Of a DNA stretch of 38,188 nt, positions 1 to 38,188 are shown in pieces. The position numbers were made by a program, and so were the translations under genes. The DNA is taken from positions 1 through 38,188 of the forward strand of contig JAGVZL010000012.1 in the NCBI GenBank assembly GCA_018302505.1, given 5' to 3'. The notes below the pieces were generated by a model. It saw nothing but the letters and a program-made list of their open reading frames with translations. It was not told the origin of the DNA and did no database searches. The DNA comes from Candidatus Woesearchaeota archaeon. GTDB taxonomy: Archaea; Nanobdellota; Nanobdellia; SCGC-AAA011-G17; ARS1403. The stretch's first letter is position 1. The number at the start of each line of letters is the position of its first letter.

Positions 1-29
1 GCAATACTAATTGCAATCATAATCTTAAC

Positions 30-587
30 ATGAAAAAAATAATAAATTCAATATTAAAAGAAAGTTTTAAGTTAGTCATAATCGCTTCTACATTGAGTTC
101 TATTGGTGGAATGGGGATACAGCTAATCCAGGATAAACTTATAGCAATACTTCCGCTTCTTATAATATTCCCGGTATTAAACGATATGGTGGGTAATTTT
201 GGCACAATAATTTCAGCAAATTTCACAACATTATTGTTCACAAATCAGTTAAAAGCGAAATGGAGATCAAAAAAACTGAAGGAGCTTGTAAAGAGGCTGC
301 TTATAATCGCATTATTTAGCGCTATATTACTCGGAGTAATGGGAAACCTTATAGCTTACCTTAAAGGATTTCCATTGAGTGCAACAACGTTACTTAAAGT
401 ATTGATAATCACAATAACATGTACTCTGCTTTTAGTATCTCTAATTTGTCTAATTTCTATATCCGCAGGCTTTTATTATTACCACTTAAAGGAAGATCCA
501 GATAATAAACTAATAGCCCTATCAACTTCTATCGCAGATCTTGGAACCATGATTCTATTTGCGGTCCTGATAAATTTGCTCTTCTAA
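30..587 (+). CDS. MgtE/SLC41-type divalent cation transporter integral membrane domain
   Basis: ORF 185 aa, multi-TM; GGMGIQ...PVLNDMVGNFGTIISA motif typical of the MgtE membrane domain; family call from memory. Confidence 0.7.
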   Translation: MKKIINSILKESFKLVIIASTLSSIGGMGIQLIQDKLIAILPLLIIFPVLNDMVGNFGTIISANFTTLLFTNQLKAKWRSKKLKELVKRLLIIALFSAILLGVMGNLIAYLKGFPLSATTLLKVLIITITCTLLLVSLICLISISAGFYYYHLKEDPDNKLIALSTSIADLGTMILFAVLINLLF

Positions 588-627
588 TAACAAAATGTTT
601 ATAAAATAAGTTCCTATAAGATTAATA

Positions 628-2067
628 ATGTCAAAAAATACAAGCGGTATTACTGTAAAGAAGTCTGAAGATTTCTCAGAATGGTATACGCAGGCAATTA
701 TAAAATCAGAATTAGCAGACTATACTGATGTTTCGGGCTGCATAGTATTTAGGCCAGCATCATATCAAATTTGGGAAAAAATAACAAAAATAGTGGATGA
801 AAAATTCAAAAAAGAAGGTATTCAAAACTGTTATTTCCCATTACTAATCCCTGAAAAGTTATTATCAAAAGAAAAAGAGCATGTAGAAGGCTTTTCTCCA
901 GAGGTAGCTTGGGTCACAGAAGCTGGAGACTCACAATTAGCAGAAAGATTAGCTGTCAGACCAACTTCAGAAACAATAATGTACCCATCCTTCTCCAAAT
1001 GGATAAAATCATGGAAAGATTTGCCGTTAAGATTAAATCAATGGAATAACGTGGTCCGATGGGAGTTTAAACATCCAATCCCATTTTTAAGAACAAGAGA
1101 ATTCTTATGGAATGAAGGTCACACAGTTTTCGCAACAAAAGAAGAAGCTGAAGCGGAAAGAGATACTATAATTGGTATTTATGAAGACGTTGTAGAAAAT
1201 TATATGGCTCTAAAGGGTTTAATAGGAAAAAAATCAGAAAAAGAAAAATTCGCCGGAGCGGTTTATACAGTTTCAATGGAATATTTATTGCCTAATGGGA
1301 AAGCGATACAGGGTCCAGATTTCCACCATGATGGTCAAAATTTTTCTAAAGCCTTTGAGATTAATTTCCTAGATAAAGATGAAAAAAAACAGTATGCTTA
1401 TCAAAATACATTCGCAATAACAACAAGAATGTTAGGTGTAATGCTGGCAATTCATGGTGATGATAAAGGGTTAGTAATCCCGCCTAAATTAGCTGAAAAT
1501 AAAGTTGTAATAATCCCTATTTTATTTGATGATTCAAAAGAAAAAATAATAAAAGTAGCTAATGAAATAAAAAAAGAACTAAAAAAGTTCAATCCGAAAT
1601 TGGATGACCGGGACGATTATTCCCCTGGATGGAAATATCATGAGTGGGAACTAAAAGGAATACCTATAAGATTGGAATTAGGTCCAAAAGACTTAGAAAA
1701 AAACCAAGTAGTTTTAGTGAGAAGAGATAACTCAGAAAAAAAAGAAATCAAAATTAAAGATATTTCAAAAGAGGTTGAATCTACATTAGAAAAAATACAA
1801 GAAAATTTATTCATTAAATCAGAAAAACACTTGAAATCAAGCTTAGTTGAAGCAAAAAACTGGAATGACTTCAAAACTGCTTTATCAAATAAAAAAATAG
1901 TCTTAGCCCCTTTCTGCAATAAAAAAGATTGTGAAGAATATATAAAAGATAAAACAAAGGGCGGAAAAAGTCTTAATATTCCATTTTCTCAGCAGAAAAT
2001 AAAAGAACCTTGTATCCACTGTAAAAAAGAAGCAACAGTTATGTGTTATTTCGGGAAAAGTTATTAA
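628..2067 (+). CDS. proS: Prolyl-tRNA synthetase, archaeal/eukaryotic type
   Basis: 479 aa; class II motifs (RPTSETIMYPSFSKWI, RWEFKHPIPFLRTREFLWNEGHT) and C-terminal Cys cluster ending CYFGKSY. Confidence 0.97.
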   Translation: MSKNTSGITVKKSEDFSEWYTQAIIKSELADYTDVSGCIVFRPASYQIWEKITKIVDEKFKKEGIQNCYFPLLIPEKLLSKEKEHVEGFSPEVAWVTEAGDSQLAERLAVRPTSETIMYPSFSKWIKSWKDLPLRLNQWNNVVRWEFKHPIPFLRTREFLWNEGHTVFATKEEAEAERDTIIGIYEDVVENYMALKGLIGKKSEKEKFAGAVYTVSMEYLLPNGKAIQGPDFHHDGQNFSKAFEINFLDKDEKKQYAYQNTFAITTRMLGVMLAIHGDDKGLVIPPKLAENKVVIIPILFDDSKEKIIKVANEIKKELKKFNPKLDDRDDYSPGWKYHEWELKGIPIRLELGPKDLEKNQVVLVRRDNSEKKEIKIKDISKEVESTLEKIQENLFIKSEKHLKSSLVEAKNWNDFKTALSNKKIVLAPFCNKKDCEEYIKDKTKGGKSLNIPFSQQKIKEPCIHCKKEATVMCYFGKSY

Positions 2068-3989
2068 TATAATCTTTTAAAGAGAACCAAAAATTTTCTA
2101 AGAGAATTTACTTTATTGATATTTATCTTTATATCTTTATTTATAGTATACTCATCGCCATTATTTTTATATTTTATAATAAAACTAACTACATTTTCTC
2201 CTTCATTTAAATCCCATCCGTTAAAAGGAATTATTATCTTTTGTTTTCCTCCTATTTCACTTAGGGATAAAGTGCCTAGAGCACTATCAATTTCTAAATT
2301 ATTAACATATGGAACTATTTCCAAATTAAGTTCTATCTCTCCTCTTCCATCGTAATCTATTTCAGGAGATTTTATATCTAAAACATTTACAACAGGCTTT
2401 TCATAAGCTCCAAATACCAAAATAGATTCAACATCCAGACTATCATCTTTAGCAGTAACACTTAATTTATCACCCTTATATAAACTTAAAGTATAACTAA
2501 ACGTTTCTTCTTTTTGATCTAAAATTCCTAAAGAAATACTTCTGCATTCACTTCTCAAACATAAATTAAAATTCAAAGGAACATTGCCGTTATTTTTCAA
2601 ATCGCATTTAACTATAACTTCTTCATACTTAAAATAATTATCTTTATCTGTGTCGCAGTTTAAGTTTAAATCATAGTCCTTAATATTTTCTTCTTTTACA
2701 ATTAAGTTATTTAAAGTTTTATTAGCTGTTTCAAAATTTACTGTATCTAAACCTTTGCCAAAAACAATATTCCCGCTGGCAGTGCCTCCAAAAGAATCTC
2801 TAACTTCAACTCCCCCCTCATATCTTAATCCCGATTCCAATCCTTCACTAATATTTAATAGCCAATAAATCTTCTTTTCTTGATAAGGTTTCAATAAAAC
2901 CGCCTGAGTATTATCCCCAACTATTCCGGGAGCGGCAGCAACATAAACCAAACTGGATAAGTAAAATGGCTGTAAATTTCTAATAATTATCTCAGCAGGA
3001 ACATAACTCCCGGCTCCGACATTGTTGTTCAGTATATTAATTTTTAATTCTACTAAATCTGAAAATTTTTCACCTTTCTCAACCAAACTGGCGTTGACAT
3101 CAAAATGTTTATCATTAATATTAATTTTAACCGCCCTCCAGAAATATTCAACACTAGGCTCATGAGCATCTTCCCCTTCCATCATTTTAATATGCCCAGG
3201 ATCAATCCATCCATATTGCCCAAAGGTAACATCAAAAGGCACCCATCCAACATCCGGAAAATAAACCTCGCTCCATGCATGCGGGCTCCATCCCCCGACA
3301 ACATCGCTATATGCCAATCCACTAACAAATTTAACGGGAATACCTAAAGACCTCACCATACTATTAAACAAATTAGTTAATTCATCACAAACGCCGAATC
3401 TATTATCTAATACCCAGCTACTTTTTTGCACAGCCTTCTCAGTTAAAGAATTCAAATCATATTGGATATTTGTTCTTGTCCACTCAGCAATTTTAAAAAC
3501 AGCTTCATAATAATCATCTTCTCCTGCAGCAATTTCATTTGCTTTAGCCATTATATCTCTATCAATATCAGCGAAATTTTTCTCTCCTAAAAATCTGCTT
3601 TGGTCTTCATTAAATTTATTGGTGGGAAAAGCAATTTTTTTATCAATTCTTCTAAATAAATTCTTAGAAGTAACATCCGAGCTAATTTCATATTCTAATT
3701 TAGTAGAATCTTCATTCCATCGTATGTCTAATCTGTTTTTTTCTTGCTTAACAATAGCACTGGGATTATAAGTTATCTCTAAATTATTAACTTCCTGTCC
3801 TAAATACTCAATAGGAACAAAATAAACAGTAGCATCAAAATAATCTAAATTCGAAGAAGAGTCTTCATAATTTAAGTTAATTTCTCCATTAATATCAACA
3901 TTTGAAATAATAAAAGTATAAGGACTCAAATCTTCTGCAGATATAACTGGTAAAAATAATACAAATAATAATATCAGCCTCTTTAGCAT
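2064..3989 (-). CDS. Secreted transglutaminase-like domain protein
   Basis: Signal peptide MLKRLILLFVLFLPVISA; transglutaminase triad in RFGVCDELTNLFNSMVRSLGIPVKFVSG...PHAWSEVYFPDVGWVPFDVTFG. Confidence 0.88.
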   Translation of the reverse strand: MLKRLILLFVLFLPVISAEDLSPYTFIISNVDINGEINLNYEDSSSNLDYFDATVYFVPIEYLGQEVNNLEITYNPSAIVKQEKNRLDIRWNEDSTKLEYEISSDVTSKNLFRRIDKKIAFPTNKFNEDQSRFLGEKNFADIDRDIMAKANEIAAGEDDYYEAVFKIAEWTRTNIQYDLNSLTEKAVQKSSWVLDNRFGVCDELTNLFNSMVRSLGIPVKFVSGLAYSDVVGGWSPHAWSEVYFPDVGWVPFDVTFGQYGWIDPGHIKMMEGEDAHEPSVEYFWRAVKININDKHFDVNASLVEKGEKFSDLVELKINILNNNVGAGSYVPAEIIIRNLQPFYLSSLVYVAAAPGIVGDNTQAVLLKPYQEKKIYWLLNISEGLESGLRYEGGVEVRDSFGGTASGNIVFGKGLDTVNFETANKTLNNLIVKEENIKDYDLNLNCDTDKDNYFKYEEVIVKCDLKNNGNVPLNFNLCLRSECRSISLGILDQKEETFSYTLSLYKGDKLSVTAKDDSLDVESILVFGAYEKPVVNVLDIKSPEIDYDGRGEIELNLEIVPYVNNLEIDSALGTLSLSEIGGKQKIIIPFNGWDLNEGENVVSFIIKYKNNGDEYTINKDIKININKVNSLRKFLVLFKRLY

Positions 3990-4021
3990 AAGGTTATTAT
4001 TAATGTTTTATAATATAAATG

Positions 4022-5050
4022 TTACTTTGACAGTTCTTCTTTAATAATAGATAAAAATTGCTCGAAGTCACTTCTTTTAACAGAAGCTCCGGCAGCATAT
4101 GTATGCCCGCCGCCATAACCTTCTAACCCTATCAATGCTTTTTCAATAATCTTCGGTAAATCATATCCTTTTTTTTCAGGGTTTCTCAAACTTATTTTCA
4201 TCTCTCCATCTTTCTCTCTCGCAACAATAACAAATTTATCTGGGAATTTATACATCAGTTCATTGCTTAATTCAGCACTAAAACTATACTTTCCTGATGG
4301 GTAAACAAATATCACAATATCTTTTCCTTTATTCTCTTCAACAGCTTTTTTTAATACCCTATCATACTCTTTTTCAATAGGTTTCAGTCTAATCAATAAA
4401 TTCTTAGTAACTTCATTTTTCCCTTCTAAAATATCAAAAGGGTCATTTACTTTTGTTAAAATTTCTATATTCCTATTAACATCCTCAGTTTTACCCTTTA
4501 AAGAATGACCAAATATTCTGATTAATTTTCCCAAATTAGAATTGAACATAACTTCTTTCTGGTCTTTAAAATCTTTTAATAATTCTGGATATTTTTTAGT
4601 AAAAGTTTTTATAAAACTGGGTTTTTGATAGTCTGCAACTATACCGATAGCCGCAACCCACATATTTTCTTTAGTTAACTGATAACACCAATGACTAATA
4701 CACCTATTGTCATTATTATCTTTTATTCTCGGATTATAATATTTAACTCCTTTAATATTAACAACCGGATGGTGATCTATCCAAATAATAGGCACATTTA
4801 CCTTATCAACAAATTCCTGTTCTATAATGGGTTTATCTAAAACCAAAATCAAGTCTGGATTATATTTTTTAACGCTTAACAAGTAAGAAGTATCCAACAT
4901 AGGCTTCCCTTTCACAGCAACACCTTTCCCTTTGCCAAAATGTTTTCTTATAAGTAAATAACTAACCAGTCCATCCGGATCATCATCAAAAAAAATTAAA
5001 GGGTTCTGGCTTTTCTCAATAAAATTTTTAATTTGTTTTAAAGTTATCAT
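4022..5050 (-). CDS. DHH-family phosphoesterase (RecJ-like)
   Basis: FFDDDPDGLVS, WIDHHPV motifs and C-terminal GYGGGHTYAAGASV (DHHA1-type glycine motif). Confidence 0.88.
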   Translation of the reverse strand: MITLKQIKNFIEKSQNPLIFFDDDPDGLVSYLLIRKHFGKGKGVAVKGKPMLDTSYLLSVKKYNPDLILVLDKPIIEQEFVDKVNVPIIWIDHHPVVNIKGVKYYNPRIKDNNDNRCISHWCYQLTKENMWVAAIGIVADYQKPSFIKTFTKKYPELLKDFKDQKEVMFNSNLGKLIRIFGHSLKGKTEDVNRNIEILTKVNDPFDILEGKNEVTKNLLIRLKPIEKEYDRVLKKAVEENKGKDIVIFVYPSGKYSFSAELSNELMYKFPDKFVIVAREKDGEMKISLRNPEKKGYDLPKIIEKALIGLEGYGGGHTYAAGASVKRSDFEQFLSIIKEELSK

Positions 5051-6255
5051 ATTCCCAATTTAGCAAAAGCATCGTCAATCTCCTCCTTAGTCCAACCTTG
5101 CTCTAACACAGCTTTAACTAGTTCTTCTTTAGCATATCCCTTTTTAAGATTAATCTTCAAATACTCCAAAAGAGGTTCTATATCTCTCTCAGTTTCCTTC
5201 ACTTCCCCCATGTTTTCAAAGACTTTATCAATCTGCTCCTGCTTCCATCCTTGTTGCAAAGCGGCATTGACTAACTCTTCTTTGCTATGCCCTTCTTTCA
5301 AATTATTTTCCAGATAATCCTTTAACCCTGTCAAATCTTCCTCAGTTTCTCCTACTTCATCCTCTTTTATATCGATTTTCTCTTTTTTCTTAAACAGATT
5401 AGTAATAAAATCTAAAGATATAGTATCCAAAAGACCTTTTCTCTTTGCAAATACCACCCCTCCAACAAATAAAAGAATAACAAAACCCAACCCAACAAAC
5501 CATAGAATAGCTCCCCCAACGCCTTGATCTTTAATACATACAGCATTAACACAGCTAGACCCGCTAGTGCATTGAACATCTTGTGGACAACTCTGGCAGT
5601 TTTCCCCGCTCTCCTTTTTATTATTTCCGCAGACAGCTTGATTAACAACAGGCGGGGGTGCAGTTTCAATTACTTCTTGTGCTTCGATTATAATAGTCCA
5701 AATATTTGTTTCAGCACCAATTTTAACTTCCAAAGTATTAGTGCCTGCAATAGCTGCATCATAAATAAAAGTTCCTGTAGTTTCAGGCAGCTTTAGATTA
5801 TTTAAATACCATTCCGCGCTTATATTGTCCCCGCTGACTGCAAATGTCTTTTTTTCTCCAACTTTCATAGAAACAGAAGTTCCAACAGGGAAAAAATCAA
5901 TAGCTTTCTTTATAATCGCTTCCCCAACAACATTTAAATTAACATCATTGCTTTCCTTATCATCAGTCTCATTATCAGCAATGAAAATAACAGAGTATTG
6001 TCCAGGATTATTAGCAATTATATTTACTAAAGATTCATCAAAAGAAATACTTATTCCATTTAAGCCTTTGCTTCCTGCCTTAAATTTATAAGCCAAATCT
6101 GTTCCGTTAAAATAATTATCTAAATTCAATATTTCCTTATTTTCTCCTGTAGTTAAATTTTGAGTAGGAATGTTTATAGTAGTTATCTCATTAGAATCGG
6201 CTAATACTGGAATTACCATTAATAAAAAAATTATTAATATCAAACCTCTTTTCAT
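5047..6255 (-). CDS. Secreted/membrane protein with Ig-like ectodomain, one TM and two tandem cytosolic helical repeats
   Basis: Signal peptide; Cys-rich CGNNKKESGENCQSCPQDVQC; TM GGAILWFVGLGFVILLFVGGVVF; two about 45-aa C-terminal repeats. Confidence 0.75.
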   Translation of the reverse strand: MKRGLILIIFLLMVIPVLADSNEITTINIPTQNLTTGENKEILNLDNYFNGTDLAYKFKAGSKGLNGISISFDESLVNIIANNPGQYSVIFIADNETDDKESNDVNLNVVGEAIIKKAIDFFPVGTSVSMKVGEKKTFAVSGDNISAEWYLNNLKLPETTGTFIYDAAIAGTNTLEVKIGAETNIWTIIIEAQEVIETAPPPVVNQAVCGNNKKESGENCQSCPQDVQCTSGSSCVNAVCIKDQGVGGAILWFVGLGFVILLFVGGVVFAKRKGLLDTISLDFITNLFKKKEKIDIKEDEVGETEEDLTGLKDYLENNLKEGHSKEELVNAALQQGWKQEQIDKVFENMGEVKETERDIEPLLEYLKINLKKGYAKEELVKAVLEQGWTKEEIDDAFAKLGI

Positions 6256-6291
6256 AATATAATCTAGTGATAAAGAATATAAAAAACTAAC

Positions 6292-6882
6292 TTATTTCCT
6301 TTGTCTATTATGCCTTCTGTTATAGTTAGCAACTCTGCTAGGTCTGGCTTTTTCAGCACCCTTGCCTTTATGCCTTAACCCTCTTGATTTTCTTCCGCTT
6401 GAAGTTAAACCTCTGTAAACTTTTCCTCTCCTCTTAGCTAACCCTTTTAATTGTTCATCGCTCTTAATTTGAGGATGGTCTCTATCAATTAAAATAACCT
6501 CATAAAAAGCATTTACTCCATCTTTAGCAACATAATAGGAATTCAAAACTTCACAATTCTTAAAGTTATTATTAGCTCTTCTTTCTGCAACAGCTTGATA
6601 ATTAATATCTAAAACTTTTCTCGCTCTTGCATTCTTGCTTCTTCTCCCTTTCTTTAAACTGCCTCTTCTTTTTCTTCCGCCTCTAATAACTCTGACTCTC
6701 GCTAAAATTATTCCTTGTTTTGCCCTATAGCCTAAAGTCCTGGCCCTATCTAATCTTGTCGGCCTCTCAATTCTAACAACCGCACCGCCGTTTCTCCATT
6801 CTACTAGTCTCTTAAACCAGGTAGCCCTATATTCTTTTGATAAAGGACTCTTCCATAAAGTCTTAATTTTACTATAAAGCAT
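6292..6882 (-). CDS. rpl15e: 50S ribosomal protein L15e
   Basis: 196 aa; RLVEWRNGGAVVRIERPTRLDRARTLGYRAKQG and GLTSSGRKSRGLRHKGKGAEKARPS. Confidence 0.96.
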   Translation of the reverse strand: MLYSKIKTLWKSPLSKEYRATWFKRLVEWRNGGAVVRIERPTRLDRARTLGYRAKQGIILARVRVIRGGRKRRGSLKKGRRSKNARARKVLDINYQAVAERRANNNFKNCEVLNSYYVAKDGVNAFYEVILIDRDHPQIKSDEQLKGLAKRRGKVYRGLTSSGRKSRGLRHKGKGAEKARPSRVANYNRRHNRQRK

Positions 6883-6925
6883 TTTATCTTTTAAAACTCT
6901 AAAAACTATTTAAAAACCTTTCTAT

Positions 6926-8053
6926 CTATAGCAGCATATATCCCAAGCTAGCAATAGCCGCGTATAAGAAGCTGCTTAACAAGCTGCCTGTAGCTAAAAC
7001 TAATAACAAAACTATAATTCTCCCAATACTCAACCCAACTTCTCTAAAGATTAAATAATCAATATTTTTTTTGCATTTATCATACATTATCGCAGTATAA
7101 GGCAGGCTTACAGCAATATCCGTAGAGCTGGATAAAGCAGCAACTCCAATTAGTTCCATCTTAGTTTTTACAAAAATCTTAACAACCCATATTATTGAAT
7201 TAAAAATTGAAAATATTTTCACTAATTTACTTTTACTAAAGACATCTGTTAATTTGCCCATAAAGTAGATAATTGCCAAGTTAAGCAACCCCAAAAAAGT
7301 AAATAAACTTCCCATGACAGCATAAAGTCCTAAAATTGAAAAAACAAATATAGGAAAGAAGATGCCCGCAACCATTCCTTTCGCACCAAAACTGCTATAA
7401 GAAACAAAATCTTTAAAGCTGCCAATATTCAAAAATTTCCATGATAATTTATAATCCCTCTTAATATCTTTGCTAAAAAATAATGGAACCGCACTTCCGA
7501 TTAGCAACAAAACAACTGTAAAAAACAGAAGGTTAAAATCTGAGAAAGTTAAAACCGCCCCTCCAATCATAGGTCCAACCAAGCCGGCCAATAAGGCAAA
7601 CCCATAGAACTTGCTTATTTGATTTCCTCTGTATTTAGATTGGCTGAACATAGAAAAGTCTATATGAAAACCTATCCAAAATAAGCCTTCAGCAATTCCA
7701 TAGGCTGTCGGGATGTAATAAAACCAGCTAGGATTATTTTCTAAAGCATAAAGCATTGCAAAATAAGCAATATAGAAGGGTGTTGAGATTAACATTAAAT
7801 GTTTTATCCCTATATAGTTTCCTAATTTAGCCCCAATAGGTGTAAATATCAAAAAAAACACGCTATAGACTAAGTAAAAATAAATTATTTCTTGTAATGT
7901 ATAAGCTAATTCTTTAAATAAAAACAAAGGAACAAAAATCCCGATCATACTGAATGCCAAAGTTCTCAAAACTGTAGAAACATATAACTCATTCAATTCT
8001 CTTTTATTAACTAAATACCTAATAATATGTGTATCGCTATGAGTACCATTCAT
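6926..8053 (-). CDS. Major facilitator superfamily-like membrane transporter
   Basis: 375 aa, about 11-12 predicted TM segments, MFS-like arrangement. Confidence 0.7.
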   Translation of the reverse strand: MNGTHSDTHIIRYLVNKRELNELYVSTVLRTLAFSMIGIFVPLFLFKELAYTLQEIIYFYLVYSVFFLIFTPIGAKLGNYIGIKHLMLISTPFYIAYFAMLYALENNPSWFYYIPTAYGIAEGLFWIGFHIDFSMFSQSKYRGNQISKFYGFALLAGLVGPMIGGAVLTFSDFNLLFFTVVLLLIGSAVPLFFSKDIKRDYKLSWKFLNIGSFKDFVSYSSFGAKGMVAGIFFPIFVFSILGLYAVMGSLFTFLGLLNLAIIYFMGKLTDVFSKSKLVKIFSIFNSIIWVVKIFVKTKMELIGVAALSSSTDIAVSLPYTAIMYDKCKKNIDYLIFREVGLSIGRIIVLLLVLATGSLLSSFLYAAIASLGYMLL

Positions 8054-8882
8054 TTTTTATCTTCCCCGCAATTAAACTGCTAACATCAATAGTATTGCTC
8101 TCGCTGCTTATAGTATTGCAACTGACCACGTTTCCATAACCTTTTAATTTCTCAAAAGCCTCATCCTTTAGAAGAGAATGAACAGTAATGAAATCCGCAT
8201 TTTTTAATCCTAAATATTTCATAGAACCAAGCATTGTTGTTCCTGTAACAATCATATCATCCACAATAACAACTTTCTTATTTTTTAAATTATACCCTTT
8301 CTCAAATTCAACATTAAATTCATCTTTTCTTTTTTTCTTTAATACAACATTTCTAAATCCTAAATTAGTCACTAATCTCCTTGAATTTTCATCTGGTCCG
8401 ACAATTACTGCATCCTCATAATTTTTTTTAATATAATCCTTAATTAATTCAAGAGAGCTTATTGTGTGAATTGGAATTGAAAAATATTTATTTAAATCTA
8501 TTACATGTGGATCTATAGTTAAAACAGAATCAACAGCGTTGCTCAATATCACACTTAAATTCTTAATGCTTACACACTCAAATTTATCAGTTCTTGCTTC
8601 TTCTCTTAAATAAGGCAGATATGGAGCAACTAAATTAACTTCTCTTGCTCCTAAATCTCTGGCTAAATTAGCTGAAAATAGTGTTTCAATTAGAGAATTA
8701 TTTTGATTTGGATAAAAACTTTGGAATAAAAAAACTTTTTTCCCTTTAACATTCTCTCCAAAGTTTACATGCATCTCTCCATCATAAGAAAATTTAGAAA
8801 TTGCTCTAATATAAGGCACATTTAGCCTTCTCGCCACCTCTTTTGCTAATTGGTAGGAATTTGATAAACCTATTATTATCAT
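8037..8882 (-). CDS. prs: Ribose-phosphate pyrophosphokinase (PRPP synthetase)
   Basis: PRPP-binding motif VVIVDDMIVTGTTM, VGPDENSRR, phosphoribosyltransferase fold; overlaps downstream MFS start. Confidence 0.92.
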   Translation of the reverse strand: MIIIGLSNSYQLAKEVARRLNVPYIRAISKFSYDGEMHVNFGENVKGKKVFLFQSFYPNQNNSLIETLFSANLARDLGAREVNLVAPYLPYLREEARTDKFECVSIKNLSVILSNAVDSVLTIDPHVIDLNKYFSIPIHTISSLELIKDYIKKNYEDAVIVGPDENSRRLVTNLGFRNVVLKKKRKDEFNVEFEKGYNLKNKKVVIVDDMIVTGTTMLGSMKYLGLKNADFITVHSLLKDEAFEKLKGYGNVVSCNTISSESNTIDVSSLIAGKIKNEWYS

Positions 8883-8993
8883 ACCAGTTTACCATAACGT
8901 TCAAAGTGGTATATAAGTTTTTTCAATAGAATTTGACACTACCGATGACAACTACAACCTTTATAAGTTTTATTAATCTATATTTAAGCTACA

Positions 8994-9167
8994 ATGGACA
9001 AATACTTAAAGTTAATAATCGGGCTTTTAGTTATATTGGCAGGCGCATATACATATGTAGCCTGGCCGGGAAACTTGGTAGCTCTTTGGACAATCGTAAA
9101 AGGTTCCTTTGGTCTAGGAGTTATCTTAATAGGTTTAATATTTGTTTTATTAGGCCTTACTGAATAA
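8994..9167 (+). CDS. Small two-TM membrane protein (57 aa), absent from supplied ORF track
   Basis: ATG..TAA reads MDKYLKLIIGLLVILAGAYTYVAWPGNLVALWTIVKGSFGLGVILIGLIFVLLGLTE; TTTATAAG box upstream. Confidence 0.65.
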   Translation: MDKYLKLIIGLLVILAGAYTYVAWPGNLVALWTIVKGSFGLGVILIGLIFVLLGLTE

Positions 9168-9182
9168 GGCTATTTTTATTTT

Positions 9183-10421
9183 CTAAAACCATTTATTCAA
9201 TTTCATCTGAGTTTTAACCATCTGTAATAACATGCTCTGTTTTAATATTGGATTTATATCAAATCTGAAATTTTTAATCATTAATTCTCCAATAAATTTC
9301 AACATTTCATCTTCATTTTTAAAATAAGTCGGTTCAGAACTTAAGGATTTTCTAACACTGTTTCTGCAAACCCAAACACCTAAGGGAACATCATATTCAG
9401 GCAAAACAAACCTTAAAACTAAAACAGAACTTTGTCTTTTTATTCCATCTAAATATTGTAAGATGGGAAGTCTAGCTGCATAATATCCACCTGCAGTTTC
9501 CTCAGCATAATTTTTCCTTCCATCATAAGTCTCATAATCAGTTGTAAAATTGCCTTTAGGCATCATCATCTCAAATAATTCATAGGAAAATAATTCAGGG
9601 AAAAATAATATTAAATAATAATTTCCTAAATGCCCTCCAAAATAAAAATAATAATCATCAATCATCTTATAATCTCTTATCTTATTTAACAAAAATTTTC
9701 CAATTGAATCATCAACCGCAGTGATAGAATTTCTAGTGGGGACTAATACTCTATTTTTCTTCAGTCCTGTAACTCCAATAGAAAGAATCTGGGATAAAGA
9801 TCTTTCATCCAACCCTTTAGAATACAAATATTTCAACCCCTCAACAGATTTTAAATCAGTATCGGAATAAACTTTATCTACATAACTTGGAATTTTAGTA
9901 TTTGAAACTAATTTAATATTTTTTAATTCAGCAGAAGGCCCCATAGGAGCTAAATAAGTATCAAAATTTATTCTTGGTCTGGGTTTTTTATTTAATTCAA
10001 CTTCCATATCTGATTGAACAGATGCCATACCAACTTCCTTAACTATCTCTAACAATCTATTGCTCAGCCTTATATCAGAAACTTTAGCTCTAAATCTGGA
10101 ATTAATTAATTCTTGTCTATACTTTATTATCTGATTCACATTTATGTTTTTCTCGCTCCAATAGTTAGGAGAATCGTATAGCTTAGCATTTTCTTTCAAG
10201 TCTGGAACGCTCATAATGCCGACATTAACATTTGGATAAGCTAATTTGGAACCAATAAAAACAGTTGGAGGAGAAACTCCGTAAAATTCTTGTTTTAAAT
10301 CTTTTATTTCAACGCTTCTAAATCCGTATTTTGAATCTGTTACATCCCATCTTTTTTTAGGTAAAACTCTCTTTTCTTTTTCAACTAATTTCCTATTATT
10401 AAAAATATCAAAATTATGCAT
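9183..10421 (-). CDS. nreA: Nre-family archaeal DNA repair protein with C-terminal PIP-box
   Basis: VFIGSKLAYPNVNVGIMSVPD, APMGPSAELKNIKL, VPTRNSITAVDDSIGK; ends QMKLNKWF matching QxxLxxWF. Start trimmed to the internal Met preceded by GGGGGAAAT. Confidence 0.88.
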   Translation of the reverse strand: MHNFDIFNNRKLVEKEKRVLPKKRWDVTDSKYGFRSVEIKDLKQEFYGVSPPTVFIGSKLAYPNVNVGIMSVPDLKENAKLYDSPNYWSEKNINVNQIIKYRQELINSRFRAKVSDIRLSNRLLEIVKEVGMASVQSDMEVELNKKPRPRINFDTYLAPMGPSAELKNIKLVSNTKIPSYVDKVYSDTDLKSVEGLKYLYSKGLDERSLSQILSIGVTGLKKNRVLVPTRNSITAVDDSIGKFLLNKIRDYKMIDDYYFYFGGHLGNYYLILFFPELFSYELFEMMMPKGNFTTDYETYDGRKNYAEETAGGYYAARLPILQYLDGIKRQSSVLVLRFVLPEYDVPLGVWVCRNSVRKSLSSEPTYFKNEDEMLKFIGELMIKNFRFDINPILKQSMLLQMVKTQMKLNKWF

Positions 10422-10504
10422 ATTTCCCCCGCAATAATATAAGACTTTAAAGTATAAATATTTTCCCGAAAGCCTTTTATAGAACAAGAAAAAATATTAT
10501 ACTA

Positions 10505-10876
10505 ATGATGAATAATCTTGGTAGATATAGAAGAGTCTATAAATATATCAAAAATTTAGAAAGAAAAAGCAAAACAGGCAGTACCAGAGAAACAAAAACA
10601 TTATTCAGAAAGTTAAAATTCACAGGTTACAAATTAAAGACTTTGGAAATGATAAGAATGGTTTCTTTCATATTGCTTTACTCTTCAATTACTTCAGCGG
10701 TCGTTTCAGTAATTCCAGGCTTTGAAAGCTTATCCAAAACAGTAATAAGGCTGTCAAGTTTAATCGGTTCAACAATATTCTTAATTATCGTGGGAATAAC
10801 TTCAAAATTAATCTCTTGGTATATGATAGATCTGCATTTAATTTCAAGTGAGTTAATAGCAATTTATAAAAAATAA
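10505..10876 (+). CDS. Small membrane protein of unknown function
   Basis: 123 aa; basic N-terminus and 2 TM segments. Confidence 0.55.
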   Translation: MMNNLGRYRRVYKYIKNLERKSKTGSTRETKTLFRKLKFTGYKLKTLEMIRMVSFILLYSSITSAVVSVIPGFESLSKTVIRLSSLIGSTIFLIIVGITSKLISWYMIDLHLISSELIAIYKK

Positions 10877-11578
10877 TTATTTCCTGTTTCTAGTTGGTTT
10901 TTTTATTGTAGTCTTTTTCTTCTGAGTTTTTTTAGTTATTTTCTTTTTTGCTGTTTTCTTCTTTGTAGTTTTTATTTTTGGTTTTGCAGTAGTTGTTTTC
11001 TTAGAAGTTTTCCTAATCCTTCTTGTTGGAGTTTTTCTAGGTGCCCTCTTAACGGTTTCAACAAAAGGAATCTCCAATCTTCTGTTAATTTCATTAATCT
11101 CTCTCTCTATGGCATTAATCCTCTTTGAACTTTCTTCACGCTCTAAAACTTTCCCGCAGTCAGGGCATTTAAAATTATGCTCCATTGCCATTTCAAAATT
11201 CATTCTCACAGCACCGCAGTCTTCGCTCTTGCAGGTAAAATAGTTCCCCTCACTCTCATTCTCCAGTCTCTCTTTTAAATGTTTTAATTTATCTTTTTTT
11301 AATCTCAAAAATAAATTATATGCTTTTAACTCATCAAAAGTCCAATAATAAATATACCAGCCTTTTTTCTTGTCTTTTTTTCTTGTAAACGAAACTAAAT
11401 TGTGAGAATACAACCTATAAAGCATATTTCTAACTTGATTTACTGTTAAATTTAATTTTTCAGCAATTTTAAATTCACTCACATCTACCTTGCCTTTAAT
11501 AAGTTCAACAAGTTGTACAACATCTCTGCCGGCAATTTCTTCAACTAATTCAGTTACTATCTCAGTATCCAACACCAT
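10877..11578 (-). CDS. tfe: Transcription factor E (TFE alpha) with lysine-rich C-terminal tail
   Basis: N-terminal winged helix (EFKIAEKLNLTVNQVRNMLYRLYSHNLVSFTRKKDKKKGWYIYYW) plus zinc ribbon CKSEDC...CPDCG. Confidence 0.92.
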   Translation of the reverse strand: MVLDTEIVTELVEEIAGRDVVQLVELIKGKVDVSEFKIAEKLNLTVNQVRNMLYRLYSHNLVSFTRKKDKKKGWYIYYWTFDELKAYNLFLRLKKDKLKHLKERLENESEGNYFTCKSEDCGAVRMNFEMAMEHNFKCPDCGKVLEREESSKRINAIEREINEINRRLEIPFVETVKRAPRKTPTRRIRKTSKKTTTAKPKIKTTKKKTAKKKITKKTQKKKTTIKKPTRNRK

Positions 11579-11702
11579 TTATTTAAAAATTGACAAATGG
11601 GGTTAAAAAATCTTTCGATTTAATGTATTTACTACATCACAATAATAAGGAAAGCTTTTTATATAAAAGTAGTATTTTTATCATAAAAAGGAGGTGCCTT
11701 TC

Positions 11703-12110
11703 ATGGGGCTATTTGGTAAAAAGAAAGAAGATTTTAGGGATAGGGTAAGACCGCCAACATTTCCAGGTTTATCGGAACCATCTTTTCCGAGTTATGAACC
11801 TTCATTTCCAAGTTCTTCAGATGACATAAAACAAGCAGTTACTAGGCCTTTATTTCCAGAGGGAAGAAGTTTTAGTAAAATGCCTCACCTAGAAGAGGAA
11901 AAAGCAATATTTGTTCAGATAGATAAATACAAAGAAGCTATTGACACATTGGAGATGATTAAAGAAAAACTGAAAACATCACAATCAATCTTAAATGAGT
12001 TAAATGAATTAAAAAAACAGGAAGACGCAGAGTTTTCAGAGTGGCAGTCAAATATAGAAGAAATAAAAGAAAAATTATCTGTAGTGGATAATAATCTATT
12101 TGAGGTATAG
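11703..12110 (+). CDS. Hypothetical protein, proline-rich N-terminus and C-terminal coiled coil
   Basis: MGLFGKKKEDFRDR...; SD AAGGAGGTG six nt before the ATG, which favours this over the listed GTG at 11694. Confidence 0.6.
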   Translation: MGLFGKKKEDFRDRVRPPTFPGLSEPSFPSYEPSFPSSSDDIKQAVTRPLFPEGRSFSKMPHLEEEKAIFVQIDKYKEAIDTLEMIKEKLKTSQSILNELNELKKQEDAEFSEWQSNIEEIKEKLSVVDNNLFEV

Positions 12111-12112
12111 TA

Positions 12113-12565
12113 ATGCCGCAAAGAAAAGGAGCAAAGGGGACTCAGCAAGTTAAAAGAAAGCCTAAAATAATACATGCGCAGATAAAGAGTCCTGTCCTCT
12201 TAAGAAAAACAATTCTAGAAGCTAGTATCTTATCTTTAGAAAACCTAAAAATCTTAAAGAATATTAGGCAGATTAAAAGAAGAAAGGATAAGTTAAAAAT
12301 GCATTTAAGAAAAGAATGCAAAGAAATGAAAGATATGACTGATAAATTTGAAGAATTGATTCCTCATCCTAGTGAAATCGGGATTAATGTTGAGAGAGAG
12401 TCAGAAAGGGAAATAAGAGTAGAGACAAAGGTTGAAGAAAAAAAGCGAAATAAACAGGAAAGGTTAATGGTAAAAACAACAAAGAAAGATGAAAGTCCAT
12501 TTGAACAAAAAGATGAATTTGATTTCGATATAGATAAGTTAAAAGAAAAGATTAAAGGTTTGTAA
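12113..12565 (+). CDS. Hypothetical basic/charged coiled-coil protein
   Basis: 150 aa ORF directly downstream of and co-oriented with 11703..12110. Confidence 0.55.
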   Translation: MPQRKGAKGTQQVKRKPKIIHAQIKSPVLLRKTILEASILSLENLKILKNIRQIKRRKDKLKMHLRKECKEMKDMTDKFEELIPHPSEIGINVERESEREIRVETKVEEKKRNKQERLMVKTTKKDESPFEQKDEFDFDIDKLKEKIKGL

Positions 12566-12567
12566 AA

Positions 12568-14316
12568 TTATTTCTCTAAAATTCCTTTTATTCTTCTTAT
12601 CCCAGCACTTGAGCTTTCTTCTTTAACGATCCTAAATTTTCCTTTTATATTTTTAGTATTCTCAACATGCGGTCCTGTGCATATCTCTTTAGAATATCTT
12701 CCAATAGTATAAACACTCACGACATTGCCATATCTCTCTTCAAATATTCCTGAAGCTCCTGATTTTCTAGCATCCCCTAAACTCATCTCTTCACTCTTAA
12801 CATCTAAATGTGCATTTATTTTTTCATTGACTTCATCTTCAATTTTCTTTTTCTCTTCATCAGTTAATTTCCTGTCAAAATTAAAATCAAATCTTATCCT
12901 CTCTTTTGTAATATTGCTTCCCCTCTGCTCAATATCGTGGCTTAAATTATTTTTCAGGGCCTGTAATAATAAATGGGTAACTGTGTGATACTGTGTTACT
13001 TCTTCGCTATTATCTGCTAATCCTGATTTAAAAACGCCTTTGGTTGCTTGTCTGCTTAAATCCTGATGTCTCTTATATTCCTCCCAGAATGTCTCCTCTT
13101 CAACTCTAAAGCCTTTTTCCTCAGCCAATTCGATTGTCATCTCTAAAGGGAAACCATAACTAGTAAACAAGACAAAGGCAATTTTTCCTGATAATTCTTT
13201 TCCATCTAATTTGGAAATTTCTTTTTCAAAGATTCTTAGCCCAGAAGTCAAAGTTTTCTCAAATTTCTCATTCTCTTTTTTTAACTCATCCAAAATAAAC
13301 AATTCTTTCTTCTTAAGTCCGTCATAGGTCTCTCGATAAATTTCAATAACCTTCTTAGCAACTTCATTCAAACCATCCTTATCCAAGTCTATAAGTCTCG
13401 CATATCTTGATGCTCTTCTAATTAATCTTCTCAAAACATATCCATGCCCTAAATTGCTAGGAACAATTTTTTCATTTAAAATAAAAACAGAAGTTTTAAT
13501 ATGGTCTGCAATTATTCTTTCAGCTTTAATATCATCTTTCCTTGATAAATGTCTAATTGTTTTTAAAATAGGTAAAAATAAATCCGTTTCAAATACATTC
13601 TTCTTTCCTTGCAGCAGCATTGCTGTCCTCTCAACACCCATTCCTGTGTCAACATTTTTTTGTTTTAAACTTTCTAATTTGCCATTTTGTAATTTATTAT
13701 ACTGCATAAAAACATCATTCCAAATCTCTACCCATCTTGAATCGCCGGGGTTAAATTGTTCAGGAGCTTTTTCATCTCCAGCCCAATAGAACATTTCTGT
13801 ATCCGGACCACAAGGGCCAGTTGTTCCTGCAGGCCCCCACCAATTATCTTCTTTTCCTAGAAAAATAATTCTTTTACTTGAAATCCCTAATTTTTTCCAA
13901 ACCTCTGCACTTTCTTCATCTTTATCCGCATTCTTATCTCCAACAAAGCAAGTAATAGCTAATTTCTCTATAGGTATATTAAGTTCTTTAGTTAAAAACT
14001 CAAAACTCATCTCAATAGCTTCTTTCTTGAAATAATCCCCCAAACTCCAGTTTCCAAGCATTTCAAAAAAAGTTAAATGGACATCATCACCAACATCATC
14101 TATATCCCCAGTTCTTATGCATCTTTGAATATTAACTAATCTTTTGCCTAAAGGATGTTTCTGTCCTAATAAATAAGGAACCAAAGGATGCATTCCGGCA
14201 GTTGTAAACAAAACAGTAGGATCGTTTTCAGGAATCAAACTTGAATTTCTAATCTCTTTATGTCCTTTTTTCTTAAAAAATTCAATATATCTTCTTTTTA
14301 ATTCATTGCCTTTCAT
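12568..14316 (-). CDS. alaS: Alanyl-tRNA synthetase, short bacterial-type (catalytic plus editing domain, no C-Ala domain)
   Basis: 582 aa; NDPTVLFTTAGMHPLVPYLLGQKHPLGKRLVNIQRCIRTGDIDDVGDDVHLTFFEMLGNWSLGDYFK; HTVTH and CTGPH zinc/editing motifs; ends after SSSAGIRRIKGILEK. Confidence 0.95.
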   Translation of the reverse strand: MKGNELKRRYIEFFKKKGHKEIRNSSLIPENDPTVLFTTAGMHPLVPYLLGQKHPLGKRLVNIQRCIRTGDIDDVGDDVHLTFFEMLGNWSLGDYFKKEAIEMSFEFLTKELNIPIEKLAITCFVGDKNADKDEESAEVWKKLGISSKRIIFLGKEDNWWGPAGTTGPCGPDTEMFYWAGDEKAPEQFNPGDSRWVEIWNDVFMQYNKLQNGKLESLKQKNVDTGMGVERTAMLLQGKKNVFETDLFLPILKTIRHLSRKDDIKAERIIADHIKTSVFILNEKIVPSNLGHGYVLRRLIRRASRYARLIDLDKDGLNEVAKKVIEIYRETYDGLKKKELFILDELKKENEKFEKTLTSGLRIFEKEISKLDGKELSGKIAFVLFTSYGFPLEMTIELAEEKGFRVEEETFWEEYKRHQDLSRQATKGVFKSGLADNSEEVTQYHTVTHLLLQALKNNLSHDIEQRGSNITKERIRFDFNFDRKLTDEEKKKIEDEVNEKINAHLDVKSEEMSLGDARKSGASGIFEERYGNVVSVYTIGRYSKEICTGPHVENTKNIKGKFRIVKEESSSAGIRRIKGILEK

Positions 14317-14349
14317 TCTATAAGATTTAACTAATTAAGTTTAAAAGAT

Positions 14350-14910
14350 TTACTCATTCAAACTTTCCAAGAATTTATTAAAAATTTCTTCAGAAACACA
14401 GTTTCCTGCTACACATAGATTGCTTCTGCACTCAAAGTTATTAAAGCAGGCATCTTCATCAAATAACTGAATCTCTAATTCCTTAGTAGTTTCGCAGTAA
14501 GTTCCATCTTTTATTCTGGTTCCTATAGGCAAGCAAACGCCGTCAAAATAACAGCCGTCAGTGCATTTCCCAAACTTAGAGTCTCCCAATACTACTTCTC
14601 CTCTTTCTAAACAAACCCCTTTCCCATTTTTAGTGCCACAACCATTCTCACAATAAATCTCTTGAACCAAACCATTACTCCTGTCTCCAACACAATAGTA
14701 TTCATATAAGGTAGTCCCATTCACACATGTATCTTTTTTAGCAATTTCATCATAGCCAACTAGATTACCTCCGATAAGAGGATCTATACCATTATCGCTG
14801 TCTATACAAGCACTCACAACATTGCCGCTAACATCTAAGAACTCAATTCTAAACATAGCTACAAAACCAAATGCTAATAATGCTATAAAAAATATATCCA
14901 CCTTCTTCAT
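14350..14910 (-). CDS. Secreted Cys-rich hypothetical protein
   Basis: N-terminal hydrophobic segment and many paired cysteines. Confidence 0.55.
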   Translation of the reverse strand: MKKVDIFFIALLAFGFVAMFRIEFLDVSGNVVSACIDSDNGIDPLIGGNLVGYDEIAKKDTCVNGTTLYEYYCVGDRSNGLVQEIYCENGCGTKNGKGVCLERGEVVLGDSKFGKCTDGCYFDGVCLPIGTRIKDGTYCETTKELEIQLFDEDACFNNFECRSNLCVAGNCVSEEIFNKFLESLNE

Positions 14911-14944
14911 AGTATATCTTAGAATAACTTATAGTATAAAAATC

Positions 14945-17575
14945 TTACTCAACCAAAATACCTGGTTTAAACGGCAAAGCTTTCCCATTATCTTCTTCTA
15001 AAATATCAATTTTTAATTTAAACTCTTTTTGTATATCTAAAGAATTTTCTTTTAAAATTTTAATCTCAGTTTTCCTATCTAAGATAACATCATCCACGCC
15101 TTTTTTCAGTAACATGGGAACTAATTTAGCAATGTCTTTTTCATGCCCTTTAATCATTAAAGTCTGCATAACTTCGCTTTTATTTCTCGAATCTAATTCT
15201 TTAAATTTCCTAAAAGTTTCATATTTCCATTCATCAGCAGTATAGACTTTTAATTTTTTAGGGTTTTCAACTTTAATTAATTTCAAGATAGCATGTAAAT
15301 CAGAGATAAATCCTGAAATAAATTCATCTTCTTTATCTAATTTTTCATCTATTTTATTTTCATAATATTTAGGCCAGATAGCTAAAGAAATATATCCTTC
15401 ATTATGGTATTCGTATAATTCTTCACAGATATGCGGAGCAAAGCAGCTAAAAACAATCAAGAATTTTTTATAAGCATCTTCAAATACTTCTCTAGAAACA
15501 TCTTTTTTAACCTTGCTTAAATAATTTACAAACTCCTGTGCTTTTATCAAAGCTATATTAAAATTAAAACTATCAATATTTTCTCCAGTTTCTTTAATAA
15601 ATTTATTTAATTTGCTGGTTAAATGTTTGTCAAATCTATTGCTCTCGCTTTTGCTTTTATCTTTAAGACCATAAACCCTGTTAATAAATTTATAAGCTCC
15701 TTCTATTCCTTTATCATCCCACTCAACAGTTTTTCCTGGATGAGCTAAAACTAATAAAAATACTCTAACACTATCCACTCCATATTTTCTAATCATTTCA
15801 TCCTGAGTCACAACATTACCTTTGCTTTTGCTCATCTTAGCTCCGTCTTTATACAAAATTCCTTGGGTAAATAATTTAGAAAAAGGTTCATCAAAGTTTA
15901 ATAATTTCATATCCCTTAAAGCTTTTACAAAAAATCTTGCATAAAGTAAATGCAAAACAGCATGTTCTGCCCCTCCAATATACTGGTCAACAGGCATCCA
16001 ATAATTTACACTTTTAATATCAAATGCTCCTTCATTAAATTTATTATTGCAGTATCTTAAAAAATACCAGCTGGAATCAAAGAAAGTATCCATAGTATCA
16101 GTCTCTCTTTCTGCACTTCCTAAACATTTAGGGCATTGAACTTTCAAAAATTCCTTATTCGTCTTCAAAGGATTAGATTTGCCGGTAAATTCAACCTTGA
16201 CAGGAAGTTCTATAGGTAAATCTTCTTCAATAACCGGAACATATCCGCATTTCTTGCACTTAATCATCGGAATCGGAGTTCCCCAATATCTCTGTCTGGA
16301 AATTAACCAATCCCTCAATTTATATTGAACCGTTCCTTCTCCGTATCCCATCTCTTCCAAATAATTAATTATTTCTTTTATAGCTTCAAAATTATTTAAT
16401 CCGTTAAATCTTTCTTCAGAATTGACAATTATTCCGTCATCAATATAAGCTCTAACCATATTCTCGGCATCTAATCCATGCTCTCTAGGCTGTATTACAA
16501 CTTTAACAGGAATTTTATATTTTTCAGCAAATTCAAAATCTCTTTGATCATGAGCGGGAACAGCCATCACAGCTCCTGTCCCATATTCAGCTAAAACAAA
16601 ATTAGCAGTGTAAATAGGAACAGTTTCATTATTAACAGGATTTATTCCGTATCTGCCGATAAAGATGCCTTCTTTTTCTTTGTCATCAGCTGTTCTTGAA
16701 TATTTATCTTCCTTAGAAACTTTTTCTATAAACTTTTTAACCTTATCTTCATATTTAGTCCCTTTAACCATCTCTAAAACTTTAGGATGCTCAGGGGCAT
16801 AAACTAAAAAAGTAACTCCCCATAAAGTATCAGGTCTTGTTGTAAAAACTTGTATTATCTCCTTAGAATCTTTTAGCTTAAAATTAACAAATGTTCCATG
16901 GCTTCTTCCAATCCAGTTTCTCTGCATAATTCTAATTTTTTCAGGCCAGCCGTCTAACTTTTTAATATCTTTTAATAATTCATCAGCATATTTAGTAATC
17001 TTCAAGAACCATTGTTCTAAAGGTTTTATTTCTACAGGGTTATGGCATCTCCAGCAATTCCCCTCTTCAACCTGCTCATTAGCTAGTACAGTACCGCAGC
17101 TATCGCACCAATTTACATTAGCTTTCTTCCTTTCAACTAAACCTTGTTCATAAAATTTTAAGAACAGCCATTGATTCCATTTATAATAATTAACATCACA
17201 GGTTTTTATCACTCTATCCCAATCATAACTATTCCCTAAAGCTTTTAATTGAGAAGTAAAATTCTTTATTGCTTTATCTGTATATTCTTTAGGATGTGTT
17301 TTTTCTTTTATTGCGGCATTTTCAGCAGGCAGTCCAAAAGCATCAAATCCCATAGGATACAAAACATTAAATCCTTTCAGTCTCTTATATCTCGCATAAA
17401 CATCTCCAATAGCATAATTTCTTGAATGCCCCATATGCAAACCCTGACCTGAAGGATATGGAAACATCTCTAAAACATAGCTCTTCTTTTTTTTAGAATT
17501 ATTGTCTACTTTAAAGACTTTATATTTATCCCATTTTTCCTGCCATTTCTTATCTATCTCTAAAAATTGAACCAT
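14945..17575 (-). CDS. leuS: Leucyl-tRNA synthetase, bacterial-type body with archaeal-like C-terminus
   Basis: EMFPYPSGQGLHMGHSRNYAIGDVYAR, NVNWCDSCGTVLANEQV, TRPDTLWGVTFLVYAPEHP, MSKSKGNVV; C-terminus ends KALPFKPGILVE. Confidence 0.95.
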   Translation of the reverse strand: MVQFLEIDKKWQEKWDKYKVFKVDNNSKKKKSYVLEMFPYPSGQGLHMGHSRNYAIGDVYARYKRLKGFNVLYPMGFDAFGLPAENAAIKEKTHPKEYTDKAIKNFTSQLKALGNSYDWDRVIKTCDVNYYKWNQWLFLKFYEQGLVERKKANVNWCDSCGTVLANEQVEEGNCWRCHNPVEIKPLEQWFLKITKYADELLKDIKKLDGWPEKIRIMQRNWIGRSHGTFVNFKLKDSKEIIQVFTTRPDTLWGVTFLVYAPEHPKVLEMVKGTKYEDKVKKFIEKVSKEDKYSRTADDKEKEGIFIGRYGINPVNNETVPIYTANFVLAEYGTGAVMAVPAHDQRDFEFAEKYKIPVKVVIQPREHGLDAENMVRAYIDDGIIVNSEERFNGLNNFEAIKEIINYLEEMGYGEGTVQYKLRDWLISRQRYWGTPIPMIKCKKCGYVPVIEEDLPIELPVKVEFTGKSNPLKTNKEFLKVQCPKCLGSAERETDTMDTFFDSSWYFLRYCNNKFNEGAFDIKSVNYWMPVDQYIGGAEHAVLHLLYARFFVKALRDMKLLNFDEPFSKLFTQGILYKDGAKMSKSKGNVVTQDEMIRKYGVDSVRVFLLVLAHPGKTVEWDDKGIEGAYKFINRVYGLKDKSKSESNRFDKHLTSKLNKFIKETGENIDSFNFNIALIKAQEFVNYLSKVKKDVSREVFEDAYKKFLIVFSCFAPHICEELYEYHNEGYISLAIWPKYYENKIDEKLDKEDEFISGFISDLHAILKLIKVENPKKLKVYTADEWKYETFRKFKELDSRNKSEVMQTLMIKGHEKDIAKLVPMLLKKGVDDVILDRKTEIKILKENSLDIQKEFKLKIDILEEDNGKALPFKPGILVE

Positions 17576-17670
17576 ATAATTCTTTTATAATCCTATAGTT
17601 TAAAAAATTTGTTAATCTAAAAAACAATTTTAAAAACCTTTTTAAATAAAATTAAACGCTAAATCTCTAT

Positions 17671-17745
17671 GGACTCGTAACTCAGCTTGGATAGAGTGCT
17701 AGCCTTCTAAGCTAGAAGTCGAGGGTTCAAATCCCTCCGAGTCCG
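17671..17745 (+). tRNA. tRNA-Arg(UCU)
   Basis: Full cloverleaf: GGACTCG/CGAGTCC acceptor, ACTC/GAGT D-stem, CTAGC-CTTCTAA-GCTAG anticodon arm, GAGGG-TTCAAAT-CCCTC T-arm. Confidence 0.96.
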
Positions 17746-17825
17746 CTTTATTTTGGATAACTCATAAAATATCTCTTCCGGAAAGAGAAACTCTTTTAAA
17801 TTCTATTATAACCAAATAAATTTAG

Positions 17826-17917
17826 GGGCACGTGTCCAAGTGGTTTAAGGAGACCGCCTGCAGAGCGGTTATGCGCAGGTTCGAAATAATAATATTACGA
17901 AAGTCCTGCCGTGCCCT
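17826..17917 (+). tRNA. tRNA-Cys(GCA) with an 18-nt intron in the T-loop (intron 17886..17903)
   Basis: GGGCACG/CGTGCCC acceptor, ACCGC-CTGCAGA-GCGGT anticodon arm, GCAGG/CCTGC T-stem, U73 discriminator; removing 17886..17903 restores TTCGAAT. Confidence 0.93.
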
Positions 17918-17959
17918 TTACATACTTCTACCTAGAAATTAATAAATTAAAAAAAGAAA

Positions 17960-19963
17960 TTAAAAGGGTTTTCTAAAGAAAACCGCTTTAACAATAAATA
18001 GAGCTACTACAACTAAGATAACGTCTCCAATTATCCAGAAAGTTGTGCTTCTGCCATCGAATAATCCGCCAAATAAACCAGATTCACTAACTACGCCGTT
18101 TTCAGCAACAACATCAAAGTTTAAAGTGAATTGTCTCTCAGCAAAATCTCCGCTTCTAGCAGGTCTAATAGTTACTGTAGCACTATTCATTCCAGCCTGA
18201 ACTTCTCCTAACTTAGCAGTAAAGTAAAGATTATTCTCACCAGAGTGTAAGCTAACCGGTTGATTCAATAAGCTATCCGCCCAGTCACCAACAGGTGTAA
18301 AACTTAAAGTTCCTTGTAAATCTCTATCCTCTATACTGCTTACAACTAAATGTAATTGAGCAGAACTTTTACCAGCAACAATAGAAGTTGTACCAGTGCT
18401 CAAACTTAATTGAGAAACACTTCCACCGTTAGTTGAACCGCCGTTAGTAACAGTTCCACATTCTCTAACACTCAAAGTTTCAAATTCTGACTGAGTATCA
18501 TCCCCATCATTATAATAAACGATGCCTTCAATCAAGTAATCCTTAGCTTGAGCATTGTTTGGAACAGTAAAACTAAATCTTTTGGTAGCACTTTCATCAT
18601 TGCCTGCAAAATCATCCAAATCGAATAAATTGCTCTCCATATCTAAGTTTAATTCATTATTCTTAACTTGGATGTAAACATCGTCTTCATCTCTAGTGCC
18701 TTGGTTCTCAACATCTACTTTAATATCAATAGTTTCGCTACAAGATGCAGTAGAAGGACTAATTGTAACTTGCTTGACAACTGTAGCATGAGCTTCTCTT
18801 TCAAAATCTAAGTTAACACTTTCTTCATTACAGTTTTGATCTTCATCTCCATCCTCATATGCTTTTACGTAAAGCACATAACTATCATCAGTGTCTAAGT
18901 CGCTTGATTTTGGAATTTCCAATTCTAACTCATAAGTTTCAGTATCTCCATCATTTATATTAACAGAGTCGCCTTCAACACTTGCAATTTCTTCATTTTG
19001 ATCTAGATTCCATAAGAAAGCCTCAACAACAACATCCATATCTGTATCATCATCATTTTGGACTCTAACATCAATATTTAATGTGTCCCCTGGTTTAATG
19101 TCATCTCCATTATCAGGTTCTCTTAAATCAATATCTAAAAATGCATTGCCTGAACTTGTTGTATCTCCATCTTTAACAATTCCATCACTGCAAATTTCTG
19201 GCTGAATTTGCAAGTTTAATCTAAAGCTGTCTGTAGCTGTACCACTTGTAACATTAACAGTACCTGCATAATTATCCAAATCAATATTATTTCCAAATGC
19301 AGCTGTAATAGTAACTGTAGCACTAGCACCAGGATTAACTGTCCCAGGATTTGAGAAAGTCAAGGAAATTGAATCCCCATCAGAGTCATTTAAGTTAATA
19401 TTGTTTGTAAATGTAAAGCTATTCAAGATAACATTACCATTATTAGTCACTGTAAATGTTCCTGTACCTGAATTATCTTCCTGTCCTCTAATCTCTAAAG
19501 AAGTTGTTGTATCATAAGTTGGTACATCTAAAGAACTGTATGAATTAACTACAACACTTAATGTAAAAGTACTTGTAACAGTAGCTCCAGAAACAGTGCC
19601 TGAAACTGTAACAGTTCCTTGATAGGTTTGTGCAGCCAAATTGCTTGGAATAGCAACAGTAGTTGTTATAGTTGTGCTTCCATTAGCAGCCAAGCTGGAA
19701 ACGCTAGATGGACTAAAGCTGATAGCACTAGATGGAATATTTTTAGTTGCGTCAGTAACACCTACTAAAGCCGCAGAACTTATGCTAATACCAGTAGCAG
19801 GATTAGCTGCGTCATCGTTAGTTAATACAAAACTTCCATTAGCACTTGCTCCTGGATTTGCAGCACTTGGGTCTGTATTAACTGTTTGTAAAGCAAAAGC
19901 AGTATTCACTAGCAATAATAGTATTGCCATTAAAACACCACTCATGAATATCTTTTTATTCAT
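17960..19963 (-). CDS. Secreted/cell-surface protein with tandem Ig/NEW3-like domains and C-terminal TM anchor
   Basis: Signal peptide MNKKIFMSGVLMAILLLLVNTAFA; NPGASATVTITAAF-type repeats; C-terminal TM FWIIGDVILVVVALFIVKAVFF. Confidence 0.8.
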   Translation of the reverse strand: MNKKIFMSGVLMAILLLLVNTAFALQTVNTDPSAANPGASANGSFVLTNDDAANPATGISISSAALVGVTDATKNIPSSAISFSPSSVSSLAANGSTTITTTVAIPSNLAAQTYQGTVTVSGTVSGATVTSTFTLSVVVNSYSSLDVPTYDTTTSLEIRGQEDNSGTGTFTVTNNGNVILNSFTFTNNINLNDSDGDSISLTFSNPGTVNPGASATVTITAAFGNNIDLDNYAGTVNVTSGTATDSFRLNLQIQPEICSDGIVKDGDTTSSGNAFLDIDLREPDNGDDIKPGDTLNIDVRVQNDDDTDMDVVVEAFLWNLDQNEEIASVEGDSVNINDGDTETYELELEIPKSSDLDTDDSYVLYVKAYEDGDEDQNCNEESVNLDFEREAHATVVKQVTISPSTASCSETIDIKVDVENQGTRDEDDVYIQVKNNELNLDMESNLFDLDDFAGNDESATKRFSFTVPNNAQAKDYLIEGIVYYNDGDDTQSEFETLSVRECGTVTNGGSTNGGSVSQLSLSTGTTSIVAGKSSAQLHLVVSSIEDRDLQGTLSFTPVGDWADSLLNQPVSLHSGENNLYFTAKLGEVQAGMNSATVTIRPARSGDFAERQFTLNFDVVAENGVVSESGLFGGLFDGRSTTFWIIGDVILVVVALFIVKAVFFRKPF

Positions 19964-20073
19964 TTTATCTTTAACCCCCGTAATCATGATTATAGCTTAT
20001 AAATGCCTTATTTCTATTTATAAAGCTTTCGTTAATAATCACTTTATAATAATAACATAAGAAAATACAAATT

Positions 20074-20460
20074 TTACTCTTTTTTTCTCTTTTTCTGTTT
20101 AAACCTCAAAGCTGCCGAGTTTATACAATATCTCTTCCCAGTCGGTTCAGGCCCATCATCAAAAATATGCCCTAAATGGCTTCCGCATTTGCTGCAAACC
20201 GCTTCTATTCTTTCCATAAACATACTATTATCCTTCTCTTTCCTTATTTTATCCTTAGAAACAACATCCCAAAAACTAGGCCATCCGCTTTTAGAATCAT
20301 ATTTTGTATCTGAAGAAAATAACCTATTCCCGCAGACAGCACACAAATATTCCCCATTCTTCTTATTTTTTAAATATTTCCCAGTAAAGGGCGTCTCAGT
20401 ACCTTTCTCTCTTAAAATATGATACTCCCTTTTACTTAATTTCTTCCATTTATCTTCCAT
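20074..20460 (-). CDS. msrB: Peptide-methionine (R)-S-oxide reductase MsrB
   Basis: FTGKYLKNKKNGEYLCAVCGNRLFSSDTKYDSKSGWPSFW...CSKCGSHLGHIFDDGPEPTGKRYCINSAAL. Confidence 0.96.
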   Translation of the reverse strand: MEDKWKKLSKREYHILREKGTETPFTGKYLKNKKNGEYLCAVCGNRLFSSDTKYDSKSGWPSFWDVVSKDKIRKEKDNSMFMERIEAVCSKCGSHLGHIFDDGPEPTGKRYCINSAALRFKQKKRKKE

Positions 20461-20972
20461 TTTTTCTCACCAAATTTCATCACGATTAACCCAATAGTAT
20501 ATCCCAAAAAGCCGCCTAAAATTAAATCGCTGGCATAATGCACTCCCAAATAAATTCTTGAGAAAGAAACTAAAATAGCCACTATAAAAAATAAGTAAAT
20601 ATATTTAGGAAAATTCTTAGTCATTAATGGCAAGGTTGAAAAAATAGTAGCTGCATGATTGCTTGGAAAACTATACGATGACTCAAAAAACAAAGCTGCA
20701 TCAGGCCTTTCCCTCATTATTAAGAGTTTTAATATAAACCCTATTAAATAAGATAAAACAATACTTAAGATAAGTAATGCTATTTTTTTATTATTTTTCA
20801 ATAAGAAAGAATACGAAACAAAAACAACAAACAAAAAACCAATGCTTGTTATAACCATCATAAAGCTCGTAACATTTTCAGTTCTCAAAGAAGTTACAAA
20901 ATCTATTATCCAATTATCAAAAACAAATGACAAAATTAATAACAAACCTATTATCAAAATTGTTTTTTTCAT
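20436..20972 (-). CDS. PAP2-family membrane phosphatase
   Basis: RERPDAALFFESSYSFPSNHAATIFS...SRIYLGVHYASDLILG; overlaps the msrB start. Confidence 0.88.
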   Translation of the reverse strand: MKKTILIIGLLLILSFVFDNWIIDFVTSLRTENVTSFMMVITSIGFLFVVFVSYSFLLKNNKKIALLILSIVLSYLIGFILKLLIMRERPDAALFFESSYSFPSNHAATIFSTLPLMTKNFPKYIYLFFIVAILVSFSRIYLGVHYASDLILGGFLGYTIGLIVMKFGEKKWKINGRN

Positions 20973-21020
20973 TATAATGAAATACAAACATTTATTTAAA
21001 TAATTATTGAATTAAATATC

Positions 21021-21539
21021 ATGGATTACTACAAATCTTTAATTTTAAGGATTCTTATCCCCTTTATCATATCTTATAAGATTATTCAAGTGTTAGCTTT
21101 ATATTTAACGATTAACGTTTCAAAGATAGTATTAGACATTTTTAGCCGGGATGTTTTCGTTATAGGGACTTTTTTATCATATAATGAAAATTTTGTTAAG
21201 TTTATCCCTGCATGTGCTGCAGCATCAGCATACTACCTATTATTATTGTTAACAACCCTGACAAAGGATATCCAATTTAAGAAAAGATTAAAGATATTTT
21301 TTTATGGTTCATTAATAATTTTTATAATCAATATCCTTAGAATAGTCTCACTAATATTATTTTTAGATAATAAATCCTATATTCTATTTAACGCAGCCCA
21401 TAATTTTTTCTGGTCAATAATCTCTTCTGTGTTGGTTGCAGGCATATGGGTCTATTTAATTAGGAGGTATAAGATAAAATCTATTCCAATATACTCAGAC
21501 CTGAAATATTTAATAAAGAAGATAAATCTATATAAATAA
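21021..21539 (+). CDS. Exosortase/archaeosortase-family transmembrane protease-like protein
   Basis: Multi-TM with Cys in PACAAASAYYLL, Arg in NILRIVSLI, His in NAAHNFFW, matching the Cys-Arg-His arrangement of the family. Confidence 0.72.
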   Translation: MDYYKSLILRILIPFIISYKIIQVLALYLTINVSKIVLDIFSRDVFVIGTFLSYNENFVKFIPACAAASAYYLLLLLTTLTKDIQFKKRLKIFFYGSLIIFIINILRIVSLILFLDNKSYILFNAAHNFFWSIISSVLVAGIWVYLIRRYKIKSIPIYSDLKYLIKKINLYK

Positions 21540-21558
21540 AAACATACTATTGTTTTTT

Positions 21559-22161
21559 ATGAAAATCTCAGTAAATACAGAAACAGAAGAAATAGCGGAG
21601 CTAAGAGCCGCTGTTGCAATAATTGAAGACGCGATAAAAAGAAGAGAAGGTAGTGATGAAGGAGAGGAAGAAAGCTATGATTATGATTCTGAAACACAGA
21701 CAGAAGAAGGCGAAGTATCAAGCTATGAAAGCCATCCTCAGCAAGTAGAACAGCCTAAAGTTCAAGAAAGAAACATAGAACCTCCTGTTCAGGAGAGAAG
21801 GATAGAGCCTCAGATTCAAGAAAGAAGAATAGAGCCCCCAGTTCAAGAAAGGAAAGTAACTCCTCCTCCAACCGTAGATATGTCCGCATTATCAAAATCA
21901 ACATATGGAGAAAGAGTGGAAAAAAGAAATATGAGTGGTAACCCGCCTCCAGTTCAGCAGCAAAGAACGATTCCCCAATCCTCTCAGCCGCAGCAAAATA
22001 ATAAAGGAGTAGTAAGGAATATAATTCAAACTTTAAAAGATAAAAATAGAGGCGGTCCAATTCAAATGACAGAGATTTTAAGAATGGCAAGAGACAAAAG
22101 AATTGGAGAGGATGAAACAAGAAGGTTTGTTCAGGAGCTACAGAGAGAAAGTTCTATTTAA
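21559..22161 (+). CDS. Low-complexity protein with QER-IEPP nonapeptide repeats and C-terminal winged-helix-like domain
   Basis: MKISVNTETEEI N-terminus; 4 tandem VQER(R/N)IEPP repeats; C-terminal GGPIQMTEILRMARDKRIGEDETRRFVQELQRESSI. Confidence 0.65.
   Translation: MKISVNTETEEIAELRAAVAIIEDAIKRREGSDEGEEESYDYDSETQTEEGEVSSYESHPQQVEQPKVQERNIEPPVQERRIEPQIQERRIEPPVQERKVTPPPTVDMSALSKSTYGERVEKRNMSGNPPPVQQQRTIPQSSQPQQNNKGVVRNIIQTLKDKNRGGPIQMTEILRMARDKRIGEDETRRFVQELQRESSI
21760..21867 (+). repeat. Four tandem 27-bp coding repeats (VQERNIEPP/VQERRIEPQ/IQERRIEPP/VQERKVTPP)
   Basis: Direct reading of the sequence. Confidence 0.9.
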
Positions 22162-22258
22162 AGGTGTTTTTATCAAACTTTCCTATTAAAACAACTATCC
22201 ATAATAAAAAGAAAAATCCTACTATAAAAGTAGAATAAAAATTACATACAAAATTTAA

Positions 22259-23098
22259 TCATTTCCCCTGAAATACCATCAAGTCTTCAGTAGTTAATTT
22301 CTTGCCGGCTTTTAATTTTTCTTCAACGGTTTTTACTTTTTCTTTAATGTATTTCTCTTCCTTAACTTGTTTATTCTTGATCTGTCTTCCTCTGGATTTC
22401 TCAGTCTTTTTCCTGCTCTCACCTAGTTTTTTTAATTTATCCTCTAATAATTTAGTCTTTTCAGTGAATTTATTTTTAAAATCCAAGAATTTATCAAAAG
22501 CAGCTTCCTGAACCTTATTTATCTTCTTAATCTCCTCAGAGATTTTATTTAAATCAGTATAAACTTTCTGGCTCTCCTTAGCTTCATTTTGTATTTTGTT
22601 ATGTATCTCTTCAGCCTTTTTCTTCACTTCATTTATTCCTTTAGAAATTTCAGAACTGCCTTTTAGATTAGCATATTCTTTTCTTAATTTATTAATCTCC
22701 TTCATAACTTTCTTTTCATTAGTTAAAGACAAAACTTCAGTTTCAACCTTTAATTCTAATTTATCAATCTGTTCTTTTATACTCTTAGTATTAACCCCTT
22801 TATCTCCTTTTTTTAATTTAGGAGTATCTTTAGTCTTGTTTTTTACTTCCTCATTATATTTATCCCTCTCTTTCTTAAGCTCATTTATTCTCTTAGAATA
22901 CTCTTCTTTCTTTTTTCTTAGTTCTTTGACTTCTTTAATTAAATCTAAAACTTTATGTTTTAAATCTTCTTTTTCCTTAAACCATTTCTCTTTTTCTTCA
23001 TTAATAGAATTAAGCTCAAACTTTAGATTACTAATATCTCTACATAAACTGTTAAAATTCTCTTGATTGTTTTTATTTTCCCCATTATCTTTTGACAT
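22259..23098 (-). CDS. Archaeal long coiled-coil protein
   Basis: 279 aa, nearly all K/E-rich heptad-like coiled coil. Confidence 0.65.
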   Translation of the reverse strand: MSKDNGENKNNQENFNSLCRDISNLKFELNSINEEKEKWFKEKEDLKHKVLDLIKEVKELRKKKEEYSKRINELKKERDKYNEEVKNKTKDTPKLKKGDKGVNTKSIKEQIDKLELKVETEVLSLTNEKKVMKEINKLRKEYANLKGSSEISKGINEVKKKAEEIHNKIQNEAKESQKVYTDLNKISEEIKKINKVQEAAFDKFLDFKNKFTEKTKLLEDKLKKLGESRKKTEKSRGRQIKNKQVKEEKYIKEKVKTVEEKLKAGKKLTTEDLMVFQGK

Positions 23099-23181
23099 TT
23101 CAAATATTTATTACGATGCGTCTCTAAAAACAGAGATTTTCAGCTATTTAAATAACTTCTGCTAAAAATAAAAAGGGATGC

Positions 23182-23487
23182 TTAGCCGAATAGAGCACCT
23201 AATCCAGCAGCAGCCTCATCGGATGATTTCTTTTCTTCTTCTTCCTTTTTCTCTTCTTTAACTTCTTCTTTTGCTTGTCCAGCACTTGGAGCACTAGCAG
23301 CAGGAGCAGCTACAACAGCTTCTTCAATAGCTTTTTGTATATCCACACCTTCCAAAGAAGCAACAAGAGCTTTTACTTTAGCATCATTTACCTTTACATC
23401 AGCAGCTTCTAAAATTTTTTTTACTCCACTTTCATTAATTTCCTTACCCGCTTTGTGTAATAGCATTGCCGCATATACTTCTTCCAT
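23182..23487 (-). CDS. rpl12: 50S ribosomal stalk protein L12 (P1)
   Basis: MEEVYAAMLLHKAGKEINE...AAAGLGALFG canonical C-terminal stalk peptide. Confidence 0.96.
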   Translation of the reverse strand: MEEVYAAMLLHKAGKEINESGVKKILEAADVKVNDAKVKALVASLEGVDIQKAIEEAVVAAPAASAPSAGQAKEEVKEEKKEEEEKKSSDEAAAGLGALFG

Positions 23488-23488
23488 T

Positions 23489-24604
23489 TTATTTTTCCTC
23501 CATACCCTTCTTCTTTTCAGCTAATTCATGAGCACTCGGCACTTTCCCAGCTTTTTTGCTTTTCTTAGCTAGCTCATATAAATCAGGAACTTGATCTTCT
23601 TTTTGCTTCTTCTTTTCCGCTAATTCTCTAGCAGAAAGAACTTTTTCAGAAGCATTCTCAATTATATCCGCCATTTCTCCCACATCAGAATTTTCTTGGG
23701 ATTTTTCCTCTTTTAAATTTTCCTCTTTTAATTTTTCTAAAATTTCTGCCTGAATATTTGCCTTTCCAAGCATATCTTTAACATTATCTTCCGTTAATAT
23801 TCCAGCAATTTTAGTCAAAGCTTCAGCCTCACTATTGGCTTTTGCTAATAATAATTTTATATTCTCCTCTGTTGGATAGCCTATACTTATAGTTAATCTT
23901 AAAGCATCAAACGCTATTCTCTTAATCTCATCAACATAAATGCTCCCATCTACATTTAATACTTCCTTATCAACAATAATTCCTTCTTCATAAGCAGCAG
24001 CTAAACTTAACCCTATCTCCATTGGTTTAATGTCTAACTTAGCTAATAAATCCGCAACCTTAGCCTTTATTACTTCTCCTTTTTTAACAACAACAGTATC
24101 TTTCTTAATCACAATCTTTCCCTGTTCTACAACAGCTTTAACACCTAAGCTTCCCAACTCTCCTATCATAGGACCTGGTGCAAAGGATGTAGGTCCTGCA
24201 TTTACAACTAAATCCTTTGGAGCAGTTTGCCCTGGTTTAGCAGCAACCTTGGATTTATTTTTTCTTAAAAATAAAGATAATTTAAAAGAATTTAATCTTG
24301 AGAATATCAAAGCAGGCATTACGTTATCTAAAAACGGAACAAATTCTTCTATTCCTTTTTTCCCTTTAAAATTTTCTAATGCTTTTTTTATCAGCCTTTT
24401 TTTAGTAACCCTTACAACAACATTATCTTTTTTTAGTTTTGACCTCATTATTTGCAGCTGCGGGCTGGGTAAAGAAGTTAAATCAACTAAAGCAATCGTA
24501 TCATATTCGCTGAATAGGCTCCTTAATGTTTCTACTTCTTTATGTTTAACTTCAGAAACATGTGTTTTTCTAATTGTGCTTTCCTTTGATTTAGTTTCCT
24601 TCAT
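23489..24604 (-). CDS. rplP0: 50S ribosomal protein L10 (P0)
   Basis: RSKLKKDNVVVRVTKKRLIKKAL, KPGQTAPKDLVVNAGPTSFAPGPMIGEL; C-terminal VPxxxELAxKKK repeats. Confidence 0.96.
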   Translation of the reverse strand: MKETKSKESTIRKTHVSEVKHKEVETLRSLFSEYDTIALVDLTSLPSPQLQIMRSKLKKDNVVVRVTKKRLIKKALENFKGKKGIEEFVPFLDNVMPALIFSRLNSFKLSLFLRKNKSKVAAKPGQTAPKDLVVNAGPTSFAPGPMIGELGSLGVKAVVEQGKIVIKKDTVVVKKGEVIKAKVADLLAKLDIKPMEIGLSLAAAYEEGIIVDKEVLNVDGSIYVDEIKRIAFDALRLTISIGYPTEENIKLLLAKANSEAEALTKIAGILTEDNVKDMLGKANIQAEILEKLKEENLKEEKSQENSDVGEMADIIENASEKVLSARELAEKKKQKEDQVPDLYELAKKSKKAGKVPSAHELAEKKKGMEEK

Positions 24605-25316
24605 CTTTCTTTACTCCCTTTTTCTTAATTTTTTTAGGAATATCCTCAGTTATCTCCCCTTTTTTCTTTTCTCCAACTAGCACTGGCTTGCTCATTGTAA
24701 ATTTAATTAAAATAGAACTGACATTAACCTCTCCATGCGGCAAAGAATGAAGAAGGTTATCATAAATATAAAATGCATTAGCTGTTAAATCCTCATCTTT
24801 CATATCTTCATAGCCAATCCTGGTTTTTACTATTGGTTCATTTCTGTTCATTACCCTAATGCTTTTCCTGAACTTAGCAACTACAGGTTTAATATCCCCT
24901 CCAGGCGGAACAACTCCACCAAATTTCGGATTTGGCATCTTGCCCATAGGTCCTAATATTCTACCGAATTTAGTAGCAATTAACCCCATTAAATTTGCTT
25001 GAGAAATGAAAAATCCAAACTCTTTTCCTAATTTTTTTGTGTCTTTAGCATTATTCCATTTATCTATTTCAGTTTTGCTTATTACTCTATCACAGCTTCC
25101 TTTAGTTCTGTTAATATAATCATCATCAACTATAGCGCAAACCTTAGTCTGCTTTGTAAAAGTATGAGGTAAAATAACAAAACTATCTATAGGATTCTTC
25201 TTTAAGTCAACATGCCTAAAATTCACAATTAAATCCATAGCCTGAGAAAACTTTCTCTTCTTAGAATCTTTCCTTAATTGTTCAATTGCTTTTGAAAAAT
25301 CTTCTTTCTTAACCAT
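24591..25316 (-). CDS. rpl1: 50S ribosomal protein L1
   Basis: FGRILGPMGKMPNPKFGGVVPPGGDI, TRIGYEDMKDEDLTANA. Confidence 0.95.
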   Translation of the reverse strand: MVKKEDFSKAIEQLRKDSKKRKFSQAMDLIVNFRHVDLKKNPIDSFVILPHTFTKQTKVCAIVDDDYINRTKGSCDRVISKTEIDKWNNAKDTKKLGKEFGFFISQANLMGLIATKFGRILGPMGKMPNPKFGGVVPPGGDIKPVVAKFRKSIRVMNRNEPIVKTRIGYEDMKDEDLTANAFYIYDNLLHSLPHGEVNVSSILIKFTMSKPVLVGEKKKGEITEDIPKKIKKKGVKKDEGN

Positions 25317-25381
25317 CTATATCCTCCTACATTAAGTAGTATAACGGAATAAGAAAATAAGAAAATTAAACCTTTATAAAT

Positions 25382-25513
25382 TTATCTAATTAATCTGCTA
25401 ATTTCTATTTGTGCCTTTTTAATTCTATTTAATGATTTCTTAAAATTAATAATACTCTGATTTACCCTTCTCTCATTATCCTTCAAGATAAAATCCAATT
25501 GATCTCTAGTCAT
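25382..25513 (-). CDS. Small ORF (43 aa), helical, unknown
   Basis: ATG..TAA reads MTRDQLDFILKDNERRVNQSIINFKKSLNRIKKAQIEISRLIR; GGTG upstream; not in supplied track. Confidence 0.35.
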   Translation of the reverse strand: MTRDQLDFILKDNERRVNQSIINFKKSLNRIKKAQIEISRLIR

Positions 25514-25567
25514 TAAGCACCACTCTTACATCAATTATAAATTTCTTAAAATATAAACCTTTCTTTT

Positions 25568-25948
25568 TCATTTTTTTAATTCCTTTTGTAATTGTTCCAA
25601 TAATTCCTTCATTCTTTTATTTTCATCTACCAAAACATTATATTCTTTCTCAAGTTCGTTTAACTCAATTTGATAAATAATAGTATTTTCATTTAATGTC
25701 CTGTATCTACTTTCCATACATATCTTTTCAAAAGAAATTGTAGTTATAAATAATAATGCAAATGTTCCCGCATAAATATGTGCATTTTCTGGTTTTATTA
25801 AAATTAAATAAATAAGAATCAATTGTTCTAAAAAATATAAAAAAAGAAACATAACATCAAATAAAGTTTTATGGCTGTAGAAAAAATATCTCAGATTAAA
25901 CCAGAATTCTTCCATTCTTAAGAATATAATACCATGCCGTGAAACCAT
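25568..25948 (-). CDS. Membrane protein with C-terminal coiled coil
   Basis: 2 TM segments followed by an ELNELEKEYNVLVDENKRMKELLEQLQKELKK coiled coil. Confidence 0.5.
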   Translation of the reverse strand: MVSRHGIIFLRMEEFWFNLRYFFYSHKTLFDVMFLFLYFLEQLILIYLILIKPENAHIYAGTFALLFITTISFEKICMESRYRTLNENTIIYQIELNELEKEYNVLVDENKRMKELLEQLQKELKK

Positions 25949-26000
25949 ATCCTAATCGAACTATCTTTTATTTATTAGAATTATTGTAAACTAAAATAAA

Positions 26001-26513
26001 TTATCTAAAACATCTGTAAACAAACAATTTCTCCATTAAACCAACAGATTTACTTTCTAACTCTTCAAACTTAAATTTCTTAGTAATTATAGAATCAACT
26101 TTCTTTTTATTAGTCAAGCTACTGAATAATATTAATACCTCCCCTTTATTTTCTAAATAATCATCAACTTTAGAAAAAAACTTTTCAATAATCTCCCACC
26201 CATGCTTGCCGCCAAACAAATCTTTATGTTCTTTCATATTTTCATCTTGAGGCAAATAAGGCGGATTAAATATAATAACATCAAATCTTCCTTTAACATT
26301 AGAAAACAAATCGCTTTTAGAAGCATTTAATTTTAGTTTCTTGCAATGCTCAACAGAATCATCATCAATATCAACTCCAGAAACATTTTTACTCTTTGTT
26401 AAAGCAGCTTTCATTAAGATTCCAGAGCCGCAGCCAACATCAAGAACCTTCCCTCTAGCAAATTTTCTAACATATTTTTCAAGCAAATAACTGTCATCGC
26501 CGGGGTTATACAT
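26001..26513 (-). CDS. HemK2/PrmC-like SAM-dependent methyltransferase
   Basis: VLDVGCGSGILMKAAL, GVDIDDD and FNPPYLPQ (NPPY) motifs. Confidence 0.85.
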   Translation of the reverse strand: MYNPGDDSYLLEKYVRKFARGKVLDVGCGSGILMKAALTKSKNVSGVDIDDDSVEHCKKLKLNASKSDLFSNVKGRFDVIIFNPPYLPQDENMKEHKDLFGGKHGWEIIEKFFSKVDDYLENKGEVLILFSSLTNKKKVDSIITKKFKFEELESKSVGLMEKLFVYRCFR

Positions 26514-26528
26514 TTTTCAGAAAAAAGC

Positions 26529-26660
26529 TCAACCTTTATTTATCAGTTTCTGTATCAAAGCACTATTGGCAATCTCGTCTATCTGATCAACTCCATATCC
26601 TGCTTTTACTAGAGTCTCCCACACATCCTTGTCAACCTTAATTTTTTTCTTTTTTATCAT
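26529..26660 (-). CDS. Small ORF (43 aa) in overlapping operon, unknown
   Basis: MIKKKKIKVDKDVWETLVKAGYGVDQIDEIANSALIQKLINKG; ATGA overlap with preceding ORF. Confidence 0.5.
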   Translation of the reverse strand: MIKKKKIKVDKDVWETLVKAGYGVDQIDEIANSALIQKLINKG

Positions 26661-26758
26661 TCAGCAATCCAATAGAAAGATAAATTTTTAAAGTTTACTA
26701 AGCGGATTACCCATCTATCTTTATTAATAACATCAAAAGGTGTATTGTCGTCTTTCAT
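26657..26758 (-). CDS. Small ORF (33 aa) in overlapping operon, unknown
   Basis: MKDDNTPFDVINKDRWVIRLVNFKNLSFYWIAE; ATGA overlaps at both ends. Confidence 0.45.
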   Translation of the reverse strand: MKDDNTPFDVINKDRWVIRLVNFKNLSFYWIAE

Positions 26759-27207
26759 TTTTTAAGATTATCTAAGTGTAAAAAATATTCTTTAACTCTA
26801 GAAACAATGTTTTTCAGATAAAACTTCTCAATTTTTTCTTCAAATAGATTGCTTAGCGTTTCATTCTCATTAATTCTATAGATATTTCCATTTTTCTCAA
26901 CTAAAAACAAATCTCTTAATCTTTTTAATTGCCTTCTTATATTGCTACCAGCCACTCCTTTCAAGTCTAAATTATTACTTTTTCTAAACTCAGAAACCTT
27001 ATCAACAATGCCATTGCCATCAACTTCTTTATTCTCTAATAAAACACAAAAAACATCAACAACAACATCCCTAGAGTCTCCAGGCTGCAATAAACCAATG
27101 CTTAAGCATAATTTCTTAACCAGCTCTCTTTTAGGCATGTCATAAGGTCTTTCATATTTTCTTAAGGTAATCTCAGATAAAGGAATACTCTTGGAAACAT
27201 TACTCAT
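26755..27207 (-). CDS. Putative winged-helix-like DNA-binding protein
   Basis: 150 aa; MPKRELVKKLCLSIGLL...SNIRRQLKRLRDLFLVEKNGNIYRINE. Confidence 0.5.
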   Translation of the reverse strand: MSNVSKSIPLSEITLRKYERPYDMPKRELVKKLCLSIGLLQPGDSRDVVVDVFCVLLENKEVDGNGIVDKVSEFRKSNNLDLKGVAGSNIRRQLKRLRDLFLVEKNGNIYRINENETLSNLFEEKIEKFYLKNIVSRVKEYFLHLDNLKK

Positions 27208-27349
27208 TTTTCTTTTCGACCAATCTCTTAGCGATGTATTCCTCCCTCTTCCTTAAAAACTCCATCCTATCTTCCTTATATAACTCCAAATTACTATCTA
27301 AAAACTCCCTTTCAAACCCTTTAATAGTCCTTACCAAATCGTTTCCCAT
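27200..27349 (-). CDS. Small charged helical ORF (49 aa), first gene of the overlapping operon
   Basis: MGNDLVRTIKGFEREFLDSNLELYKEDRMEFLRKREEYIAKRLVEKKNE; overlaps the ATG at 27207. Confidence 0.5.
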   Translation of the reverse strand: MGNDLVRTIKGFEREFLDSNLELYKEDRMEFLRKREEYIAKRLVEKKNE

Positions 27350-27423
27350 AAAAAATTAATGCTAAATATTTATATAAACTTTTTCACATAAATTTATAAA
27401 CAAAACCTTAAAACAAGGACTCT

Positions 27424-27780
27424 ATGCCAACCTTAGTAGCTTGCTTATCAACAGGGAAGGGAACATGGGGTCATGTATCTAAATTAATTGAGACTCATCC
27501 ATGGGACAAGATATTCTTAGTTACAAATGAGTTTGGAAAAGAGAATTTTACTAAAAATAGTAAAACAGAGCTAATCTTAGTTGACCCAAACCAGGGGATA
27601 AAGGAACTTCAGCAGGATATTTACTCTAAATTAAAAGATAAAGTCAAAGGAACAGATGTCTTCCTAAACATTGTTTCAGGCTCAGGAAAAGAGCATATGG
27701 CTTTATTGGCAGCCTTAATTAAGCTGGGATTAGGGATTAATATGATCTCCTTAACAAAAGATGGGGTTGAAGAGCTTTAA
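27424..27780 (+). CDS. CARF-like Rossmann-fold protein
   Basis: MPTLVACLSTGKGTWGHVSKLIE...WDKIFLVTNEFGKENF...DVFLNIVSGSGKEHMALLAALIKLGLGINMISLTKDGVEEL; resembles the CARF pattern with a glycine-rich loop followed by a helix; family by recollection. Confidence 0.55.
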   Translation: MPTLVACLSTGKGTWGHVSKLIETHPWDKIFLVTNEFGKENFTKNSKTELILVDPNQGIKELQQDIYSKLKDKVKGTDVFLNIVSGSGKEHMALLAALIKLGLGINMISLTKDGVEEL

Positions 27781-27818
27781 CCGAAATCGTTATTAACTTC
27801 TAAGTTATAAGAATAATC

Positions 27819-28862
27819 ATGCCAGACTTATTTAGAGATATCTTAAAATCTTCAGAATCTTTATTTAAAAATGAAGTTGCCTTAGATCCTGAATTTGTTC
27901 CTAAACTAATCCAATTTAGAGAAAATGAAAACCAGTATATAGCAACATGCATTAAACCCTTATTCCAAAAAAGAAACGGAAAAAATTTAATTATCCACGG
28001 CCCGCCAGGAGTAGGAAAAACCTTAGCAACAAAAAATGTCTTAAAAGAATTAGAAGAAGAAACAGATGATATTACCCCAGTATATGTTAATTGTTGGAAG
28101 AAAAACACAACATATCAGGTTGTTTTGGAATTATGCAAAGCTATTGATTATAAATTTATCCAAAATAAAAGAACAGATGAATTAATATCTATAATAGTTG
28201 AAAGATTAAATAAAAAATCTTCAGTTTTGGTTTTTGATGAAATAGATAAAATTCAGGAGTTAGATATTTTATATAATCTATCTGAAAGTTTATACAGGAA
28301 AACAATAATATTGTTAACGAATGAAAGCAATTGGCTGTTTAGATTGGATTCAAGGCTAAAATCAAGGTTGATCCCAGACCAATTAGAGTTCAAGCCTTAT
28401 TCCTTGACAGAAACTAAAGAAATTTTAAAGCAGAGAATAAGTCAGGCATTTCCTCCAAATACAATAAATGAAAACAGTCTAAATAAAATAACAGAAAATA
28501 CATTTAAGCAAAGAGATATCAGAACTGGTTTATTTTTGTTAAAGGAATCTGCAGAAATCGCTGAATCGAACTCATCAAAAAAAATTGAAATGCAGCATGT
28601 TGAAGAAGCAGTAAAAAGGGTAATATTCTCAGACACCGAAAAATTAGATGAAGAAGAAAAACAGGTGCTTGAATTCATAAAAACAAACATGGAAAAAACA
28701 ACAGGAGAAATGGCTAAGCTTTATGAAGAAACCCATAAAAAATCAAAAAGAACCTTCCAGAGAAAATTAAACAATCTGCAAAAATCAAATTTAATAAAAT
28801 TAGATGAAACAGAAAGTCCTAGAGGCAGGTCATTTAGAGTAAAGCCCTTGACTGAATTTTAA
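27819..28862 (+). CDS. cdc6: Orc1/Cdc6 family replication initiator (AAA+ plus C-terminal winged helix)
   Basis: Walker A HGPPGVGKT, Walker B VLVFDEIDK, sensor 1 LLTNES, sensor 2 region RDIRTGLFLLKESAEIA, C-terminal wHTH. Confidence 0.92.
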   Translation: MPDLFRDILKSSESLFKNEVALDPEFVPKLIQFRENENQYIATCIKPLFQKRNGKNLIIHGPPGVGKTLATKNVLKELEEETDDITPVYVNCWKKNTTYQVVLELCKAIDYKFIQNKRTDELISIIVERLNKKSSVLVFDEIDKIQELDILYNLSESLYRKTIILLTNESNWLFRLDSRLKSRLIPDQLEFKPYSLTETKEILKQRISQAFPPNTINENSLNKITENTFKQRDIRTGLFLLKESAEIAESNSSKKIEMQHVEEAVKRVIFSDTEKLDEEEKQVLEFIKTNMEKTTGEMAKLYEETHKKSKRTFQRKLNNLQKSNLIKLDETESPRGRSFRVKPLTEF

Positions 28863-28893
28863 TTATATTCTATAAAATATATATTCTGATTAC

Positions 28894-28920
28894 ATGACAC
28901 ACATGACACACTTGACATAC
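28894..28920 (+). repeat. Three tandem 9-bp repeats ATGACACAC/ATGACACAC/TTGACATAC downstream of cdc6
   Basis: Direct reading; two perfect copies plus one with two mismatches. Confidence 0.85.
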
Positions 28921-28963
28921 CCCCGTGGCCCTTTTAAATCTAAAAACTATATCTCTTATTACA

Positions 28964-29134
28964 ATGATAAAAGGCTATTTTAAAGGAATTGCTAATCTCT
29001 TCTCACAAGGAAAATATCTTGATTGGGGGGAGTACGAAAGAAGGATTTCTACAATAGAGGGCTTGACATTTATGACCAAAACATGCCAAAAGGCAGTACA
29101 AAATCATTGGCAAAAAGAGGGAAGAAAATGGTAA
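28964..29134 (+). CDS. Small hypothetical protein (56 aa)
   Basis: MIKGYFKGIANLFSQGKYLDWGEYERRIS...; alternative frame 29023..29205 overlaps. Confidence 0.4.
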   Translation: MIKGYFKGIANLFSQGKYLDWGEYERRISTIEGLTFMTKTCQKAVQNHWQKEGRKW

Positions 29135-29210
29135 ATCTAGACCATAATACTATCGAATCTTTATTCAGCCGCCAGATATCGGCTTTGCCAATAAAAAAGG
29201 GGTGATTAAA

Positions 29211-29315
29211 ATGGATATCTATTCAAGAAGGGAAATTGAAAGAGCTTTAGAAAATGATGAGATCGAACCAGTAGATGAAGCATTCATGCAGGGCTTCTTT
29301 GAAGCATCATCATGA
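29211..29315 (+). CDS. Acidic microprotein (34 aa), homologous to the ORF at 30368
   Basis: MDIYSRREIERALENDEIEPVDEAFMQGFFEASS; SD GGGGTGA five nt upstream of ATG. Confidence 0.65.
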   Translation: MDIYSRREIERALENDEIEPVDEAFMQGFFEASS

Positions 29316-29326
29316 AAAATAAGAGT

Positions 29327-30280
29327 CTACCTAAACCGTGTAGCATAAATGAACAGAGCAATGGTCCTAATCCATGCAACCAAAGCCTTCATTTTCTCAA
29401 TCATGGCACTAAGTTTAGGTAGATGATTTTTCTCATAAAATTCATCACATCTCTGCTGCAAATCATCTTTCCTAAAATTAACATCAAAAGCTAAATCTTT
29501 ATCATTTTTATAATAAGATTTCATAACATCCAAATAAGACGTTTCTATATCGCCATATAATTTTTTTAATTCATTTTTTTGTTTAGTATTAAAATTAATG
29601 CTCTTCATAAACCTTGAAATCCTTTTTACCTCATCACCAATGCTTTCCATATTCATAACAATATACCATAAATGCAGCAATTCAGTTCCGCTCATTCCAA
29701 TTTTTCTCGAAACGCCAGGATTATTCATGGCCATTCTTAAAATTCTTTCAAGCATGAAGCAAAGCCTGTTAACATCAAAATCTCTATTTACAATACTAAC
29801 ACTATCTCCATCTTCAATGCAACTAATACAATCTTCCATCATGGATCTTAAAATAATATCAATTCTTCTGATAACATCATTAACTTTAACATCGTTTATA
29901 TTAAGAAAATTTTTAGCAACAATCTTATTATTAGTCTGTTCAATTATCTCCATAGCAACAAAATTATTCATTATTTCTCTTATTTCTTTAGTAAGTGAAT
30001 TAATATTGTCCCCTGATAATTTTATAACATCATAGCCATCAATATATGCATTATATATCTCTCCTTGAACTCTTAAAAAAGTCTTATTTCCTGTCTCAAT
30101 TAAGATTTCTCTCTCATCTATCTTCTTTTCATTATTAGAATGCAAAATTAATCTTGAATCCCCATCTTCCTCCAAATGAATTATATCTCCTTTGGATAAT
30201 TTATTCTTCTTAAGCCAGTTGCCCGGTAAACTAATAACATAAGAAGAGCTTCCAAACTTGATTAATTTTCTATAGTCCAA
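29327..30280 (-). CDS. Phosphate-uptake-regulator-like protein (AbrB/SpoVT N-terminus plus PhoU-like helices)
   Basis: MDYRKLIKFGSSSYVISLPGNWLKKNKLSKGDIIHLEED then PhoU-like helical region. Confidence 0.85.
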   Translation of the reverse strand: MDYRKLIKFGSSSYVISLPGNWLKKNKLSKGDIIHLEEDGDSRLILHSNNEKKIDEREILIETGNKTFLRVQGEIYNAYIDGYDVIKLSGDNINSLTKEIREIMNNFVAMEIIEQTNNKIVAKNFLNINDVKVNDVIRRIDIILRSMMEDCISCIEDGDSVSIVNRDFDVNRLCFMLERILRMAMNNPGVSRKIGMSGTELLHLWYIVMNMESIGDEVKRISRFMKSINFNTKQKNELKKLYGDIETSYLDVMKSYYKNDKDLAFDVNFRKDDLQQRCDEFYEKNHLPKLSAMIEKMKALVAWIRTIALFIYATRFR

Positions 30281-30367
30281 TCATCCCACCCCAATATATA
30301 TAGTATATAGGTCAATTATTTATATATAAACATTTCCAAACAATTTAGAAGAAAGGAGGTGGTAAAG

Positions 30368-30520
30368 ATAGACGATTATGTTGATGAGGAGGATGTTTTA
30401 GATGATGAAATAGATCTTGAGTATACCTCAAAAAGAAAACTTGAAAAAGCAGTGGATGAAGGCGACATGGAAGCTGAAGATGCACTTTTTATGGAAGGTT
30501 ATTTAGAGGAGGATGAATAA
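30368..30520 (+). CDS. Acidic microprotein (about 50 aa), homologous to 29211..29315; non-standard ATA start, or GTG at 30359
   Basis: IDDYVDEEDVLDDEIDLEYTSKRKLEKAVDEGDMEAEDALFMEGYLEEDE; GGAGGTG six nt before ATA. Confidence 0.6.
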   Translation: MDDYVDEEDVLDDEIDLEYTSKRKLEKAVDEGDMEAEDALFMEGYLEEDE

Positions 30521-31759
30521 TTAAAAAATTAATCCTATAACTGATCCAAATAAAAAGTTAAACAGCTTAAATATAAATGGCATCAAACCAAGCAAGATTA
30601 ACGCCAAGCAGAAGAAACTGATAAATACCCATAATTTCTTTGCTTTTTTCTCATTTTTTATCAAAACATTAGAGAATATTAAAAACATCTTGCCGCCATC
30701 AATAGGACCTAGAGGTAGCATATTAAACATTCCAACAGCTAAATTAATTGTAAACAGCCAATAAAACAATAAACTAATCCAAGATAAAATTTTCCCTAAT
30801 AATTCTTTTCCATCCTCAAAATCAGAATTTATCACAGAAAGGGTTACTCCGATATAACCTTTAGACTCTCTCCAAAATGCAATTCTGCTAAAAAAGTTTT
30901 CAGGAGGTTCAATAGTAGTGATAGAGTAAGAAGAAACATTTGTTAATATATTAATCTGGTCTCCGGGTTTAATATCCTTAATTACCTTATAATAATCATC
31001 AAAATTATTAACTTCAATATTATTAATGCTTAAAATTTCCTCACCTATATTCATTCCGCTCAAATTAGCAGGATAATCATCATGAACTTCTCTAACAATT
31101 ATGCCTTCGTTATATATAGTAGAGCTAAGTGCGGGTGCGGCAGCAAATAAGAATAAAATCAAAAACAAAAAAGCAACAATATAATTAGAAAAGCTCCCCG
31201 CTGCTAAAACCTCAAGTTGTTTCCACCTAGAAATTTTATTTAATTTTTCTTCATCAGGTTCAACAAACGCAGCAGGAACAACAGGTAAAAAAATACTCAA
31301 AACCGCAAACCCGCTTGATTTAACTTTAACATCATGTAATCTAGCTAGCCATCCATGGCTGAATTCATGAACTGTAGCTAAAATAAAGATGCTTATAATC
31401 CAATGCCAAAATCCCAAAATAGGAATCTCTGGAGTTGCTTGAATTCCAGGTAATAGAGGAGCAATAGGAGTAGGATCTCCGTTAAATAAGAACCCATAAA
31501 CTTTAACAGTCAAAACAACAAAAATAATAATCATTGTTAAAAAACCAAAAATAACGCCTAAAAATCCAAAAGCCCTTGTAAATTTAGGGAATCTTTTAGC
31601 AACCTTATCCATAAATTCAAGACCAATCTTAGTCTTATACATAATAATATAAATTAAAGGGAAGACGATTTTTTCAACAGCAACTTTGTCCCTTTTAATA
31701 TACATTAATAGTCCAAGAAGTAGAGCAAATACCAATAATAAGACTAAGTCTAAATTCAT
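30521..31759 (-). CDS. Site-2 protease-like M50 membrane metalloprotease with PDZ domain
   Basis: HEFSHGWLAR, LPLGPIDGGKM; internal GIIVREVHDDYPANLSGMNIGEEILSINNIEV PDZ. Confidence 0.92.
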   Translation of the reverse strand: MNLDLVLLLVFALLLGLLMYIKRDKVAVEKIVFPLIYIIMYKTKIGLEFMDKVAKRFPKFTRAFGFLGVIFGFLTMIIIFVVLTVKVYGFLFNGDPTPIAPLLPGIQATPEIPILGFWHWIISIFILATVHEFSHGWLARLHDVKVKSSGFAVLSIFLPVVPAAFVEPDEEKLNKISRWKQLEVLAAGSFSNYIVAFLFLILFLFAAAPALSSTIYNEGIIVREVHDDYPANLSGMNIGEEILSINNIEVNNFDDYYKVIKDIKPGDQINILTNVSSYSITTIEPPENFFSRIAFWRESKGYIGVTLSVINSDFEDGKELLGKILSWISLLFYWLFTINLAVGMFNMLPLGPIDGGKMFLIFSNVLIKNEKKAKKLWVFISFFCLALILLGLMPFIFKLFNFLFGSVIGLIF

Positions 31760-31767
31760 TTACACCC

Positions 31768-31932
31768 CTATTTTTTACTTTTAATAGCTCTGAAAGCCTT
31801 GCTTCCGCATTTCCTGCACAAAATCTGTTTATCTAAAATTTTTCTTATATCTGCTTTTCTTTTAGTCTTGCATCTCTTACAAACAAATACATTATGAAAT
31901 AGTCTCGCACTTGCTTCAGGGAATTTTGCCAT
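31768..31932 (-). CDS. rpl40e: 50S ribosomal protein L40e (54 aa), absent from supplied ORF track
   Basis: MAKFPEASARLFHNVFVCKRCKTKRKADIRKILDKQILCRKCGSKAFRAIKSKK; two CxxC zinc knuckles. Confidence 0.85.
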   Translation of the reverse strand: MAKFPEASARLFHNVFVCKRCKTKRKADIRKILDKQILCRKCGSKAFRAIKSKK

Positions 31933-31933
31933 T

Positions 31934-32326
31934 TTATTTTACTTCCTTCATTACTTTATCTTCAAGAATGATCCAATAAGTAACGCTAACGCCTTCAACA
32001 ACTTTATCTTTCAAGTCTTCAGGGATTTTTAAATCAAAAGTTTCATAACTCTCTTCATCCATAACATTAGCAATATTATCATTAACACTTAAAACCTGTG
32101 CATTTTTCTTTTCAACAATAGGAACATCAACTTTTTCATGTCCAGGCAATACAATTACTTTCCTGCTGCCATCAATTAAACTGCTTGCATCTATTCTGCA
32201 TTTTGCATGTCCATGCTTTCCGGTTTTTGAAGTTTCAATTTTATTTACTCTGCAAGCTACCTTATCAATGATAACATAATTCCCTGCTTTTAAAGAAGTA
32301 ACATTAGTCTGTTTTGTTTCTGCCAT
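31934..32326 (-). CDS. eif5a: Translation initiation factor 5A
   Basis: Hypusination loop SKTGKHGHAKCRIDA; start trimmed to MAETKQTNVTSLKAGNYVII. Confidence 0.96.
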   Translation of the reverse strand: MAETKQTNVTSLKAGNYVIIDKVACRVNKIETSKTGKHGHAKCRIDASSLIDGSRKVIVLPGHEKVDVPIVEKKNAQVLSVNDNIANVMDEESYETFDLKIPEDLKDKVVEGVSVTYWIILEDKVMKEVK

Positions 32327-32474
32327 ACAACACATCAAAAATAGTAAATTTATAAAAGTTGTGTTTTCCAAAAAAATTCAATGTGTTCATAGAGGTACCT
32401 TCTGGTTCTAGAAATAATAAGAAAGTCTTTGACAAGAATAAAGGTTAAAAAGCTTTCTAAATTAGGTTAAGATA

Positions 32475-33116
32475 ATGATAGAAAAAAATGATTTCATAAA
32501 AGTTGAATTGACTGCAACTGCAAAAGAAACAGACCAAATCTTAGAAACAACAGATGCAGAAGTTGCTAAAAAATATAGCATTTACAGCCCGGAATATAAA
32601 TATGGTCCAAAAGTCGTTTGTATTGGTCAAGGGCAATTGCTCCCATCAATAGAAGAAGAAATTAAAGATAAAGAATTTAATAAAGAAATAGAAATAACTC
32701 TCCCTCCTAAAAAGGCATTTGGTAAAAAAGACCCAAAATTACTGCAGTTAATTTCTATGTCTCAATTCAGAAAACAAAAAATAAATCCTTATCCTGGCCT
32801 GCCAGTTCATATTGATAATTTAATGGGAATCGTAAGAACTATCAGCCCCGGAAGAGTAATAGTTGATTTCAATCATCCGTTAGCCGGCAAGCACATATTA
32901 TACAAGATAAAAATTTTAATGAAAGTTGAAGACTTAAAAGAAAAAGCGGATTCTATAATCTCAAGATATAATTTTGAATTCTCCTCAGAGTTAAAAGACT
33001 CAGAATTGTTAGTAAAGACAGAATATGATTTAAATGAAAAGTTAAAAGAGGACGCTGTTAAGAGGACTATAGAATTATTACCTATAATTAAGAAAGTGAA
33101 TTTTGTAAAAGAATAA
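32475..33116 (+). CDS. FKBP-type peptidyl-prolyl isomerase (SlyD-like)
   Basis: VVCIGQGQLLPSIEEEIKDKE...PPKKAFGKKDPKLLQL...ISPGRVIVDFNHPLAGKHILYKIKI. Confidence 0.92.
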   Translation: MIEKNDFIKVELTATAKETDQILETTDAEVAKKYSIYSPEYKYGPKVVCIGQGQLLPSIEEEIKDKEFNKEIEITLPPKKAFGKKDPKLLQLISMSQFRKQKINPYPGLPVHIDNLMGIVRTISPGRVIVDFNHPLAGKHILYKIKILMKVEDLKEKADSIISRYNFEFSSELKDSELLVKTEYDLNEKLKEDAVKRTIELLPIIKKVNFVKE

Positions 33117-33161
33117 TCTTTATATATGAAGTAAGTATTATAAATATTTGAGGGGTTAAAT

Positions 33162-34316
33162 ATGGATACTATAATAAGAGATGCCAATGAAAGAAAAGAA
33201 GTTTCTGGAAATCTTTTTGATTCTGAAAAATCGTCTTATGATGGGTCCTTTGATGAATCCAGCTCGGTAAATGATATTGACAGGGAATTAGAACAATTAT
33301 TATCAAAACAAACCGCAAAAATAAAAGTTGTTGGTGCAGGCGGTGCTGGTAACAATACTATAGATAGGGTAAAGGAAGTTGGAATTACCGGAGCAGAAAC
33401 AATCGCAATAAATACTGATGCGCAAGACCTTCTTTATACTAAAGCAGACCAAAAAATTTTGATTGGTAGAGAAGTCACTGGCGGGCTTGGTGCAGGCTCA
33501 ATTCCGAAAATAGGCGAGGAAGCTGCTCACGAATCCGAACATGATATTAAAAAAAAATTGCAGGGTGCAGATATGGTTTTTGTAACCTGCGGTCTTGGAG
33601 GAGGAACAGGTACCGGCTCAGCTCCTGTAATTGCCGAAATAGCAAAAAAAATGGGATGCTTAACAGTTGGGATTGTAACATTACCATTTATAATGGAAGG
33701 GCAGAGAAGATATGAAAATGCTGTTATTGGTTTAGAAAAATTAGAAAGAATTGTTGATACTTTAATTGTTATCCCAAATGATAAGTTATTAGAATTAGCT
33801 CCCGATTTGCCTTTGCAAACAGCGTTTAAAGTAGCAGATGAGATTCTAACAAACTCTGTAAAGGGCATAGCAGAATTAGTAACAAAGGCTGGATTAGTCA
33901 ATTTAGATTTTGCGGATATTAAAGCTGTAATGGGAGACGGAGGAGTTGCTATGATTGGTGTTGGAGAAAGCGATACTGAAAATAGGGCTCTAGAAGCTGT
34001 AGAAAAAGCAATTAATAATCCTTTATTAGATGTTGATATCACAGGGGCAACAGGAGCTTTAATTAATGTCTCAGGCGGTCCTGATATGTCCTTAGATGAA
34101 GCAAGAAAAGTTGTTGAGGCAGTTTCTCAAAAGTTAGATGAAGATGCCAGAATAATCTGGGGAGCTCAAATTTTAGATGATTTAGAGAACACTATTAGGG
34201 TTATGTTAATAGTTACAGGGGTTTCATCGCCTCAAATCTTCGGATCTAGGTCAAAAATGCCTCAAAAAAAGAAAAAAGAAATTGAGGAAGAATTAGGGAT
34301 AGAATTCGTGGATTAA
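33162..34316 (+). CDS. ftsZ: Cell division protein FtsZ
   Basis: [38 protein letters not shown] tubulin signature, [19 protein letters not shown]. Confidence 0.98.
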
Positions 34317-34389
34317 CTCTGATTTCATAAGCGCAATTTGTAAAATTAATCAATAAACTTTATAAACCCGTTTTTTCTTCTTTTTTTGA

Positions 34390-34587
34390 ATGGAGCCTGA
34401 TGAAAATCAAACTCTCTTTACAAAATTTAAGAGTTTTTTGACTCAGTGTAAAAGAGTTTTCAGAATTACTAAAAAACCTTCAATGGAAGAATTTAAAGTA
34501 ATTGTTAAAATATCAGGATTAGGAATAGCAATAATAGGCATTGTCGGATTTTTAATCCATATGCTTTGGATATTAATAAAGCCATGA
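34390..34587 (+). CDS. secE: Protein translocase SecE/Sec61 gamma
   Basis: 65 aa; CKRVFRITKKPSMEEFKVIVKISGLGIAIIGIVGFLIHM; upstream of spt5. Confidence 0.93.
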   Translation: MEPDENQTLFTKFKSFLTQCKRVFRITKKPSMEEFKVIVKISGLGIAIIGIVGFLIHMLWILIKP

Positions 34588-35045
34588 CACAAATATTCGC
34601 ATTAAGAACAACTGCAAATCGGGAAGACCAAGTAATGGATTTTATAATCTCAAGAATCCAAAAGGGTGGAATCATAATTTACTCAATCATACGGCCGCAT
34701 GGTATGAGGGGTTATATCTTCTTAGAAGCAGATTCAGAACAAGAAGCAAATGAAGCATTCCAGGGTGTACCTTATGCTCGCGGTTTATTGCATAAGCCTG
34801 TAGAGATGTCTGAAATAGAGCCTATGTTAGAACAGGCAAATGTTCAAATGAATATTGAAAAAGGAGACATTGTTGAAATTATCTCTGGTCCTTTCAAGAG
34901 AGAAAATGCAAAAGTCACAAGAATCGATCAAGATAAAGAAGAGGTTATTGTTGAGATTTTAGAAGCGGCAGTTCCAATCCCTATTACTGTTAAATTAGAT
35001 TCTGTTAGAGTTATAAGAAGAGATCAAGGAGATGGAAATGCCTGA
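34584..35045 (+). CDS. spt5: Transcription elongation factor Spt5
   Basis: NGN domain plus KOW (GDIVEIISGPFKRENAKVTRIDQDKEEV); ATGA overlap with secE. Confidence 0.95.
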   Translation: MTQIFALRTTANREDQVMDFIISRIQKGGIIIYSIIRPHGMRGYIFLEADSEQEANEAFQGVPYARGLLHKPVEMSEIEPMLEQANVQMNIEKGDIVEIISGPFKRENAKVTRIDQDKEEVIVEILEAAVPIPITVKLDSVRVIRRDQGDGNA

Positions 35046-35775
35046 GACTACAGTTGATTTAATGGTAGAAGGCGGAAAAGCAACAGCAGGTCCTCAAATG
35101 GGGCAAAGCTTAGCTCCTTTAGGCGTAAACATCCAAGATATTCTTAAAAAAATAAATGAAAAAACTTCAGCATTTAAAGGGATGAAAGTTCCTGTAAAGG
35201 TTATAGTCGATACAGCTACAAAAAAATCAGAAGTAGAAGTAGGCTCACCTCCTATATCTGAATTAATCAAAGGAGAAATTTCTATAGATAAAGGATCTGG
35301 AGAACCAAATAAAAAGAAAATTGCAAATTTAAGCATCGAACAGGTAATCAAGCTTGCAAAAATGAAAAGAGATTCGATGTTGGTAAATGATTTAAAATCT
35401 GCAGTCAAATCTGTAATTGGTAGTTGTAATTCTACCGGTGTAATTATTGAAGGTAAAAATGCTAAAGAAATAAATGAAGACATTGAAAATGGCATATTTG
35501 ATAAAGAAATTAAAGAGGGCATTACAGAAACACCTGCAGATAAAAAAACAAAGTTAGCCTCTCAATTAAAAGAAGTTCAACAAAGAATAGAAAAAGAACT
35601 AGCAAAAGAAAAAGCGGAGAAAGAAGCTGAAGAAGCGGAGAAGAAGAAGAGAGAAGAAGCTGAAGCAGCTGCAGCAGTAGAAACGAAGAAAGAAGAAACA
35701 GCAGAAGTTAAAGAACCAAAAGAAGAAACTAAAGAAGCTACTGAAAAAGCTCCTGTTAAAGAAAGTAAAAAGTAA
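35038..35775 (+). CDS. rpl11: 50S ribosomal protein L11 with long charged C-terminal extension
   Basis: MPETTVDLMVEGGKATAGPQMGQSLAPLGVNIQDILKKINEKT; charged tail of about 80 aa. Confidence 0.95.
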   Translation: MPETTVDLMVEGGKATAGPQMGQSLAPLGVNIQDILKKINEKTSAFKGMKVPVKVIVDTATKKSEVEVGSPPISELIKGEISIDKGSGEPNKKKIANLSIEQVIKLAKMKRDSMLVNDLKSAVKSVIGSCNSTGVIIEGKNAKEINEDIENGIFDKEIKEGITETPADKKTKLASQLKEVQQRIEKELAKEKAEKEAEEAEKKKREEAEAAAAVETKKEETAEVKEPKEETKEATEKAPVKESKK

Positions 35776-35791
35776 TTCTCAATAGACCATT

Positions 35792-35890
35792 TAAGACAGA
35801 TATCTTAACTATAATAAGACAAATGACTTAATAGACTAACAGAAAGTTTATAAAGACAAATGACTTAATTATAATAAGACAAATGACTTA
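35792..35890 (+). promoter_or_regulatory. Cluster of four 16-bp TAAGnCAnnTGnCTTA-type operator-like repeats around a TATA box
   Basis: Sites at 35792-35807, 35815-35830, 35852-35867, 35875-35890; TTTATAAA between sites 2 and 3; last site ends 3 bp before ATG 35894. Confidence 0.75.
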
Positions 35891-35893
35891 AAA

Positions 35894-36304
35894 ATGAAAA
35901 AAGAAAAACATGAAGAAATATTGAAAGAGGTACTTGACGAAATTGGTTCTGCTTTGAATGATAAAAGGGGATTATTATCTCATCAAAGAAGGCTTGCTTT
36001 CTCTCTTTCATTGGGAGCAGTAAATCTTATTGAATTATATTTCCATAAATTGAGTATAATTAAAGAGGGAACGCAAATTGATCATACTTGGTTTAAAAGA
36101 AGTGAAAACCGAATTTTAGAAAAATTACAAACACAAATAACCGGCCAAATAGATTCTATTGAAAATATTAAAAAAATAATTGATATCGCAAAACAAATAG
36201 AAGAAAAAAGAGATGATTTAGCTTATGGAGCTCCTGCTAGTGATAAGATCCTACAGGAAAAAATAAATTTATTCTTTATGTTAAAAAAGGTGGTAAAATG
36301 TTAA
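35894..36304 (+). CDS. HEPN-domain-like protein (putative toxin of HEPN/MNT pair)
   Basis: All-helical; KRDDLAYG at the HEPN RxxxxH position; start overlap with downstream NTase. Confidence 0.65.
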   Translation: MKKEKHEEILKEVLDEIGSALNDKRGLLSHQRRLAFSLSLGAVNLIELYFHKLSIIKEGTQIDHTWFKRSENRILEKLQTQITGQIDSIENIKKIIDIAKQIEEKRDDLAYGAPASDKILQEKINLFFMLKKVVKC

Positions 36305-36900
36305 AACAATATGCGAGTTATTTTGTATCTTATTTTCTAAATAACTTAAAGAGTTTAGAAAATATAAAAAGAATAATCCTCTATGGGTCAGTTGCTAGGT
36401 CTGACGAAGATAAAGAAAGCGATATTGATATATTTATTGAAGTTAAAGTTAAAAATAAAAAATTAGAAAAAGAAATAAGGAAAATAGAAAAAGAATTTTA
36501 CCAGAGCCGTGAAGCTTTATTATTTAAATTAAAGAATGTTGACAATGAATTTAGTATTAAGATCGGGAAGCTTGATGAATGGAAAAATCTTCAGAGGTCA
36601 ATTGCTTCTACAGGCATTGTTTTGTATGGGAATTATCAGGCAACTAAATTACCCAATGATGTTAAACATTCGATAATTGTTTATTGGAATAAGATAGGAA
36701 GAAATAGGGGTGCCTTTTTGAATAAGTTATATGGTTTTCATGTTAACAAAAAATATTATAAAGGACTATTGGATAAGTTTGATGGTAAAAAAATGGGTAA
36801 AAGTTGTATTATAGTTCCTATAATATACAAAACAGAGATATTTGATTTATTAAAAAATTATAAAGTTGAAGCAAAAATACAAGAGGTTTTTGTTGGATAA
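36298..36900 (+). CDS. Minimal nucleotidyltransferase (MNT) domain protein
   Basis: ILYGSVARSDEDKESDIDIFIEV (GSxARxDxxxxSDxD). Confidence 0.85.
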   Translation: MLKQYASYFVSYFLNNLKSLENIKRIILYGSVARSDEDKESDIDIFIEVKVKNKKLEKEIRKIEKEFYQSREALLFKLKNVDNEFSIKIGKLDEWKNLQRSIASTGIVLYGNYQATKLPNDVKHSIIVYWNKIGRNRGAFLNKLYGFHVNKKYYKGLLDKFDGKKMGKSCIIVPIIYKTEIFDLLKNYKVEAKIQEVFVG

Positions 36901-36945
36901 GACACTGTCAATGCTGAATCTTCCGTGATTTTCTAAATAAAAACA

Positions 36946-36974
36946 TTTATAAATATTGGTATATACGTATATAC
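36946..36974 (+). promoter_or_regulatory. TATA box TTTATAAAT and perfect palindrome GTATATACGTATATAC (36959-36974) abutting ATG 36976
   Basis: Direct reading; TATA centre about 26 bp from ATG, consistent with a leaderless transcript. Confidence 0.7.
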
Positions 36975-36975
36975 A

Positions 36976-37749
36976 ATGTTAGAAACCAAGATAGTTCAAA
37001 AATTTGGAAACAGCGGGCACATAGTCTTGCCAAAAGAATATATAGGCAGAAGAATAAAATTTACAACAGAAACAAAAACTTTCTCTCAAATAAAATCTGA
37101 AATTATAAGTATATTGGAGCCTTATTTAGAACATATTTTAGGCGTATATCTATACGGATCTTATGCAAGGAATGAGCAAACTTTAGAATCGGATATAGAT
37201 ATTTTAGTTATAACTGATAAAAAAATTAAAATACAAAAGGAAAATTATGAGATTATCTCAGTGACCTTAAAAGAAATAGAGAGCACATTAGAATCGAATG
37301 CTATGTTGGTATTACCAATAATCAAAGATGCAAAACCTATAATTAATAATACTCTTCTGGAAACATTAAATAATAAGCAATTTGAGATCAAGAAATCTAT
37401 CAAATGGTTTAAGGAATCAACAGTAGAAAGTATAAAAAGCGCAAAGGAATTAATTGAATTAGACAAGTTAGAAGGAGAATATATCTCTTCATATAGTATT
37501 ATTTATTCTTTAATTCTAAGGCTACGAGGAACATATTTAATTAAATGTTTGTCAAGTGGTAAAAAATTCTTTAATAAAGATTTTAAAAAATGGTTATTAA
37601 AAAAAATATCAGATGAAGATTTTAATAATATGTATAAAACGTACCAAAAAGTAAGAGATAAAAAGAAAGTAAAGGGAATAAAGATAAAGATAAAGTCCGC
37701 CATTTGTCTACTAGATTTTTTAAAAGAGGAGATCGAAAAAATTGAATAG
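36976..37749 (+). CDS. AbrB-like DNA-binding N-terminus plus nucleotidyltransferase plus C-terminal helical (HEPN-like?) fusion
   Basis: MLETKIVQKFGNSGHIVLPKEYIGRRIKF then LYGSYARNEQTLESDIDILVIT then about 120 aa of helices. Confidence 0.78.
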   Translation: MLETKIVQKFGNSGHIVLPKEYIGRRIKFTTETKTFSQIKSEIISILEPYLEHILGVYLYGSYARNEQTLESDIDILVITDKKIKIQKENYEIISVTLKEIESTLESNAMLVLPIIKDAKPIINNTLLETLNNKQFEIKKSIKWFKESTVESIKSAKELIELDKLEGEYISSYSIIYSLILRLRGTYLIKCLSSGKKFFNKDFKKWLLKKISDEDFNNMYKTYQKVRDKKKVKGIKIKIKSAICLLDFLKEEIEKIE

Positions 37750-37927
37750 GAAAAAAAGATTGAAGAAAGGAATAGTATCAATTGAGAAACAATTAGTCCT
37801 GCATAAAGAAAAGAAGGATGAAGCAAAAAGGAATAAAAAATTCGAGTTGGTAGAATATTATAAAAGAGAAATAGAAGCTAAGAAAGAGGATAAGGAGTAT
37901 AAAGAGAGGTTGCTTAAGAAAAAATAA
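37742..37927 (+). CDS. Small basic coiled-coil protein overlapping the NTase fusion
   Basis: TTG start inside the previous gene; MNRKKRLKKGIVSIEKQLVLHKEKKDEAKRNKKFELVEYYKREIEAKKEDKEYKERLLKKK. Confidence 0.6.
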   Translation: MNRKKRLKKGIVSIEKQLVLHKEKKDEAKRNKKFELVEYYKREIEAKKEDKEYKERLLKKK

Positions 37928-38027
37928 TTCTAAGTTTTATTTTTCCAAATCTATTGTTTCTTAACAAAACATTTATAAGTAACTTATTGTAACTAAATAC
38001 TATAAATTTTATTAAAAAGGTGAAATA

Positions 38028-38188
38028 ATTAACAAAAAAATAACTAAAAGTTACCAAAAAGATATCCCTGTAAAGATTGATGCGGAATTAAAAGAGAAGG
38101 TAGAAGGATTTATCACAAAGGGAGAAAACCGGTTTGAATATCCATCTGTAAAAAATTTCATTGACAAAGCAGTTCTTAAAATGTTAAA
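38028..38188 (+). CDS. Ribbon-helix-helix-like transcription factor (3' truncated by window end), apparent ATT/ATA start
   Basis: NKKITKSYQKDIPVKIDAELKEKVEGFITKGENRFEYPSVKNFIDKAVLKML; frame bounded upstream by TAA with no ATG/GTG/TTG; GGTGA SD-like. Confidence 0.55.
   Translation, partial: MNKKITKSYQKDIPVKIDAELKEKVEGFITKGENRFEYPSVKNFIDKAVLKML

Follow-up and report, generated by a model that had tools for sequence, protein, structure and literature searches.

A predicted bulge-helix-bulge intron at position 59/60 of an archaeal tRNA-Cys(GCA) gene, and its counterparts across the order and class

An interrupted tRNA-Cys gene

The window spans 38,188 nucleotides and corresponds to contig C28 of G000, an archaeal metagenome assembly of 869 kb in 58 contigs with 86% completeness. 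Positions 17826-17917 (+) hold a complete tRNA-Cys(GCA) gene with an 18-nt interruption between positions 59 and 60 (Table 1), and not at the canonical 37/38 site, one nucleotide 3' of the anticodon. The acceptor stem reads GGGCACG/CGTGCCC, a D arm is present, the anticodon arm is ACCGC-CTGCAGA-GCGGT and the variable loop is TATGC. The two strands of the T-stem, GCAGG and CCTGC, are separated by 25 nt instead of the usual 7.

Table 1. Coordinates of the interrupted tRNA-Cys(GCA) gene, its parts and its tRNA neighbour in the window
Feature	Position	Strand	Evidence
5' exon of tRNA-Cys(GCA), nucleotides 1-59	17826..17885	+	sequence; matches exons of the intronless G054 tRNA-Cys
18-nt predicted BHB intron at 59/60, ATAATAATATTACGAAAG	17886..17903	+	sequence, fold; 59/60 introns also in G002, G004 and G042 tRNA-Cys
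3' exon (nucleotides 60-73) with discriminator U73; CCA is not encoded	17904..17917	+	sequence
Anticodon loop CTGCAGA, anticodon GCA	17858..17864	+	sequence; ARAGORN tRNA-Cys(gca) after in-silico splicing (L223)
T-stem 5' strand GCAGG, outer helix of BHB	17875..17879	+	sequence, fold
TTCG, 5' strand of the central helix (nt 54-57), paired to CGAA of the intron at 17898-17901	17880..17883	+	sequence, fold; covariation of base 57 and its partner
5' bulge AAA; predicted cut after second A (17885/17886)	17884..17886	+	sequence; BHB rule
Inner hairpin TAAT-AAT-ATTA	17887..17897	+	sequence, fold
3' bulge AGT; predicted cut after G (17903/17904)	17902..17904	+	sequence; among 80 verified loci, AG^T is the most frequent 3' bulge
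Intronless tRNA-Arg(TCT)	17671..17746	+	tRNA-Arg/tRNA-Cys pair beside LeuRS kept in L089 and L090

The insert can be drawn as a bulge-helix-bulge (BHB), in which a 4-bp central helix (TTCG/CGAA) is flanked by the 3-nt bulges AAA and AGT on opposite strands and followed by a 4-bp inner helix (TAAT/ATTA). The 5' exon pairs with the 3' end of the intron, which is the orientation of archaeal BHB introns. When the whole gene was folded, the T-arm, the central helix and the inner hairpin appeared in both the minimum free energy and the centroid structures (z = -3.8; none of 200 shuffles folded equally well). Shuffling the 18 nt 2,000,000 times recreated the central helix in 1.8% of cases and the full BHB, with four inner pairs in register and the right cut, in 0.035%. 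If each bulge were cut behind its second nucleotide, TTCGAAT would be restored, the T-loop of an intronless orthologue, with ...CAGGTTCGAA joined to TCCTGC... at the predicted exon junction.

ARAGORN missed the gene in the raw window and reported tRNA-Cys(gca) once the 18-nt insert had been removed in silico. Rfam also missed it at the gathering cut-off, a truncated 17.9-bit match being all that was seen. Because both tools failed on the raw window, we used spliced sequences to build two covariance models for tRNA-Cys (R1 and R2). A search of the genome assembly with a tRNA-Cys covariance model turned up no further tRNA-Cys; one could lie in a gap, given 86% completeness. The original prediction, made from the letters of the window, had described the T-stem spacing and the BHB fold, had warned that a standard annotator could miss the gene and had named a second intact tRNA-Cys(GCA), with this copy silent, as evidence against it; the first three are borne out, and the search for the fourth came back empty.

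Other tRNA genes of the same genome also carry inserts. A tRNA-Gly(GCC) at G000:C55:9689-9791 (-) has 33 nt inserted in the D-loop region, and a tRNA-Gln(TTG) at G000:C7:7817-7908 (-) has about 20 nt in the variable loop region; both are candidate non-canonical introns.

Orthologues and splicing genes

Orthologous tRNA-Cys genes were found both with and without the insert. The tRNA-Cys of G054, from the same order, is intronless; its T-arm, GCAGG-TTCGAAT-CCTGC, is the one predicted for the spliced window gene, and the two sequences are identical from the anticodon arm through the T-arm, variable loop included. The nearest named relatives by leucyl-tRNA synthetase (LeuRS) are Nanoarchaeota archaeon OS_PC_MetaG.mb.127 (L089, 76%) and Woesearchaeota NC_groundwater_209 (L090, 63%), and the order LeuRS/tRNA-Arg/tRNA-Cys is common to both and to the window. 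In L090 the tRNA-Cys of this conserved gene order is intronless. The L089 gene has three inserts, one of which is a 27-nt 59/60 intron within GAGGG-TTCA-AAA-TAATC-loop-GATTA-TGAA-AGT-CCCTC; the same intron sequence occurs in G004:C26. Two further tRNA-Cys genes carry 59/60 introns: that of G002, a member of the same family, has 20 nt and the central helix TTCA/TGAA, and that of G042, from another family, has 12 nt (TTCG-AAA-TTCAA-CGAA-AAT), with the central helix TTCG/CGAA and no inner helix. The same site is thus occupied by introns of 12, 20 and 27 nt in three other genomes, and the change from G57-C to A57-U between orthologues is compensatory in the central helix. G001 has, in place of a 59/60 intron, a 30-nt insert that reads as 53/54 with a relaxed motif, and its genus mate G006 has no insert.

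Taken together, relatives with and without the intron, along with the compensatory changes, independently confirm at the level of sequence the predicted exon boundaries, and with them the 18-nt intron at 17886-17903, its non-canonical 59/60 site and the restored TTCGAAT loop that the original prediction had proposed from one gene, together with a comparison of related genomes. Its remark that the intron is close to the minimum length falls, since introns of 12 nt occupy this site in related genomes and 11 nt is the reported minimum for archaeal tRNA introns (PMC4090602). As for the splicing endonuclease, whose presence and class it had left to be checked, an enzyme with an intact triad is encoded, by one gene that is alpha-type by its domains and triad.

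Multiple inserts in tRNA-Cys are seen in L089 (2623-2763, -), L271 and L175. The first insert is almost alike in two different families (ATATTCCCTAAAAGAATAGCTGAAC and ATATTCCAAAAGAATAGCTGAAC), which may reflect an ancestral multi-intron tRNA-Cys.

Both parts of the expected machinery, EndA and RtcB, are encoded in the genome. The one PF01974 gene, G000:C38:16982-17242(-), lies in a 184-aa frame that combines the N-terminal domain PF02778 with a catalytic C-terminal domain carrying an intact Tyr/His/Lys triad. Among solved structures its closest relative by sequence is the catalytic subunit of Nanoarchaeum equitans (3iey_A); the Tyr, His and Lys positions align with this protein and with the M. 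jannaschii EndA (1a79_A). The motif FR(V/I)Y-x9-H...RVAHST(K/R)K, with the same Tyr-His spacing, is kept in 35 EndAs of the group. A match to PF01974 was found in 58 of 61 genomes, with two matches in just one. Among the 26 intron-bearing genomes, 23 have a single match, and the extra ones in G134, G018 and G257 are either a contig-end fragment or weak. The single-contig genome G030 (95% complete) has one EndA beside two verified 59/60 introns. Neither PF01974 nor PF02778 detected a gene for a second, structural EndA subunit in the 86%-complete genome, although a very diverged beta subunit could escape such searches. By its sequence features, the single two-domain gene has the alpha4 pattern. 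RtcB is present at full length.

Introns at 59/60 in the order and class

We scanned 384 genomes of the class with the pattern GGTTCRAA-N(4-34)-YGAA-NN-TCC. In the order (104 genomes) this gave 96 matches, compared with 30 for the reversed pattern; as this control is imperfectly matched in composition, completeness of the T-stem was taken as the main filter. A full 5-bp T-stem surrounds the insert in 80 of the 96 loci, even though the pattern fixes just two pairs, and these 80 verified introns are spread over 49 of the 104 genomes. Before in-silico excision ARAGORN called a tRNA across 4 of the 96 loci, and afterwards across 69, in many isotypes with Ala and Lys most frequent. Excisions of the same length shifted 4 nt upstream or downstream still gave 58 and 45 calls, respectively. 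The gain after excision leaves the exact cut sites unfixed: shifted excision is a weak control for the exact site because most of the loop remains, and exon boundaries therefore rest on orthologues and covariation.

The covariation is strong. Exon base 57 and its intron partner match in 78 of the 80 loci (A-T in 54, G-C in 24, unmatched in 2), and R and Y are independent in the pattern; the Fisher p of about 4e-18 is inflated by phylogenetic relatedness. Matched pairs are nevertheless seen between two tRNAs within a single assembly: in G038, which has 6% contamination, two tRNAs carry 40-nt introns that are identical save for the base facing nucleotide 57. An inner helix of at least 3 bp in the BHB register is present at 34 of 80 loci. 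Moving the 5' strand by one base in either direction, or the 3' strand by one base outward, left such a helix at only 1 to 2 of 80 loci; with the 3' strand moved one base inward, 11 still had it. From locus to locus the insert ranges from 12 to 40 nt within the scanned sizes, and the exon sides are constant. Elsewhere in the class, 30 further loci came from genomes picked for high counts; 29 of them have the full T-stem, and a tRNA was called in 24 after excision and in 3 before. As judged from these sequences, the window intron is no isolated oddity, being one of many at 59/60 across the order and class.

Identical or near-identical introns occupy adjacent tRNA-Asp and tRNA-Lys genes in G059 and G055, which suggests movement or conversion between tRNA genes of the kind described for Thermoproteales (PMC4033280). 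Introns of 38 and 37 nt with similar sequence (CATCAGAACCGAGGTTC...ACCTCCTGA) are found at L280, L281 and L301, in two tRNA-Leu-like genes of G094 and a tRNA-Cys of G017; this likeness suggests intron movement between isotypes.

Pattern matches in class family f23 consist of intronless tRNAs followed by an inverted copy, and were left out as false positives. In this family an inverted T-arm-like copy (GGATTTGAACATCC) lies shortly 3' of the intronless tRNA ends (for example, G300:C21:22982-23021 and G279:C9:20714-20758).

Splicing of the intron and the endonuclease rule

The intron belongs to a known kind, the archaeal BHB tRNA intron, and we are highly confident in reading the locus as a functional tRNA-Cys(GCA) gene whose intron at 59/60 would be spliced by proteins. 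In the precursor, exon nucleotides 54-57 (UUCG) would pair with intron CGAA and leave two 3-nt bulges, EndA would cut after the second nucleotide of each, and RtcB would ligate the exons to give a normal UUCGAAU T-loop. We infer transcription of the gene, cleavage at these exact bonds with subsequent joining of the exons, and a homotetrameric mode of action for EndA.

Three other readings of the locus were considered and rejected. Decay of the gene into a pseudogene, with a T-loop insertion acquired by accident, would explain why standard annotators miss it, and is nevertheless most improbable: every stem is intact, this is the sole tRNA-Cys detected in the assembly, and other genomes have inserts at this site too, with compensatory changes. 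Those genomes speak equally against an assembly or binning artefact, a natural suspicion for a window that comes from a fragmented metagenome assembly, for introns of different sequence stand at the same position in independent assemblies and the neighbouring genes are conserved; we give it almost no credence. Hardly more believable is that the insert is kept in the mature tRNA-Cys as an expanded T-arm. The insert does extend the T-arm into a stable hairpin. However, in tRNA the T-loop contacts the D-loop, and a retained insert would disrupt it; moreover, the insert changes in length between loci as the exon sides stay constant, and it is lacking from an orthologue at the same locus.

Taking the locus as a spliced tRNA-Cys gene, the enzyme deserves separate consideration. 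Published reviews describe alpha4 and alpha2 enzymes as requiring a strict BHB motif and as being paired with one canonical-site intron (PMC4090602, PMC4033280), and (alpha-beta)2 or epsilon2 enzymes as the partners of non-canonical introns (PMC4090602, PMC4033280, PMC6379350). This rule is hard to square with these sequences, in which many non-canonical introns are accompanied by a single gene for alpha-type EndA. Because the window intron departs from the canonical form in its site and not in its motif, it could be a substrate of a strict enzyme; the strain comes from its neighbours without an inner helix, the 12-15 nt introns. It is conceivable, if unlikely, that the intron is real and the enzyme is not a simple alpha4 homotetramer, and that a diverged beta subunit makes it an (alpha-beta)2 of broad specificity. 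The closest solved relative of EndA is, after all, the catalytic subunit of a heteromer, and broad intron positions have been published for (alpha-beta)2 and epsilon2 enzymes (PMC4033280, PMC6379350). Against this, the genomes here have, as a rule, one PF01974 gene, G030 combines near-completeness with one EndA and two verified introns, and the window EndA matches the N. equitans beta chain at 1.5e-12, so that a similar beta would probably have been detected.

We see as evenly balanced the wider proposition that 59/60 introns, widespread in the order and class, apparently mobile between tRNA genes and in many cases of the relaxed hBH form that lacks an inner helix (as short as 12 nt), would be processed by a homomeric alpha-type EndA, which would undo the published association of endonuclease architecture with the position or motif of introns. 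With many T-loop introns beside one alpha-type EndA gene, the EndA/intron co-evolution rule becomes directly testable: can a homomeric enzyme cut non-canonical and relaxed motifs, and how does one such gene serve many of these introns? There is also a practical consequence. Where annotators miss an essential tRNA gene, as those tried did, tRNA counts, completeness estimates and codon-reading inferences can err systematically for such genomes.

Position 59/60 is presumably a known intron site in Crenarchaeota. Non-canonical introns of that group, above all of Thermoproteales, resemble those described here in forming a BHB, in being short, in lying at sites other than 37/38 with up to three per tRNA, and in that similar introns are common to different tRNA species (PMC4033280, PMC8450103); the present group is DPANN, however, with one alpha-type EndA gene in place of the (alpha-beta)2 enzyme with which such introns are associated. 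The canonical 37/38 introns of Euryarchaeota (alpha4/alpha'2 EndA) share the hBHBh' architecture, one two-domain EndA gene and the same triad, and differ in position from the window intron. The ARMAN epsilon2 system (Micrarchaeum) likewise belongs to ultrasmall archaea, and non-canonical introns, among them ones with relaxed motifs, occur there too (PMC4033280, PMC12397907), but EndA here is a two-domain protein of 184 aa, not a three-unit epsilon protomer, and has no insertion between the catalytic Tyr and His. Nanoarchaeum equitans, which supplies the closest solved EndA relative, has split tRNAs, whereas the tRNA-Cys here is continuous with a cis intron. A literature search of partial coverage found no paper on T-loop introns in DPANN archaea, which is weak evidence of novelty.

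Two other genes merit mention. A second RtcB (G000:C22:4289-6890) has an intein-like in-frame insert, with PF01139 matching 49-348 and 347-426 of an 810-aa frame, and one in-frame TAG in its 5' part. For the LeuRS of the window (14945-17575, -), the close matches after a few Nanoarchaeota are bacterial (Chloroflexota, Clostridia), and this bacterial-type look suggests an old gene transfer.
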